From: Filomicrobium sp.
Lineage (GTDB): Bacteria; Pseudomonadota; Alphaproteobacteria; Rhizobiales; Hyphomicrobiaceae
Reading direction: 5' to 3'
Assembly: GCA_017792465.1 (NCBI GenBank)
Contig: CP051234.1
Location: 3,938,501 to 4,002,500, forward strand
DNA length: 64,000 nucleotides
Of this stretch, positions 1 to 64,000 are shown piece after piece (position 1 is the stretch's first letter; each line of letters opens with the position of its first letter). Made by a program: the position numbers and the translations under genes. Below the pieces are notes generated by a model that worked only from the letters and a program-made list of their open reading frames with translations, ran no database searches and had not been told where the DNA came from.

Positions 1-470
1 TTGTTGCGGCATGCGCGCCACTCATCAATGGCGGATACCGGGTCAACCCGTCGTTTGTGGATCGTCGAGGGCGGAGCGATAAATCTTCGGTTGAGCGCAA
101 GCAGGTGATCAGCCCGGAGACGAGCCGGCATATCCGCGAGATCATGCGCTGGAACGTGGCCGGCAAGATTGGCACAGGTTCGCATGCCGATGTGCCGGGG
201 CTTCGTATCGGCGGGAAAACCGGGACGGCCGAGATCGCAGGTGTGGGCGGCTATCGCGAAAAAGCGGTGATCTCGTCATTCCTGTCGGCGTTTCCGATGG
301 ATGCCCCCTCCTACATCATGCTTGTCAGTCTCTATGAGCCCAAAGGGACGCCGGAGACGCACGGGCACATCACGGCCGGGCACAACGCAGCGCCGACAAC
401 GGCCCGGATCGCGGCCCGGATTGCGCCGTTATTGGGGTTCATTCCTGGCGGCGCGGGTCCTGGCGAGTAG
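1..470 (+). CDS. ftsI: Peptidoglycan D,D-transpeptidase FtsI (PBP3), C-terminal part only
   Basis: This is the last ~155 residues of a class B penicillin-binding protein that cross-links septal peptidoglycan; the 5' part lies before the window (frame opens at base 3). The transpeptidase KTG box is visible as KTGTAE at bases 216-233. The flanking segments (GGYRVNPSFV before it, SSFLSAFPMDAPSYIMLVSLYEP after it) match the end of FtsI transpeptidase domains. It is followed 109 nt later by murE, the normal dcw order. A GTG at 57 is internal to the domain and is not the true start. Confidence 0.95.
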   Translation, partial: VAACAPLINGGYRVNPSFVDRRGRSDKSSVERKQVISPETSRHIREIMRWNVAGKIGTGSHADVPGLRIGGKTGTAEIAGVGGYREKAVISSFLSAFPMDAPSYIMLVSLYEPKGTPETHGHITAGHNAAPTTARIAARIAPLLGFIPGGAGPGE

Positions 471-579
471 CGCCGTCTTCTTGATTGGCGGTTTGACGCG
501 GCGGGGTGCCCGCAATAAGAACCTGCTGGCAGCAGTACCAGGTGCGCGAATGGCGCTCTTTTTTGTCTTTGGGCTTTGA

Positions 580-2061
580 ATGAAGCTTTCTCAGATTATC
601 GACGGGATTGGTGGATTGGTTGCACTCGCGCCAGTTCCGCCTGAAGCCAATGACGTTGAAATTACCGGTATCGCTTCGGATAGCCGAGCCGTCGAGCCGG
701 GAGCTTTGTTCGCGGCGATCCCGGGTGTTGCTGCCGATGGGGCGAAGTTTGCGCCGGCTGCGGTTGCGGCAGGTGCGGTCGCGGTGCTGGCATCTGAGAC
801 GGCTGATCTTGGAGAGATCGAGGACAAGGCCATCATCCTGAGGAGCTCCAATCCGCGGCGGGCTCTGGCGCTGATGTCGGCGATATTTTTCGGAAAGCAG
901 CCAGCCTGTGCCGTCGCCGTTACCGGGACGAGCGGTAAGACGTCGGTGGTCGAGTTTACACGACAGATTTTTGCGAGCGCTGGAAAACAGGCCGCCTCGG
1001 TCGGAACGATCGGGATCGTCAAGCCGGATGGTGGGCGTTATGGCTCGTTGACGACGCCCGATCCTGTTTCGCTCCACAAGACATTGTCTGAGCTTGCTGA
1101 CGAGGGGGTAACGCATGTCGCCTTTGAAGCCTCCTCGCACGGGCTCGATCAACATCGGCTCGATGGGGTTAAGCTGACAGCTGCGGCGTTCACAAATCTG
1201 GGGCGCGACCATCTCGATTATCACGCCGACGCCGAAGACTACCTGCAAGCCAAGCTGCGGCTCTTCCGTGAGCTTCTACAGCCGGGCCACACGGCTGTTG
1301 TCAATGCCGATGGCGCCGAGCATGCGCGCGTCGTTGAGGCCGCTAAGGAGCAAAAGCTCAAGGTGATGTCGGTCGGGAAGGCGGGCGAAGATCTCGAAGT
1401 CGTTTCGATTGCGCTCGATGGGTTTGTGCAAAAACTGCAAATTGCGATTGGCGAGCAGACCTTCGATGCGCGGCTGCCGCTCATTGGCGATTATCAGGTG
1501 GAAAATGCGCTGGTTGCCGTCGGGCTTGCCATCGCTGTCGGGATTGATCCTCAAACGGCGATGTCGGCTCTGAGCGAGTTGAAAGGCGTGCCTGGACGGC
1601 TTGAGATCATTGGCGAGGCGCGTGAGGGGTTGGTCGTCGTCGATTATGCCCATAAGCCCGAAGCGTTGTCGGCAGCCCTTTCGGGTGTCAGGCCGTTTGT
1701 GAAAGGCAAGCTTGTCTGCGTGTTCGGATGCGGCGGTGATCGTGACCGGGGCAAGCGCGCGATCATGGGCAAAATCGCCAGCGAAGAGGCCGACGAAGTG
1801 ATCGTTACCGACGACAATCCGCGTAGCGAGGAGCCGGGTGCAATCCGCGCGGAGATTTTGTCGGGGGCAAGCGGTGCCAAGGAAATCGGCGACCGCGGTG
1901 AAGCCATCCGCACGGCGGTGCAGGAGATCGGTCCGGGCGACGTCATTCTGATTGCCGGCAAGGGCCACGAAACCGGGCAGATTGTCGGCGACAAGGTGCT
2001 GCCGTTCTCCGATCATGAGGTCGCGTGCGAAGCTATTGCGAAGGTGCGGGCTGATGGCTGA
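580..2061 (+). CDS. murE: UDP-MurNAc-L-Ala-D-Glu--meso-diaminopimelate ligase MurE
   Basis: This cytoplasmic Mur ligase adds meso-diaminopimelate to UDP-MurNAc-L-Ala-D-Glu using ATP. The 493 residues match the family's usual length. The ATP-binding P-loop GTSGKT is at residues 116-121. DNPR at 412-415 is the motif known to select diaminopimelate rather than lysine, so a DAP-type wall is expected. GKGHE near residue 460 is also conserved. The ATG at 580 starts directly after a TTTGA string with no strong Shine-Dalgarno. The stop overlaps the start of murF by 8 nt, which suggests translational coupling. Confidence 0.97.
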   Translation: MKLSQIIDGIGGLVALAPVPPEANDVEITGIASDSRAVEPGALFAAIPGVAADGAKFAPAAVAAGAVAVLASETADLGEIEDKAIILRSSNPRRALALMSAIFFGKQPACAVAVTGTSGKTSVVEFTRQIFASAGKQAASVGTIGIVKPDGGRYGSLTTPDPVSLHKTLSELADEGVTHVAFEASSHGLDQHRLDGVKLTAAAFTNLGRDHLDYHADAEDYLQAKLRLFRELLQPGHTAVVNADGAEHARVVEAAKEQKLKVMSVGKAGEDLEVVSIALDGFVQKLQIAIGEQTFDARLPLIGDYQVENALVAVGLAIAVGIDPQTAMSALSELKGVPGRLEIIGEAREGLVVVDYAHKPEALSAALSGVRPFVKGKLVCVFGCGGDRDRGKRAIMGKIASEEADEVIVTDDNPRSEEPGAIRAEILSGASGAKEIGDRGEAIRTAVQEIGPGDVILIAGKGHETGQIVGDKVLPFSDHEVACEAIAKVRADG

Positions 2062-3472
2062 GGCGTTGTGGACCTGGAGCGATTTGGTCGCTGCAGCTGA
2101 GGGCGAGGCGGACGGGGCCGATCCGGGTGCAATTACCAATATTTCCATCGATAGCCGTGGAATAGGGCCGGGCGAACTCTTTGTGGCGCTGAAAGATCGC
2201 CGCGATGGCCATGACTTTGTTTCGAATGCATTCCAGGCCGGTGCAAGTGCGGCGCTCGTCAATCGCGACTACGTTCGCCAGCCGGGCGATGGCGTGTTGT
2301 TGCTGGTCGATGACACACTTGCCGGGCTGGAGCGGATCGGAATGGCTGCGCGGGCGCGGTTGTCATCTGAGGCGCGCGTAATTGCGGTCACCGGCAGCGT
2401 CGGCAAGACGACGACGAAGGAAATGCTGAGGGCTTGTCTTGCGCGGCTTGGGCCGACGCATGCGGCGGACAAATCCTTCAACAACCACTGGGGAGTGCCG
2501 CTGACGCTTTCGCGCATGCCTGCTGACACGCGTTATGGCGTCTTCGAGATCGGGATGAACCACTCCGGCGAGATCACGCCGCTGACGAAGATGGTTCGTC
2601 CTCATGTGGCAATCATCACGACGGTGGCACCGGTTCATCTTGAGCATTTTTCCGGTGTCGAAGAAATCGCGGCGGCGAAGGCAGAAATCTTTGCCGGATT
2701 GGAGCCGGGCGGCACGGCCGTTCTCAATGCCGATAACGAGCATTTCGAATTTCTTGAGCAGCAGGCCAAGGCCGTGGGCGCTACCATTTGTAGTTTCGGC
2801 GCGAGCCCTGGGCGTTCGGTGGCGCTCGAAAGCGTGCAAGAGACCGCAGCCGGATCGGAAGTGACTGTCAGGCTTAAAAATTCGGCGGGCGAAAAACTCA
2901 TAACTTATGCGCTTTCGCTGCCGGGCCGGCATATCGTCATGAATTCGCTGGCCGTCGTTGGCGCGCTGCACGCGGTCGGGTCTGATCTGGAGACAGCGCT
3001 CGTCGGTCTCTCAGAAATGTCGGCGCCGCAGGGTCGTGGTGTGAGAACCGAGCTGGCATGCCCGGGTGGGTCGGTTCTCTTGATCGATGAGAGCTACAAC
3101 GCCAATCCGGTTTCAATGCAGGCTGCGATAGAGCTGCTTGGATCGGTTCCGCGCGATGCCTACCCGCGCCGGATCGCTGTCATCGGCGATATGCTCGAGC
3201 TGGGCGAACATAAAAAGCGCTATCACCAGGAACTTGCCGGACCGGTTTCACAGGCTGGAGTCGATCTCGTCTTCACCGCGGGCTCAATCGCCAAGGCGCT
3301 TTATGATGCCTTGCCGGAAAACAGGCGCGGCGGCGCTGCCGAAACGGCCGGTGGTTTGGAGGCGTCGCTCCTCAGCGAACTCAAGGCGGGTGATGCAATA
3401 ATGGTCAAAGGTTCGAACGGAGCGCGCACATTCGAGCTGGTTGCGGCGATCAAGCGTCAATTTGGGGATTGA
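2054..3472 (+). CDS. murF: UDP-MurNAc-tripeptide--D-alanyl-D-alanine ligase MurF
   Basis: MurF adds the D-Ala-D-Ala dipeptide and completes the UDP-MurNAc pentapeptide. Starting at the ATG at 2054 gives 472 residues beginning MAEALWTWSD, which aligns with the MurF N-terminus. The open frame continues upstream to 1952 inside murE, but that extension is arginine-rich and antisense-like in composition. TGSVGKTT at residues 113-120 is the ATP P-loop, NNHWGVPLTL follows the nucleotide site, and DESYNANP and GDMLELG are typical of the C-terminal domain. The first 8 nt overlap the murE stop. Confidence 0.97.
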   Translation: MAEALWTWSDLVAAAEGEADGADPGAITNISIDSRGIGPGELFVALKDRRDGHDFVSNAFQAGASAALVNRDYVRQPGDGVLLLVDDTLAGLERIGMAARARLSSEARVIAVTGSVGKTTTKEMLRACLARLGPTHAADKSFNNHWGVPLTLSRMPADTRYGVFEIGMNHSGEITPLTKMVRPHVAIITTVAPVHLEHFSGVEEIAAAKAEIFAGLEPGGTAVLNADNEHFEFLEQQAKAVGATICSFGASPGRSVALESVQETAAGSEVTVRLKNSAGEKLITYALSLPGRHIVMNSLAVVGALHAVGSDLETALVGLSEMSAPQGRGVRTELACPGGSVLLIDESYNANPVSMQAAIELLGSVPRDAYPRRIAVIGDMLELGEHKKRYHQELAGPVSQAGVDLVFTAGSIAKALYDALPENRRGGAAETAGGLEASLLSELKAGDAIMVKGSNGARTFELVAAIKRQFGD

Positions 3473-3649
3473 ACGCTGATCAATATGCTGTTCCCGCTTG
3501 CCGGGAAGGAAACAGGGCGATAACGAGAACGGCGTGGGAATTGCCAATTCTTGGCGAACTGGTCAGAGCTAATGTGGCTCAGCGGTTTGCGGTGAGGATC
3601 AGGCGAGCCATTCCCAGGGGCGCAAGAGCCAAAAATAACAGGAGCCCGG

Positions 3650-4732
3650 ATGCTCTACGAACTGGTGAACTTTTCCGATCAGCTCGGTCCGCTGAACGTT
3701 TTCCGCTACATCACGTTTCGGACGGGGGGCGCGATTTTTACAGCACTCCTGTTCGTTTTGCTGTTCGGGCCGGGCATCATCGACCTGCTGCGCGTGCGCC
3801 AGGGCAAGGGCCAGCCGATCCGGGAAGATGGTCCGCAGAGCCATCTGGCCAAGCGCGGTACGCCGACGATGGGCGGTCTCATGATTTTGTCGGGCGTGCT
3901 CGTTTCGACGCTTCTGTGGGCCAACCTGCAGAATATGTACGTCTGGATCGTGCTGATCGTGACGCTGACCTTCGGGCTCATTGGCTTCTATGACGACTAT
4001 CTGAAAGTGACGAAGCAGACGGCGTCGGGGTTTTCAGGAAGGCTGCGGCTGGGGGTTGAACTTGCGGTTGCAGGGCTTGCAACCTACGGGTTGACGCTTC
4101 TGGCCAAGCCCGATCTGGCGACGACCCTGACACTGCCGTTCTTCAAGAACCTGCTCATCGAACTTGGGCCGTTCTTCATCCTCTTAGGCATTTTCGTGAT
4201 TGCCGGGGCTGGAAACGCCGTCAATCTGACCGACGGCCTCGATGGACTGGCAATTGTGCCGGTGATGATCGCGGCGGCAACGTTCGGGCTCATTGCCTAC
4301 CTCTCGGGGAACTTCAAATTCGCCAACTACCTGCAGATCCATTTCATCGAGGGGACGGGGGAACTGGCCGTCGTCTGCGGTGCGCTTATTGGCGCAGGCC
4401 TTGGGTTCTTGTGGTTCAACGCGCCGCCGGCGATGATCTTCATGGGTGATACGGGCTCGCTGGCTCTGGGTGGCGCGCTGGGCTCGATCGCGGTTGCGAC
4501 CAAGCACGAGATCGTTCTGGCGATTGTCGGCGGTCTTTTCGTCCTGGAAACGCTGTCGGTCATTATTCAGGTGACGTCCTACAAGCTGACCGGCAAACGC
4601 GTGTTCCGCATGGCGCCGCTGCACCACCATTACGAACAGAAGGGCTGGAAGGAATCGACGGTTGTCGTCCGGTTCTGGATCATCTCCGTCGTTTTGGCTC
4701 TGATTGGGCTGGCGACCTTGAAGCTGCGCTGA
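3650..4732 (+). CDS. mraY: Phospho-N-acetylmuramoyl-pentapeptide transferase MraY
   Basis: This integral membrane enzyme transfers phospho-MurNAc-pentapeptide to undecaprenyl phosphate, making lipid I. The 360 residues equal the usual family length and contain about ten hydrophobic segments. Family signatures are [29 protein letters not shown] and the C-terminal HHHYE. The ATG at 3650 is preceded by CAGGAG at 3639-3644 with good spacing. The 177 nt between murF and this gene hold no other gene that I can support. Confidence 0.97.
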
Positions 4733-4741
4733 TCGGCTGGA

Positions 4742-4770
4742 CGGCTGCAGCGCGTTTTGCGCGGCAGCCG
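4742..4770 (+). other. Hairpin between mraY and murD
   Basis: CGGCTGC (4742-4748) and GCGC (4750-4753) pair with GCGC (4759-4762) and GCAGCCG (4764-4770) around a GTTTT loop, with one A/G mismatch. It starts 9 nt after the mraY stop. No run of T follows, so it is not a standard intrinsic terminator. It may stabilise mRNA or modulate readthrough. Confidence 0.4.
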
Positions 4771-4833
4771 GTGGTGGTGCGGGGGGCTTATCAGTCGCTG
4801 GGGGATCGCTGAAGAATGACTTCTCAACACGTT

Positions 4834-4855
4834 GGCTGGCGAGGTTAAGCCAGCC
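4834..4855 (+). other. Second hairpin between mraY and murD
   Basis: A perfect 7-bp inverted repeat, GGCTGGC (4834-4840) and GCCAGCC (4849-4855), has an 8-nt A/G-rich loop and ends 27 nt before the murD start. There is no T-tract. It could hide or expose the murD ribosome-binding region; function unknown. Confidence 0.4.
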
Positions 4856-4882
4856 TGACGGAATCGCGGTAAGCTCTAATTC

Positions 4883-6376
4883 ATGATACGCGCGACAACC
4901 TTTGCGGGAAAACGGGTGGCGGTGTTCGGGCTCGGTGGCTCGGGCATTGCGGCTGCGCATTCGCTGGTTGCCGGTGGTGGAGAGGTCGTCACCTGGGACG
5001 ACGGCGCGGCCGGGCGCGAGCGGGCGATGAGCGAAGGGCTGACGGTCGCCGACCTTCGCGATGCGGACTGGAGCGCGTTTTCCTCACTGGTTTTGGCGCC
5101 TGGCGTGCCGCTCACTCATCCAGAGCCGCATTGGACGGTCAAGCTCGCTCAGCAGCACGGCGTCGAGATCATCGGTGACATCGAGATCTTTGCGCGCGAA
5201 CGCGAGGTGCATTGCCCCAATTCGGCGTTTGTCGCGATCACCGGGACGAATGGCAAGTCGACGACGACGGCGCTCATCGCTCATCTTCTGAAGCAGCTGG
5301 GTTTCGACATTCAGATGGGCGGCAATATCGGGCGGGCAATCCTGACGCTTGAGCCGCCGCAAGCTGAACGCATCCATGTCGTCGAGATGAGTTCCTACCA
5401 GATCGATCTGACGCAGACGCTGAAACCATCGGTTGGGGTGTTGTTGAATGTCACGCCCGATCACATCGACCGTCACGGGACGCTGGAGCATTATGCCGAA
5501 GTCAAGGAGCGGCTGATTTCGGGGGCTGTCGCAGCGGCGGTCGGGATCGACGATGCCTTGACGCAGGCGGTGGCGGAGCGGGTCGAAAAGGCTGATCCGA
5601 AGAAGCTTTATGCCTTCACGTCCGGCAAAGGGGCGCGGCTCGTCCCGCGCGTCTATGCGATCGGTCAGACGCTTTTTGTGCATGAGAAGGTCGGTGCCTA
5701 CGCGACCAGCCAGGAGGTTGCAAACCTCGAAGGCATTGCGACTTTGCGCGGGCGTCACAATACGCAGAATGCTGCCGCTGCGCTTGCGGCGTTGAGGGCT
5801 TTGCAGGCGTTGGCCGACACGGGTGGCGCTGCTCTGGAGCCGAAGTCGGCGGCGGGCGCTGCGAGCATTTTCGAGCCGGCCAAGATCGCCCACGGGCTCG
5901 CGAGTTTTCCCGGGCTTCCGCACCGCCTGGAGCAAGTCGGCGAAGTTGGGGGGCTTCTTTTCATCAACGATTCCAAAGCAACCAATGCGGAAGCGACCGA
6001 GAAGGCGCTCGCCTCGTTCGCCGGGGACATCTACTGGATCGCCGGAGGCCGGGCCAAGTCTGGCGGGATCACTTCGCTCGAACCGCTATTCGAGCGGATC
6101 GCGACAGCCTACCTGATCGGCGAGGCGGTAGACGACTTCGCCAAGACGCTCGCGGGAAAGGTAACGGCGGTTGAGTGTGGAACGCTCGAGGTTGCGGTTG
6201 AGCGCGCTGTGAGCGATGCAAAGGCTTCCGGGGCGGCGCAGCCTGTCATTTTGTTTTCGCCCGCGTGTGCCTCGTTCGATCAGTTCCGCAATTTCGAAGA
6301 GCGCGGTGAAGCCTTTCGCCTCCTGGCGCAGGGGCATGTCGCGACGGCGGGTGAGACGAGCGGAGGTGCGGCGTGA
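4883..6376 (+). CDS. murD: UDP-MurNAc-L-alanine--D-glutamate ligase MurD
   Basis: MurD adds D-glutamate to UDP-MurNAc-L-Ala. The N-terminus ([17 protein letters not shown]) is the UMP-binding Rossmann fold and GTNGKST at residues 121-127 is the ATP P-loop. Downstream [12 protein letters not shown] and [11 protein letters not shown] are diagnostic, and [17 protein letters not shown] near the end is the MurD C-terminal signature. At 497 residues it is longer than E. coli MurD (~438); part of the extra length is an Ala-rich insert near residues 310-330. The stop overlaps the ftsW start as GTGA. Confidence 0.97.
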
Positions 6377-7563
6377 GCATCTCCCGTTCCGACCGCAGCA
6401 AGCTGGCGGAATGGTGGTTCACCGTCGACCACGTGCTGATCGTGGCGATCGCAATTTTAATGCTGTCGGGCATCGTGCTGTCACTGGCGGCGAGCCCGGC
6501 GGTCGCGATCAAGAGGGGCCTGCCGACGTTCTTCTTTTTCGAACGGCATATCGTATTTGCGTTTGCGGGTTTTGCCACGATTATCGTCTTGTCGTTCTTT
6601 GGACCCTCGACGGTGCGGAAGTTGGCGCTGGGGTTGCTACTCGTGGCGACGGCAGCGCTCGTCTGGGTTCTGTTTGACAGCTCCGTCATTAACGGAGCGC
6701 GGCGCTGGGTTTCTCTTGCCGGGGCTTCGCTGCAGCCCTCGGAATTCGTCAAACCAGCCTTTGTCGTGATCGTTGCTTGGCTCTTGGCTGAAGCGCGCAA
6801 TCGCCCGGATATGCCGGCGCTGCCTCTTGCTGCCGGGCTTGGTCTTCTTGTCTGCGGGCTTGTCGTAATGCAGCCAGATGTCGGTCAGACGGCGCTGCTT
6901 GTTGTGACCTGGGGGGCGATGTACCTGCTGGCCGGGTTGCCTTTCATCGGCGTGGCTGTTCTGGCCGGGCTGGGCGTCACCGGGATTTTTGCGGCCTATT
7001 GGGTCTTTCCGCACGTTCAAGACCGGATCGACCGGTACTTGAGCGCGTCGCTTGAAGCCAATTCGCAGGTATCTAGGGCGATCGACTCCTTCGTTCAGGG
7101 CGGATTCTTGGGGCGCGGCCCGGGCGAGGGCACGATCAAGACGCGGTTTCCGGATGCCCACACGGACTTCATCTTTTCGGTCATTGCCGAGGAATATGGC
7201 GTGATCGCCTGTCTGGCGCTGGCGTTCCTGATCGGGTTTATCGTCGTCAAGGCCATGATCTCGACGTTAAGGGAGCCGAGATTGGCGAACCGACTGGCCG
7301 TGCAGGGGCTGGCGCTCATGTTCGGCTTGCAGGCGTTCGTCAATATGGGCGTCAATGTCGGTCTGCTGCCGGCGACGGGAATGACGCTGCCCTATATCTC
7401 AGCGGGCGGGTCGTCGATCCTTGCGATTTCTGTCGGGTTCGGCATGTTGTTGGCCCTGTCGCGCCGCCGGGCGGACCTGGCCAACTACGAAACGACGCGG
7501 TTTTCGGCACGGCCGGCGGTGATGGGGGAAGTCGACGCTTTTAGCAGGCATGGGCAGAACTGA
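6373..7563 (+). CDS. ftsW: Septal peptidoglycan glycosyltransferase FtsW
   Basis: This SEDS-family membrane protein polymerises glycan strands at the septum together with FtsI. The 396 residues carry about ten transmembrane segments. Conserved stretches include [42 protein letters not shown] and [11 protein letters not shown]. It starts with GTG at 6373, overlapping the murD stop by 4 nt (GTGA), which implies coupled translation. Its TGA shares one base with the murG ATG. Confidence 0.97.
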
Positions 7564-8666
7564 TGCATAACGATAACGCGCCATGTGTGCTGCTGGCTGC
7601 GGGGGGAACGGGCGGGCATTTGTTCCCGGCTTACGCTTTGGCTGAAGAGCTCGGACGGCGTGGCTACCTCGTCGATCTGGCAACCGACATGCGCGGCGAC
7701 CGCTACGGGACCGGTTTTCCAGCACGCAAAATACACCAGATCCCATCGGCGACGCTGGCTGAAAAAACACCTGTTGCGCTTGCGAAAACGGTTTGGACGC
7801 TATCGCGCGGAGTGGGCGCCGCGGTGCAGCTCTTAGGCGAAATTCGCCCGTCGGTGGTGGTTGGCTTCGGCGGCTATCCGACGTTTCCGCCGCTTCTTGC
7901 GGCCAAGCTGCGCGGCGTCAAAACGGCTTTGCATGAACAAAATGCGGTTTTGGGCCGGGCCAATAAGATGCTGGCGCCGCGCGTGGATGCCATTGCGACA
8001 TCGTTCGAGACGGTCAAATATCTCGATGGAGCGCTGAGAGAAAAGGCGCATTTTACCGGCAATCCGGTGCGCGATGTGGTGATTGATTGCGCCGCCCTGC
8101 CCTATTGGTCTCCTGGGGCCACAGATGCGATCAAGCTCTTGGTTTTTGGCGGCTCACAAGGCGCGCGCTACTTCTCAGACGCCGTTCCGCCGGCCCTGAC
8201 GCTGCTGCCAGAAGACATGCGCGGCCGGCTGCACGTCATCCAGCAGGCGCGCGAAGAAGACGTCGACCGCGTCAAATCGGCCTACGCCAATGCCGGGATT
8301 TTTGCTGAAGTTGCCCCGTTTTTTGCCAATCTTCCGGAGATTATGGCAAATTCGCAACTGGTTATCGGCAGGGCAGGGGCCTCGACGATCGCTGAGTTGA
8401 CGGTGATCGGAAGGCCGTCAATCCTGGTTCCGCTGCCTCATGCTCTTGACAACGACCAGTTGCAGAATGCTGCCAGACTTGCCGAATCGGGTGGGGCTTG
8501 GTGTATCGAACAGAATACTCTCAGCCCGGAACGGCTGGCTGAGGAGCTTTGGAGGCTGTTTTCCACGCCGCAGCTTTTGCTCGATGCGGCACACGCGGCG
8601 AAAAGCGTTGGTAAGCCAGATGCGGTGTTGCGGCTTGCCGATCTCGTGGGAGAATTGACGGGTTAA
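7563..8666 (+). CDS. murG: Lipid II synthase MurG (undecaprenyl-PP-MurNAc-pentapeptide GlcNAc transferase)
   Basis: MurG is a peripheral membrane GT28 glycosyltransferase that adds GlcNAc to lipid I. GGTGGHLFPA at residues 14-23 is the glycine-rich loop for the lipid-linked acceptor. VVGFGGYPTFPP, HEQNAVLGRANK, FGGSQGA and GRAGASTIAEL follow in the expected order, the last being the UDP-GlcNAc site. The length of 367 residues is normal. ATG at 7563 overlaps the ftsW stop as TGATG. Confidence 0.97.
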   Translation: MHNDNAPCVLLAAGGTGGHLFPAYALAEELGRRGYLVDLATDMRGDRYGTGFPARKIHQIPSATLAEKTPVALAKTVWTLSRGVGAAVQLLGEIRPSVVVGFGGYPTFPPLLAAKLRGVKTALHEQNAVLGRANKMLAPRVDAIATSFETVKYLDGALREKAHFTGNPVRDVVIDCAALPYWSPGATDAIKLLVFGGSQGARYFSDAVPPALTLLPEDMRGRLHVIQQAREEDVDRVKSAYANAGIFAEVAPFFANLPEIMANSQLVIGRAGASTIAELTVIGRPSILVPLPHALDNDQLQNAARLAESGGAWCIEQNTLSPERLAEELWRLFSTPQLLLDAAHAAKSVGKPDAVLRLADLVGELTG

Positions 8667-8873
8667 TATGGCCGGGGGGCCGGGCGGACCGGATTGGTCT
8701 GCCAGCGAATTCGTGGGGTCAGTTTTGCTAGGTGCGATTCCTTTGTAGGAATTGCAGTTCTCTTGGGTCTAGCCATAGCGCGCGAGAAACGAGGCGTTCG
8801 CGACGCAGATGGTGGGGCCAAGAAAAGTAGGTCGTGGAATCGGCGGCTACTCTTATTCGAGGGAAGAAAACTT

Positions 8874-10307
8874 ATGGAAATGCCCACTCAGATCGGGACG
8901 TTCCACATTATAGGGATCGGCGGGATCGGCATGAGTGCGATCGCCGAAATCCTGATCGACAAGGGTTATTCCGTCCAAGGCAGCGACCAGAAAGACAGCG
9001 CTAACGTTAAGCGTCTGCGTTCCAAGGGTGTGCGGGTATTCATCGGGCACGATGCGGTCAATCTTGTTGGCGCCCGGCAGGTCGTGATCTCAAGTGCGGT
9101 CAAGAATGGCAATCCGGAATTGGAAGCGGCGCGGAAGCGCGGACTGCCGATCATCCGGCGCGCGGAGATGCTGGCTGAGCTGATGCGTCTTTATTCGACG
9201 ATTTCGGTGACGGGTACGCACGGCAAGACCTCGACGACCTCCCTCATCGCGCACATGCTGACGGTGGCCGGCGTCGATCCAACGGTGATTGCCGGTGGTA
9301 TCATTCAAGATTGGGGGACGAACGCGCGTCTTGGCCAGGGCCCGTGGATGGTGGTCGAAGCCGATGAGTCCGATGGCACGTTCCTGCGGCTGCCGACGCA
9401 AATCGGAATTGTGACCAACGCCGATCCGGAGCATCTGGATTACTACGGTGACGTCGAGACCATGAACGCCGCCTATGAGACTTTCATGCGCAATATCCCG
9501 TTTTATGGTTTGCTTGTTGCGTGCGTCGATCACCCCGTTGTGGCGAAGCTTGTCGCTAAACTCGATCTGCGTCGGGACGGTCGCCGCCTTTACACCTACG
9601 GGCAGGCTCAAGGGGCCGATATCCAATTGCTGGCCATGCGGGCTGAAGGCCATAGCATGGTGTTCGACATTGAGCTCAATGGTCAGGTCACCGGTGGCGC
9701 ACCGCGCCGGATCGAAGGTTTGAAACTCTCGGCACCGGGCCGACACAACGTTCTCAACGCTTTGGCGGCGATTGGCGTGGCCTTGTCCATTGGGGTCAGC
9801 GACGAGGCGATCCGCAAAGCGCTCGTGACATTCTCAGGCGTGAAGCGTCGTTTCCAGCTGACGGGTCAGTGGAACGGCGTGTCGATCTACGACGATTACG
9901 GACACCACCCGGTTGAGATCGCGTCAGTGCTTGAAGCGGCGCGCGCCGGAGCGAAGGGCCGTGTGGTGGCAGTGTTCGAACCGCACCGTTACAGCCGCAT
10001 CCAAAGTCTCTACAAAGAGTTCTGCCGCTGCTTTGCCAATGCCGACAGCGTCATCGTCGCGCCGCTCTATACGGCAGGTGAAGCGCCGGTTGAGGGGATC
10101 GATCAGCATTCGATCGCCGAAGGTATTCGCGCGGCCGGTCATGGATCGGTTCTCGCGATCAACGATCCGCGCGATCTCATCGGTCTCGTTCACCGGTTCG
10201 GGCGACCAGGCGACATGGTGGTCTGCCTTGGTGCCGGCACGTCGACGGAGTGGGCTAACGCGCTGCCGGAATGGCTCGGCGATGAGCCGCGCATGGCGGG
10301 GGAGTAG
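8874..10307 (+). CDS. murC: UDP-MurNAc--L-alanine ligase MurC
   Basis: MurC adds L-Ala to UDP-MurNAc, the first amino acid of the stem peptide. From ATG 8874 the product is 477 residues and begins MEMPTQIGTFHIIGIGGIGMS, as in other MurC proteins. GAGGGAAG at 8860-8867 serves as Shine-Dalgarno. The frame is open upstream to 8694, but those 60 codons do not resemble MurC. GTHGKTSTT is the P-loop; EADESDGTF, YDDYGHHPVEI and EPHRYSR are conserved. An ATG at 8880 is an alternative start. The 207 nt after murG hold no convincing gene. Confidence 0.96.
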   Translation: MEMPTQIGTFHIIGIGGIGMSAIAEILIDKGYSVQGSDQKDSANVKRLRSKGVRVFIGHDAVNLVGARQVVISSAVKNGNPELEAARKRGLPIIRRAEMLAELMRLYSTISVTGTHGKTSTTSLIAHMLTVAGVDPTVIAGGIIQDWGTNARLGQGPWMVVEADESDGTFLRLPTQIGIVTNADPEHLDYYGDVETMNAAYETFMRNIPFYGLLVACVDHPVVAKLVAKLDLRRDGRRLYTYGQAQGADIQLLAMRAEGHSMVFDIELNGQVTGGAPRRIEGLKLSAPGRHNVLNALAAIGVALSIGVSDEAIRKALVTFSGVKRRFQLTGQWNGVSIYDDYGHHPVEIASVLEAARAGAKGRVVAVFEPHRYSRIQSLYKEFCRCFANADSVIVAPLYTAGEAPVEGIDQHSIAEGIRAAGHGSVLAINDPRDLIGLVHRFGRPGDMVVCLGAGTSTEWANALPEWLGDEPRMAGE

Positions 10308-10313
10308 CAAACC

Positions 10314-11291
10314 GTGAGCTTTGCCGATCTGACCGAAGATCTGACGCAACTGCTGCCGGAATTGCGCGGGCGTCTCAAGACCAATGCGCTATTGTCTGAG
10401 ATTACCTGGTTTCGTGTCGGAGGCCCGGCGCAGGTCCTTTTCACGCCGGCCGATGAAGCTGACCTTGCCTACTTTCTGAAAAACATCCCGGCGGAATTGC
10501 CAGTCTTCGTGCTTGGGCTGGGTTCGAACCTCTTGGTGCGCGACGGTGGTGTGCCGGGTGTCGTAATCCGGCTTGGGCGTGGCTTCGGTAAAATCGAAGT
10601 TCTGGACGGACATCGCCTGCGCGTCGGAACGGCGGTTCCGGACGTGAAAGTGGCGCGCGCTGCTGCCGATGCCGGGATTGCAGGATTGCATTTCTATCGT
10701 GGGATTCCCGGTTCGATCGGCGGCGCGCTTCGTATGAACGCCGGGGCGCATGGCTGCGAGACCAAAGACGTTTTGGAAAGCGCGCGGGCGGTCGACCGAC
10801 AAGGCAACGTTCACGAATTCTCGCTGGCCGACATGGGGTTCACCTATCGCCATTGCAGCATTGCCAAGGATTACATCTTCACTTCGGCGACCTACAAAGG
10901 TGAGCCGGGTGACGTCCCGACCATCCAGAAGCAGATGGAGGAAGTCGCCGACTACCGCGAGCAGAACCAGCCGATCCGCGAGCGCACAGGCGGTTCGACC
11001 TTCAAGAACCCACCGGACATGAGCGCCTGGAAGCTTGTCGATGCGGCCGGCTGCCGGGGTTTCCGGGTTGGCGGTGCGAAGGTGTCGGACATGCACTGCA
11101 ACTTCCTGATCAACGATAGTGAAGCTTCCGGCGAAGACATCGAGACACTTGGTGAAACGGTGCGCGCGCGGGTTAAGGCTAACAGCGGCGTTGAGCTCAA
11201 CTGGGAAATCATTCGCCTTGGCGTACCGCTCGAAGGGCGGCCCGTCGGGGAAGCGTTGGCGATGGCCGTGGAAGACAGCGGCCAGGACTAA
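10314..11291 (+). CDS. murB: UDP-N-acetylenolpyruvoylglucosamine reductase MurB
   Basis: MurB is an FAD-dependent reductase that makes UDP-MurNAc with NADPH. The 325 residues show the FAD-binding run [27 protein letters not shown], the catalytic-region YRHCS and GGSTFKNP, matching the shorter type II MurB of alphaproteobacteria. It starts with GTG at 10314, preceded by GGGGGAG at 10298-10304 overlapping the end of murC. It lies 6 nt after murC, clearly within one operon. Confidence 0.96.
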
Positions 11292-11336
11292 TTTGAGCCG
11301 CGTCGCATATTCGATTGAGAATTAAAGGTAGCAGCA

Positions 11337-12281
11337 ATGATCGGTGAGGCGCCGGCGCGGACATTTTCCAAGGTCGCGGTTTTGATGGGCGGCTGGTCGG
11401 CGGAGCGCGAGATCTCGTTGCGCTCTGGTGCTGCCGTTGCGGAAGCCCTGGCGGGCGAAGGTTATGACGTCACGCAAGTCGATGTCGGACGCGACATCGC
11501 GGCGAAGCTCGCGAGCGACCGTCCGGACGTCTGCTTCAACGCGCTGCACGGCGAATTCGGCGAAGACGGCTGCGTGCAGGGCATCCTTGAATGCCTCGAG
11601 ATTCCCTACACGCATTCGGGCGTGCTGGCGTCGGCGCTAGCGATGCACAAGGAGCGCGCCAAGGATGTGCTGCGTCCGGCGGGCGTTCCCGTTGCCGAAG
11701 CCAAGCTCGTCACGCGCGCGGAAGCCTCTCAGTCGCATGTGATGCCGCCGCCTTATGTCGTGAAGCCGGTTGCGGAAGGTTCAAGCGTCGGCGTGACGGT
11801 GGTGCGCGATGGCGATGCGCCGCCGGCTGCGATTGCCGATGGTGGGCCAGCCGATCAGATCGTCATGGTCGAGCGCTACGTTGCCGGTCGTGAATTGACG
11901 TGTGCCGTGATCGGCACGTTTGTCAGCGAGATTACCGAAATCTTACCGGCCGAAGGGCTGGCGTTCTACGATTTCGAAGCAAAATACGCTCCTGGCGGCT
12001 CGCGGCATCAGGTTCCGGCCGAACTTACACCAGATATTAACCAATTGATCCGGAAATACACATTGGCGGCGCATCAGGCGTTGGGCTGCCGGGGTGTAAG
12101 CCGGGCGGATTTCCGTTTCGACGATACTCCCGGTGGGACCTGCGAATTGGTGTGCCTTGAGGTCAACACCCAGCCGGGTATGACGGCCACCTCGCTTGTA
12201 CCGGAGTTGGCGGCTTACGCAGGCTGGACGTTCGGCGAACTTGTTCGCTGGATCGTCGAGGACGCGAGTTGCAAAAGGTAA
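11337..12281 (+). CDS. ddl: D-alanine--D-alanine ligase
   Basis: This ATP-grasp enzyme makes D-Ala-D-Ala for MurF. The 314 residues begin with VAVLMGGWSAEREISL, typical of Ddl, followed by NALHGEFGEDG, the YVVKPVAEGSSVGV strand of the ATP-grasp fold, RADFRFDD and EVNTQPGMT with the metal-binding residues. The TAA stop at 12279-12281 lies inside the start of ftsQ (13-nt overlap). Its place between murB and ftsQ is the alphaproteobacterial order. Confidence 0.96.
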   Translation: MIGEAPARTFSKVAVLMGGWSAEREISLRSGAAVAEALAGEGYDVTQVDVGRDIAAKLASDRPDVCFNALHGEFGEDGCVQGILECLEIPYTHSGVLASALAMHKERAKDVLRPAGVPVAEAKLVTRAEASQSHVMPPPYVVKPVAEGSSVGVTVVRDGDAPPAAIADGGPADQIVMVERYVAGRELTCAVIGTFVSEITEILPAEGLAFYDFEAKYAPGGSRHQVPAELTPDINQLIRKYTLAAHQALGCRGVSRADFRFDDTPGGTCELVCLEVNTQPGMTATSLVPELAAYAGWTFGELVRWIVEDASCKR

Positions 12282-13282
12282 GTATCAGTACGGATGAGTT
12301 CGGGCGCGCGCGGGAAGCGCAGTCGCCGAGGCTATCTGTACCTGACGATCTGGTCTCGGAGAGACAACAGGCCTACGCGGGCGACGCCGATCCAGGCCTG
12401 CAGGACGATTATCACCATCCAGATACGGCTCAAGACGAAGAGGCGAGCGCGCCGCCGAAGAAGGCAATGCGCCGTCCGATGTCTCGCCTTGTGCGGCAGA
12501 GGCTCATTGCGGCAAGCCTCATCCTGGCGATTGCCGGACTGGCGTTTCTGAGTGACGCCGGCCGGGTGCGCTCGTTGATGATCAAGGTTCCGCAAATCGA
12601 AGACGTTATCGCGTTGATGGGGTTTGGGCTCGATCAGGTGACCGTCAAAGGCCAGCGGTTTGCCTATCCCGGCGACATCTTCGATGCGCTCGATCTTGAG
12701 GGGACGCGATCGTTCATCAGCTTCGATGCGCGTGCGGCCCGGCAGAAGATCGAGGCCATGCCGTGGATCGCGAAGGTTGAATTCCGCCGCGTCTATCCGA
12801 ACGAACTGCAAGTGCGGGTGGTGGAACGCAAACCGTTTGCCGTCTGGAAGAATGGGGCGGAGGTCTCGCTCATCGATGAAAGCGGGCGCGCGCTGACGCG
12901 GGTTGAAGACATTTCGGCGCCGAAGGATTTGCCTCGCTTTGGTGGGGCTGGTGCTGCCGCAGCAGCGCATGAACTTTGGAGCGAACTTGGCCAGTATCCG
13001 AAGCTGCGCAACATCTTCGAGCGGGCCGATTATGTCGGTAAGCGGCGCTGGGATGTGCGGCTCGCGAACGGCATCGTCCTGCAATTGCCCGATAGCGGTA
13101 TTTCGCAATCCTTCCGGCAGGTGTCGCAATGGCCAGGTTTTCAAAGCTTGCTGGTGACGGGTGATGCCGTGGTTGATTTGCGCGCCAGGGGGCGGATTGC
13201 GGTGCGCGCGCAAGGTGTCGGCATTGGTGCGACGAGTTCTGGTCCGCAGTCGATCGCGGATCTTCTGAAGCCGGCGGGTTAA
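12269..13282 (+). CDS. ftsQ: Cell division protein FtsQ
   Basis: FtsQ is a bitopic inner-membrane protein that links early and late divisome parts. Residues ~1-72 form a charged cytoplasmic tail, ~73-92 (RLIAASLILAIAGLAFLSD) are the single membrane segment, and a periplasmic POTRA domain (VTVKGQRF... followed by MPWIAKVEFRRVYPNELQVRVVERKPFAVW) and FtsQ beta domain follow. The only suitable start is TTG at 12269, which overlaps ddl by 13 nt. The next in-frame ATG would remove most of the tail. Start uncertain, identity secure. Confidence 0.93.
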   Translation: MQKVSISTDEFGRAREAQSPRLSVPDDLVSERQQAYAGDADPGLQDDYHHPDTAQDEEASAPPKKAMRRPMSRLVRQRLIAASLILAIAGLAFLSDAGRVRSLMIKVPQIEDVIALMGFGLDQVTVKGQRFAYPGDIFDALDLEGTRSFISFDARAARQKIEAMPWIAKVEFRRVYPNELQVRVVERKPFAVWKNGAEVSLIDESGRALTRVEDISAPKDLPRFGGAGAAAAAHELWSELGQYPKLRNIFERADYVGKRRWDVRLANGIVLQLPDSGISQSFRQVSQWPGFQSLLVTGDAVVDLRARGRIAVRAQGVGIGATSSGPQSIADLLKPAG

Positions 13283-13380
13283 CGCGCGCGGTGGGGACCG
13301 CAAAGTCAGGGAGGACGACGTTTTATTGCTTCGGGCCTGGTGGTGGCCTTGGGCAGACAGCCATTGTGTGAGGTGTAGGC

Positions 13381-14655
13381 GTGTTTGGTAGAGATTTGAC
13401 TGCGCGGCGATCGGGGCGGCTTATGGGCTTTCTCGATATTGGGTCGTCGAAAAATACCTGCCTGATTGCTCTTCCGGATCGCGGCGAGCGCCGTTCGGCT
13501 CTTGGAGCGACGATTGTCGGGGCGGCCGTTCTGCAATCGCGCGGGGTCAAATCCGGCGTCGTCACAGACTTTGAAGAAGCCGCCCATTCGGTGCGTTCGT
13601 GTATTTCGCAAGCCGAAAGCATGGCCGGCGACACGCTCGATCAGGTCACGATGGCGTTTTCGTGCGGCAGAATTCGTTCGCAGATCTTTTCAGCCAACTC
13701 GGATGTTCCAAGCGTTGTCGTGACGCCTGAGGACATTTCCAAGTGTCTGCGTGGCGGCCAGGAATTTGCCGTGCGCGATGGCCGCAAGCTTGTACATTTC
13801 GATGCGTTCGGTTTCCGCCTCGACGGGCAGTCGGTGGGCAGCGATCCGCGTGGCATGGCGGCCAGCAAGGTTTCAGCCGATATGCATGCGGTGACGGCCG
13901 ACGACGGTCCGCTGCGCAACATGGCGCTCTTGGTTGAGAAATGCTTCCTGGTGCCGGACCGCTTTATTCTTGCGCCCTATGCGAGCGCAATCGCAGCAAC
14001 GACTGCAGAAGAGCGGCGTCTTGGCGTCACCTCGATCGATATCGGTGCTGGAACCATAAAGATCGCGATGTTCTCGGACGGGCATTTCGTCCATGCGGAC
14101 GTCATTCCGGTGGGTTCGGACCACATTACCTTCGATATCGCGCGCGAGCTGCAGACGTCATTTGCAGAAGCCAAGCGAATCAAGGCTCTTTATGGCACAC
14201 TAGTATCGGCGCAATCTGATTCGCATGAGACTTTCTCGTATTCGCTGACCGGAAACGACGAAGGGAGCATGCACCATTCAACCAAGGCTGCACTGGCGGG
14301 GATCATCTCGCATCGTGCGGCCATGATTGCATCTTTGATCGGCGAAAAGCTCGATCGGTGCGGAATGGGAGATTACGTCGGCGATAGAATCGTCCTAACG
14401 GGCGGCGGGGCGCAACTTGTCGGAATGGCCGAGTTCATGGCCAACCGGTTGTCGCGCTCGGTGCGGGTCGCCAAGCCTTGTGCGTCGTTCGAGTTGCCGA
14501 AGATGCTTGCTGATCTGAGCTTCTCAACGGCTGTCGGTATGGTTGCGGCGGAGTTCAATTTCGCCAAGAAGGCCGTGCGTGTCGACAGCAAAGAAGAGGC
14601 CGCGCCGCAGGGATATCTTGGGCGGGTTGGTCATTGGCTTATGGCTGGGTTTTAG
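13381..14655 (+). CDS. ftsA: Cell division protein FtsA
   Basis: FtsA is an actin-like ATPase that tethers FtsZ to the membrane. The 424 residues contain FLDIGSSKNTCLI (phosphate 1), SIDIGAGTIKIAMF (phosphate 2) and VLTGGGAQLVGM (adenosine loop). The last ten residues (GRVGHWLMAGF) form the amphipathic membrane-targeting helix usual in FtsA. GTG at 13381 is the best start; an ATG at 13423 begins immediately before the first ATP motif and would be too late. ftsZ follows after 125 nt. Confidence 0.96.
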   Translation: MFGRDLTARRSGRLMGFLDIGSSKNTCLIALPDRGERRSALGATIVGAAVLQSRGVKSGVVTDFEEAAHSVRSCISQAESMAGDTLDQVTMAFSCGRIRSQIFSANSDVPSVVVTPEDISKCLRGGQEFAVRDGRKLVHFDAFGFRLDGQSVGSDPRGMAASKVSADMHAVTADDGPLRNMALLVEKCFLVPDRFILAPYASAIAATTAEERRLGVTSIDIGAGTIKIAMFSDGHFVHADVIPVGSDHITFDIARELQTSFAEAKRIKALYGTLVSAQSDSHETFSYSLTGNDEGSMHHSTKAALAGIISHRAAMIASLIGEKLDRCGMGDYVGDRIVLTGGGAQLVGMAEFMANRLSRSVRVAKPCASFELPKMLADLSFSTAVGMVAAEFNFAKKAVRVDSKEEAAPQGYLGRVGHWLMAGF

Positions 14656-14780
14656 AAAAAAGTTCTGCGTCTTTTGAAGATCGGTCTGCTGCTTGAACTG
14701 GCTTGTTGGCTACTCAGGCTTGCGGGTCCCGGCCCAATGAACTGCCGTCGGCACACGGCAAAGCGACGTTTGGGGGCGCG

Positions 14781-16427
14781 ATGAACATCAAGCTGGAATT
14801 GCCGCAGCTCACGGATTTAAAGCCGCGACTGACCGTCATCGGCGTCGGCGGTGCAGGTTGCAACGCGATCAACAACATGATTGCGGCCGGTTTGACGGGC
14901 GTCGAGTTCGTTGCCGCAAATACCGATGCGCAGACGCTTGAAGCTTCTAGCGCCGAGCACCGTATTCAGCTCGGGATGAACCTCACCGAAGGCCTTGGGG
15001 CTGGTGCCAATCCGGAAATCGGGGCTGCCGCTGCGGAAGAGGCTATCGACGAAATCAAATCGCAGATTTCCGGATCACATATGGTGTTTCTGGCTGCCGG
15101 TATGGGCGGCGGAACGGGAACCGGTGCAATCTCGATTATTGCGCGCGCCTCGCGAGAGCTTGGCATTCTGACGGTGGGCGTTGTCACCAAGCCGTTCCAG
15201 TTCGAGGGAAGCCGCCGCATGCGGATGGCGGACGTCGGCATCGAGGAGCTGCGCCAGAACGTCGATACGCTGATCGTCATTCCCAACCAGAACCTGTTCC
15301 GGGTCGCCAACGAGAAAACGACCTTTGCAGAAGCCTTCCTGCTTGCCGACCAGGTTCTTTATTCGGGCGTTGCCTGCGTCGTCGATCTGATCGTCAAGGA
15401 AGGCCTGATCAACCTCGACTTTGCCGATGTCCGTGCCGTCATGCGCAACATGGGTACGGCGATGATGGGGACGGGCGAGGCGTCTGGAGACCGCCGTGCG
15501 ATTCTCGCGGCCGAAGAAGCGATCGCGAACCCGTTGCTGGACGATGTCTCGCTGCAGGGTGCGCGCGGGCTGTTGCTGTCGATCACCGGCGGACCGGATC
15601 TGACGCTTTATGAAGTTGATGAAGCCGCCTCGCGGGTGCGCAAAGAGGTCGATCCGGAAGCTAACATCATCGTCGGCGCGACTTTCGATGAAACATTGGA
15701 CGACCGTGTCAGGGTTTCGATCGTTGCTTCAGGCATGATGCTTGGCGCTTCTGCTGGATCGGCAGGAGGTGGCAGCCAACAGCAGCACGAGTCACACCAG
15801 CAGACGTCCAACACCGCAACGGTGCCGGTGCCGCCGCCGGTTCCGGGCGGCAGCAAGCCTGGTATTGCCGCTGTCGATGACTTGATGCGCGAGCCGGCGC
15901 GAGCTGCGGCGCCTCAGCAAGGTTATGGTCAGCCGCGTGCAGCAGGTGCGCCATATCATCAGCCTGCTTATGCGCAGGAGCCTGCGCCAGCCAATCGTTC
16001 TTTCAATGACCGTGCCGCGCCGATGCAGCCCCAAGGCTATACTCAGCCGGGATATCGGAGCGCCGTTCCTCAGAATACATCGGCGCTGTGGCATTCGCCT
16101 GAGGGCGTGACCATCGAGCAGCCGGCGGGGGTCGGTGGCAAACAGCCGAATGACGGACCCAGAGTGAACTATCCTGCTCATGCCCCTGGTGGAGCTGCCA
16201 AGGCCGCTGCCAACGCGCCAGGGCGGTTTGAGCCTAGGCCAACCGAACAGATCCGCCGCAGGGCCCGGATGCCGGACGTCGAAGACTTCCCGGCCGTCGG
16301 TCAGAAGGATTATTACGCCAAGTCTGGCCAGTCAGATTCGGTGGCGCCAACTGCGGACGCCCGAGAACCTCAGCGGAAACAAGGGCTTTTGAAGCGTCTG
16401 TCTGGCATGGGTTCGCAGAGCAAATGA
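14781..16427 (+). CDS. ftsZ: Cell division GTPase FtsZ
   Basis: FtsZ is a tubulin-like GTPase that forms the Z ring. From ATG 14781 (GGGGG upstream) the 548-residue product starts with [21 protein letters not shown] in family style. The open frame to 14703 is rejected as an extension. [11 protein letters not shown] is the tubulin signature and NTDAQTL follows the first GTP loop. The conserved domain ends near residue 320. A linker of ~150 residues rich in Q, P, A and G follows, then [13 protein letters not shown] and the terminal [10 protein letters not shown], which resemble the two conserved tail motifs of Hyphomicrobiales FtsZ. Confidence 0.97.
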
Positions 16428-16585
16428 TTCTGGGGTGATTCGGGTGTTAACCGATGCCACTGGCAAGTTGGGCGTGTAACAAACAGTAATGTAAGCGATG
16501 GTGTGGAAGCTGATGGTTACATGGCGTAGGGGTTTTGCACTTCTTGTGGGCCATCTTTGATAATTGTCTATCTATCTGATTTTAA

Positions 16586-16624
16586 ACGCCTTTTCCATTC
16601 TGTGCGGGAATGGAGATCAGGCGT
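16586..16624 (+). other. Extended hairpin downstream of ftsZ
   Basis: Outer stem ACGCCT (16586-16591) pairs with AGGCGT (16619-16624). Inner stem TCCATTC (16594-16600) pairs with GAATGGA (16608-16614) around a 7-nt loop, with a TT/GATC internal loop. No T-tract follows, so transcription termination is not clear. It may be an mRNA 3'-end structure of ftsZ or part of the lpxC leader. Confidence 0.45.
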
Positions 16625-16782
16625 AAGGTTCCGACAGTGCAGTTGCATTATCCTCGCTTCCAACAGGTAACAGAGTGTAAGAAAGCGTGATTTGTACCTC
16701 CTGTGGCCCGAGGGTATCGTCGAAAACGTTAACGGGCTTAGTCGAGTCGCTTTGCTTCAGTCGTATCGGGGAATTACTGAAG

Positions 16783-16797
16783 GTCCCAAATTGGGAC
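16783..16797. promoter_or_regulatory. Perfect 15-bp inverted repeat upstream of lpxC
   Basis: GTCCCAAATTGGGAC is a perfect dyad with a one-base centre, 92 nt before the lpxC start. Its size and symmetry fit a dimeric repressor operator. It does not match the alphaproteobacterial LexA (GTTC-N7-GTTC) or CtrA consensus. No regulator is assigned. Confidence 0.4.
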
Positions 16798-16888
16798 GCG
16801 GCAAAAACTAGTTCATCTTGGGGGTGGCAGGCCGTAACACTTAAAATCCTACGGCCGTTGCCTGGGCAGGCATCGAGGGACGACATTC

Positions 16889-17833
16889 ATGTCGAATCGT
16901 TTTATCGGCTCACGCCAGACTACGGTCGCGCGGGAGATCGAGCTCACCGGCACGGGGGTGCACAGCGGAGCTCCAGCATCGGTAATACTCCATCCAGCTG
17001 AAGCCGATGCTGGTCTTCGTTTTCTTGTCACTAAACGTGGCCGAGTTGTTTCCGACATCGAAGCGAATGTGCGCAACGTCAAGAATTTGACGCTTTGCAC
17101 AGTCATCGGCGACGATGAAGGCAACACAGTTGGGACAGTCGAACATCTTCTGGCCGCCTTGCGCGGACTATCGATCGACAATTGCTATATTGAGATCGAC
17201 AGCCAGGAAGTTCCAATCATGGACGGAAGTTCCGCCAATTTCGTCGAGGCGATCGACGATGCCGGCGTTATGGAGCTGTCCGAGCCACGCAAATTCCTGA
17301 AGGTTTTGAAGCCGATCCGCGTCGAAGACGGTGACTGCTTCGGAGAAATCGCCCCTCACAGCGGTTTCCACCTCGACATCGAGATCGATTTCGAAACACC
17401 GATCATCGGTTGTCAGAGGCTCGCTCTGGAAATGGCTCCAGCTATCTTCCGCAACGAACTGAGCCGGGCACGCACCTTCGGGTTCATGCGCGACGTCGAG
17501 TTCCTCTGGAAGAAGGGCTTGGCGCTTGGTGCAAACCTCAACAACACCGTGGCGATCGGCGACGATCGGGTGATGAATAATGAGGGTCTGCGCTATCCGC
17601 AGGAATTCGTCCGTCATAAGATGCTGGACGCTGTTGGCGATCTTGCTCTGGCCGGACTTCCGATCCTGGGTGCGTTCCGTTCGGTTCGCGGTGGTCACAG
17701 ACTGAACTCACTGGTCGTGCAGGCTCTGCTTGCGGACAAGTCGGCTTGGTCGATTGTCCATGCGCCCAAGGTTCGCGAAACGGTTCCTGCGAGCTTCGCC
17801 TATCCGGAAGTTTATGTCGGATCTTCGCACTAA
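16889..17833 (+). CDS. lpxC: UDP-3-O-acyl-N-acetylglucosamine deacetylase LpxC
   Basis: LpxC is the zinc-dependent cytoplasmic deacetylase that commits precursors to lipid A. The 314 residues begin with the family opening RQTTVAREIELTGTGVHSG. EHLLAALRGL supplies the first zinc histidine; HKMLDAVGDLALAG supplies the second histidine and the zinc aspartate. MDGSS and RARTFGFM are also conserved. GAGGGA at 16875-16880 precedes ATG 16889. Its place after ftsZ is standard and ties lipid A to division and wall synthesis. Confidence 0.97.
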   Translation: MSNRFIGSRQTTVAREIELTGTGVHSGAPASVILHPAEADAGLRFLVTKRGRVVSDIEANVRNVKNLTLCTVIGDDEGNTVGTVEHLLAALRGLSIDNCYIEIDSQEVPIMDGSSANFVEAIDDAGVMELSEPRKFLKVLKPIRVEDGDCFGEIAPHSGFHLDIEIDFETPIIGCQRLALEMAPAIFRNELSRARTFGFMRDVEFLWKKGLALGANLNNTVAIGDDRVMNNEGLRYPQEFVRHKMLDAVGDLALAGLPILGAFRSVRGGHRLNSLVVQALLADKSAWSIVHAPKVRETVPASFAYPEVYVGSSH

Positions 17834-18124
17834 CCAGGTTGGCGACGGATTTCCATAGCCGATGGTGTTGGATCAAAGCCGTCCGGTTGCCAAATTGATT
17901 CCGCTTCTGCCGCGTTGCGTGGCTTTCAGCGGGGTTTGCCGCACCAGGTTAAGCCTTTCGTGGTGCGATATGTGACCTGATTGGGCGCAATGTCCGATCT
18001 TCAAGGTGATAAACCGGCTTCGGGCGTTCATTGCGATTTGCGACTCGCATTGGCCCTGATAGAAAAGGCGCGTAGGGAAGAGCGGTTCTAGAAGAATACC
18101 GTTCGTATAAGGGTTGGGTGGCCG

Positions 18125-19045
18125 GTGAAACATCGGGTTGAGAAATTTCCGAGAACCTGCGCGGCAAGAGTCGATGAGCGTCGCTTGACGCTCGGCTTGA
18201 TGACTGGTTCCTGGCTCATCATCTGCCTGATTGCGCTGTCGGCGGGGTTGCTCGTCTCCGGTTGCGCCAGCTCTAATGATCTCTCGCAAGCTTTAAACCC
18301 TGATCCGCCGACGAAAATGTACTCTGACGCCGACAGGTATCTGAGCAAGGGTCTCTACAATAAAGCAGCTGCGCGGTTCGAGGATCTCGACCGCGACCAC
18401 CCGTATGCGCCGGAAGCGCGCAAAGCGATCGTGATGGCTGCTTATGCCTACTACAAGGCCGGCAAGTATCCTGAAGCCATTGCTTCGGCACGTCGCTACA
18501 CGACGATGCATCCGGGTACGAAAGAGGCCGCGCTCGCTCACCACATTATCGCGTCGGCCTATTTCGACGACATCAACGGCCCCAACCGGGATCAGACAGC
18601 GACACGCAAGGCATTGGCTGAGCTGAAGATCTTGCAGACCCGCTACCCGGACAGCGAATATTCGGAGAAGGCCAACAACCGCATCCGCGTTGCCGAAGAC
18701 ACTCTAGCGGCAGCCGAGATGGAAGTCGGTCGCTACTACCTGAAGAAGCGCAACTACATTGCTGCGATCAATCGCTTCAAGACGGTGGTTAAGGATTACC
18801 AGACGACGGCGCATGTTGAAGAGGCGTTGGCGCGCCTGACTGAATCCTATCTCGCGCTGGGGATCGTCAACGAGGCGCAAACCGCAGCGGCCGTGCTCGG
18901 GCATAACTTCCCGCAGTCGAAATGGTACAAAGACGCCTACGGTCTTCTCGCTTCGGGTGGTTTGGCGCCTCAGCAAGATTCGGGCTCATGGATTTCGAAA
19001 GCCTGGAAGAGCCTGCCGAAGTTCTCGCTTGGCGGACCTGGCTAG
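18125..19045 (+). CDS. bamD: Outer membrane assembly lipoprotein BamD
   Basis: BamD is a lipoprotein of the BAM complex that inserts beta-barrel proteins into the outer membrane. A signal peptide (WLIICLIALSAGL) ends in the lipobox LVSGC. YSDADRYLSKGLYNKAAARFEDLDRDHP begins the tetratricopeptide-like repeats that cover the rest of the 306 residues. GTG 18125 is used here; ATG 18200 would give a shorter and more typical signal peptide and is a serious alternative. The 291 nt after lpxC show no gene. A strong terminator follows at 19116. Confidence 0.93.
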   Translation: MKHRVEKFPRTCAARVDERRLTLGLMTGSWLIICLIALSAGLLVSGCASSNDLSQALNPDPPTKMYSDADRYLSKGLYNKAAARFEDLDRDHPYAPEARKAIVMAAYAYYKAGKYPEAIASARRYTTMHPGTKEAALAHHIIASAYFDDINGPNRDQTATRKALAELKILQTRYPDSEYSEKANNRIRVAEDTLAAAEMEVGRYYLKKRNYIAAINRFKTVVKDYQTTAHVEEALARLTESYLALGIVNEAQTAAAVLGHNFPQSKWYKDAYGLLASGGLAPQQDSGSWISKAWKSLPKFSLGGPG

Positions 19046-19452
19046 GCTTGGCGGGAGAGGCCCCCTGGCTCAGTTAGCCTTGGCTGCCAGATTTTCCGAC
19101 GATATCAGAGTGTTCAAAGGGCCCCGATCGGGCCCTTTTGTCATTTGGAACGCCCTGATTTCGTTTGGAACGTCTGGAACTTCGCGGGCTGGTTTTCCTG
19201 AACTCGAGTTTTGCCTCTGGCTTTGCGACTTGACTCAGATGCCAAGTGACTACCCGGCTTGAGCTTATGGCGAAACGCCGCTCACACTTTATGCGATCAT
19301 GCTCTAGACTACTGACCGAGCGCAGATTTTGCCGTTGCGCTGTCGGTTGTCACAACTGAGCGTGTTTGCGCGGGAATTTCTGGCGCCGCGAGTCGCGTGT
19401 CACTTCCGGCGGTGCAGCAAGTTAGACCCATTAAGGGAGCAGGTTCCTAGCG
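19046..19452. other. Intergenic region bamD-DUF962 (position often held by recN)
   Basis: These 407 nt contain the intrinsic terminator at 19116-19139 and no coding sequence. Many Hyphomicrobiales carry recN between bamD and ligA; no RecN remnant (Walker A, SMC-like coiled coil) is visible in any frame of this stretch. Confidence 0.6.
19116..19139 (+). terminator. Intrinsic terminator after bamD
   Basis: AAAGGGCCC (19116-19124) and GGGCCCTTT (19130-19138) form a perfect 9-bp stem with a CGATC loop, followed by a further T. It lies 71 nt after the bamD stop and is the clearest end of the dcw transcript in the window. Confidence 0.85.
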
Positions 19453-19962
19453 ATGGCGCAGAGTTCTCATGCCACCGGCGAAACGGGCGTTCGAACCCGC
19501 CGGCTCGACCGCTATCTCGCGGCCTACAACGAGCACCACCACAATAGCGTCAACCAAGTCATTCATTTCGTCGCGATACCGATGATTTGCTGGAGCATTT
19601 TCGCAGGACTCGCGGCTTTGCCGTTCCCGGCGGGATGGCAGTTCTGGCCGGGCTTGGGATGGGCAACGGTCGGGGCGATCGTTACCAGCCTCTACTACTT
19701 CACGTTTTCCAGGATGGTCGGGATCGGGGCGGCCGTGTCGCTGGTCATCTTTTTGTTGATCATCGCCATAGTCGATCACGCGTTCGATACGCCGTTGTGG
19801 CTTGTCGCTTTGAGCGTTTTTGCGCTGGCGTGGGTGATGCAGTTCATCGGTCACAAGATCGAAGGCAAGAAGCCCAAGTTTTTTGACGATCTGCGGTATC
19901 TGTTGATCGGGCCTCTTTGGGTGCTCGCCGCCCTCTACCGGATGTTCGGGATCAGGTATTAA
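19453..19962 (+). CDS. DUF962 / Mpo1-like membrane protein
   Basis: This 169-residue protein matches the DUF962 (Mpo1-like) family, whose yeast member Mpo1 is an iron-dependent dioxygenase of 2-hydroxy fatty acids. Family marks are LAAYNEHHHNSVNQVIHFVAIPM near the N-terminus (histidine cluster and a further His) and MQFIGHKIEGKKPKFFDDLRYLLIGPLWV near the C-terminus. Four hydrophobic segments lie between about residues 30 and 160. ATG 19453 follows GGGAGCAGG. It lies 40 nt before ligA. A role in fatty-acid turnover is inferred from the family only. Confidence 0.85.
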   Translation: MAQSSHATGETGVRTRRLDRYLAAYNEHHHNSVNQVIHFVAIPMICWSIFAGLAALPFPAGWQFWPGLGWATVGAIVTSLYYFTFSRMVGIGAAVSLVIFLLIIAIVDHAFDTPLWLVALSVFALAWVMQFIGHKIEGKKPKFFDDLRYLLIGPLWVLAALYRMFGIRY

Positions 19963-19993
19963 GCGGACGAAGCACAGGTTTCCGATTCGCTGA

Positions 19994-22129
<2,136 letters not shown>

Positions 22130-22187
22130 GCGCGCCCCGCGTGAAGTTCGTCCCTCGGCATCGTCCGGCTAACTGCGGCTTTCAGCT

Positions 22188-24002
22188 CTAGAGCGGTGCG
22201 CAGGCCTCCTTCAGCCAGGTTTTGGTGGTTTTGTCGAGAGCTGGTCCGATCTTGGCCATGACGCGAGCGTGGTAGGCATCAAGCCAGGTGCGTTCATCTT
22301 CCGTCAGCAGGTCTTTGTCGATCAGCCGGCGATCGATCGGCGCCAACGTCAGGGTTTCGAACGACATCATCGGACGCTCGCCGCTTTTGGGCGTTTCGGG
22401 TTCATTGACTAGGATGAGGTTCTCGATCCGGATGCCGTAGGCGCCTTCCTTGTAATAGCCGGGCTCATTGGAAATGATCATGCCGGGCTGAACGAGCGCG
22501 TTGGCGACGCGGGAAATCGAGATCGGTCCTTCATGCACTGAAAGGTAGCTGCCGACGCCGTGGCCGGTGCCATGGTCGTAGTCGAGGCCGGCCTGCCACA
22601 ATGCTCGCCGCGCAAAGGGATCGAGATCGCGGCCGCGAGTGCCTTTGGGGAATTTTGCCGTGGCCACCGCTATGTGTCCTTTGAGGACGAGGGTGAAGCG
22701 CTCGCGCATTTCCGGGCTTGGGGTTCCGATCGCGACGGTGCGGGTGATGTCGGTGGTGCCTTCGGCATACTGCGCGCCGGAGTCGACAAGGAAGAGTTCG
22801 CCCGGCTTCAGAACCCGGTTGGTCTTGGTGTTGACGCGGTAGTGGACGATGGCGCCGTTGGGTCCGGACCCGGCGATGGTGTCGAAGCTGATCTCCTTCA
22901 ACTCGCCGGTCTCGGCGCGGAATTCTTCAAGCTTTTGGGCTGCAGTGATTTCATCGAGGTCGCCTTGGGTGGCGGTGCTCTCAAGCCAGGCCAGGAACTT
23001 CGTTACGGCTGCACCGTCGCGCTCATGGACCAGGCGGGCGCCGGCAATCTCGGTTGAATTCTTGATGGCGCGCGGCGCGACGCACGGGTCTGCGGCGCGC
23101 TTAATCTTTTTGGCTCCGCCGAGCAGGCGTGCGATTTCGAAACTGGCGACGTTGGGGTCGATTTGGACCGTCTTGCCGGTCTGCTTCAAGGCTTTGAGGC
23201 GGTCCCAGAATTTCTCGTAGCCAGCGACCTTGGCGATCTGGCGGGTGGCGTCGCGGGCTTTGCTTGTCAGTTTCGAGGTGTCGAGGAAGAGTTCGGGTTT
23301 GGCGCGCTGGTGGATGATCGCGAAGGATGAGAAGACCGGGGTGTGGGCAACGTCTGAGCCGCGCAGGTTGAAGGCCCAGGCAATCGATTCTCGCGCTGTG
23401 AGGACAACGGCGTCGGCGCCTGCTTCTTTCAATGCGGTGCGGATGGTTTCGAGCTTGGCTTCGACTGCCTCACCGGCATTTTTGATCGTGTGGAGCGTGA
23501 TCGCACCGGACGGCGGATCCGGACGCTCTCTTCCCCAGAGCTTGTCGATGAGGTTCGGTCTGATCGCTTTCAGCTGAATTTGCTTGGAAGTCAGCCGGTT
23601 CTTTAGGCGTTCGATTTGCGCCAGCGTGAAGAGCTTTGGGTCGAAGCCGATGACGGAAGCGTCGGGAAGGTTTTCGAAAATCCAGACCTCGGCCGGTTTC
23701 TCTGCCATCGGCACGACCGTGATGGTTTTAGGGTCGGTTTCGAAACGCGCCTGGACGGTATAGCGCCCGTCGACGAACAAGGCGGCGGTGTCCTTGGTGA
23801 CGACGCAGCTTCCAGCACTTCCCGAAAATCCGGTCAGCCAATGTAAGCGCTCGGCATTTTCGGGAATGTATTCGCCTTGGTGCTCATCGGTGCGCGGGAC
23901 GATGTAGGCGTCGATATTCTTGCGCGCCATTTGCTTTTGCATGTCAGCTATGCGCTGGGCGGCCAGGGATGGGTCTGCGACGGAACTATAGGTCTGGAAC
24001 AT
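22188..24002 (-). CDS. Aminopeptidase P family metallopeptidase (M24, long XPNPEP1-like type)
   Basis: This enzyme is predicted to remove an N-terminal residue preceding proline. At 604 residues it is the long three-domain form (two creatinase-like N-terminal domains plus a pita-bread M24 domain), similar in layout to eukaryotic XPNPEP1. Metal ligands are visible in LVDSGAQYAEGTTDITRT (two Asp), GTGHGVGSYLSVHEGP (His), ISNEPGYYKEGAYGIRIEN (Glu) and the Glu of the last strand. No signal peptide is seen, so it is probably cytoplasmic. A perfect 9-bp hairpin lies in its leader at 24031-24056. Confidence 0.92.
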   Translation of the reverse strand: MFQTYSSVADPSLAAQRIADMQKQMARKNIDAYIVPRTDEHQGEYIPENAERLHWLTGFSGSAGSCVVTKDTAALFVDGRYTVQARFETDPKTITVVPMAEKPAEVWIFENLPDASVIGFDPKLFTLAQIERLKNRLTSKQIQLKAIRPNLIDKLWGRERPDPPSGAITLHTIKNAGEAVEAKLETIRTALKEAGADAVVLTARESIAWAFNLRGSDVAHTPVFSSFAIIHQRAKPELFLDTSKLTSKARDATRQIAKVAGYEKFWDRLKALKQTGKTVQIDPNVASFEIARLLGGAKKIKRAADPCVAPRAIKNSTEIAGARLVHERDGAAVTKFLAWLESTATQGDLDEITAAQKLEEFRAETGELKEISFDTIAGSGPNGAIVHYRVNTKTNRVLKPGELFLVDSGAQYAEGTTDITRTVAIGTPSPEMRERFTLVLKGHIAVATAKFPKGTRGRDLDPFARRALWQAGLDYDHGTGHGVGSYLSVHEGPISISRVANALVQPGMIISNEPGYYKEGAYGIRIENLILVNEPETPKSGERPMMSFETLTLAPIDRRLIDKDLLTEDERTWLDAYHARVMAKIGPALDKTTKTWLKEACAPL

Positions 24003-24030
24003 CGTGGTCTGTGGCTCAGGAGTGTTTGGG

Positions 24031-24056
24031 CAAGTCCCTTTAGTTTCAGGGACTTG
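24031..24056 (-). promoter_or_regulatory. Hairpin in the 5' leader of the aminopeptidase P gene
   Basis: CAAGTCCCT (24031-24039) and AGGGACTTG (24048-24056) pair perfectly over 9 bp around TTAGTTTC. It lies 29-54 nt upstream of the minus-strand start at 24002. With no T-tract on either strand it is not a plain terminator; it could be an operator or a leader structure. Confidence 0.4.
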
Positions 24057-24283
24057 GTCTGCAATTGGAAGACGGTGATCTTTACAGGAGTGACCCGCGG
24101 GCGCAACTCAGCAAAGGGCATTTCCGGCATCATGCGGTTAGTGCATTGCAGGTTTGTCAACCGGTGCCTGACCAAGAGCAGCGAAGCGAACTATTTTCGA
24201 CGCAAATAAACGAGGCCAAAGAGATCATGAGATCCAACGGCCCACATGAGCAAGACATTTCGTTTTACGAAAAGGAGATGATC

Positions 24284-24520
24284 ATGGGCACCGCAGCCTT
24301 GCCGGAACGCAAGTTCCATTTTGATGGCTCATCTATTCTTGGTTCGCTGTCGCGCGCAATGGAGAACATTGCCGCTCAGCGTCAGGCCAAAGCGGATTCG
24401 TTCGTTCGCCCTTACCTGGCGAAGCTACCTGAAGATGAGCTGAGCCTTTTGGGCTTTTCGGCAGATGAGATCAAGCAGATCAAAGCCTGCGAAGACCAGC
24501 AAGTTCGCTACCAGCTTTAA
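24284..24520 (+). CDS. Small conserved-looking protein of unknown function
   Basis: The product has 78 residues, is soluble and rich in charged residues, and begins MGTAALPERKFHFDGSS. The middle (SLSRAMENIAAQRQAKADSF) looks helical, and the end contains LGFSADEIKQIKACEDQQVRYQL. ATG 24284 is chosen because AAGGAG at 24271-24276 is ideally spaced; the frame extends upstream to 24065 with ATG at 24227 as an alternative. I do not recognise the family. It sits alone on the plus strand between two minus-strand transcripts. Confidence 0.6.
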   Translation: MGTAALPERKFHFDGSSILGSLSRAMENIAAQRQAKADSFVRPYLAKLPEDELSLLGFSADEIKQIKACEDQQVRYQL

Positions 24521-24569
24521 GGGACGAACTGAGACCTCCGGCCGGCCTGCCTGTTTGTCAGCCCCCACC

Positions 24570-24585
24570 ACCTCCGGCCGGAGGT
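24570..24585. repeat. Perfect 16-bp palindrome with an upstream half copy
   Basis: ACCTCCGGCCGGAGGT at 24570-24585 is a perfect palindrome. The same 12 bases ACCTCCGGCCGG also occur at 24534-24545, so an alternative long-loop hairpin (24533-24541 with 24578-24586) is possible. The site lies between the converging ends of the small plus-strand gene and prmA and may act as a bidirectional transcript-end structure, although no T-tract is present. Confidence 0.5.
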
Positions 24586-24606
24586 CGAAGCTTTCCGTGG
24601 CAGTCT

Positions 24607-25590
24607 TTAAAGCCGCACAAGAACCAGGGTTGTCCATCCGGCAATCCTGGTTTTTTCGTGCAGCATGAACCCGGCCGCCCGGTAATGGGCGACGATCTCG
24701 TCGGCCTGATCATTCAAAAGCCCCGATAGGACAAGGTATCCACCCGGAACGACGGCGTGGGAGACATCGCGCGCCAACATGATCAGCGGACCGGCCAGGA
24801 TGTTGGCGATCAAGAGATCGTAGCGGCCTTCGCGGCGCAGGGCCGGATGGCCGAGCCCGGCGGCAACATAGGCCCGGATGCGGTTGGCGACGCGGTTGGC
24901 CTGGAAATTCGTTTTGGCAACGTCGACCGAACCAGGATCGATATCGCTGGCCAGGATTTTGGCGCGCGGGTTAGCGCGTGCGACCGCGATGGCGAGGACG
25001 CCGGTTCCGCAGCCCAGATCAAGCACATTGCGGAAGTGGTTGTTGCGGGTCAGTTTGTCGATGGCGAGCAGGCAGCCGTAGGTGGTGGCGTGATGCGCCG
25101 TACCGAATGCTTCGCCAGCTTCGATGAGGATCGCGCCTGGGCCTTGCGGGACCCGATGTCGGTCGTGGCTGCCGTGAATGGTGAAGCGCCCGGCCTGGAC
25201 CGGGGGCAAGGCCGCTTGGGACATCGCCACCCAGTTGAGATCGGGAATGTCTTCGAGGCGGGCGGGTTCGGGCAAAGACTGCCCGAGGATCGCTTCGAGG
25301 TCTTTCGTCAAAGCGGCCGGATCGGGTGGCTCCTGATAATAGGCTGTGATGCGCCAAGGTGAGCCGGGGCCGTTACTTTCAAAGATACTGAGCGCGTCGG
25401 GTGCCGGATCGATGAGATTTTCCAAAGCGCCCGAGATGCTGCGCGCGAGATCGCGCTCCTCGGTTTCGATGAGGATCGCGGCGAGGTCGGCCATCGCCGG
25501 GACGGAGTCTTGGCTTTCGTTTGCGCTTGGGACGGCACCAATTTGCGAGCTGCCTGTCCCGGCAGTCTGATCGACAGAATTCTTCGTCAC
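24607..25590 (-). CDS. prmA: Ribosomal protein L11 methyltransferase PrmA
   Basis: PrmA is an AdoMet-dependent methyltransferase that trimethylates ribosomal protein L11. GEAFGTAHHATT precedes the AdoMet motif LDLGCGTGVLAIAVA; SDIDPGSVDVAKTN is motif II and IANILAGPL is motif IV. The N-terminal ~100 residues form the L11-binding domain, preceded by a ~30-residue Ser/Gln-rich extension, giving 327 residues (E. coli 293). The GTG start at 25590 overlaps the stop of the DUF3754 gene as GTGA, so the two are probably co-translated. Confidence 0.95.
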   Translation of the reverse strand: MTKNSVDQTAGTGSSQIGAVPSANESQDSVPAMADLAAILIETEERDLARSISGALENLIDPAPDALSIFESNGPGSPWRITAYYQEPPDPAALTKDLEAILGQSLPEPARLEDIPDLNWVAMSQAALPPVQAGRFTIHGSHDRHRVPQGPGAILIEAGEAFGTAHHATTYGCLLAIDKLTRNNHFRNVLDLGCGTGVLAIAVARANPRAKILASDIDPGSVDVAKTNFQANRVANRIRAYVAAGLGHPALRREGRYDLLIANILAGPLIMLARDVSHAVVPGGYLVLSGLLNDQADEIVAHYRAAGFMLHEKTRIAGWTTLVLVRL

Positions 25591-27128
25591 GTGTTTGCAG
25601 CTCGCAGAACCGTGCCGTTATCGGCGCGCAATTTATCGATTTCCATTTCAACGCCTTCGTGCGGATCCAAGTCCGGTAAATCGTCGAGCAGACTATCCCA
25701 CTTGGCGTCGATATGCTCGCCTGCTTCGTATGGGGCAAGGGTGTGCAGATCGCCGTTGGCATCTTCGGTGACGATGCCGTCGGCAAGCAGCCGCTCCAAG
25801 GCGTCGTCGAGGTCGAAGTCGACATCAATGCCGAAGCTCGACTTGAGGTATTGCTCGATGGCGATGTCGATGGCTTTGAGATCGCTTCGGTTGGCCTTTT
25901 CCTTGGCGAGCACCGAATACAGCAGCATTTCCTCTTTGACGTCTTCTTCGGCGGCGCGATCGATCAGCTTGATCATGACGCCGCGGTTGTCGGCCATCGA
26001 ATGGAAGTAGAGGTTCTGCGCCATGATCACCATGTAGCGCTGCTTGGTGTTGATGAAGTTCATCGCCTGGCGGAATACGGCCGCGCCCAAACCACCGACA
26101 ACCATCACGGCGGCAATCGGATTCGTCAAAGCGACACCGGCCTTACCGGCGGCAACGACGATCGACGAACCAAGACCAACCGCACCGCCGCCGCCGAGCT
26201 TGATCTTGTCCAGCATGCGGTATTTGACGACCGTGTTGGGGAAGATCATTTCGACATCCGAGCGGGGAATGTTCTTGAAAAGCTTCATATAGATGTTGCC
26301 TGGGACGACGGACGCCGGCAGGTGCGCGCGCTGCTTCTTGGCGATGCGCTCGGCTTCCTTGGCGGAAACCTTTTCGGTTTCCATGATTTCGCGGACGCGC
26401 TTTTCCACCGTCTTGAGTTTGAAGAGCAGGAACAGACGCTGGAAGATCGGGACCTCGAATTCTTCCTTGCGGAGGAATTTTCGGAGGGTGCGCTTTTGAT
26501 CTTTTCGCGTAGAAGCGCCGCGGTAGAAGATCAGGCATTCCTCGAACAGCGTGAAGTCGACGTGAAGGTCGAGGCCGTAATGGCTTTCATCGGCCATGAT
26601 CTTCTGGACGTCGTCGGGTTCGATGGAGCGGTAGTTGGCCTGCACCAGGATTTCGCGAATGCCCTGCACCATGCGCTTTTGCATGCGCATGAGCTCGTCG
26701 TCGGTGAAGCTGCGCGTCATCAACAGGTCGCTGTCTGGACTGAACGGCTCGTAAGTCTGTTCGAGTTCGAGCATCTTGGCGCCGTAGCGCTGATGGCGCC
26801 AGTAATCGAGATAGTTGAAGAAACGCCTCGCCTGCCCGGATTTGCCCGGCGGCCAGGCTGACGGCATCGTCAGGCGGTCCATCAATGCGAAGCGCGTGAT
26901 CGGGATGAAATGCTCGCGGTCACGTTCCTCGTCGGGCGCGAGGATGTCGGGTTCTGTGTCGCCGTCTGCAACTTCGAACGTGATGCTTTCGGGCACGCGA
27001 TGGCCATCGGGATCGGCCGCGGCAGAACTCGTCGTTCGCGCCGTGACAGCACTTGCGCGCGCGGGATCGGCGGTGGATGCCTCTTGCGGCGCCATATCGG
27101 CGACATTTGCGCTTTGGGCCGGGGACAT
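25587..27128 (-). CDS. DUF3754 (TMEM143-like) membrane-associated protein
   Basis: This 513-residue protein of unknown function fits the DUF3754 family, which includes the mitochondrial protein TMEM143. Residues 1-70 are a low-complexity Ala/Thr/Asp-rich tail. MKLFKNIPRSDVEMIFPNTVVKYRMLDKIKL is the recognisable family core. Two hydrophobic segments follow (GGAVGLGSSIVVAAGKAGVAL and NPIAAVMVVGGLGAAVF), then YMVIMAQNLYFHSMADN. The C-terminal ~130 residues are soluble and acidic. It is the first gene of an operon with prmA. A function in membranes is inferred from topology only. Confidence 0.8.
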   Translation of the reverse strand: MSPAQSANVADMAPQEASTADPARASAVTARTTSSAAADPDGHRVPESITFEVADGDTEPDILAPDEERDREHFIPITRFALMDRLTMPSAWPPGKSGQARRFFNYLDYWRHQRYGAKMLELEQTYEPFSPDSDLLMTRSFTDDELMRMQKRMVQGIREILVQANYRSIEPDDVQKIMADESHYGLDLHVDFTLFEECLIFYRGASTRKDQKRTLRKFLRKEEFEVPIFQRLFLLFKLKTVEKRVREIMETEKVSAKEAERIAKKQRAHLPASVVPGNIYMKLFKNIPRSDVEMIFPNTVVKYRMLDKIKLGGGGAVGLGSSIVVAAGKAGVALTNPIAAVMVVGGLGAAVFRQAMNFINTKQRYMVIMAQNLYFHSMADNRGVMIKLIDRAAEEDVKEEMLLYSVLAKEKANRSDLKAIDIAIEQYLKSSFGIDVDFDLDDALERLLADGIVTEDANGDLHTLAPYEAGEHIDAKWDSLLDDLPDLDPHEGVEMEIDKLRADNGTVLRAANT

Positions 27129-27617
27129 AACGCGAAACCTCCCGTCAAGGTCTGTGCGTCTTGAGTGACGCGCCTTTGTCTATGGTTTTTGCGGTTTTGC
27201 CGCGAAGATAGATATTTCAAGGATTAGTGCCATTTGTGCGGCAGACTTCAGTGTTGTTTAAAGTGGGAACGGTCCGGTTGTCGAGGAGCGAGGACTGGAA
27301 AGAGTCATTAGCGTTGCTGGCCGGTTGCGGGCCTGACAGGCGTTCATGCGCGGATTGAAAGGCTTCAGGGCGATATTCGTCAGCTCATGATAGCAAGTCG
27401 CCGTCAGGCTGATATGCAACTGGCAGGTGCCATGAATTTAGGCAAGGTTCGAGGAAGTCCTCGACCGTCCAAGTTCGGGCACATATGCTCTTTGTACTGT
27501 GTCTGCAACTTGGTGTCTGTTACTTGATGCTGTGGCGCGTCTCGATTGGAAGTGGCGGCCGCGTCCGAGTAGCTTCGCTTGTTTTAGACCAACGCGCCGT
27601 GGGGGCCGCTCACTTCT
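27129..27617. other. Divergent intergenic region (DUF3754 / solenoid protein)
   Basis: These 489 nt between divergent genes hold no gene I can support. Visible structure is limited to a 7-bp inverted repeat TCGAGGA-AG-TCCTCGA (27449-27464) and a 5-bp one TGGCA-GG-TGCCA (27421-27432). Promoters for both flanking genes are expected here, but I cannot place them with confidence. Confidence 0.5.
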
Positions 27618-30023
27618 ATGTCTAGACCGATCATATCTGCTGATTTCGAACTCACCGAGGCTGAGGAGCGGCTGATCGCCGGTGCCGCCAAGGGCGAGAC
27701 GATCGATCTTGGCGGGGAAACGATCCGCGGAGAGGTCCTGAAGGCGCTTCTCGACGGCAGCCGGCCGGACTGGCCGGTCGCGACGGCGTCACTGCGCCTG
27801 TCGAAGGCGATTGTCGCCGACGGTCTCGATTTCGAGGGCTCGACGATGGCTCTGCCTGCACTCTTCTCGGGTGTGCGGCTGCAGTCCGGTGAGCGTGGTG
27901 CGCTGGTGCTACGAGATGCCCGCGTCAAACGGCTGGCGCTGAAAAACTGCCATCTGGAAGGTGGGATTACGGCCGATCGCGTCCAGGTTGAAAACGGGTT
28001 GCTGATCGCCGGTGGCCGGGTCGATGGTCCCGTCATCCTGCGCGGCGGGCAGATCAAGGGTGCGCTGGCATTCGAGGGCGGACAGATCGGCGATGGCCAG
28101 GAAGCACTGTTGGCCAACGGTCTCAAGCTGAGCGGTCCACTTTTGCTGCGACGGGCCCGGCTCAAGGGGGCCATCAAGCTTGTACGCGGTCAGCTGGGCG
28201 CGGGTCTCGACCTGGAGCAGGCCGATATCGATGCGCGAAAAGACGGGTTCGACCTGGAAAGCGCGCGGCTTGAGGGTGACCTGCTCGGGGCGAACGCGCG
28301 TATTTTGGGCCTCCTGCACCTTGCGCATGGCCGTATCCGCGGCCGCGTCGACTTCGCCGGGATGTCGCTTGATGGCGGCACGCGCGCCATCGATGGCGAA
28401 AGTCTCAACGTCGGCCAGGGCGTGTGCCTGACGCGGGCGCGGATCAAAGGGACGGTTGGATTGCCCGGAGCCGATATCGGCAAAGGCCTGATGGCCGAAG
28501 GCGTCGAGATCGAAGGCGGGGATGTCGCGATTGCCGCCGGCGGGATTTCGGTTGCCGGGAATTGGGATCTGGCGCGCTCGAAACTGGTTGGCGCGCTGAA
28601 CTGCCCGGGGGCCAGGATTCGAGGCCAGTTCAGGCTGACCGAGGCGCGGTTGTTCGGGGCGGAGCTGGCGATCCGGGCGGACGGCGCGCACATTGGCGGC
28701 GGCTGCTACATGTCGCGTTCGATGGCCTTTGGGCTGTTGCGTTTCCCTGCCTGCGAGATTGGCAATCAGTTTCGTCTCAGCGGTGCGTCGCTGAAAGTCG
28801 AGCGCGGCCCGGCGTTGATGGTCAACGGCAGCCATTTCGGTCGGGATGTCGAGTTGAACAAAGGATTGCAGGCGATCGGCGCGCTGGTACTCGATCAGGT
28901 CCGCATTCCAGGCGTTCTCGATTTTTCCGAAAGCCGGATCAAGAGTGCGCTGATCGCGCGTGATGGCCGGAGCCCCTTTGGGCATAGCGATGCGGCCGGC
29001 GGTTCGGGCGCAACGGTCGATTGGGATGCAGCGGCGATTTCGCTCGCCGATGCCGACGTCAAGCGGCTGTGCATGCCGGCGACGCGTGAAGAGCGTCCGC
29101 GCGGGATTGTCGATCTATCGCGAACGCGGGCAGCGTCGTTTCAAGATTTTGCCGCGGCCTGGACACCAGGACCGCAGTCGCGCGGCAGATCGGTCGATGG
29201 CGACGATGTCGATCATCTGGTGCTCGACGGGTTTGTTTATGAGCATCTCAACAATCCTTCCGGAGCAAGTCACGGCGACGGGGCGCATCACAGCAAGGCG
29301 GAGGATCGCGTCGGGCAGCGGCGGCTCGAATGGCTCGAAGGCCAGCAGGTCTGCGATATCCGCGATCACTTCAAGCCGCAGCCCTGGGTGCAGCTGGAAC
29401 AGCGTCTCTTGATGCAGGGCTATAGCGAGGACGGACGGCAGATCTCGATTGCTCGCCGCAGGCTGGAACGAAGCAGCCATTCGACTAGATTGCTGCACCG
29501 CTGGCAGGGTAGCTTTCTGGATATGTTTGCGCTTTACGGGTTCAATCCGTGGCGGACCGTCGGCTGGATGGCGATCTTCGTCGTGTTGTTTGCGGCGATG
29601 TGGGCCTGGGCGGGCGGCCAATGTCTGCAATCGGGTTGCCGCGATGAAAGCGTTTTCGTGATGAGCAACCGGGACGCCTACACGCCGGAGCGTTTCTCGG
29701 CGGTCTATCCGGATTTCAACCCGCTGGCTTATTCGTTCGACGTTTTCGTGCCGTTCGTCTCGTTCGGCTATGCCGATCACTGGCGTCCGAACATGGCCTG
29801 GAAGCCGATTGCCGAAATCCCGCAGCCGCTGACTTTTGCTCCAGTCGAAGACAAGGGGGCAGGGGATGGCATCGCGTCCAGTGGCGACGACGAAAGTGTT
29901 CCAACGTTCAAGATCACGTTGGGCGGTGTTCTTTATGCTTTGGTGATCATCGAAACAATCATCGGGATAGTTTTGACATCTTTGTTGATAACGGGATTTA
30001 CCGGCCTCTTGAGGGGCGACTGA
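27618..30023 (+). CDS. Large membrane-anchored beta-solenoid (pentapeptide-like repeat) protein
   Basis: Function unknown. Residues ~60-460 of 801 consist of about forty loose ten-residue units of the form G-x-[LI]-x-[LF]-x-G-[AG]-x-[IVL] (for example GPVILRGGQIK, GALAFEGGQIG). This is the pattern of right-handed beta-solenoids related to pentapeptide repeats. Residues ~590-630 carry HFKPQPWVQLEQRLLMQGYSEDGRQ, then YGFNPWRT and a membrane segment (~647-668). A ~95-residue loop with two cysteines and a second membrane segment (~768-795) end the protein. Similar tails occur in repeat proteins with C-terminal membrane domains. A J-domain membrane protein gene follows in the same direction. Confidence 0.7.
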   Translation: MSRPIISADFELTEAEERLIAGAAKGETIDLGGETIRGEVLKALLDGSRPDWPVATASLRLSKAIVADGLDFEGSTMALPALFSGVRLQSGERGALVLRDARVKRLALKNCHLEGGITADRVQVENGLLIAGGRVDGPVILRGGQIKGALAFEGGQIGDGQEALLANGLKLSGPLLLRRARLKGAIKLVRGQLGAGLDLEQADIDARKDGFDLESARLEGDLLGANARILGLLHLAHGRIRGRVDFAGMSLDGGTRAIDGESLNVGQGVCLTRARIKGTVGLPGADIGKGLMAEGVEIEGGDVAIAAGGISVAGNWDLARSKLVGALNCPGARIRGQFRLTEARLFGAELAIRADGAHIGGGCYMSRSMAFGLLRFPACEIGNQFRLSGASLKVERGPALMVNGSHFGRDVELNKGLQAIGALVLDQVRIPGVLDFSESRIKSALIARDGRSPFGHSDAAGGSGATVDWDAAAISLADADVKRLCMPATREERPRGIVDLSRTRAASFQDFAAAWTPGPQSRGRSVDGDDVDHLVLDGFVYEHLNNPSGASHGDGAHHSKAEDRVGQRRLEWLEGQQVCDIRDHFKPQPWVQLEQRLLMQGYSEDGRQISIARRRLERSSHSTRLLHRWQGSFLDMFALYGFNPWRTVGWMAIFVVLFAAMWAWAGGQCLQSGCRDESVFVMSNRDAYTPERFSAVYPDFNPLAYSFDVFVPFVSFGYADHWRPNMAWKPIAEIPQPLTFAPVEDKGAGDGIASSGDDESVPTFKITLGGVLYALVIIETIIGIVLTSLLITGFTGLLRGD

Positions 30024-30190
30024 GTAGAGTTTTTGTGTAGAATACCCGTCTGCTGCATCAAAGTTCTGGATAAACCCGAATTTCTCGACGCAAAGCTTGT
30101 GTCGCCGCCATAGTCGCGCCCATGTTGTACCCCATGCGACGAGAAGATTTGTTGCGTGCCACTTGTTCGGGGGAAAGGGTGCGTCGCTTG

Positions 30191-31648
30191 ATGGGTAAGC
30201 AGCTTTTTTCATTTTTGCTCTCTGTGGCCATTAGCTTGCTGGCGCCGCTCGGTGCTGGTGCGAGCGATGGCGTGCATTTGCCTTATACCTGCGCGGTCAA
30301 AAACGGGCTGCCTCACCTCACGTCTTCTGCGACACAGCGCTTCGAGATTGTCGGGCATCGCCAGAAGCGGGTTTATCGCGCCTGTCTTGAGCGCGGCGGC
30401 ACCGATTGCCGCTCGATGATCGTGCATAGCTTCAGATTGCGCTGCGGCAGCGTGATCGTTCCCTGGGTTCAAGTCGCTGCGGCGATCCGCTCGGCAAAGA
30501 TCGGCGATTCCTGGATCAAGGACGGTCAGCTCAATCTCGTCATCAAGGACGCCAAGGCGAATGCAGCAGGCAAGAAAGGTCTGCAGTTTGTGCTGCCGGT
30601 GGGCTATGCGCCGCTTGCCGAGCTTGGGGCAATCCTGGAGGCTGATCCAACTTCGACCGTTCTTGCGCCGTTGACGACGGGGTCGACCTCGGAGAGCCAT
30701 GCGGCGATCGATAAGGCGGTGGTGGAAGAGGCCGTCTACAGCACGTCGACGATACCGGCTCTATTGGATGACGGGTCGATTTATGATCCGTGGGAACCGA
30801 CAGTCCACAAGGTGCTGGCTGAACGTGCGAGTGCAAGCTCAAGCGCAGGCGTGCCGGTCATGAGCGAGCCAACGCCCGCCAGCAGTGGCGGCGTTATGGC
30901 TTTGCTGGTCGTTTTGGCTGGATCGAGCCTGATCGCGGCGGCGGGTTGGTTCGGGCGGCGGCATTTTGCTTTGTCAGCCGATACCATGGCGCAGTTAAAA
31001 GCTGCCGAAGGCGGATCCGGCAGGGCGGATCAGTTGCTGGGTCATTTGCAAAGCGGTGCCTTTGCCGGGATCGGGGGGCTGGCGGCCAAGGTCAGGTCGA
31101 GGTGGCTCTCCTATAAGTGGAATACCTTCGGCGCCGAAAAGCCCTGGGTTTGGCGGAACGACAACATCGCGAATGGAGCGAAGTCGGCGGAAGCCTTGTA
31201 TTCGAGGGCCGATGAGGCGGTCAAAGCGCTCGGGCCGGCGTCGGCATTGCGCGATACGCTCTCCTCTGAGCTGAAAGTCGTGCGGCAGCGGCTCGATGGT
31301 TTACGTGGCGGGCCGGATGATGCGCCTCGTACCGCGAAACTGGCTTCAAGTCTGCGCTCGGCCGTTCGCGATCTTCAACGCATCGGTCGTATTGCAGAAA
31401 GTGCAGCGTCCAGCGTCAAGGCCGGGCGTGACGAATTCGCCGTGCCGAAGTCACGGGCGGAAGCCTACGAGGTTCTAGGGTTGAACCCGGATGCCTCCGA
31501 AGCCAACCTCAAGCGCATCGTTGATGCGTTGCGGATGGGGTGGCATCCCGACCATGCCAAAGATGCCTCCGACAAGGCCTTGCGCGAGGAGCGGACCAAG
31601 CAGATCAACATCGCCTGGGACCTCATTGTCGGCAAACGCGCCGCTTAA
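30191..31648 (+). CDS. Membrane-anchored J-domain protein with secreted N-terminal domain
   Basis: From ATG 30191 the product has 485 residues: signal peptide (MGKQLFSFLLSVAISLLAPLGAGA), an exported domain with four cysteines (residues 34, 65, 73, 85), a membrane segment (~233-253), a helical cytoplasmic region, and a C-terminal J domain (~423-485) with HPD at 452-454. J domains stimulate the Hsp70 ATPase, so the cytoplasmic end probably recruits DnaK to the membrane. A GTG at 30180 and an ATG at 30122 are alternative starts. It lies in the same direction as the solenoid-protein gene 167 nt upstream. The exported domain is not one I recognise. Confidence 0.75.
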   Translation: MGKQLFSFLLSVAISLLAPLGAGASDGVHLPYTCAVKNGLPHLTSSATQRFEIVGHRQKRVYRACLERGGTDCRSMIVHSFRLRCGSVIVPWVQVAAAIRSAKIGDSWIKDGQLNLVIKDAKANAAGKKGLQFVLPVGYAPLAELGAILEADPTSTVLAPLTTGSTSESHAAIDKAVVEEAVYSTSTIPALLDDGSIYDPWEPTVHKVLAERASASSSAGVPVMSEPTPASSGGVMALLVVLAGSSLIAAAGWFGRRHFALSADTMAQLKAAEGGSGRADQLLGHLQSGAFAGIGGLAAKVRSRWLSYKWNTFGAEKPWVWRNDNIANGAKSAEALYSRADEAVKALGPASALRDTLSSELKVVRQRLDGLRGGPDDAPRTAKLASSLRSAVRDLQRIGRIAESAASSVKAGRDEFAVPKSRAEAYEVLGLNPDASEANLKRIVDALRMGWHPDHAKDASDKALREERTKQINIAWDLIVGKRAA

Positions 31649-31793
31649 GACCGTCATCACATCGCCGGATCGTTGCAAATGGGTTGCTAGCGAAGAGCTG
31701 CCGGTTGCTGCCCCATGGCCGTCGCGAATTTGCTGTTGGCCGGCCGATGCGGGACTATGCTGGCGGCGTTGGTGATGGACACAGGGCGTGGCC

Positions 31794-32474
31794 ATGGCAG
31801 AAACCGAGCAGGATCCCTTTTTGGAAGCGCGTCGCGAGATGGTTGAGACCGTCGAAGCGGAACTCCGGCTGCTGGAAACCGAGTCAGATTTGCAGCTGGA
31901 CTATAGGCGCGTTCTCGACGTGATGGGGCAGGTCCCGCGTCATGAATTCGTTGTGCCCGGGATGGAGCGCTATGCCTACCAAAATACCGCGCAATCTATC
32001 GGGCTTGGGCAGACGATTTCGCAACCTTTGATCGTGGCCTTGATGACGGCGCTGGCCGATGTCGACCGCTCGTCAAAGGTTCTCGAAGTTGGCACCGGGT
32101 CGGGGTATCAGGCCGCCGTGCTCGCGCGTCTTGCCGGTCATGTCTATTCCATCGAAGTGGTTGAGCCGCTGGCGGTTCGGGCCCAACAGGCACTGATGCG
32201 TCTTGGCGTCGAAAACGTGTCGATCCGGACCGGCGATGGGCATGCCGGATGGCCCGAACATGCGCCCTATGATGCGATTGTCGTCACGGCCGCTCCTGAA
32301 ACGGTTCCGCAAGCGCTGATTGATCAACTCAAGCCCGGTGGTCGCCTTGTCATTCCGGTTGGCGGAACGGATCAGGAACTCGTCGTCATCGGGAAGGCTG
32401 GCGACGGCACGGTTCGACAGCGCGATGTGATCCCCGTGCGCTTCGTCCCGTTCACAGGGGCCTCGGACACTTAA
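31794..32474 (+). CDS. pcm: Protein-L-isoaspartate O-methyltransferase
   Basis: This enzyme methylates L-isoaspartyl residues so that damaged proteins can be repaired. GQTISQPLIVALM is the family's substrate-region motif, LEVGTGSGYQAAVLA the AdoMet motif I, YSIEVVEPL motif II and GDGHAGWPEHAPYDAIVVTAA motifs III/IV. ATG 31794 is preceded by AGGG at 31783-31786; a GTG at 31788 is two codons earlier. The 226 residues match the family. Confidence 0.93.
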   Translation: MAETEQDPFLEARREMVETVEAELRLLETESDLQLDYRRVLDVMGQVPRHEFVVPGMERYAYQNTAQSIGLGQTISQPLIVALMTALADVDRSSKVLEVGTGSGYQAAVLARLAGHVYSIEVVEPLAVRAQQALMRLGVENVSIRTGDGHAGWPEHAPYDAIVVTAAPETVPQALIDQLKPGGRLVIPVGGTDQELVVIGKAGDGTVRQRDVIPVRFVPFTGASDT

Positions 32475-32624
32475 GGTTTTTCGGCCTTTTGCGCCAGAAT
32501 GCCGGTGCATTTCGATTGCCGTTTAGCCTGCTTTGGGCCTCTGCGATATCCGCCAATATTTTGTGACATGGTACTTATAGTGTACGCCCCAACGACGAAT
32601 TGGGTGACGAGGGAAAAGTTTTTC

Positions 32625-34499
32625 ATGGCGACAATCATCACCGTGCACGGCACCTTTGCGCATATCGGCGGGGTGCCGTCGGATTCGGCTTCTGCTGGCA
32701 TGGACGCGCAATGGTGGCAGTGCGCAAGCGCGACGGAGAAAGACCTGGAGCGGCTTGTCGAAGGGGTCGATGGTCCGGTCAAGTTCGAGCGGTTTATCTG
32801 GAGCGGTGACAACAGCGAGCTGGCACGCCGGGAAGCAGGCTCAAGGCTCCTGAAGCTGATGCTGCAGCTGGAAGCAGAAGGCGAATCCTACTGCGTCGTC
32901 GGTCACAGCCATGGCGGTTCGGTGATCTCCAATGCCTTGACCGAGGCGGCGGTTCGAAAAAAGCAGCTCGACGGTCTCAAGCGCTGGATCACGGTTGGCA
33001 CTCCGTTTGTCAGCCTGCGCCGGGAAAATCTGTTGTTCTTGCGGCTGACGCTCATTCAGAAGGCGATGTTTGTCGCGTCGCTGATGCTGTTGTTGATGTT
33101 TGGCGCCTACGTTATCGGCGAGATGGTAAGCGGCGGGTTCAACTTCGACCGCCAGAATGCGCTCCTTCGCTTTGGCACCTACGCCGTCTTGATGAGTTTG
33201 CCGTTCCTGCTGTTCTGGGGCGTTTTCAAATTCCTCGACATGCGCAAACTTTATTTCTACCGGCCCAAGACGCTGGCGTGGGCGGGTAAGAATTTCGCGC
33301 CGCGATGGCTTGGGCTTTGGCACAAAGATGACGAAGCCCTCTCTGGTTTGAGTTCGATCAGCGGGATCAAGCTTGAGATCTTCCACCGCGATTTTGCCGT
33401 GCCGTTCTTCAGCTTGTTGGCCGTCTTCTTGTTGCCGGTCATCTATTTCTCAATGCTCGCGTCACCGCGTCTGATGGTCGATATCGCCGAATTCATGCGC
33501 GACGATTTCTATTCAATCCCGCAGTACGAAAAGCAGGAAGCGCAGGTGATCGCCAGCCGCCAGAACGTTCGCCAGTTGCGCCGGTCGTTGCGTCAGGCGC
33601 GGCGGGATCGCGATAACGTGGAAACAGGCGGCAATCTCGTTCAGCGTTTTGATGCTGACAAGAAGGTCGAGCAGCTCAAAAAGATGCTGGATGGTGCGCG
33701 CGAGAAGATGCACGAGGAAAACCCCAACCTCCTGCCGGTCGAACGGGCGTTGCGCTTCAAGCGACGGTTCCTGGAAAAGGATGGCAAGCCTTGTGAAGGC
33801 GGGACGCTGTGCGGCGGTGGACGGGATTTCGCGCTCAATTCGAAGCTGTTGTTTCACATCGTCACCGATGAAGCCGCGAGCCTCGTTGTCGATGATGATC
33901 TTTGGAAGGGGCGGTTCGGGCTGCTGGCGCGGCTCATCCTGCCGGTGATCCTGGTGCCGATCGTATTTGGCGTTATCGCTGTTATTCTCGTTTTACTCGT
34001 CAATGCCATCGCGGGGTTCGTGAGCCGGCAGCTCAGTGTGGTTCTCGATCGACTGACGTGGCTGGAATTGAAGCGTTCCGCACTTGGCAACGATACTGAA
34101 ACCGAAGTCGCGCTGACGGCCAGTCCGACGCCCGCTTGGATCAAACAGGCGCCGCCGCCGCTCCCTGCTGAGCTTGGCCAGCAGATCACCGGCTACAGCA
34201 ACGGTATCGCTATTCATTCGCTTGAGAAGTTCCGCAACGCGATTGGCGAACTGGCTTTCTCGGATGGACGCCAGAAGGACAGCCAGCACGACGTGTACTC
34301 GTATCTCACCTGGCGCGAGTTGATCCACTCGTCTTATTTCGAAGTGCCGCAGTTCCGCTGGCTGCTGGCCGAGGCGATTGCATCGACGGGGGCTTTCAAG
34401 CGCAGCGCGGATTTTGACGATTCTGATGCGGTACGCGAAGCGGCCTCCTGGCTGTCTGACGTCGATACCAGTGATACGGAGGCGCGTGGGGTGGCTTAA
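32625..34499 (+). CDS. Multi-spanning membrane protein with alpha/beta-hydrolase N-terminal domain
   Basis: The 624-residue product opens with an alpha/beta-hydrolase fold: ITVHGTFAH at residues 5-13 (oxyanion region) and GHSHGG at 93-98 with Ser95 as likely nucleophile. Four membrane segments follow (~142-165, 181-203, 258-279, 433-463). A charged coiled-coil-like stretch lies at ~300-365 (RQNVRQLRRSLRQARRDRD). A lipase or esterase role is inferred; I cannot assign the acid and His residues with confidence. GAGGGA at 32609-32614 precedes the ATG. The last 13 codons are duplicated 1.47 kb downstream. Confidence 0.7.
   Translation: MATIITVHGTFAHIGGVPSDSASAGMDAQWWQCASATEKDLERLVEGVDGPVKFERFIWSGDNSELARREAGSRLLKLMLQLEAEGESYCVVGHSHGGSVISNALTEAAVRKKQLDGLKRWITVGTPFVSLRRENLLFLRLTLIQKAMFVASLMLLLMFGAYVIGEMVSGGFNFDRQNALLRFGTYAVLMSLPFLLFWGVFKFLDMRKLYFYRPKTLAWAGKNFAPRWLGLWHKDDEALSGLSSISGIKLEIFHRDFAVPFFSLLAVFLLPVIYFSMLASPRLMVDIAEFMRDDFYSIPQYEKQEAQVIASRQNVRQLRRSLRQARRDRDNVETGGNLVQRFDADKKVEQLKKMLDGAREKMHEENPNLLPVERALRFKRRFLEKDGKPCEGGTLCGGGRDFALNSKLLFHIVTDEAASLVVDDDLWKGRFGLLARLILPVILVPIVFGVIAVILVLLVNAIAGFVSRQLSVVLDRLTWLELKRSALGNDTETEVALTASPTPAWIKQAPPPLPAELGQQITGYSNGIAIHSLEKFRNAIGELAFSDGRQKDSQHDVYSYLTWRELIHSSYFEVPQFRWLLAEAIASTGAFKRSADFDDSDAVREAASWLSDVDTSDTEARGVA
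34458..34497 (+). repeat. Direct repeat, copy 1 (3' end of hydrolase gene)
   Basis: These 40 nt encode DVDTSDTEARGVA and the first stop base. They recur at 35931-35970 with three differences (GAC/GAT, AGT/AGC, CGT/CGC), all at third codon positions and all synonymous. The two copies flank the histidine kinase gene. Confidence 0.85.
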
Positions 34500-34544
34500 A
34501 CCGCCCCGCGTTGGTCGGCAGCGTTGGCAGTGGCAATGCGCATT

Positions 34545-35828
34545 TTATGAAGCGTTGGGGCGAGATATTGGAAGGCGCAGCCTGAACGTTGTGCCTTTGC
34601 CGACGCCTTCGCTCTCCGCCAGAGCAAGCCCGCCATGTGCTTCGAGGATGGTTTTGACAATCGACAGGCCTAAGCCCGTTGAGGTTTCGCCGTCTGTCGG
34701 TCGCGCGGAGAGTGTGCGGAACGGCTGAAATGCCGTTGCCAAGTCGTCCTGGGTCATGCCTTGGCCGGTGTCAGCAATGGAGATTTCAGCAAGGTTGTCT
34801 TCTTCCAGCAGGGAAGTAGCGATCGCGACCTTACTACCGGGCGGGGAATACTTGATGGCGTTGCTCAGCACGTTGCCAATAGCTTCGATCAGCTTGTCTT
34901 CATCGCCCCAAAGTTCGACGCTGTCGTCTAGCGAAGTCTGGACTTCGATATCTTTTGCTTTCGCCTGTTCGAGGTAGAGCCCCAGAGCCGTTTGAACAGC
35001 TCTACTGAGCGGCAATTTGGCCGCGTTCAAGGTGATCGTAGCGGCTTCCTGCTTGGCGGCTTCGAGCAGGTTCTTGATCATCGTGTCCATACGGTCGCTG
35101 GCGTTCAGTATGGAACTTGATGCCTTGGCCAGTTGCTGCGCCAGCACGCCTTCGGGTGGAGCTACCGATTGAATGTATTCGGCGCGGCTGATGACGGCCG
35201 TCAAAGGGCTGCGCAGGTCGTGGGCGACCATGCCCAGAATTTTCGACTTGAAGAGGTTTGCCTGATTGGCAGCATTATGCTGAAGGGCGAGGCGTTTGAT
35301 CATGCGCTCGCGTTCCTCGTCGTGGTCGATGCGTTGCAGTTCGGCTTCCGCACGGCTGCCGAAAATGCGCAGGATACCTTCAAGGCGTTGGACGGCTTCG
35401 ACGGGCTCGTTGGAAATGGCGGCCAGATGGCCTGAGACCTTTCCGGTGCTGTCGTGCAGGGGGACGCCGCAATAGCTTTGGCGGAAATTGGGTTCCTTTG
35501 GAAATCGGACAGCGACTTCTTTCGGGATGACAATTATCTGTCCGCCATAGACTAGCTGGCATGGCGTGCCTTCCAGGTCGTATTCAACGGGGACGCCGAA
35601 CTGACCATCCTTCCAGCTGAGGCGAGCCCTTGCCCTTTTGGGCGGGTTTCCAAGGCCGACTGTGATGATGATGAGGTTGACGCTCATCACACCGTGCAGA
35701 TCCCGCACTAGGGCTGCCAGATATTCGTCGCCAAATTTGCCGGCGATGCTGGAGGCCAGTCGGTAGATGGCGTCGGTATCGAAGTCCTTTGACGCGAGAG
35801 GTGAGGGCGGGATTGTGGCTTCAGACAT
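34545..35828 (-). CDS. GAF-domain sensor histidine kinase
   Basis: The 427-residue protein has no membrane segment. Residues ~20-170 resemble a GAF sensor domain (SYCGVPLHDSTGKVSGHLA near its end), followed by a short coiled coil. The HisKA dimerisation box GMVAHDLRSPL carries the phosphorylated His, and the HATPase domain has N (NVLSNAIKYSPPGS), G1 (DTGQGM) and G2 (GLGLSIVK) boxes. It is a cytoplasmic two-component kinase; no response regulator gene is adjacent. ATG 35828 is preferred over TTG 35831. It is convergent with the hydrolase gene and bracketed by 40-nt direct repeats. Confidence 0.92.
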   Translation of the reverse strand: MSEATIPPSPLASKDFDTDAIYRLASSIAGKFGDEYLAALVRDLHGVMSVNLIIITVGLGNPPKRARARLSWKDGQFGVPVEYDLEGTPCQLVYGGQIIVIPKEVAVRFPKEPNFRQSYCGVPLHDSTGKVSGHLAAISNEPVEAVQRLEGILRIFGSRAEAELQRIDHDEERERMIKRLALQHNAANQANLFKSKILGMVAHDLRSPLTAVISRAEYIQSVAPPEGVLAQQLAKASSSILNASDRMDTMIKNLLEAAKQEAATITLNAAKLPLSRAVQTALGLYLEQAKAKDIEVQTSLDDSVELWGDEDKLIEAIGNVLSNAIKYSPPGSKVAIATSLLEEDNLAEISIADTGQGMTQDDLATAFQPFRTLSARPTDGETSTGLGLSIVKTILEAHGGLALAESEGVGKGTTFRLRLPISRPNAS

Positions 35829-35930
35829 CAACGAAACTCATACGGCAATAGGCTGATCACGAATTTATTACTTTCCAGTCGGAAAGTGCAAAAAGTTCTT
35901 TTGCATAGAGGGTGGCTGCGTGCACTGATC

Positions 35931-35972
35931 GATGTCGATACCAGCGATACGGAGGCGCGCGGGGTGGCTTGA
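35931..35972 (+). pseudogene. Direct repeat, copy 2: orphan 3' tail of the hydrolase gene
   Basis: Bases 35931-35970 repeat the final codons of the hydrolase gene (DVDTSDTEARGVA, then TGA at 35970-35972). Three differences from copy 1 are all synonymous. Upstream in frame only Trp-Leu might be shared, followed by a three-codon insertion, so similarity ends there. It is either the remnant of a paralogous gene or the displaced 3' end left by insertion of the kinase segment. Confidence 0.6.
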
Positions 35973-36001
35973 GGTGGCCGATGCTGCACGTTTAGCGTTG
36001 G

Positions 36002-36024
36002 ATCCCAGGGACGAGCCCTGGGAT
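36002..36024. repeat. REP-like palindromic element
   Basis: ATCCCAGGG (36002-36010) and CCCTGGGAT (36016-36024) form a perfect 9-bp stem around ACGAG. Read as CATCCCAGGG...CCCTGGGATC it resembles the dispersed intergenic palindromes common in alphaproteobacterial genomes. It lies between the 3' end of uvrD and the kinase start and is followed by an 8-nt tandem repeat GACAGTTG x2 (36025-36040). Confidence 0.6.
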
Positions 36025-36067
36025 GACAGTTGGACAGTTGGGGGACAAAGGTGCCCGCGCGATTAGG

Positions 36068-38803
36068 TCAGGGCCGTTCGACGAAGTCGGCGGCGACGCG
36101 TTTTTCGCCGGCCTTTTCGAAGTCGATCGTAAGCTTGTTGCCGTCGACCTGGGTGATCGTCCCGTAGCCGAACTTCTGATGGAAGATGCGTTCGCCGGTT
36201 TTGAAGTCGGTCTCGATCGTTGAAGCGGCGACGAGTTCGCCTTCGATAGTTTTTGGGCGGCGCGGATTGCGCTGCATACCTTTGGGGACTTTGGCTTTCC
36301 CCCTGGTGTCGAATTCCGATTTGCTTGCCGCCTGCCAGGCTTGCGCACGCTTCCAGCCGGGCGTGTCGTAGGTCGACGTGCGCTCGTTCCATTCGCTGGC
36401 CGCCGCGGATTTGTCGAAGCGGCTTTGACCGTACGGGTTGTTGCCGAACGGGCTTTGGGTGGCGAAGTTCTTGTAGCTGCCTGAGAACGGCGACGAGGCT
36501 TCCTTGACCTCGACGTGGGCTTCAGGCAGTTCGTCAACGAAGCGGGAGGGAACGGCGGATTGATAGAGCCCGCGGTTGCGCCGGTTCTGGGTGAAGGAGA
36601 CGTGGGCGCGTTTCTTGGCGCGGGTCAGGCCGACGTAGGCAAGGCGGCGTTCTTCTTCGAGGCCGGCTTTGCCGGATTCATCGAGCGTGCGCTGGCTGGG
36701 GAACAAGCCTTCTTCCCAGCCGGTCAGGAAGACGGTGTCGAATTCGAGGCCCTTGGCGGCGTGTAGCGTCATCAACGAGACGCGGTCGCCGTCGTCGCCC
36801 TGTTCGGTGTCCATGACGAGCGAGACGTGCTCCAGGAAGCCGGCCATCGATTCAAACTCGTGCATGAAGCGGACGAGTTCTTTCAGGTTTTCGAGCCGCG
36901 ATTGGGCTTGCGGGCTTTTATCGTTCTGCCACATCGCGGTGTAGCCGGACTCGTCCAAAATGAGTTCGGCCAGTTCGGTATGCGAAAGTTCTTGTAGCTG
37001 CTGGCGCCAGCGCTCGAAATGGCTGAGGAGTTCGGCGAGCGAACGGCGCGCCTTGCCGGAGATATCGTCGGTTTCGACAATCATGCGGGCGGCGGTGAAC
37101 ATCGAGACGTCAAGGGCGCGGGCGAGATCGCGCACGCGTTTGACGGACGTGTCGCCGATGCCGCGTTTGGGCACGTTGACGATGCGTTCGAACTTGAGGT
37201 CGTGATCCGGGTTGACGGTCAGTTCGAGGTAGGCGATCGCGTCCTTGATTTCGGCGCGTTCATAGAAGCGGGGGCCGCCGATGACGCGATAGGGCAGTCC
37301 GACGGTGATGAAGCGGTCTTCGATGGCGCGCATCTGGTAGGAGGCGCGAACGAGAATGGCGATCTCGTTCAGCTCATGTCCCTCGCGGCGCAAGGTTTCG
37401 ATGTTGTCGCAAATGGAGCGGGCTTCTTCTTCGTCGTCCCAGAGGCCGGCGACGGTGACCTTCTCGCCGTGCTCGCCATCGGTGAAGAGCGTCTTGCCGA
37501 GGCGGCCTTCGTTCGAGGTGATGAGGTGCGAGGCGGCAGCCAGGATGTGGCCGGTGGAGCGATAGTTGCGTTCCAGGCGGATGACGGCCGCGCCGGGGAA
37601 GTCTTTTTCGAAGCGAAGGATGTTGTCGACTTCGGCGCCGCGCCAGCCGTAGATCGACTGGTCGTCGTCGCCGACGCAGCACAGGTTGGGCGGTCCGCGG
37701 TCGGAGGTCGTCGGGGCGAGGAGACGCAGCCACATGTATTGGGCGACGTTGGTGTCCTGATACTCGTCGACGAGGATGTATTTGAAGCGCTGGCGGTAGT
37801 CTTCCAGGACATCGCGGTTTTCGAGGAAGAGCCGCAGGCATTCGAGTAGCAGATCGCCGAAGTCGCAGGCGTTCAGCTCTTTCAGGCGGCGCTGGTAGGC
37901 GGCATAAAGATCGCGGCCCTTGCCGCCAGCGAACCCGTAGGCCTCGTTTTTCGGGATCTTGTCGGGTGTCAGGCCGCGGTTTTTCCAGCTATCGATCAGG
38001 GCGGCGAGCTGGCGGGCGGGCCAGCGGTCTTTATCTAATCCTTCGGCTTCGATGACCTGCTTCAGCAAGCGCAACTGGTCGTCCATGTCGAGGATGGTGA
38101 AGCCCTGCTTGAGGCCGACGAGTTCGGCATGGCGGCGCAGGATCTTGACGCAGATCGAGTGGAAGGTGCCGAGCCACGGCATGCCTTCGAGCGTATCGTC
38201 CATGTAGGATTCGATGCGCTGTTTCATTTCGCGAGAGGCCTTGTTGGTGAAGGTCACCGCGAGGATCTGCGAGGGCCAGGCGCGGCGGGTCGCAATGATG
38301 TGGGCGATGCGGGTCGTCAGCACGCGGGTCTTGCCGGTGCCGGCACCGGCGAGGACGAGAACCGGACCATCGAGGGTTTCGACGGCCAGGCGCTGCTCGG
38401 TGTTGAGTTTATCGAGATAGGAGGCGTTGTGACCGGCTGCAGGTGTGCGGGCAGAGGCCGCCATCGCGCGTTCGGAAATCGAGCCCGATCTTTTGGGGGG
38501 CGGGGCTGGTTCGGGCGGGCTCGATTGCCGTTCCGGCACGGGATCGCCTGCCGGCGACCAGTCGTCTTCGCCGGGGGCTTCGTGCATGCCCGCATAAGGC
38601 TCGTCGAACGGAAACGGCGCTTCATCAAAACCTGCAGCCGCAGACGGCATCGCGCCTTCGCTCGCTTCGTTTTGCGGAAGGTCGAAGGGGATCTCGTCGT
38701 CGGCGGTTTCGAACTCGGCCTCGGGTTCGTAACGCACATGTTCATCGAAAGGCAGCTCGGGGGCATCACCCAAGTTTGCTTTTTTCTTGCGAGTCGCTGT
38801 CAT
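36068..38803 (-). CDS. uvrD: ATP-dependent DNA helicase UvrD/PcrA
   Basis: This superfamily 1A 3'-5' helicase acts in excision and mismatch repair. Walker A is AGAGTGKTRV, motif II VDEYQDTN, motif III GDDDQSIYGWRGA, and motif IV-VI regions include ERNYRST and VSLMTLHAAKGLEFD. A C-terminal Tudor-like domain (GERIFHQKFGYGTITQVDG onward), which in PcrA contacts RNA polymerase, is present. The N-terminal ~125 residues are an acidic, Pro-rich tail missing in E. coli UvrD, giving 911 residues. ATG 38803 follows GGGA; the frame open to 38836 is a likely over-extension. Confidence 0.95.
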   Translation of the reverse strand: MTATRKKKANLGDAPELPFDEHVRYEPEAEFETADDEIPFDLPQNEASEGAMPSAAAGFDEAPFPFDEPYAGMHEAPGEDDWSPAGDPVPERQSSPPEPAPPPKRSGSISERAMAASARTPAAGHNASYLDKLNTEQRLAVETLDGPVLVLAGAGTGKTRVLTTRIAHIIATRRAWPSQILAVTFTNKASREMKQRIESYMDDTLEGMPWLGTFHSICVKILRRHAELVGLKQGFTILDMDDQLRLLKQVIEAEGLDKDRWPARQLAALIDSWKNRGLTPDKIPKNEAYGFAGGKGRDLYAAYQRRLKELNACDFGDLLLECLRLFLENRDVLEDYRQRFKYILVDEYQDTNVAQYMWLRLLAPTTSDRGPPNLCCVGDDDQSIYGWRGAEVDNILRFEKDFPGAAVIRLERNYRSTGHILAAASHLITSNEGRLGKTLFTDGEHGEKVTVAGLWDDEEEARSICDNIETLRREGHELNEIAILVRASYQMRAIEDRFITVGLPYRVIGGPRFYERAEIKDAIAYLELTVNPDHDLKFERIVNVPKRGIGDTSVKRVRDLARALDVSMFTAARMIVETDDISGKARRSLAELLSHFERWRQQLQELSHTELAELILDESGYTAMWQNDKSPQAQSRLENLKELVRFMHEFESMAGFLEHVSLVMDTEQGDDGDRVSLMTLHAAKGLEFDTVFLTGWEEGLFPSQRTLDESGKAGLEEERRLAYVGLTRAKKRAHVSFTQNRRNRGLYQSAVPSRFVDELPEAHVEVKEASSPFSGSYKNFATQSPFGNNPYGQSRFDKSAAASEWNERTSTYDTPGWKRAQAWQAASKSEFDTRGKAKVPKGMQRNPRRPKTIEGELVAASTIETDFKTGERIFHQKFGYGTITQVDGNKLTIDFEKAGEKRVAADFVERP

Positions 38804-38934
38804 GGTCCCAGTATAGCAGGGTTTTCGCGGCGGCAATCAGGCCGCTCCGGAGGCTCCACAGGGCTTCGGGCTCGGGAGTATGAGGATTTTGGCCGCACCT
38901 TTGGCGGGTGTGCAGTATTGCGCCAGCTTTACCG

Positions 38935-40671
38935 TCAGCGGTGCTCTTCGACGGCCGCGTCAATCAGCGCCCTATTGAAGACGTTCAGGGCCTTAACGCG
39001 CTCGGCGTGGCCGATAATCTCGGTCGGATCGTTCGATGAGACGACGGCAATACGCGATTCCCCACTGCGGTCGAATTCCCGCATCGCGCGCTCCAACGTG
39101 TCGGTGGGCATGAGCCATGCAGTGTCTTTGTCGGTGAGCTTTTGGGTTTCTGCTTCCGGATCAACCGGCGTCATGAAGGAATCGACCCGTAGGCGGCGCA
39201 GAATTGATCTGTGTGGACCTTCCTGCAGGACCAGGCCGCGGCGGCCCAATTGCCAATAAAACAGCGAATGCCCGAGAAAGGCCTGCGTCATGCCGACCGC
39301 AATCGAGACGGTCAAAAGCAGGGCGATCGTCATGGTGTAGCCGCCGGTCAGTTCGAAGACGATCAAGGTCGTCGAGAGCGGTGCGCCAAGGACGCTTGCT
39401 GCGACCGCTCCCATGCCGAGGATGGCATAGAGGCCCTGGCTCGATCCGATTTCTGGGAAAACGGACGTTGCGATGAGACCGAACGCCGATCCCGTCATGG
39501 CGCCAAGATAGAGGGAGGGGGAGAAGATGCCGCCGGCAAACCGGCAGGCGAGCGATATTGAGGTGGCTGCCGTCTTGGCGACGATCAGCATGATGAGGAG
39601 CGCGAGGGGAAGTTCGCGCTGCAGGGCTTCGTTGGTGGCATCATAGCCGACGCCCAGAATTTGCGGAAAGAACAAGCCAATCGAGCCGACAATCAGGCCT
39701 CCCAGGCCCGTTCTCACCCAAAGCGGCATCTCAAATTGCCAGCTGAAGCGGTCCGTCCACATCAGCGCAATCTCAAAGATGATAGCGACAAGAGCGCAGG
39801 TCAGGCCCAATAGAGCGAAGGCGGGAAATTCCCAATACGAGGTGATCGCATATTCCGGGATGAGGAATGCCGGCGTATTGCCCAGATGCACGCGGGCAAT
39901 AACGGCCGCGGTGACGCTGGCGATGACGGTCGGAACGAGGGCGCGGAATGCATAATGGGTGAGGATAACTTCGTGGGCGAAAAGAACTCCAGCGATGGGG
40001 GCGTTGAATGACGAGGAGACTGCAGCTGCAACTCCGCATGCCAGCAAGGTCCGTCGCGATCCGGGCGAAAGCTTGAAGCGGTCTTCAAGCGCGGAGGCGA
40101 TAGTGGCCCCCAAATGGACGACAGGTCCTTCACGTCCGACACTGGCGCCCGATCCGATTGAGAGAGCCGATAAGAAGGCGCTGAAGGCGCCGGTTCTCAA
40201 GTCGATGTGCGAATTGTGGACGGCTCGGGCTTCGATGACATCGGCGACGCCCATGGCGCGGCGACCGGGCATGTACCGCTGTAGCAGGAGTCCCACCAGA
40301 ATGCCGCCGATCGTGGGTGCAAGGAGGACGTGCCAGAAGGGAACTGAGCTTGCGGCGGTGGCGACGAATTCGGATGTCGTTCCAAGCCAGGGCAGCTGGA
40401 AAATTCCGATCAGCAGCCGGAAGCCAATCGAGGCATAGGCCACCAAGAAGCTGATGGCGAAGGCGAGCGCCCATATCAGCAGCTGGCGGTCGGCGTAAAA
40501 TGCGCGGATATTGACGCCGAGCCGTGAATCGAAGGCTTGCACCCACTTGTCTCGTTCCGCAGTCCACCATTTGCGCCAGCGCGGTTGTTCGGCGGGTTTG
40601 GGCTCAGCTTGCTTGGAGCCTCGCTGATTTGGCCGCTCTTCTGGTGATTTGCGCTGAGTTTCCTGCTGCAT
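38935..40671 (-). CDS. ClC-family chloride channel/transporter
   Basis: This ClC protein moves chloride or related anions. The anion-pathway motifs are GSGASVGREGP (motif GxGREGP with the gating Glu) and GGIFSPSLYLGA (GxFxP); about 12 hydrophobic helices lie between residues 50 and 460. A C-terminal region (VDSFMTPVD... to GESRIAVVSS) looks like a CBS-type regulatory module. ATG 40671 is used (578 residues); the frame extends to a TTG at 40728. The N-terminal ~45 residues are highly charged. Confidence 0.9.
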   Translation of the reverse strand: MQQETQRKSPEERPNQRGSKQAEPKPAEQPRWRKWWTAERDKWVQAFDSRLGVNIRAFYADRQLLIWALAFAISFLVAYASIGFRLLIGIFQLPWLGTTSEFVATAASSVPFWHVLLAPTIGGILVGLLLQRYMPGRRAMGVADVIEARAVHNSHIDLRTGAFSAFLSALSIGSGASVGREGPVVHLGATIASALEDRFKLSPGSRRTLLACGVAAAVSSSFNAPIAGVLFAHEVILTHYAFRALVPTVIASVTAAVIARVHLGNTPAFLIPEYAITSYWEFPAFALLGLTCALVAIIFEIALMWTDRFSWQFEMPLWVRTGLGGLIVGSIGLFFPQILGVGYDATNEALQRELPLALLIMLIVAKTAATSISLACRFAGGIFSPSLYLGAMTGSAFGLIATSVFPEIGSSQGLYAILGMGAVAASVLGAPLSTTLIVFELTGGYTMTIALLLTVSIAVGMTQAFLGHSLFYWQLGRRGLVLQEGPHRSILRRLRVDSFMTPVDPEAETQKLTDKDTAWLMPTDTLERAMREFDRSGESRIAVVSSNDPTEIIGHAERVKALNVFNRALIDAAVEEHR

Positions 40672-40988
40672 TTGTTTTGGGGAAGTGTCCGATCGGTTGT
40701 GGATGGCGCGGAAGGTGCCGCCTACCAAGACAATGCCTGAGAGCAGCCCTGGCTTTGCCCTATTTGGCGGATTTTCGAATGTTACGCCAGTTCATGCCTT
40801 GCAGCGCAACAAAAAGGCGGTCCCAATCCTGACCGTCTTGTGCGATATAGTAAATTACGGAGGGAGTTGGCGTTCGACGTCCGGGGCATGGATTCGAACT
40901 GCATCGGGCTGCCCTGGCTCTAAGAGTATCTTTCGAAAACGCGTTGCTCCTTCATGGACTGACGTTGCCGCGAAATAGACTGGAGGCG
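40672..40988. other. Divergent intergenic region (clC / asmA-like)
   Basis: These 317 nt separate divergent genes and contain no gene I can support. TATAGT at 40846-40851 could be a -10 box for the plus-strand AsmA-like gene, but no good -35 lies at the right distance. Confidence 0.35.
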
Positions 40989-43900
40989 GTGTTGAACACG
41001 TTTCTTATGTGGCTTGGTGGTCTTCTGATCGCTGTCTTCGCATTGCTTTTTGCCGGACCGCATTTCGTTGACTGGAACAGCTACAGAGGTGTGTTCGAAG
41101 AAGAAGCAACGCGCGCGCTCGGGCGCCGAGTGCGTGTTGGCGGCAATGTCAACGTCAGGCTGCTGCCGGCTCCTTACGTCCTTTTCGAAGATTTGAGAAT
41201 TTCCGATACCACCGGCATTGCCGGGGCGCCGCTTTTCAAGACCAAAAGCTTCAAGATGTGGCTCTCGGTTCCTCCGCTGCTCAAGGGCGTGATGGAAGCC
41301 AACAAGGTCGAGCTTGAAAAGCCCGTCATTTCACTGGCGGCCGATCAGGAAGGGCGCGGCAACTGGCGGACGCTTCTTGATGTGCACGAGCTGCCGTTCG
41401 TTCCTGCCGGTGTGAAGTTTGATTCGGTGGCGATCGAAGATGGCGTTCTGTCTTACAGCATCGAAGGCAGCGGGGAGCTGACGCGCATTGAAAAGATTTC
41501 AGGCGAACTGTCCGCTCAGGCGCTGGCCGGGCCCTACGCTTATCGCGGCACAGCGTCATTCGACGGCTCTGAGACCGGGCTTCGCGTCGCGACGACGGAA
41601 GCCGACAGGAACGGTAACTTCCGGCTGACCGCCCTCCTCAACGAAGGGCGCGGCGGAAATAGCCACAAATTCGACGGCCAGGTTGTCGGGCTGTGGGACA
41701 AACCCCGAATTGAGGGCGACCTGACCTCCAAGCTTAATGTCGTCGGAGAAGGTGAGGGCGGAAAGCTCATCGCCGATGTGCGCGGCAAGGCTTTGGCCGA
41801 TGGACAGTCACTCAAGGTCGAAGATCTAACCATTTCGTTCGACGAATTTGCACAGCCGCAGGTCGTGTCCGGCGCCATGGAGGCCCAGTGGACCGGGCGG
41901 CAGGACGTCAGCCTGGTTTTGAATTCGCGCTGGCTCGACATCGACATACTGACGGCCGGTGCGCGAGGCGATGCTGGAGGATCGGCAGGCTCTGAAACTT
42001 CTTCTGAAAAGGTGCCGGCGGCTGTTCCTTTGACAACGGCGCGTAAGCTAATCGCGGCGCTATTGAATGTCTTCCCTGGAAAAACCGACGTTAAGGCCCG
42101 GCTCGATGTCGATCAGATCAAGCTTGGCAACGAAACGGTGGCCGGTCTGATCGTCTCGATGGAGCGCACGGCGGGTACGCTCAACTTGCGGACGCTGCGG
42201 GCCGTCCTGCCAGGAGCGGCCCGGCTTGATTTTTCCGGGACTGTCGACGTCGTTGCCGGGCAACCGGTCTTCGATGGTGATTTGTTTCTGGGCGGGGTGA
42301 GTGCGGCCAAGGTTATCCGCTGGGCGATGGGGCCATCTGTCGCCGATGCCAAATTTAGCGACGGACCTTTTACGGTTTCCGGGCGGATGCAGCTTGGCAG
42401 CGACAAGGTGCTGCTGGATTCAGCCTCGGCGGAATTTTCCGGCGTGCCGATCAGCGGACGATTGGATTGGTCGGATGGTGACAAGCCCTACGTCGATCTT
42501 GATCTTGAGGGGTACGAAGTCGATACGCGCTGGTTCGGTCTTGGGTCGCTGCCACAGCCAAGCCTGACAGAGATCTTTTCGGGGCATGAGGCAGCTAAGT
42601 CTGGGAAATCCGAAGCGAGTGCTGCGGAGCCTGCCGAAGAAGGCGCGGGGGACACGGCCGACGACAGCGTTTCGCTTGCTGATCTTTTTGGACGTCCGGA
42701 GCTTGACGGTCGCGAGATCAAGCTTGTTCTCAAGGCCGGGCGGCTGACCGACGGCATCAATACGCTGCATGACGTCGACGCCAAAGCGCTCGTCAAGGGC
42801 CGGAAGATCGATATCGATCGCATGAAGCTGACGACGACGGAAGGTCTGCAGTTTGAAACGAGCGGGACGATTGACGGACTTGGCTCCGCGCCGGTCGGGC
42901 AGCTTAGCTATCTTGTTTCGGCGAACGATAAGTCCGCGGCCGGTAAACTTGCTGATCTTTGGTCGGGCGACGAGCCGGATGTTCTGCTGCGTGATCGTTT
43001 TGGTGCTGTTGCACCGGTTCGATTGGCTGGCGACATCAAGCTTGGCAAGCGGTTGGGTGGCGCATCCGATTTCACTTTCGATGGGACGGCGGCCGGAGGC
43101 CATATCGCCGGTCATCTTCGGTTGGACGGTGGTGTTGGCAATTGGAGCGGGGCTCCTGTCGATCTTGTCGTGCGTTCGAATGTTGCGGATATGGCAGGCG
43201 TCATCGCCTCCGTCGTTGCCGGGCAGGCGGTGCCTGACGCCGGAGCCGGCAGTATCGGCCGCAATGAAGGGCAGCTGCTCATCAAATCGGTGGGTGTGCC
43301 CTCGTCACAGTCCGGCTTGCTGACGTTCGTTTCCGTTGATGATGGCAACCTTTCGATTGTGTTCGATGGTTCGGCTGGATTGTCGGACGATGAGTTCACG
43401 TCGCTCAATGGCGAGTTGGCGTTGCGGACGGGTGATGTTCGTTCGCTGCTTACGAGTGTCGGTCTGGCGCTGCCACAAGGTGCGGGCGACCTATCTTATG
43501 ACGGGCAAGCGGATATCGCCTGGAGCGGCAGTAAGCTCGTCTTCGTTCCACGCGATGTTGCCTTTGCAGGCGCCAAGGTCGGCGGCCGCTTGATCGTCAA
43601 GACTGACGAGGATGGCGCGAAGTCTGTCGACGGGAAACTTGTGACGGACGTGGCCAGTCTGCCGCGAATTCTCGGACTGGCGACGCCGGGCAGCCAAGGG
43701 AGGATTGAGGAAAGGCAGGTTGCCCGCGCTGAAGGTCTGGCCGATCAGGCGCGTGCGATTGTCGATGGGGGTGAAGGCGCCGCGCCCGGCCCGCTATTTT
43801 CCAATGCGCCTTTTGATTTCAACGTTATCGAGGGGTTGAGCGGCGCAATCGAATTGCGATCCGCGCGGCTCGTTCTGGCTGATGGACTGGCCGTCAGCAA

Positions 43901-45044
43901 CGCGCGATCGCATGTGAAGCTTGGCCCTCAACAGATCTCTTTTGAACTGGATGAGGCGGACGCGCTGGGCGGAAAGTTGTCTGGGAATTTGAACGTTGCC
44001 AAGGCGGCAGCGGGGGCAAATTCCAAAGGGCAGTTGGCGTTGCGGGGGGCTAACCTCAAGGACATTGCACTCGCCACCAAAGGTCCAGATGGTGAGGCAC
44101 GTCTGGGCCGTGGCCAGGTCGATATCACGCTCAATTTCCAGGGCCGCGCATTGACTCCAAGCGGCGCTGTTTCGGTTGCCAATGGCGAAGGCGCGATCGA
44201 GCTTGATGGTGTGACGCTCGTCGGGCTCATTCCGACCGGTGTGCGGGAAACGGCAGAAGCGGCGCTGACCGGAAGCGGACTTCCGAGCGAAGAAATTCAG
44301 GGTCTGCTCAGCGATGCGTGGCGTACTGGATCGATGCAGCTTTCCAACCAGACGGTCGGGCTCAGTCTGGTGGATGGGGTGATCCACGTTGCTGCGATCG
44401 ATGCTGGAAGCGAGAACAACAGAATTGTTGTGACGTCTTCGCTCAATGCCAAGACGTTGTCCGTCGACAGCGAATGGCGCGTTGTGGCCGACGATCCCAA
44501 CGCGGGGCGGCCATGGCCAAGCGTTGTTGTCAGTCGGCGTGGGCCTTTGACGCAACTGGCCGGTCTGCCGCCGCAATTCGTCGCCGATGCTCTGCAGCGT
44601 GAGCTTTCCGTCCGCAAGATGGAGCGCAACGTCGACGAATTGGAGCGGTTGCGTCGTCTGGACGAAGAGGCCGCCGCCCGGCAACGTGAGCGGGAACGAC
44701 AGTTGGAACTTGAAAGTCAGCGTCTTGAGGCTCAGCGGGCTGCTGCTGCGGCGGCCGCTGCAGCCAGAGCCGCCGGAGATGACATTACTGCTCCTGCGCC
44801 GGTTCCGGCTAATCCAGGCCTCGGCAGCGATGGTGCGTTTCCCCCGCAAGTTCCTGTCGGCGACCCTGGTGCGCAAGGCCAGTTCCCGCCCGGGCCGCAA
44901 GGTGCGAATTCAGCGCCTCCTGGTAATACCGATGGAACCGCTGCGGGGCTCAACACGCCGCCGGAAACGAAAAAGCGGCGCTACAGGCCACGCCCAAAGC
45001 CCAAGCCCAAATCCTTGACCAATCAGATTTTCGGCATCGAGTGA
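40989..45044 (+). CDS. AsmA-family protein, very large
   Basis: AsmA-like proteins span from the inner membrane through the periplasm and are linked to lipid transport and outer-membrane homeostasis. The N-terminus has a membrane anchor (FLMWLGGLLIAVFALLFAGPHF) followed by VDWNSYRGVFEEEATRALGRRVRVGGNVNVRLLPAPYV, the AsmA opening. Long beta-rich repeats follow to residue ~1200, where the AsmA C-terminal domain (FQGRALTPSGAVSVANGEG) is seen. A charged coiled coil (RRLDEEAAARQRERERQ) and a Pro/Gly/Lys-rich tail end the 1351 residues. GGAGG at 40982-40986 favours GTG 40989 or TTG 40992 over ATG 41007. Confidence 0.88.
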   Translation: MLNTFLMWLGGLLIAVFALLFAGPHFVDWNSYRGVFEEEATRALGRRVRVGGNVNVRLLPAPYVLFEDLRISDTTGIAGAPLFKTKSFKMWLSVPPLLKGVMEANKVELEKPVISLAADQEGRGNWRTLLDVHELPFVPAGVKFDSVAIEDGVLSYSIEGSGELTRIEKISGELSAQALAGPYAYRGTASFDGSETGLRVATTEADRNGNFRLTALLNEGRGGNSHKFDGQVVGLWDKPRIEGDLTSKLNVVGEGEGGKLIADVRGKALADGQSLKVEDLTISFDEFAQPQVVSGAMEAQWTGRQDVSLVLNSRWLDIDILTAGARGDAGGSAGSETSSEKVPAAVPLTTARKLIAALLNVFPGKTDVKARLDVDQIKLGNETVAGLIVSMERTAGTLNLRTLRAVLPGAARLDFSGTVDVVAGQPVFDGDLFLGGVSAAKVIRWAMGPSVADAKFSDGPFTVSGRMQLGSDKVLLDSASAEFSGVPISGRLDWSDGDKPYVDLDLEGYEVDTRWFGLGSLPQPSLTEIFSGHEAAKSGKSEASAAEPAEEGAGDTADDSVSLADLFGRPELDGREIKLVLKAGRLTDGINTLHDVDAKALVKGRKIDIDRMKLTTTEGLQFETSGTIDGLGSAPVGQLSYLVSANDKSAAGKLADLWSGDEPDVLLRDRFGAVAPVRLAGDIKLGKRLGGASDFTFDGTAAGGHIAGHLRLDGGVGNWSGAPVDLVVRSNVADMAGVIASVVAGQAVPDAGAGSIGRNEGQLLIKSVGVPSSQSGLLTFVSVDDGNLSIVFDGSAGLSDDEFTSLNGELALRTGDVRSLLTSVGLALPQGAGDLSYDGQADIAWSGSKLVFVPRDVAFAGAKVGGRLIVKTDEDGAKSVDGKLVTDVASLPRILGLATPGSQGRIEERQVARAEGLADQARAIVDGGEGAAPGPLFSNAPFDFNVIEGLSGAIELRSARLVLADGLAVSNARSHVKLGPQQISFELDEADALGGKLSGNLNVAKAAAGANSKGQLALRGANLKDIALATKGPDGEARLGRGQVDITLNFQGRALTPSGAVSVANGEGAIELDGVTLVGLIPTGVRETAEAALTGSGLPSEEIQGLLSDAWRTGSMQLSNQTVGLSLVDGVIHVAAIDAGSENNRIVVTSSLNAKTLSVDSEWRVVADDPNAGRPWPSVVVSRRGPLTQLAGLPPQFVADALQRELSVRKMERNVDELERLRRLDEEAAARQRERERQLELESQRLEAQRAAAAAAAAARAAGDDITAPAPVPANPGLGSDGAFPPQVPVGDPGAQGQFPPGPQGANSAPPGNTDGTAAGLNTPPETKKRRYRPRPKPKPKSLTNQIFGIE

Positions 45045-45071
45045 CGGCGATGCGGGGATGTCTTGCCCAGC

Positions 45072-45308
45072 TTAATCTTGCTGATCGCGTGCGCGTTGGC
45101 GGTAGTAGTCCAGGATGTATAATCTGATTGCGCCGGAAAGCCCGGAGGCGGTGGCATTGCGGGCGATATCGATTGTCTCTACGAACTGAGCCAGCGGTAG
45201 CTTCTTTTCGACGGCGATTTCCTTCAGCGCATCCCAGAAGGGTTCTTCCAACGACAGCGACGTGCGATGTCCGCGGATCTGAAAGGATCGCTTGACCGGT
45301 CGGCTCAT
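45072..45308 (-). CDS. Ribbon-helix-helix (RHH_4) DNA-binding protein
   Basis: The 78-residue protein matches the RHH_4 family: RSFQIRGHRTSLSLEEPFWDAL, then the ELxxxxxLxxxQFVETID helix region and LSGAIRLYILDYYR. Members are small ribbon-helix-helix regulators common in alphaproteobacteria. Its ATG overlaps the stop of the DUF4169 gene (ATGA), so the two are translated together. Targets are unknown. Confidence 0.85.
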   Translation of the reverse strand: MSRPVKRSFQIRGHRTSLSLEEPFWDALKEIAVEKKLPLAQFVETIDIARNATASGLSGAIRLYILDYYRQRARDQQD

Positions 45309-45511
45309 GCGGGCTGATCGTCCGGTGGCTTAGAGCCTTCGATCTTTTGTTGATCGAGACGGTCTTTGAACAGCTTCTTGGTTTTTTCTTCGCCATCGCG
45401 TTGGCTCTTCGTGCGCCCGAAACTTGCGCGGTTTTCAGCGGCGCGCTGTTCCTTGTCGGCGCGGGCTTTGGCTTTGCGTGCCTGGCGAAGATTGATGATT
45501 TCTGCAGCCAT
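45305..45511 (-). CDS. DUF4169 small basic protein
   Basis: The 68-residue, highly charged protein starts MAAEIINLRQARKAKARADK and contains ENRASFGRTK, both typical of DUF4169. It has no hydrophobic segment and is probably helical. Function unknown. It forms a two-gene unit with the downstream RHH gene through a 4-nt ATGA overlap. Confidence 0.8.
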   Translation of the reverse strand: MAAEIINLRQARKAKARADKEQRAAENRASFGRTKSQRDGEEKTKKLFKDRLDQQKIEGSKPPDDQPA

Positions 45512-45635
45512 TTTGCTTTCGGTCTTACTTGGTTTCTGTTTGAAGCTCTTGTCCTGATGCTGTTGACCCGGAGCTTACGCCGTTCAGCCATTTTACGAAC
45601 GGCCGGGGCTTGCAGTCTAAGCCAAAAATCTGCGC

Positions 45636-46616
45636 TCAGAACCAACCTTTATGCTTGAAATAGATAAAGGGGACGATGGCAGAAATCACCATCGCGAGAA
45701 GTGCGATGGGATAGGACCAACTGTAGTCCAGTTCCGGCATGTGCTTGAAGTTCATACCATAAACGCTGGCAATTAGCGTTGGCGGCATGAGCATGACGGC
45801 GGCAACCGAAAACAATTTGATGATCTGGTTTTGCTCGATGCCGATGAGACCGACGGTGGCGTCCATGAGGAAGGACAGCCGTGAAGAGATATGATCCACG
45901 TAGGTGCTCAACGACTGTACGTCCTGCTGCGCCGTTTTGATGTGCTGGTAGTTTATTTTGTCGGTTTTCACTTCCCGGGCGTAGTTATGGAAATAAGTCA
46001 ACATGCGGCCGATGGAGACCAGACTGTCGCGCACGCGTGATGCGATCACGCCGACATTGCCGATTTCTCTCAACGATACAGCGTGGCGCTTTTCGCGGGT
46101 GTAGTCGTGGCGCTTCATGTCGAAGCAGCCCTTGCTGAGGATTTCAATCCGGTGCTGCAGTTTCTCGATCAGGTCGGCTTCTCGTTCGATGATCGCGTCG
46201 ACGAGCCCGACGGTGACGGCGATAGGGTCGCTGCAGCCGACATCTCCTGACTGCGCTCGATTGGCGTAGATCTGGAACGCCTGGGGCACGGCGAAGCGCA
46301 CGGTGATCAGTACATCTTGAAGTAGAGCAAAAGTGATCTCGCCGGTCTGCGGCTCGGGAGATTCGATGCGGTAGACGACGCTGGTCGTCATGATGTGGGC
46401 CGGGCCCTCCTGGTAGAGGCGGCTGGAGGCTTCGATCTCACGCATCTCATCCGGCGTCGGCAGGGTGATGCCGTATTTGGCTTCGATGGCTTCAATTTCT
46501 TCGCTTTTTGGAGCTACGAGGTCGATCCAGACAGGGCGAAACTGGTCGAGATCTTTGGTCTCGATCACGTCGTTGGGTTCGAGGCGCCCACTTTTGCAGG
46601 TGTAGCAGATGATCAT
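45636..46616 (-). CDS. corA: CorA-type magnesium/divalent cation transporter
   Basis: CorA forms a pentameric Mg2+ channel. The N-terminal ~240 residues are the cytoplasmic domain ending in the long stalk helix. The first membrane helix (IIKLFSVAAVMLMPPTLIASVYGMNF) ends in the GMN selectivity motif within YGMNF, and the second helix (YPIALLAMVISAIVPFIYF) is followed by the basic terminal HKGWF. The 326 residues match CorA. ATG 46616 follows GAAGAAG. It is divergent from the candidate sRNA region. Confidence 0.93.
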   Translation of the reverse strand: MIICYTCKSGRLEPNDVIETKDLDQFRPVWIDLVAPKSEEIEAIEAKYGITLPTPDEMREIEASSRLYQEGPAHIMTTSVVYRIESPEPQTGEITFALLQDVLITVRFAVPQAFQIYANRAQSGDVGCSDPIAVTVGLVDAIIEREADLIEKLQHRIEILSKGCFDMKRHDYTREKRHAVSLREIGNVGVIASRVRDSLVSIGRMLTYFHNYAREVKTDKINYQHIKTAQQDVQSLSTYVDHISSRLSFLMDATVGLIGIEQNQIIKLFSVAAVMLMPPTLIASVYGMNFKHMPELDYSWSYPIALLAMVISAIVPFIYFKHKGWF

Positions 46617-46734
46617 GAGTCTTCTTCAGATGCTGCTTGGAGAGTTCCGGGATTCGATCATTAGACCACTCTTGATGACAGAAGCGAGAAGGCGATGGCT
46701 GAGGCTCATTTGTGTATTAGCCGAAGGTGCACGA

Positions 46735-46763
46735 TTGACGCACCTGAATGCCTGGTATACCAT
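46735..46763 (+). promoter_or_regulatory. Predicted sigma-70-type promoter for the candidate sRNA
   Basis: TTGACG (46735-46740) is 5/6 to the -35 consensus. After a 17-nt spacer comes TACCAT (46758-46763) as -10, within the A/T-rich string TATACCATAT. Start of transcription would fall near 46770. Confidence 0.5.
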
Positions 46764-46770
46764 ATGCCAG
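46752..46770. promoter_or_regulatory. Palindromic operator-like site over the -10 region
   Basis: TGGTATACCA at 46753-46762 is a perfect 10-bp palindrome inside a 19-nt imperfect dyad (CTGGTATAC / ATATGCCAG). It resembles sites bound by GntR-family regulators, and its overlap with the predicted -10 would suit repression. No regulator gene is in the window. Confidence 0.45.
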
Positions 46771-46890
46771 CGTGTCCAAATGATCGCAAGGTTGCTGAGC
46801 CTTGCGAGACCCGTGTCCTCCTCCCTATCCCGGGATCTCCCCGGTTGGCCGACTTGGGCGGTCCATACGTGTATGGGCCGCCATTTTTTT
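46770..46890 (+). ncRNA. Candidate trans-acting small RNA with anti-Shine-Dalgarno loop
   Basis: Three stem-loops are visible. SL1: TCGCAAGG (46784-46791) pairs with CCTTGCGA (46800-46807). SL2: CCCG (46810-46813) pairs with CGGG (46831-46834), and its 17-nt loop exposes CCTCCTCCC (46817-46825), complementary to Shine-Dalgarno sequences. SL3 is the terminator at 46857-46890. A promoter lies just upstream. The architecture resembles alphaproteobacterial sRNAs with CCUCCUCCC loops (alpha-r14/NfeR1 of rhizobia, 'cuckoo' RNAs of Rhodobacter), which pair with many mRNAs. An attenuated leader of the gene at 46933 is the main alternative. Confidence 0.65.
46857..46890 (+). terminator. Strong intrinsic terminator
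   Basis: GGCGGTCCATAC (46857-46868) pairs with GTATGGGCCGCC (46871-46882), with one T/G wobble, and is followed by A and seven T (46884-46890). The T-tract is only on the plus strand, where no upstream plus-strand gene exists. It therefore ends a non-coding transcript or attenuates the next gene. Confidence 0.85.
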
Positions 46891-46932
46891 AAGTAACGAA
46901 CCAGCTTAAACGGGATTTTTGCAGGTGCGGTA

Positions 46933-47343
46933 ATGGCTAAAAAAAGCTCGGGATCATGCAACGTCGTTCCTTTTGCCGCCCGGCGGGGCTCCGCTGACAA
47001 GGGGGGGCCGTTTCTGAGCGACGAGGAAGATCATCGTCTGGGCGAGCTTGCTGCGGGCGAATTGCGGGTCGCACTTGGACGGCAAATCGAGGCCGGCAGT
47101 CTCCGCTGGGCCAGAGAGGGCAAGCTGCTGCCAATCGGGGACACCCCGTCGCCGACTGATTCTTATGTGAATTCCGCGTCTGAGGCGTGCGCGCGCGCGG
47201 CGATGCAGGAAGCAATCCGGGCTTTGTTCTGGGAGTGTGGAGAGCCCATTCCGAAAGCGGATATGCCGGTTCGGCTTGTGCGTCTGCAGGAAGAGTTCAA
47301 CGACAGCCTGCGCCGTGTTTTGAAGGATCTCGGCTACGTCTAG
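46933..47343 (+). CDS. Hypothetical protein, 136 residues
   Basis: I do not recognise the family. The protein is soluble, with a Ser/Gly-rich start (MAKKSSGSCNVVPFAARRGS), a central helical stretch (LGELAAGELRVALGRQIEAG) and a C-terminal part ending VRLQEEFNDSLRRVLKDLGYV. ATG 46933 follows AGGTG. It lies 42 nt after a strong terminator, so it needs either a promoter inside the sRNA region or terminator readthrough. Confidence 0.6.
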   Translation: MAKKSSGSCNVVPFAARRGSADKGGPFLSDEEDHRLGELAAGELRVALGRQIEAGSLRWAREGKLLPIGDTPSPTDSYVNSASEACARAAMQEAIRALFWECGEPIPKADMPVRLVRLQEEFNDSLRRVLKDLGYV

Positions 47344-47540
47344 CCCATCGGTCATCCGGTTCCAATTTTCCTGACTTACCTCAAACTTCCTTGACAGGCT
47401 TGAGCAACCTCGCGTTGACTTCGTCCCAATGACAAAGACGAACGTCCAAGATGGTGGACTTCGGCAAGACCGTCGATCTGCCGCTCGGATACCAAACGAG
47501 ACGAAACGCAACAGAGCATTCGCGCTCCTGGAGGAAGTCC

Positions 47541-49667
47541 ATGAACGATCAGCCTAGCGTCAAAGAATTTTTTGGCGGTTGCCCGCACGATTGTCCCGAT
47601 ACCTGCTCGATGCTGTTTCAAGTCGAAGACGGCAAGGTCAAAGGGGTCCGCGGCAACCCGGATCACCCGATGACGCGTGGCGGGCTTTGCGTGAAGCTCA
47701 AGGATTATGAGAAGCGGCACTATCATCCTGACCGGCTTCTTTATCCGCTGCGCCGCATCGGTCCGAAGGGTTCAAAGCAGTTTCAGCGGATCAGCTGGGA
47801 CGATGCGCTCGATGAAATCGTCACGCGCTGGAAAGCCATCATCGACGAGCATGGTCCGCAGGCCATCGCTCCTTATAGCTATCTCGGACACCAGGGATTG
47901 GTGCATGGGCTCAACGGCGGGGACGCCTTCTTCAATCGTCTTGGCGCAACCGTTATGGAGCGGACGTTCTGTGGCGAGGGTTCATGCACGGCCTGGCTCT
48001 TGACGGTTGGGCCGACGGCTGGCGTTGATCCGGAGAGCTACATTCATTCGAAATACATCGTCATCTGGGCGTGCAATTCGGTTTCGACCAACCTGCATCA
48101 CTGGGCGATCGTCAACGAGGCCAAGAAAAAAGGCGCCAAGGTTGTTGTGATCGATGCTTATCGTTCGCGCACCGCCAAGGAAGCCGATTGGCATATCTGT
48201 CCGAAGCCCGGCACCGATGGCGCGTTGGCGATGGCAGTGATCAATTCCATCATTGAGCAAGGGCTCGTCGATCAGGACTACGTCGACAACTACACATCCG
48301 GTTTCGAAGCGCTGAAGGAACGCGCAAGCGAGCGGACGCCTGAATGGGCTGCCGAAATCACGGGAATTCCTGCGGACGATATCCGCAAGTTCGCGCGCGA
48401 ACTCGCCACTTCGCAGCCGGCGGCCATCCGCATTGGCGTGGCGCTTGAGCGGCATCACGGCGGCGGGCAGACGATCCGCGCGGTGTCGTGCATACCGGCA
48501 CTGACCGGTGCATGGCGGCATGTCGGTGGCGGCATCACGCAGTTTCCGGTCTGGGAACATCCCTACAAGTTCGACGTGATCTGTCGTCCGGATCTCATTC
48601 CGGAAGGAACGCAGGTCGTCAACAATCTGCAGATCGGCCGGGCGCTTTTGGGCGAGCTCGATCTCAAGGTGCCGATCAAGTCGATGATGTGCTGGAACTC
48701 GAACCCGGTCACGCAGGCGCCTGAGACAGACAAGATTGTCGAGGCGCTGAAGAGCGAGGATTTGTTCCTCGTTTCAGCTGAGCATTTCATCTCCGATACC
48801 GCATCCTATGCCGATATCATTCTGCCGGCCTCGATGGGGGCGGAGATGGAGGACATGATCCTGTCCTGGGGCCACCTCTATCTGACCTACAACGCCAAGT
48901 CTGCGGAGTCTCCAGGCGAGGCGATCCCGAACAACGAGATCTTCCGCCGCCTGGCTGCAAGGCTCGGGTTTGAAGAAGACAACTTCAAATGGTCGGATTC
49001 TGAATGCCTTGAGCATTACGTCGATTGGGAATCACCGGCGTGCGAAGGCATTGATCTTGAGTATATGCGCGAGCATGGGTACGCGCGCCTCAAGGTCGGC
49101 ACCAAGGACGACCGGGCGCCGCACAAGGAAGGTAACTTCCCGACGCCGACGGGCAAATGCATGTTCGAGGTTCCTGACGCGCATAACTTCGTGGCAGGTC
49201 CGTTCCGGCAGATGTATGAGGATTTCCAGCCGGGCGAGCCGCTCGATCCGCTGCCCGATTACACGCCGCCAAGAGAGTCTCCGGTAACCAATCCGCTTCT
49301 GGCGGAAAAATTCCCGCTCAATATCGTCTCGCCGAAAAGCCACGGCTTCCTCAATTCCTGTTACGCCAACATGGCCGAAAAGATTAAAGGTCAAGGCGAT
49401 CAGTTCATCCTCATCAGCCAGGCGGATGCGACGCCGCGCGGGATCGTCGAAGGTGACCGGGTCAAGGTCACTAACGGCCGTGGGGCGTTCAAGGCGGTGG
49501 CTCGCATCAGTGAGGACGTGAACGAGGGCGTGGTCGTCGCGACGCTTGGGTATTGGCGTCAGCTCAACGACGGGACCGTCAACTCCATCAGCTCGGCAGA
49601 ATTCACCGACATGGGGCACGCACCGTCGTTCTCCGACAATCTCGTGGAAGTGACGCGGAGTAATTAA
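47541..49667 (+). CDS. Cytoplasmic molybdopterin-dependent oxidoreductase with [4Fe-4S] cluster
   Basis: This is a member of the DMSO-reductase superfamily (COG0243), 708 residues from ATG 47541 with GGAGG at 47530-47534. An N-terminal [4Fe-4S] site is formed by C14-x3-C18-x3-C22-x27-C50 (CPHDCPDTCSM, GGLC). YSYLGHQGLVHG, RTFCGEGSCTAW, NPVTQAPET and the C-terminal dinucleotide-binding domain (ISQADATPRGIVEGDRV) follow in order. No Tat signal is present, so it is cytoplasmic. No iron-sulfur or membrane partner is adjacent. Substrate unknown. An upstream ATG at 47451 lacks a ribosome-binding site. Confidence 0.9.
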   Translation: MNDQPSVKEFFGGCPHDCPDTCSMLFQVEDGKVKGVRGNPDHPMTRGGLCVKLKDYEKRHYHPDRLLYPLRRIGPKGSKQFQRISWDDALDEIVTRWKAIIDEHGPQAIAPYSYLGHQGLVHGLNGGDAFFNRLGATVMERTFCGEGSCTAWLLTVGPTAGVDPESYIHSKYIVIWACNSVSTNLHHWAIVNEAKKKGAKVVVIDAYRSRTAKEADWHICPKPGTDGALAMAVINSIIEQGLVDQDYVDNYTSGFEALKERASERTPEWAAEITGIPADDIRKFARELATSQPAAIRIGVALERHHGGGQTIRAVSCIPALTGAWRHVGGGITQFPVWEHPYKFDVICRPDLIPEGTQVVNNLQIGRALLGELDLKVPIKSMMCWNSNPVTQAPETDKIVEALKSEDLFLVSAEHFISDTASYADIILPASMGAEMEDMILSWGHLYLTYNAKSAESPGEAIPNNEIFRRLAARLGFEEDNFKWSDSECLEHYVDWESPACEGIDLEYMREHGYARLKVGTKDDRAPHKEGNFPTPTGKCMFEVPDAHNFVAGPFRQMYEDFQPGEPLDPLPDYTPPRESPVTNPLLAEKFPLNIVSPKSHGFLNSCYANMAEKIKGQGDQFILISQADATPRGIVEGDRVKVTNGRGAFKAVARISEDVNEGVVVATLGYWRQLNDGTVNSISSAEFTDMGHAPSFSDNLVEVTRSN

Positions 49668-49698
49668 GGTCTGCGTTGATCGCGAATTGAGCAAGACG

Positions 49699-49724
49699 AA
49701 GGGCCTCGAAACGAGGCCCTTTTT
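49699..49724 (+). terminator. Intrinsic terminator after the molybdopterin oxidoreductase
   Basis: AAGGGCCTCG (49699-49708) pairs with CGAGGCCCTT (49712-49721) around an AAA loop, followed by TTT. It lies 32 nt after the stop codon. Confidence 0.85.
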
Positions 49725-49789
49725 GCTTTGTTACTCTGCGCTAATCGTATCCGGAAAGGCTGGTGTTCGACCGCGCACACCCAACGGTT

Positions 49790-50515
49790 TTAGATCGAAC
49801 GTTGGTTGACCCGTTTGGAGAGTTCTGCTGCCGTTTCACCGCGCTCTGAATAGCGGTCAACCAGGATTTCGGAGCGGCCGCGCACCAGCCAGGTGAACTT
49901 CACGAGTTCTTCCATGACATCGACGAGGCGGTTGTAGTAGGGCGAGGCAAGCATGCGTCCGGCGTCGTCGAACTCTGTGAAGGCCTTGGGGACGGACGAC
50001 TGGTTGGGGATCGTTACCATCCGCATCCAGCGGCCGAGAATGCGCATCTGGTTGACGGCGTTGAAACTCTGCGAGCCGCCGTTGACCTGACAAAGCGCAA
50101 GGGTCTTGCCCTGGGTCGGGCGGACAGCGCCAACGGAAAGCGGAATCCAATCGATCTGGGCTTTCATGATGGCCGTCATCGCGCCGTGGCGCTCGGGCGA
50201 GACCCAGACCATACCTTCCGCCCATATCGCCTTGTCGCGTAGTTCCTGCACTTTCGGGTGTGTGGGTTCAGCCGCGTCCGGCAGCGGCAGGCCTGCGGGA
50301 TCGAAGGTTTGCGTTTCGGCGCCGAAATGGCGCAGCAGGCGGGCGGCTTCTTGCGACATGAAGCGCGAAAACGAGCGCTCCCGCAGCGATCCGTAAAGCA
50401 CCAGGATGCGAGGCGGGTGTCCGGGATCATTGTGCGACGCGTAGGCCTGGCTGTCGATCAGGCGGTCGTGCTCGGCCTCGAGGTTCGGCAAGCTGTCGTC
50501 TTGGATGTCGGTCAC
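49790..50515 (-). CDS. arsH: ArsH-type NADPH-dependent FMN reductase
   Basis: ArsH is a flavoprotein that oxidises trivalent organoarsenicals or reduces other substrates with [19 protein letters not shown] is the FMN-phosphate loop, [22 protein letters not shown] the flavin-binding core, and [24 protein letters not shown] is distinctive of ArsH. The 241 residues match the family. It is not next to arsR, arsC or arsB, so a role in arsenic resistance is uncertain here. Confidence 0.88.
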
Positions 50516-50599
50516 GGGCCAAACGCCTTTTTGCGAGCGCGCGCCCGGTGCAATTTGTGGCGCGCGCTGGTTTCATTCGGGAGCGATTGCAGCCCAACC

Positions 50600-51991
50600 C
50601 TAGCCCGGTGAGATCATCTTTTCCGGGCGGACGATGGCATCGAAGTCTTCGGCGGGGATGCCGTCGGCGATCGCTTCTTCGCGCAGTGTTGTGCCGTTCT
50701 TATGAGCCGTCTTGGCGATCTTGGCGGCGCGGTCGTAGCCGTATTTTTCTTTCAGCGGCGTCACCAGCATCAGTGAGTTCTTGAGGCCGGTCTCGATGTT
50801 TTCGAGCCGCGGCTCGATGCCGATGACGCAGTTGTCGGTAAACGAGTTGGCGGCGTCTGCAAGCAGTCGGACGGATTGCAGGAAGTTATAGGCCATCATC
50901 GGGTTATAGACGTTCAATTCGAAGTGGCCCTGGCTGCCGGCGAATGAGATCGCGGCGTTGTTGCCGTGGATGTGGGCGCAGACCTGGGTCATGGCTTCGC
51001 ACTGGGTCGGGTTGACCTTGCCTGGCATGATCGAGGAGCCCGGTTCGTTTTCTGGCAGCGCCAGTTCGCCAAGACCGGAGCGCGGACCGGAACCCAAGAA
51101 CCGGATGTCGTTGGCGATCTTGAAGCAGCTCATCGCAACTGTGTTGATCGCTCCGTGGCTCATCACCATGGCATCGTGAGCGGCGAGTGCCTCGAATTTG
51201 TTGGGGGCCGATTTGAATGGCATGCCGGTGATGGCGGCGATCTTTTCGGCGACCTTTTCGGCAAAGCCGATTGGGGCTGCAAGCCCGGTGCCGACGGCGG
51301 TTCCGCCCTGGGCCAGTTCCATCAGTTTCGGCAAGGTCATCTCGATGCGCTCGATGCCGTTGTCGAGCTGCTGGGCGTAGCCGGAGAATTCTTGACCGAG
51401 GGTCAGCGGCGTCGCGTCCTGGGTGTGGGTGCGGCCGATCTTGATGATGTCTTTCCACGCCTGCGCCTTATCGTTCAAGGCATTGCGCAATTTCTGCAAT
51501 GCCGGGACCAGGCGGTGGGCGATTTCTTCAGCGCAAGCGATGTGCATGGCCGTCGGGAAGGTATCGTTCGACGACTGGCTCATGTTGCAGTGATCGTTGG
51601 GGTGGATGGGTTTCTTTGAGCCCATCTCGCCGCCGAGCGTCTCGATCGCGCGGTTCGAAATGACTTCGTTGGAGTTCATGTTCGACTGCGTGCCGGAGCC
51701 TGTCTGCCAGACGACGAGGGGAAAATGCTCGTCGAGCTTGCCTTCGAGGACTTCCTGAGCGGCGGTGACGATCGCCTTGCCAAGTTCCGGATCGAGCTTG
51801 CCCAATTCCATGTTGGCTTCGGCGGCAGCGCGCTTGACGATGCCGAGGGCGCGGATGATCGGGGCGGGCTGCTTTTCCCAGCCGATCTTGAAATTGCCGA
51901 GGCTGCGCTGCGCCTGGGCGCCCCAGTAACGGTCGGCGGCGACTTCCAATGGCCCGAAGGTATCGGTTTCGGTGCGGGTCTTGTTGGACAT
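50600..51991 (-). CDS. fumC: Class II fumarate hydratase FumC
   Basis: FumC is the iron-independent fumarase of the citric acid cycle. [15 protein letters not shown] is the superfamily signature with the catalytic serine loop; [14 protein letters not shown] and [20 protein letters not shown] are the other two conserved active-site regions. The 463 residues match. Position between arsH and sspB, in the same direction, does not imply a common pathway. Confidence 0.96.
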
Positions 51992-52192
51992 GGGGGCCTC
52001 GTCTCAATGGCGGTAAGAACGGTTGGTCCTGTCTTACACCGGTAGGGACGGTTAGCGCCACTGGCCGGTAGGTCCGCTTTCGTCGTAGGGAAGACGCGTA
52101 AGAGGTATCGCCCTGCGGTGGGCAGGTCATCGATTGGGTTGCGGGCCCAGCCTGTCTTGATCGCAAATTAGGCAGCGAGCCGGAGGTAAAGC

Positions 52193-52825
52193 CTATTTCT
52201 TGCGGAAGGCGTCGAGGCTGACGATTTCGGCCGAAGACGCCTCGTGCTCGGTCTCGGCGGCTTCTTCGAGCGCTTCATCGGCTTCTTCTTCCGAAGGCGC
52301 CTCTTCGGGCAGATGGTCGTCGTCGCTCAGCTCCACCGTATGCTGGGAAAGATGCGAGACGGTTGCCTTGTCGCCTGGGAAGGCGTTGGAAGGCTGCATG
52401 GAATCGGGCTGCGAGAAATTCTGGTCGAGCGAGGTGACCGACAGGTCGACAGCTTCGGAGTTGAAGTCGGGCTCTTCGAACTGGAGGCCGTAGCGCACCG
52501 ATGGGTCGAAGAAGACTTTGATCGCCGAAAACGGCACGACGACGCGTTCGGGAATACCGTCGAATGTCAGTTTGACTTCGAAACGGTCGTCGCCAACCGA
52601 CAGGTCCCAGAAGCGGTGCTGCAGAACGATTGTCATCTCGTTGGGGTACTTCTCGCGCAGGCGCTTCGAGATCGATACGCCCGGCGCGTTGGTATCAAAC
52701 GAGATATAAAAATGGTGGTCTCCAGGCAGCCCGGACTTGGCCGTGTTCTGAAGAACAGTGCGGACGAGACCGCGCATCGCGTTCTGCGCCAAAGCCTCAT
52801 AGTCGATCATTGACTCGCTCGTCAT
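52193..52825 (-). CDS. sspB: SspB, ClpXP adaptor for ssrA-tagged proteins
   Basis: SspB binds the tmRNA-encoded tag and delivers tagged proteins to ClpXP. The 210 residues contain the alphaproteobacterial SspB domain (DYEALAQNAMRGLVRTVL, HHFYISFDTNAPGVSISKRLREKYP, EVKLTFDGIPERVVVPFSAIKVFFDPSVRYGLQFE). An acidic linker and a C-terminal VSLDAFRKK, the likely ClpX-docking tail, follow. The ssrA gene ends ~95 nt upstream on the same strand, so tag and adaptor genes are neighbours. Confidence 0.93.
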   Translation of the reverse strand: MTSESMIDYEALAQNAMRGLVRTVLQNTAKSGLPGDHHFYISFDTNAPGVSISKRLREKYPNEMTIVLQHRFWDLSVGDDRFEVKLTFDGIPERVVVPFSAIKVFFDPSVRYGLQFEEPDFNSEAVDLSVTSLDQNFSQPDSMQPSNAFPGDKATVSHLSQHTVELSDDDHLPEEAPSEEEADEALEEAAETEHEASSAEIVSLDAFRKK

Positions 52826-52920
52826 CCCGTCCTGCGCGTTTTTATACTGCCCTCGTGCGACTCGTTCGTGGTCGCATAATCCAGTTTTCGGCGCAACTTG
52901 GCCGTCAGGTCAAGTTGAAG

Positions 52921-53269
52921 TGGAGGGCTTCTGTTGCCCGGTGCCCTCCGAAACCGCGCCTTACCCTGCTAGGGGCAAGGGCTTTAGGTAGGCATTAGGC
53001 ACTGCATTACGCAGCGACTGCAGCCTCAGCATAGTTGTCATTTGCAACTATTGAATCGGCCCGATAACGGCGGAACCATGCCGAGCGAAAGCTAAACCCT
53101 TTACACCCTCGTCGATCCTATTTCGCCCCCATCAGATGCCCGTTTTCCCAAGTGTTTCGGCGTTTGCCGGGAACCTTGAAACGGGCATGTGGTGGAGGCG
53201 CCGGGTACCGCCCCCGGGTCCGAATGGCTTATTACGGCCGCGTTTATCGCCATAGCCGGCGAACCGGCT
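52921..53269 (-). ncRNA. ssrA: Two-piece (circularly permuted) tmRNA
   Basis: tmRNA rescues stalled ribosomes. Read on the minus strand: the acceptor piece (~53269-53190) begins with a UUCG-capped hairpin (AGCCGG/CCGGCT) and ends CCTCCACCA. A ~59-nt spacer (53189-53131) follows, then the coding piece, starting GGGGGCGAAATAGG at 53130. GGGGGCG pairs with CGCCTCC of the acceptor end and includes the G3-U70 pair required for alanylation. The tag frame at 53045-53007 reads ANDNYAEAAVAA then stop, with GCA as resume codon. The 3' end is set at the last hairpin (52921-52948). TATATC at 53275-53280 is a likely -10. Confidence 0.93.
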
Positions 53270-53373
53270 CACTAGATATATGATGCCGGCGCGCGAAAAA
53301 AAAGTGCCGTGTTGAGAACTGGTTGTGCGTTCTCGCTGATGTCGGGCCGGCGTGGCGCGGTGTCGCGCTGGAC

Positions 53374-54174
53374 TTAGTCTTCGCCGGTCGTTGTGATGTG
53401 CAGGACACGGCCGCAGTGCTTGCAGTGGACGGCGTCGGCGTCGTGGCGGGTCAGGCCGCAGTCGGGACATTCGTAACTGACGCGCGAGGGGCGGAAAATC
53501 GTCTGGACGAGGCGTAAGAACAAAGCGACGCCCAGAAGCAGGATGATCACGGCCAGCAGGCGGCCGCTGGTGCCTTGGAGGGTAATGTCTCCAAAACCGG
53601 TGGTCGTCAGGGCTGTGACCGTGAAATAGAGCGCGTCGACGTAGTTGTTGATGCTGGGGTTGGTGTGGACCTGCATGACGTAGACGAGCGCCGTCATCAC
53701 GAAGACGAACACCAGCAGGTTCAGAGTGGATTGGATAACCTCTTCGTTTCGCTTGAAGAAAGTGAATTCTTCGCGAAGGTCGGCGAGAACTCGGTAAGAC
53801 CTGAGCAAGCGTAACGCCCGCAGTACGCGCAGGAACAGGAAATTGCCCAGGATCGCAGGCAGGAGCAACGTCAGGATAACGATAACATCGGTCCAGGTTG
53901 CCAGCTGCATGTAGAATTTCTTGCGGTTCCTGGCGACCCACCACCTGAGGAAGAGATCCAGCCCAATCAATAAGGCAAGGATCGCATCGGCGATCAGCAC
54001 CCAGGTTTCGTTTTCGTAAACCGAGGACCAGACGAAAAAAACGATCGATAGAACGTCGAAAACGAGCAAGCCATAGCGGAAGCGGCGGGATTGCGGCTCG
54101 TTGCCGAAATAAAGGCGATCGAACGTCGCCTTCAGTGAATTGGTTGTTCCGTTTGATTTCTCGTGCGAAGCCAT
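53374..54174 (-). CDS. Voltage-gated-type potassium channel with C-terminal zinc ribbon
   Basis: The 266-residue protein has six membrane segments. An S4-like helix carries regularly spaced arginines (FLRVLRALRLLRSYRVL). The pore helix and filter are YFTVTALTTTGFGD, where GFGD replaces the usual GYGD. After S6 (LLAVIILLLGVALFLRLVQTIF) comes a short tail with CPDC-x11-CKHC, a predicted zinc ribbon, ending in ITTTGED. Potassium selectivity is inferred from the filter. The zinc site may sense metal or redox state or aid assembly. Confidence 0.88.
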   Translation of the reverse strand: MASHEKSNGTTNSLKATFDRLYFGNEPQSRRFRYGLLVFDVLSIVFFVWSSVYENETWVLIADAILALLIGLDLFLRWWVARNRKKFYMQLATWTDVIVILTLLLPAILGNFLFLRVLRALRLLRSYRVLADLREEFTFFKRNEEVIQSTLNLLVFVFVMTALVYVMQVHTNPSINNYVDALYFTVTALTTTGFGDITLQGTSGRLLAVIILLLGVALFLRLVQTIFRPSRVSYECPDCGLTRHDADAVHCKHCGRVLHITTTGED

Positions 54175-54243
54175 GCGCGAAGACCCGTTGTTTTTCGCTA
54201 TTGCGCCAGAACCGGGTGTTAGGTGTCGAAATTGTGAGGGTTT

Positions 54244-55038
54244 ATGTCAACCACGACGATAATTCCGGCGGTCTCCAACCCACCGCTTTATCGCCCGCAA
54301 ACCGCTTGGCCGCCTGTCCGGGCCGCGGTTATGACGCTCTTCATCATGGTTCTGGCGGCGGCTGTTGGGTTTGCAACCTTGATTGCGGCTGCCTTTTTTA
54401 TCGATCCGAGCCTGGCGATTCTGCAACGGCAGGGGGGTGAGGTCGACGGCATCATGCTGTTTTCGCAGCTTGTTATGCAGGCGGCGTGCGTGGTGCTGGC
54501 GTTCTGGGCGGCGGGTTTTTACGGCAACGATCGGAAACGGGCGCTGGCGCTTCATCCCGTGCCGGGCGGGACTGGCACGTACCTCAAAGGCTTTGCCTTT
54601 TTGTTTGTCGTATCAGGCGCGTTCTCGATCTTTGCGTGGAATTTCGCGCGCGACGATATCGTGACGGATCTGCGCCAGCTTTGGCCGATGCTTGCTGGTG
54701 AATACTGGTGGCTTTTGCTCATCGTGGCGGTGATCGGTGCGCCGCTTTCGGAAGAGATCGTTTTTCGCGGGTTTTTGCTTTCGGCGTTGGCCAAGTCGCC
54801 ATTTGGCTTCTGGGGCGGGGCGATTTTGAGCAATTCGGCTTGGACGGGGCTTCATGCGGGTTACACCATGACCGGCCTGACGGATGTGTTCATCGCCGGA
54901 CTCGTCTTCTCCTGGTTGTTGTGGAGGACGGGTAGTCTATGGGTGCCGATTGTCTGCCATGGCCTTTATAACGGCCTCGTCTTTGCCGCGATTTCGGTTG
55001 TCGATCTTGAGCAGTTGGCGCAAGGGGCGGGGGGCTGA
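54244..55038 (+). CDS. CPBP-family intramembrane metalloprotease (CAAX-protease-like)
   Basis: The 264-residue protein has about seven membrane helices. The family motifs are EExxxR in LSEEIVFRGFLLSAL and the later histidine regions WTGLHAGYT and HGLYNGLVFAAI. Bacterial members are intramembrane proteases whose substrates are mostly unknown. It starts 69 nt from the divergent channel gene, so the two may share a regulatory region, and runs towards thyA (46-nt gap). Confidence 0.85.
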   Translation: MSTTTIIPAVSNPPLYRPQTAWPPVRAAVMTLFIMVLAAAVGFATLIAAAFFIDPSLAILQRQGGEVDGIMLFSQLVMQAACVVLAFWAAGFYGNDRKRALALHPVPGGTGTYLKGFAFLFVVSGAFSIFAWNFARDDIVTDLRQLWPMLAGEYWWLLLIVAVIGAPLSEEIVFRGFLLSALAKSPFGFWGGAILSNSAWTGLHAGYTMTGLTDVFIAGLVFSWLLWRTGSLWVPIVCHGLYNGLVFAAISVVDLEQLAQGAGG

Positions 55039-55084
55039 ACGCGGTCGGTCGGCAAGCAACTGGGAATCGGGCTAGGGTCGAAGC

Positions 55085-55879
55085 ATGCAGCAATATCTTG
55101 ATCTCATGCGCCGGGTTCGGGATACCGGCACCAAGAAGAGCGACCGGACCGGAACGGGCACGCTCAGTGTATTTGGTCATCAGATGCGCTTCGATCTTGC
55201 CGACGGGTTTCCGCTGGTCACCACCAAGAAACTGCATCTGAAGTCGATCATCCATGAACTAATCTGGTTTTTGGCCGGCGACACCAACGTTGGCTATCTG
55301 CGGCGCAACGGCGTATCAATCTGGGATGAATGGGCCGATGAGTCCGGCGATTTGGGCCCGGTGTACGGCAAACAATGGCGCTCATGGGCGACGCTTGACG
55401 GGGCGGCGGTCGATCAGATTTCGCAGGTTGTCGACACCTTGCGTAAAGACCCCGATAGCCGCCGGATGATCGTGTCGGCCTGGAACCCTGCGGATATCCC
55501 GGATATGGCGCTGGCGCCGTGCCATTGCCTGTTTCAGTTCTACGTGGCGGATGGACGGCTGTCCTGCCAGCTTTACCAGCGCTCGGCGGATGTCTTTCTA
55601 GGCGTTCCCTTCAACATCGCGTCCTATGCGCTGCTGACGATGATGATGGCTCAGGTCACGGGTCTGAAGCCGGGCGAATTCGTCCACACGTTTGGCGATG
55701 CCCACCTTTACCTCAATCATCTCGAACAAGCCGAAGAGCAGCTCTCGCGCGAGCCTCGTCCTCTGCCGCAGATGGCGATCAATCCGGCTGTCACGTCGAT
55801 TTTCGATTTCCGCTTTGAGGATTTCGAACTGACCGGATACGACCCCCACCCCCATATCAAGGCCGCCGTCGCTGTGTGA
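55085..55879 (+). CDS. thyA: Thymidylate synthase ThyA
   Basis: ThyA makes dTMP from dUMP with methylene-tetrahydrofolate. [13 protein letters not shown] contains the catalytic cysteine; the N-terminal [43 protein letters not shown] and HLYLNHLEQ are all standard. The 264 residues equal E. coli ThyA. folA lies two genes downstream, so both enzymes of the dTMP/folate cycle are probably in one transcript. Confidence 0.97.
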
Positions 55880-56017
55880 TTTTTGCCTTTTGTGCAGCAG
55901 GCAGAAGGTCTTATCGCAAACGTTCGGCTGGACATCGCCGATCTGCGCCATTACGAGCAGCGCAGGAATATTCTCGGGTGGGCTGATATTTCACAGTTGG
56001 TTTTAGGGGGACTTATA

Positions 56018-56419
56018 GTGCGTTCGATTTCCGTGGGCGTTGTTTGCTGTCTGATTGCATTTTTGGCGGGCTGCGCCACCATTACAAAGGGTACGACACA
56101 GGCTGTTGCTGTGACGACGCCGGGCGTCAATGGCGCGACGTGCACCCTGACATCGTCTTCGATCGGTTCGAAGGTCGTTCAGACGCCTGGAACGGTTATG
56201 CTCGAAAAGAGCCAGGAAGCGATCAATGTCGTCTGCAAGAAGGCGTGCTATCAGGATGCCGTTGGCATTATTCCATCGCATACCGAGAGCATGACGGCCG
56301 GAAACGTTCTTGTTGGCGGCGTCGTTGGACTTGGTGTCGATGCCATCAGCGGTGCGATGAACAAGTATAATGATAACAACCAGTTCACCTTGATCCCGAT
56401 CCCCGGATGCCGGGCCTGA
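56018..56419 (+). CDS. Conserved lipoprotein of unknown function
   Basis: From GTG 56018 (AGGGGGA at 56005-56011) the product has 133 residues. The signal peptide (SISVGVVCCLIAFLAGC) ends in the lipobox LAGC. The mature part contains ATITKGTTQAVAVTTPGV, two further cysteine-bearing strands and a Gly-rich hydrophobic stretch (AGNVLVGGVVGLGVDAISGAMNKY). This type of lipoprotein recurs in alphaproteobacteria, but its role is not known to me. The frame open to 55883 lacks a ribosome-binding site. It lies between thyA and folA. Confidence 0.8.
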   Translation: MRSISVGVVCCLIAFLAGCATITKGTTQAVAVTTPGVNGATCTLTSSSIGSKVVQTPGTVMLEKSQEAINVVCKKACYQDAVGIIPSHTESMTAGNVLVGGVVGLGVDAISGAMNKYNDNNQFTLIPIPGCRA

Positions 56420-56435
56420 GAAGAAACAGGACGAT

Positions 56436-56969
56436 TTGAATCAGAACTCTACCTCTAAGCCTGTCAAAGTGGCTTTTGTCGTCGCCGTCGCCGATAACGG
56501 CGTGATTGGGCGCGATGGCGGTCTGCCCTGGCGGCTTTCATCGGATCTGAAGCTGTTTCGGCGCCTGACGATGGGCAAGCCGATCATCATGGGGCGGCGG
56601 ACCTGGCAATCGCTGCCGAAACGCCCGCTCGATGGGCGCGACAACATCGTCGTCACGCGCGATCCCCAGTTTGTTGCCGAAGGCGCGCAGGTTGTTCGCG
56701 ACGCTGACGCGGCCGTCCGCCTGGGCGAAAAGCTGGCGCTTGAGGCCGGCGTCGATGAAGTCTCGATCATCGGCGGGGCTGCACTCTATGAAGCGCTGCT
56801 TTCCAATGCCGACCGGATCTACTGGACGGCCGTCCGCGGGAACCCTGAGGGGGATACAACTTTCCCGGATTTTGACCTTTCGAACTGGAAAATTGCCAGC
56901 GAAGAGCCGATCGAACGCGGCCCGAAAGACGAATATGACGCGGTTTTACGGGTTCTGGAGCGGATTTAG
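56436..56969 (+). CDS. folA: Dihydrofolate reductase FolA
   Basis: FolA reduces dihydrofolate to tetrahydrofolate with NADPH. VAVADNGVIGRDGGLPWRLSSDLKLFRRLT and PIIMGRRTWQSL contain the substrate and cofactor residues, and VSIIGGAALYEALL is the second NADPH loop. The start is TTG 56436 with AGGA five to six bases upstream; no better in-frame start exists near the N-terminus. The 177 residues fit the family. Confidence 0.95.
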   Translation: MNQNSTSKPVKVAFVVAVADNGVIGRDGGLPWRLSSDLKLFRRLTMGKPIIMGRRTWQSLPKRPLDGRDNIVVTRDPQFVAEGAQVVRDADAAVRLGEKLALEAGVDEVSIIGGAALYEALLSNADRIYWTAVRGNPEGDTTFPDFDLSNWKIASEEPIERGPKDEYDAVLRVLERI

Positions 56970-57195
56970 GGCGTTTTCAGCTTCGTAACCATCGAAGTTC
57001 ACAGGCCCTTGATCGAGCCGGACTGGTCACCAAATCCCTTGAGGACTGTTTGCGGCGCTTTGACGTTGTCCTATAAGCGCTGATGACTTATGACCGGTGG
57101 CTTCCCGGTTTCATGTTCGAAGCGGCACGGAGGTCGTTTGCTTAGCGGCCCTCGTGCTAACGGTAAATTCCCAAAATTGAGGCGAGACTTCACGT

Positions 57196-58368
57196 ATGCC
57201 CTGGAACAATCAGAACGGCGGCGGCGGCTGGAAAGGCGGCGGCGGTAATAATGGCGGGCCCTGGGGGCAAGGTCCGTGGGGCCAAGGCGGCGGTGGCAAG
57301 CCAGGCGGTCAGCCGCCCGACCTTGAGGAAATCCTCAAACGCAGCCAGGATCGCATGAAACAGGTCATGCCATCTGGTGGCCCTCCGGGAATCTTGATGT
57401 TCCTGATCTTCGCCATCGCTGCGGCGGTGGTTGGCTTTTATGCCTTCACCTTTGTCGTGAAACCTGACGAACTCGGCGTTGTTTTGCAGTTCGGAAAATA
57501 TGAGCGGCAGGAAGGCCCGGGTCTTCATTTCCGCTTGCCCTACCCCATCGAAGAAGTCCTGAAACCGAAGGTGACGCAGGAACGCCGCATCGAAGTCGGC
57601 ATGCAGTCGGCCGCGACGACGCGCGGTGCGTTGACCCGCGATGTGCCTCAGGAAAGCCTGATGCTGACGGGTGACGAGAACATCGTCGATGTTGATTTCG
57701 TCGTCGTCTGGCGCATCAAGTCGGAAGAGAAGGACGAAAAGACCGGCCAGGCCGGCGTCGAGAAATATCTCTTCAACATTCAAAATCCGGTCTCGACCGT
57801 GAAGGAAGTCGCCGAAAGCGCGATGCGCGAAGTCGTCGGCAAGCGCGACATCCAGCCGATCCTGACGGCCGAACGTCAGAAGATCGAGTTGGAAGTGCGC
57901 GATCTGATGCAGCAGACGCTCGATAGCTATGATGCCGGCGTCTATATCGTTCGCGTTCAGATGCAGAAGGTCGACCCGCCTGAAAAGGTCATCGACGCCT
58001 TCCGCGACGTTCAGGCGGCAAAAGCCGACCAGGAGCGTATCCAGAACGTGGCGCGCGGTTATGCCAACAAGATCGTGCCGGAAGCCCGCGGTGAGGCTGA
58101 GCGCATCCTGCAGGCAGCCGAAGGCTACAAACAGCAAACCGTGCAGGAAGCACTCGGTCAGGCCTCTCGTTTCGAAAAGGTCTATGGTGAGTACGCCAAG
58201 GCGCCCGACATCACGCGTAAACGTATGTTCCTGGAAACCATGGAGCGCGTGTTCAAAGGCACCGACAAGATCATCCTCGATTCATCTGGAGGCGGGTCTG
58301 GGGTCGTCCCCTATCTGCCGCTCGACCAGCTTCGCAAACCGGCACCGGCCGAACAGGGAGGACGCTGA
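57196..58368 (+). CDS. hflK: FtsH-regulating membrane protein HflK
   Basis: HflK and HflC form a cage of SPFH (band 7) proteins around the FtsH protease and modulate turnover of membrane proteins. The 390 residues begin with a Gly/Trp-rich tail, a membrane segment at ~56-82 (GILMFLIFAIAAAVVGFYAF), then the SPFH domain (PDELGVVLQFGKYERQEGPGLHFRLPYPIEEV). A long coiled coil (AEAERILQAAEG region) follows. The Gly-rich opening is usual for alphaproteobacterial HflK. It is followed 3 nt later by hflC. Confidence 0.95.
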   Translation: MPWNNQNGGGGWKGGGGNNGGPWGQGPWGQGGGGKPGGQPPDLEEILKRSQDRMKQVMPSGGPPGILMFLIFAIAAAVVGFYAFTFVVKPDELGVVLQFGKYERQEGPGLHFRLPYPIEEVLKPKVTQERRIEVGMQSAATTRGALTRDVPQESLMLTGDENIVDVDFVVVWRIKSEEKDEKTGQAGVEKYLFNIQNPVSTVKEVAESAMREVVGKRDIQPILTAERQKIELEVRDLMQQTLDSYDAGVYIVRVQMQKVDPPEKVIDAFRDVQAAKADQERIQNVARGYANKIVPEARGEAERILQAAEGYKQQTVQEALGQASRFEKVYGEYAKAPDITRKRMFLETMERVFKGTDKIILDSSGGGSGVVPYLPLDQLRKPAPAEQGGR

Positions 58369-58371
58369 TCC

Positions 58372-59286
58372 ATGCGTACACTGTCAGCTATTCTCATTAT
58401 CCTGATCGGACTTGCCGCTGTCGGCGTCTACATGTCGGCCTATATGGTCCGTCAGACCGACCAGGCGATCGTGTTGCGCTTTGGTCAGGTGATCAAGGTG
58501 ATCAACGCATTCCAGGTCAGCGATGAAGGACGCGTGGTCAACGATGCCGGCCTCAACTGGAAGGTGCCGGTTGTCGACGAGGTTCTGCTTTACGACAAGC
58601 GCATCCTGGACCTGGATTCGCAGCCGCTTGAAGTCATCGTGTCGGGTCAGAAGCGGCTCGTCGTGGATGCCTTCGTTCGTTACCGCATCACCGACCCGTT
58701 GAAGTTCTATCAGACGGTCCGCAACGAGCCGACGGCGCGTCAGCGTCTGGGTAACGTGCTGGAAGCTTCTGTACGTAGTGTTCTGGGTTCGGCGACCTTC
58801 GAGGACGTGGTTCGCGACAAGCGCGAGTCGCTGATGCGGACGATCCGCGATCAGGTCAACAACGAAGCCAAGACGCTGGGCGTCAGCATCGTCGATGTTC
58901 GCATCAAGCGGGCCGATTTGCCGGAAGCCAACTCCGAAGCCATCTATAAGCGGATGCAGACGGAGCGTCAGCGTGAGGCGACCGAGATCCGTTCGGAAGG
59001 TAACGCTGCTGCCAACCGTATCCGTGCAACGGCCGATCGCGAAGCGACCATCATCAAGGCGGAGGCGACCAAAAAGTCCGAAGAACTGCGCGGTGAAGGC
59101 GATGCCGAGCGTAACCGGATCTTTGCCGAAGCGTTCGGCAAGGACCCTGAGTTCTTCGCCTTTTATCGATCGATGCAGGCTTACGAAAAAGGGCTTGCTT
59201 CCGACGACACGCGCCTCGTCATTTCGCCGAACTCGGAGTTCTTCAAGTTCTTCGAAAACGCGACAGGCAAGCCTCCGACGCCTTAA
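58372..59286 (+). CDS. hflC: FtsH-regulating membrane protein HflC
   Basis: HflC is the partner of HflK. An N-terminal membrane anchor (SAILIILIGLAAVGVYMSAYMV) is followed by the SPFH domain (RQTDQAIVLRFGQVIKVI...). IKRADLPEANSEAIYKRMQTERQREATEIRSEG is the HflC coiled-coil signature, and YRSMQAYEKGLASDDTRLVISPNSEFFKFF the conserved C-terminal part. The length of 304 residues is normal. Confidence 0.95.
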   Translation: MRTLSAILIILIGLAAVGVYMSAYMVRQTDQAIVLRFGQVIKVINAFQVSDEGRVVNDAGLNWKVPVVDEVLLYDKRILDLDSQPLEVIVSGQKRLVVDAFVRYRITDPLKFYQTVRNEPTARQRLGNVLEASVRSVLGSATFEDVVRDKRESLMRTIRDQVNNEAKTLGVSIVDVRIKRADLPEANSEAIYKRMQTERQREATEIRSEGNAAANRIRATADREATIIKAEATKKSEELRGEGDAERNRIFAEAFGKDPEFFAFYRSMQAYEKGLASDDTRLVISPNSEFFKFFENATGKPPTP

Positions 59287-59312
59287 TGGCAGGTGTCGCT
59301 GCACTTAATCTT

Positions 59313-59345
59313 CGGGTTGCTACCGGAATTTCTGGTGGCAACCCG
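59313..59345 (+). other. Hairpin between hflC and the DUF2065 gene
   Basis: CGGGTTGC-T-ACC (59313-59324) pairs with GGT-G-GCAACCCG (59334-59345), 12 bp with one wobble, around a 9-nt loop, 26 nt after hflC. No T-tract follows; it may protect the hflKC message or partly terminate it. Confidence 0.45.
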
Positions 59346-59401
59346 TTGGCTTATCTGCTGAGGCTTCGGCAAGGCAGCTGTCAGACGGCAGGGGTACGCG
59401 G

Positions 59402-59587
59402 ATGACTGATCTCATCGTTGCGTTTGGGCTGGTGCTGGTGATTGAAGGGCTGGTTTGGGCGTTGTCGCCACATTTGGGCAGACGGATGCTTCAAATGGCC
59501 GTAGAAACGCCAGAGAAATCCCTGCAGATTGCCGGGTGGACCGCGGTGGCGATCGGTGTCGGCCTGGTTTGGCTGATACGCGGATAG
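59402..59587 (+). CDS. DUF2065 small membrane protein
   Basis: The 61-residue protein has two membrane helices (LIVAFGLVLVIEGLVWAL and AGWTAVAIGVGLVWLI) separated by SPHLGRRMLQMAVETPEKSLQ, as in DUF2065 (YjeT). This family often lies near hflC. Function unknown; the location suggests a link to FtsH-HflKC or the periplasmic protease encoded next. Confidence 0.85.
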   Translation: MTDLIVAFGLVLVIEGLVWALSPHLGRRMLQMAVETPEKSLQIAGWTAVAIGVGLVWLIRG

Positions 59588-59704
59588 GGCTTGGGCCGAT
59601 CGGAACTGTACCGAAATGCAGCCGGTCTTTTGTTTGACGCTTCAAGCCGCTACAAGTCGCACGTGCGAACCGGTTTTGGTTTATTAGCCTCGGAGTTTCC
59701 GTTG

Positions 59705-61219
59705 ATGCAGTTGTTCTTGCCCATGAATGTCCGGCGCGGCTTGGCGGTCATGCTGGTGATTATGGGGAGTTGCGTTGCGCAGGTTGGCGATGTGCCAAGT
59801 GCTCTGGCACAAAGGGCCGATTCAGGTTTTCAGGGCCCCAGGTCTGTTGCCCCTGTTGCCAAGGATTTGATCCCGGCGGTCGTCAATATCTCGACCAGCC
59901 AACTGGCGAAGGGGCCTAAAGGCATCCCACTGCCGGAGGTGCCGGACGGTGCGCCGTTTGAGAAATTCTTCGACGACTTCTTCGATAACGACAACAACGA
60001 TTCCGGTGTCGGCCGCAAAGTCTCGTCTTTGGGGTCCGGCTTTGTCGTCGATGGCAAGGAAGGACTGATCGTCACCAACAACCACGTGATCCTCGATGCT
60101 GACGAGATCTACGTGAACTTCCACGACGGCTCGAAGCTGAAGGTCGAGAAGATTATCGGGCGGGATTCACAGACCGACCTGGCGCTCCTCAAGGTCAATC
60201 CGAAGAAGCCGCTGTCTGAAGTCAAGTTCGGCTCATCCGACCGGCTTGAGGTCGGCGACTGGGTGATGGCCATCGGCAACCCGTTCGGTCTTGGCGGTTC
60301 GGTGACGGTCGGGATCATCTCGGCCAAGGATCGCGATATCAACTCGGGGCCTTATGACGATTACCTGCAGACAGATGCAGCGATCAACAAAGGCAACTCC
60401 GGCGGGCCGCTGTTCGATATGGACGGCAAAGTCATTGGCGTGAATACGGCAATCATTTCGCCGACCGGTGGGTCTATCGGGATCGGCTTTGCGGTGCCGT
60501 CGGCGACTGCCGTCAACGTTATCGATCAGTTGCGCCGGTTCGGCGAAACGCGCCGCGGATGGCTTGGCGTGAAGATTCAGACGATCAGCGAGGACATTGC
60601 CGAGACACTTGGCGTCGAAGAAAACACAGGCGCTCTTGTTGCGTCTGTCGAACCTGAAAGTCCGGCTGAAAAAGCCGGGATCAAGGATGGCGACGTTATC
60701 TTGAAGTTCGATGACAAGACGATCCTATCGATGCGCGGTCTTCCACGTATCGTTGCGCAGACGCCGATTGGAAAAAGCGTTCCTGTGGAGTTGCTGCGCA
60801 ATGGCGAGCGCAAGACGTTGAACGTCGAAGTGGGACGTCTGGCGGAAGACGATAAGAGCGCCGAGTCCGATGACGCCGACAACGACTCTTCGCAAGCTCC
60901 CGACGCTTCCCAGGAGGGATCGTCGGGGATCGACGGTCTTGCGGTTTCTGAAATGAGCGAAGAGTTGCGCACCCAGTATGGGCTGCCGAAAACGGCCACT
61001 GGTCTTGTCGTGACCGAGATCGATGACGATAGCGCAGTCGCCAAAAAGAATATTGCTGTTGGCGATGTGATCGTCGAAGTGGCCAACGAAAAGGTCAGCA
61101 CGGTTGCCGATATGCTCGAAGCGATTGCGAAGGTGCGCAAGACCAAGCGCAAGGCGGTTTTGCTTCGCGTGGAATCCGCGAAAGGCGATCTGAGGTTTGT
61201 TGCCGTCCCATTGGATTAG
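59705..61219 (+). CDS. degP: DegP/HtrA-family periplasmic serine protease (Do-like)
   Basis: This trypsin-like protease and chaperone acts on misfolded envelope proteins. The signal peptide ends near SALAQRADSG. The catalytic triad is His in VTNNHVI, Asp in DSQTDLALLKV and Ser in NKGNSGGPLF. Two PDZ domains follow (RRGWLGVKIQ... and ...TATGLVVTEIDDDS), separated by an acidic Ser/Asp linker. ATG 59705 follows GGAG at 59693-59696; the open frame to 59591 is not a plausible leader. The 504 residues are typical. degQ/mucD naming is equally possible. Confidence 0.94.
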   Translation: MQLFLPMNVRRGLAVMLVIMGSCVAQVGDVPSALAQRADSGFQGPRSVAPVAKDLIPAVVNISTSQLAKGPKGIPLPEVPDGAPFEKFFDDFFDNDNNDSGVGRKVSSLGSGFVVDGKEGLIVTNNHVILDADEIYVNFHDGSKLKVEKIIGRDSQTDLALLKVNPKKPLSEVKFGSSDRLEVGDWVMAIGNPFGLGGSVTVGIISAKDRDINSGPYDDYLQTDAAINKGNSGGPLFDMDGKVIGVNTAIISPTGGSIGIGFAVPSATAVNVIDQLRRFGETRRGWLGVKIQTISEDIAETLGVEENTGALVASVEPESPAEKAGIKDGDVILKFDDKTILSMRGLPRIVAQTPIGKSVPVELLRNGERKTLNVEVGRLAEDDKSAESDDADNDSSQAPDASQEGSSGIDGLAVSEMSEELRTQYGLPKTATGLVVTEIDDDSAVAKKNIAVGDVIVEVANEKVSTVADMLEAIAKVRKTKRKAVLLRVESAKGDLRFVAVPLD

Positions 61220-61275
61220 TGCGCGAAACGTTTGATGCGCGTGGCCATTGACGAAACCGAGCGGGGTGTTTCGAT

Positions 61276-61989
61276 ATGAGCGAGCGACCAGGGTATTTCG
61301 AAAGCTTCACGCGGCATTTCGTGCCGGTGCATCGCGATGGCCACAAGTTTCTCGGCATCGGCGCCCTTGTCACGCTGGTGGCGTTCTTGCTTTCGACATC
61401 GCTCGGGTTGGTCGCGGCGCTGGCAACGCTTTATGTCGGCTATTTCTTCCGCGATCCGGATCGTGTGACGCAGCTGCGCGATGGGCTCATCATTGCGGCT
61501 GCCGATGGAGAAGTCGCCGATATCGAAAAGGTTCTTCCGCCTGCCGATCTCGATCTTAGTGGCGGCGAGCGTTATCGGATTGTGACCCACCTCTCTCCCT
61601 TCGACGTGCATGTCAATCGGGCGCCTGTGGCTGGCAGGATTTCACAGTTGGTCTACGTGCCTGGAGCTTTCGTCAATCCGACGGCCGACAAGGAAAGCGA
61701 AGACAACGAGCGCCGCTATACGCTCATTACGACTCCTGATGAGACGCACGTCGTCGTGGCGCAGATCGCCGGCATGATTTCACGTCGGATCGTTGCGTTC
61801 GTTCATGAGGGTGACAGCGTCGGGGCCGGGCAGCGGATCGGGATTATCCGTTTTGGCAGCCGGGTCGATGTCTATCTGCCGCCCGGAGCCACGCCGCTCA
61901 TTTCCGTCGGGCAACGCTGTGTGGCCGGGGAGACGGTGCTGGCCGATCTCAAGTCGCAGGAGCCTGAGCGCGAAGCCCGCCGGACTTGA
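61276..61989 (+). CDS. psd: Phosphatidylserine decarboxylase
   Basis: This enzyme makes phosphatidylethanolamine from phosphatidylserine. It is the short form (237 residues) with an N-terminal membrane part (HKFLGIGALVTLVAFLLSTSLGLVAALATLYVGYFFRDP). HLSPFDVHVNRAPVAG is the active-site region. The self-cleavage site is Gly-Ser in RFGSRVD, which creates the pyruvoyl group. pssA, often the next gene in related genomes, is not present; the next gene is convergent. Confidence 0.94.
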   Translation: MSERPGYFESFTRHFVPVHRDGHKFLGIGALVTLVAFLLSTSLGLVAALATLYVGYFFRDPDRVTQLRDGLIIAAADGEVADIEKVLPPADLDLSGGERYRIVTHLSPFDVHVNRAPVAGRISQLVYVPGAFVNPTADKESEDNERRYTLITTPDETHVVVAQIAGMISRRIVAFVHEGDSVGAGQRIGIIRFGSRVDVYLPPGATPLISVGQRCVAGETVLADLKSQEPEREARRT

Positions 61990-62044
61990 TCGCGTCGAGG
62001 ACACGGGGCGGTATGGCTGGTCATAGCGAGACGGATTAGCACGG

Positions 62045-62083
62045 GCGAGCGGTTCCGGGACGACGCCGTTCCAGGCCGCTCGC
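62045..62083. other. Hairpin between converging psd and herA-like genes
   Basis: GCGAGCGG (62045-62052) pairs with CCGCTCGC (62076-62083) with a 23-nt loop. It lies between two convergent genes and could act as a transcript end for both, but lacks a T-tract. Confidence 0.35.
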
Positions 62084-62126
62084 GCGGCCTTAACGGCGAC
62101 GTCGATTCCTGAGACTTGAAGTCAGG

Positions 62127-64000
62127 TTACCGGTTGGATCTTTGACTCAACCGCTCGCGCAGTGATTTGAGCGCGACATTGCTGCTGCCTGAGCCTGCTG
62201 GTTCGGCTGAAGCAAGTTCAGGCTGTTGGGCAGGTGCAGCGGGTTGGCGTCGAAGTGGTGAAAGGCCGCGGCGTTCGCCTTCGGGTGCTTGCGCCGTTTC
62301 GCGACGCAAGGATGGCGCGGGACGCTGCTGCTGAGCAGGCGGCGGTTGCGCGTGTGCGTGCGCGTCTTCCGGGGCTTGCTGCGGATAGCCTCTGGTCTCA
62401 CCGTTGTGTGCTGCCGCATTATGATCGGAGTGGGCTGCTCGTTCGGGCGGCATGTGGATGTTCTCGGCCAGCATTGACAGTGTCGTGGTTTCATCGAATT
62501 CACCACCGGAACTGCGCCAGCGATCGACCAGATGGTCGAGGAAGTTCTCGTCGATATTGCAATCTTGCCAGCAATCGGAGAAGTGCGCCGTCGAGGATCG
62601 GGGCAATGATTCTTCCGGCAGGTCATCGAACTTGATACGGACCGGCAAAGAGACGCCGTCGCCAAACGCGATTGCTTCGCGTTGGCCGAGGGCTGGCAGG
62701 AATTCGAGCAGCCCGGACCCGGTGTCTGACACCGCGGAGTGAACGATCGCCTGGTCTTTGTCGTTGGACATGCGCAGTGCGAAGACGGTGTTGCACTGGG
62801 ACAGGATCGTCGGGTCGATCTCGGCGGGGCGCTGGGTCACGACACACAACGAGGCACCGTACTTGCGACCTTCCTTGGCGATCTTGGCGATCGCGCGTTT
62901 GCAGGGTTCGAAACCTGCGTCGGCGGCTGCAGGGACGTAGCGGTGCGCTTCTTCGCAAACCAGAGTGACCGGAACCTTTCCGTCCGCCCAGACCGCAAAA
63001 TCGAACGTCATGCGGCATAGAACCGAAACGACGACCTTGACGATATCAGGTGGCAGGCCGGTGAGTTCGAAGATTGTGATCGGCTTGCCGTTGACGGGCA
63101 CGCGGAAGATGCGGCCCAGAATTTGAGCCATACCATCATAGACGGTGAGGGAGCCGAACATGAAAGCGTAACGCGCATCCTGCGAAACTTGCTCGATGCG
63201 TGCTTTGACGTTGCGATAGGGGGAGAGGTCTCGTTTGTTTTCGAGCTTACCCATGCGCTCGTCGATCATCGCCGTCAGATCGGAGATGCGATAGGGGACC
63301 GGGGTGTCGACGGTGAAGCGGCCGGGATCGTTGGGATTGCGGCGCAGTCGCCCGTTGCCGCCAGGCTCGCCGTTGCGGCTTACGGCGTACTTTGCCTTGG
63401 CGATCGGGATCAGTTCCTGGAGGATTTCGATTTCGGCCTTGCGCTCGTTACCGGCGAGCAGGACTTCCTGCAGTTCGTCGAACGTCAACAGCCAGAACGG
63501 CAACTGCATGTTGCGCGGGCTGATGATTTCGCCCCATTCCTTGAACGCGGTCGCATATTCGTTGTGCGGATCGAGCAGCACGATGTGCGCGGCGGGGTTC
63601 TGTTTGAGGATCGCGCGCAAGATCAGGGCTGTTGAACACGACTTTCCGGTGCCGGTCGTGCCGAGCACAGCGAAGTGCTTTCCGAGCAGATCATCGACGC
63701 GGACATTGGCCGGGATGCTGACATCCTGGCGCAGCGTTCCAACGCGGACCGTGCGCTGGTCCTGACAGAAAAATGCCAGGCTCAATTCTGTTTTGGATGA
63801 GAGACGAACACGGTCGCCGAGTGCGGGATAAATCGTAACGCCGCGGTTAAAGCTGAGGTTGCCGTCGTCCTGGCGCCAAAGTTCACCGACGAGACCAAGC
63901 TCGGCAATCCACAGTTCGGATTCGCCTTCGCGCTGGGCGGGGACGGGTGCGCTCAACGCCGACACGATCGCCAACACGACAGTCTTGTTGGTGTCGATGG
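62127..64000 (-). CDS. HerA-like (DUF87) ATPase, 5' end beyond the window
   Basis: At least 624 residues are encoded and the frame is still open at the right edge, so the start lies outside. Features in order: an N-terminal HAS-barrel-like region, Walker A LGTTGTGKSCST, DPHNEYATAF, Walker B-like VTLVCEEAHRYVP, and CVVTQRPAEIDPTILSQCNTVFALRMSNDKDQ, a sensor/arginine-finger region typical of HerA. The C-terminal ~130 residues are low-complexity Gln/Pro/His-rich. HerA ATPases are hexameric DNA translocases; no nurA-like nuclease is visible in the window, so the partner is unknown. Confidence 0.85.
   Translation of the reverse strand, partial: IDTNKTVVLAIVSALSAPVPAQREGESELWIAELGLVGELWRQDDGNLSFNRGVTIYPALGDRVRLSSKTELSLAFFCQDQRTVRVGTLRQDVSIPANVRVDDLLGKHFAVLGTTGTGKSCSTALILRAILKQNPAAHIVLLDPHNEYATAFKEWGEIISPRNMQLPFWLLTFDELQEVLLAGNERKAEIEILQELIPIAKAKYAVSRNGEPGGNGRLRRNPNDPGRFTVDTPVPYRISDLTAMIDERMGKLENKRDLSPYRNVKARIEQVSQDARYAFMFGSLTVYDGMAQILGRIFRVPVNGKPITIFELTGLPPDIVKVVVSVLCRMTFDFAVWADGKVPVTLVCEEAHRYVPAAADAGFEPCKRAIAKIAKEGRKYGASLCVVTQRPAEIDPTILSQCNTVFALRMSNDKDQAIVHSAVSDTGSGLLEFLPALGQREAIAFGDGVSLPVRIKFDDLPEESLPRSSTAHFSDCWQDCNIDENFLDHLVDRWRSSGGEFDETTTLSMLAENIHMPPERAAHSDHNAAAHNGETRGYPQQAPEDAHAHAQPPPAQQQRPAPSLRRETAQAPEGERRGLSPLRRQPAAPAQQPELASAEPAGSGSSNVALKSLRERLSQRSNR

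Follow-up and report, generated by a model that had tools for sequence, protein, structure and literature searches.

The interval 46735–46890 of the window, as we call the whole 64,000-nucleotide stretch of Filomicrobium sp. DNA analyzed here (from a 4.47-Mb genome in one contig, G000), is best explained as a regulated, trans-acting anti-Shine-Dalgarno (anti-SD) small RNA gene, a reading to which we assign a little more than an even chance. A σ70-type promoter would drive an RNA of ~120 nt, probably gated by a regulator at a 17-bp inverted repeat over the −10 element, and an intrinsic terminator would end this independent transcription unit (46735–46890). From 5′ to 3′, the predicted RNA comprises a 5′ hairpin, a CU-rich and mostly single-stranded anti-SD linker, and a small hairpin, followed by GACUUGGGC and by a U-tailed terminator of the type that Hfq binds. 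Its most likely mode of action, like that of the alpha-r8, alpha-r14, and AbcR RNAs, would be to base-pair in trans with Shine-Dalgarno regions and so prevent translation from initiating, perhaps on mRNAs for uptake and carbon metabolism. We infer its transcription, regulator, Hfq binding, targets, and repressive effect from elements that are present in the DNA and conserved in one relative.

Architecture of the predicted unit

The locus is flanked on the left by a divergent corA-type transporter gene (45636–46616, minus strand; Pfam CorA, 5e-48), and the three recognizable genes on that side (corA, DUF4169, and RHH_4) all lie on the minus strand, consistent with the original prediction that no plus-strand gene precedes the unit. 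The conserved ORF on the right is encoded on the plus strand: an orphan of 136 aa (46933–47343) that begins 42 nt 3′ of the terminator T-run, into which read-through is possible. It has no Pfam or NCBIfam match, and a molybdopterin oxidoreductase comes next after it. A mechanical ORF list places unsupported ORFs across the site on both strands. Because corA points away and the 136-aa ORF lies downstream, the only transcript that the terminator could end is one initiated on the plus strand between the two; no recognizable neighboring gene needs this terminator.

The promoter proposed originally is found at 46735–46763, with a −35 hexamer TTGACG (46735–46740) and a −10 hexamer TACCAT (46758–46763) separated by a 17-nt spacer. 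It matches the consensus at 9 of 12 positions and is the single promoter-like site returned by a scan of 46600–47000 (shuffle mean 0.2, sd 0.5). A 17-bp inverted repeat, TGGTATA-N3-TATGCCA (46753–46769), overlaps the −10 hexamer and forms a candidate operator. When up to one mismatch is allowed, this repeat has no other match in the window and none in 100 shuffles; an imperfect palindrome per se (7/9) is unremarkable in this genome, with 127 such 19-mers in the window. At the other end of the unit, an 11-bp stem with a loop of 4 (46857–46882, z −4.5) is preceded by GGUUGGCCGACUUG and followed by a run of seven T (46884–46890), as had been described. This is the only terminator-like site in 46600–47000 (shuffle mean 0.3, sd 0.7).

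The predicted small RNA spans ~120 nt (46770–46890, plus strand), with its 5′ end placed from the position of the −10 hexamer, and the transcript 46768–46892 folds with a z-score of −3.7. The original prediction envisaged three stem-loops, the second of which would expose the anti-SD motif in a 17-nt loop. The first (SL1, 46784–46807, 10 bp with a 4-nt loop, z −4.5) and the terminator hold up. The second does not: its pairs (46810–46813 with 46831–46834, −2.9 kcal/mol alone) have a probability of 0.002, versus 0.91–0.94 for a small hairpin, CCGGG-AUCUC-CCCGG (46830–46844), that competes for the same CGGG. The anti-SD stretch therefore sits in a linker, and this linker (46806–46850) is predicted to fold no more stably than its shuffles (z +0.4). 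The motif itself, CCTCCTCCC in the DNA and CCUCCUCCC in the RNA, is confirmed at 46817–46825 as a single copy in the window. Pair probabilities mark it as mostly single-stranded, with unpaired values of 0.27–0.97 across the nine bases: three exceed 0.9, one is 0.87, and five fall at 0.27–0.74. By itself the 9-mer is not significant, since 0.75 occurrences are expected per window and 51 of 100 shuffles contain at least one. Downstream of the small hairpin, GACUUGGGC (46851–46859) is also found in alpha-r8/MmgR RNAs of the same genome.

Conservation and the downstream reading frame

Among eight further genomes of the genus, the RNA is found in one (G005), where the unit occupies the same site between an RHH_4-like gene (assigned by eye) and the 136-aa ORF. 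The G005 unit displays the same promoter, the 17-bp inverted repeat over the −10 hexamer, a CU-rich linker, GGTTGGCnGACT, and the terminator. Its −35 region is kept as GCAC.ATTGACGC and its −10 hexamer reads TACAGT at the same spacing. The inverted repeat in G005 is a perfect 7-3-7 (positions 1315–1331 of the extracted locus, L111), giving TGGyATA-N3-TATGCCA as the form common to both genomes. Among 239 loci the repeat appears in 10, every one a copy of the G000 or G005 site. This common core suggests a putative dimeric regulator, and the conserved operator-like repeat offers a handle on the protein that would control the candidate RNA. The G005 −10 hexamer also lies under a 27-bp palindrome, GCATATGGCATAC-A-GTATGCCATATGC (L111 ~1310–1336), which is perfect by reading and a strong operator candidate; a scripted palindrome search at this site returned a 33-mer (13/16).

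To quantify conservation between the two genomes, local alignment scores were compared with those of 2000 shuffles. For the promoter region the score is 38 and the shuffle mean 15.3, with none of the 2000 as high. The pre-terminator transcript (26 versus 17.8; 59/2000 as high), the terminator sequence (18 versus 12.0; 49/2000), and the linker alone (26 versus 18.9; 93/2000) follow, the last modestly above chance, and the region 3′ of the T-run is not conserved (16 versus 13.0; 339/2000). All 11 terminator pairs are kept in G005, five of them changed on both sides; six slid controls contain at most one two-sided pair, and 13 of 500 column shuffles equal the observed number. The covariation support is modest, since two sequences are compared and one of them supplied the structure. 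The G005 U-tract is interrupted (UUUUCUU). In the 5′ region the two genomes share CGCAAGG, and the predicted G005 stem varies with the start of the fold: CAAGG/CCUUG pairing forms only from L111 1340, and starts at 1320 and 1328 yield another stem. The G005 linker is CU-rich and contains CCUCCU; the exact 9-mer CCUCCUCCC is absent and CUCCCCCUUCCCUCCUC takes its place. The terminator stem is conserved in G005, SL1 less clearly, and the proposed small RNA unit retains its promoter, repeat, and terminator but not the exact anti-SD sequence. Conservation of these three elements at the same site, and more weakly that of the linker, supports an autonomous small transcription unit with an anti-SD stretch. 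The transcription unit at 46735–46890 is probably real and probably expressed.

Chance occurrence of a promoter and a terminator between genes would fit the expected frequency of the 9-mer and the barely conserved linker, but we regard this as very improbable given that the promoter, the repeat, and the covarying terminator are conserved in G005.

The small RNA reading draws on the promoter-like site, SL1, and terminator, all of which exceed shuffles, and on the match of CCUCCCUA, GACUUGGGC, and the terminator to alpha-r8 RNAs of the same genome. Against it, only two genomes carry the unit, the second has another sequence in place of the exact 9-mer, and the same orphan ORF lies directly downstream in both, an arrangement that suits a leader. 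The main rival, which we consider unlikely, treats the unit as the 5′ leader of the 136-aa ORF: transcription would start at ~46770 and mostly stop at the terminator, reading through once some factor or condition makes termination weaker, and the CU-rich stretch may mask the Shine-Dalgarno sequence of the ORF. The order and spacing of promoter, terminator, and ORF are kept in G000 and G005 (42 and ~52 nt, respectively, from T-run to ATG), and 46600–47000 contains no second promoter-like site. A third genome (G001) retains the −35 element, but the RNA is missing along with most of the 136-aa ORF, a state that fits one deletion. The G005 linker pairs with the AGGAGG of the ORF, and none of 44 ribosome-site regions from crude window ORFs gives as strong a pairing; in G000, however, this pairing is ordinary, 13 of 44 sites in the crude ORF set being as strong. 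As in terminator-controlled mRNA leaders, a promoter, structured leader, intrinsic terminator, and ORF follow one another in one direction, but no antiterminator or sensor is recognized here and the ORF has no assigned function. Pairing of the leader with the 5′ arm of the terminator reaches only about −10 kcal/mol in both genomes, so no antiterminator stands out, and in G000 the terminator is intact and strong. Forcing its 5′ arm open in a purely thermodynamic test gives −60.7, versus −73.9 for the unconstrained fold.

The 136-aa ORF is found in 3 of 102 family genomes, namely G000, G005 (60% identity), and G001 (a C-terminal remnant), and in an order sample of 397 genomes, composed without G005, in G000 alone. 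It occurs without the small RNA unit only as the G001 remnant. A genus-restricted dual locus would combine both outcomes: termination would yield an anti-SD small RNA acting in trans to repress uptake genes, read-through would yield the mRNA of the 136-aa protein with a ribosome site maskable by the same stretch, and RNA and protein would form one switch. We judge this composite improbable. We give almost no weight to a tiny gene, a short, nearly leaderless ORF that starts at 46780, has 38 codons (39 for the similarly placed frame in G005), and runs past the terminator. Both genomes keep it open, and by reading its frame is the same with respect to the terminator, but neither start is preceded by a Shine-Dalgarno sequence, the two peptides are by reading barely alike apart from the terminator part, and further short frames are open at the site.

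Searches beyond G005 returned the small RNA unit itself and little else. A DNA similarity search with 46735–46900 against 59 genomes gave only the self match, at a divergence too high for this to demonstrate absence, and the exact motif pattern matched the own genome alone among 103 family genomes. Anchoring on corA led to other neighborhoods, and G005 has no corA match at all. Among the CTCCTCCC hits in a set of 107 loci, none besides the two own copies has this layout by eye. A covariance model (R1) built from the two 3′ halves (G000 and G005) recovered both sequences in the family genomes at E 2.7e-22 and 2.3e-21, and 23 further genomes at E 5.9e-5 to 0.85 only. Of 397 order genomes, the own one aside, 13 reached E ≤0.05, the best at 7.1e-4; both the family and the order searches ran with stricter filters, which may miss diverged copies. 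Over 26 loci R1 recovered the two known copies, plus three matches at 12.8–17.9 bits. Present in 2 of 103 family genomes, both of which entered model building, the unit looks lineage-restricted.

The top weak family match of R1 (L119 in G086, 1501–1584; E 5.9e-5, 30.9 bits) carries GTTGGCCGACTTG and a stem without a T-run. Among the 12 order loci inspected, one (L192) is an alpha-r8 RNA and most others resemble bare terminators or coding sequence by eye. Two genomes from one other genus of the order (L185 and L189) contain a similar-looking, unproven RNA candidate at oriented positions 1501–1579, in which the CU-rich CUUCCUCUUCC and GACCUCCC are followed by a terminator, ACUGGGGCGGACC; it is near-identical in both by eye, with AGTTTACACTGGGGAAAG shared upstream.

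Relation to known RNA families

Rfam models at gathering thresholds identify only tmRNA in the whole window, and an alphaproteobacterial tmRNA is located at 52916–53307 on the minus strand (tag ANDNYAEAAVAA). ARAGORN also called a tRNA at 19475–19573 on the minus strand, with an undefined four-base anticodon (ggtg), which is probably a false call. Around the locus, five Rfam matches appear at E ≤10: suhB/MmgR (RF00519), the best, with 18.7 bits and E 0.16, below its gathering cut-off of 41, followed by sbrA (15.3 bits), ceN106 (15.3), SorY (11.7), and sR35 (9.5). Neither an alpha-r14 family, if Rfam includes one, nor an AbcR-named family is among these five matches.

The layout had originally been likened to alpha-r14 and cuckoo RNAs, an assignment that neither comparison bears out. 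The exact CCUCCUCCC 9-mer and a σ70-type promoter are shared with alpha-r14 (NfeR1). According to two reports (PMC10746234, PMC3927594), however, alpha-r14 RNAs present the motif unpaired in three hairpins and a sister group in four; the candidate has one copy in the window, outside any stable loop, and the proposed motif hairpin is not favored. Membership therefore fails. SmelA075 is described with the same motif loops as alpha-r14/NfeR1. The working principle of the candidate would match that of alpha-r14 RNAs despite the failed membership.

Cuckoo RNAs carry an anti-SD motif of this type, in hairpin loops, and the likeness of the candidate to them and to CcsR (CIN1 locus) lies in this motif. 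The cuckoo RNAs and the CIN1 locus associate with a DUF1127 gene (PMC10253847). The candidate differs as a single unit with its own promoter-like site; it has no motif loop, and no DUF1127 domain was identified by Pfam in the six neighboring proteins scanned (45072–50515), so cuckoo/CIN1 membership fails as well.

The alpha-r8 family (MmgR, SisA-D; RF00519 suhB) resembles the candidate more broadly, in a 5′ hairpin, a mostly single-stranded anti-SD CCUCCCUA, GACUUGGGC, and a U-tailed terminator. In Caulobacter, the alpha-r8 family works by means of a 10-mer that bears an anti-SD signature, is sponged in an Hfq-mediated manner, and exposes a single-stranded UUUCCUCCCU downstream of a weak hairpin (PMC12559287). 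The candidate matches 8 of 10 bases of this 10-mer (CCUCCUCCCU), mostly unpaired but behind a strong hairpin, and possesses the Rho-independent terminator that characterizes alpha-r8. Two alpha-r8 RNAs of the same genome, at C1:36564–36639 (70.3 bits) and C1:36953–37030 (46.6 bits), read UUUCCUCCCUAGACUUGGGC and UUUCCUCCCUGGACUUGGGC, respectively; the candidate reads CCUCCUCCCUA and GACUUGGGC with 23 nt, the small hairpin, between them. In alpha-r8, CCUCCCUA and GACUUGGGC adjoin. The candidate also lies at another locus and is longer (~120 nt versus the 77 nt reported for MmgR; PMC7143759).

The candidate may be a diverged alpha-r8 relative or a convergent RNA. Descent as an alpha-r8/MmgR paralogue with a 23-nt hairpin insert between CCUCCCUA and GACUUGGGC is possible but doubtful; it is a question of ancestry and overlaps with the small RNA reading. 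The top Rfam match, the 10-mer agreement (by reading), and the fact that 9 of the 23 weak family matches of R1 are alpha-r8 RNAs by eye all favor it, as does the presence of other alpha-r8 RNAs in this genome, one already diverged. The score nevertheless falls far under the cut-off of 41, sbrA and ceN106 score nearly as well, the G005 copy retains neither an intact CCUCCCU nor an intact GACUUGGGC, and short CU-rich and pre-terminator motifs can converge. The diverged alpha-r8-like RNA, the third in the genome (L180, C1:228817–228899, plus strand), scores 40 bits against the cut-off of 41 and combines GCCUCCCUGUUGACUU with a terminator. The pair of alpha-r8 RNAs occurs twice, at C1:36564–37030 and C1:4464923–4465389, at an identical offset of 4,428,359 bases and near both contig ends, which suggests an untrimmed ~42.5-kb overlap of a circular assembly rather than gene duplication.

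AbcR1/2 (alpha-r15) are likewise ~120 nt, with three hairpins, a CU-rich anti-SD stretch, and transport genes among their predicted targets. They form a tandem pair, whereas the candidate has one copy in the genome by DNA similarity. An A/U-rich single-stranded stretch precedes the alpha-r15 terminator as described in PMC3712013, and the candidate lacks it, with GGUUGGCCGACUUG there instead. Rhizobiales RNA families with Hyphomicrobiaceae members are reported in PMC3927594; our literature search found no Hyphomicrobiaceae RNA of this kind. The candidate most likely represents a new small RNA that works in a known way but lies outside the families first named for it. If expressed, it would be a recently arisen or fast-evolving addition to the alphaproteobacterial anti-SD RNAs, and its coexistence with conserved alpha-r8 RNAs in one genome would make it possible to test how RNAs of this sort originate and share tasks.

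Candidate targets

The genome contains 46 GGGAGGA-N3-12-ATG sites (16 for a reversed-pattern control that is not a fair match), and 30 of the 45 examined lead into an ORF that is ≥60 codons long. Twenty of these 30 ORFs, chosen partly by look and with no control set, were scanned with Pfam. Transport components account for six (SBP_bac_3, TctC twice, TctB, DctP, and DctM), with the TctB gene and one TctC gene adjoining each other. The other scanned ORFs include Fae, an acetyl-CoA-synthetase-type enzyme, and an ATP-grasp CoA ligase, several belonging to C1 or central carbon metabolism, and two of the 20 have no Pfam family. GGGAGGA is itself a strong Shine-Dalgarno sequence, and alpha-r8 fits many of the same sites equally well or better; the target list is therefore a lead only. 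Whole-transcript duplex energies ignore accessibility and were set aside. The SBP_bac_3 gene offers 11 contiguous Watson-Crick pairs with the RNA, an 11-nt match that is not significant among 30 such sites by a hand estimate, and the site in the solute-binding-protein leader (L199) reads AUAGGGAGGAG. The list resembles the targets reported for NfeR1 and AbcR.
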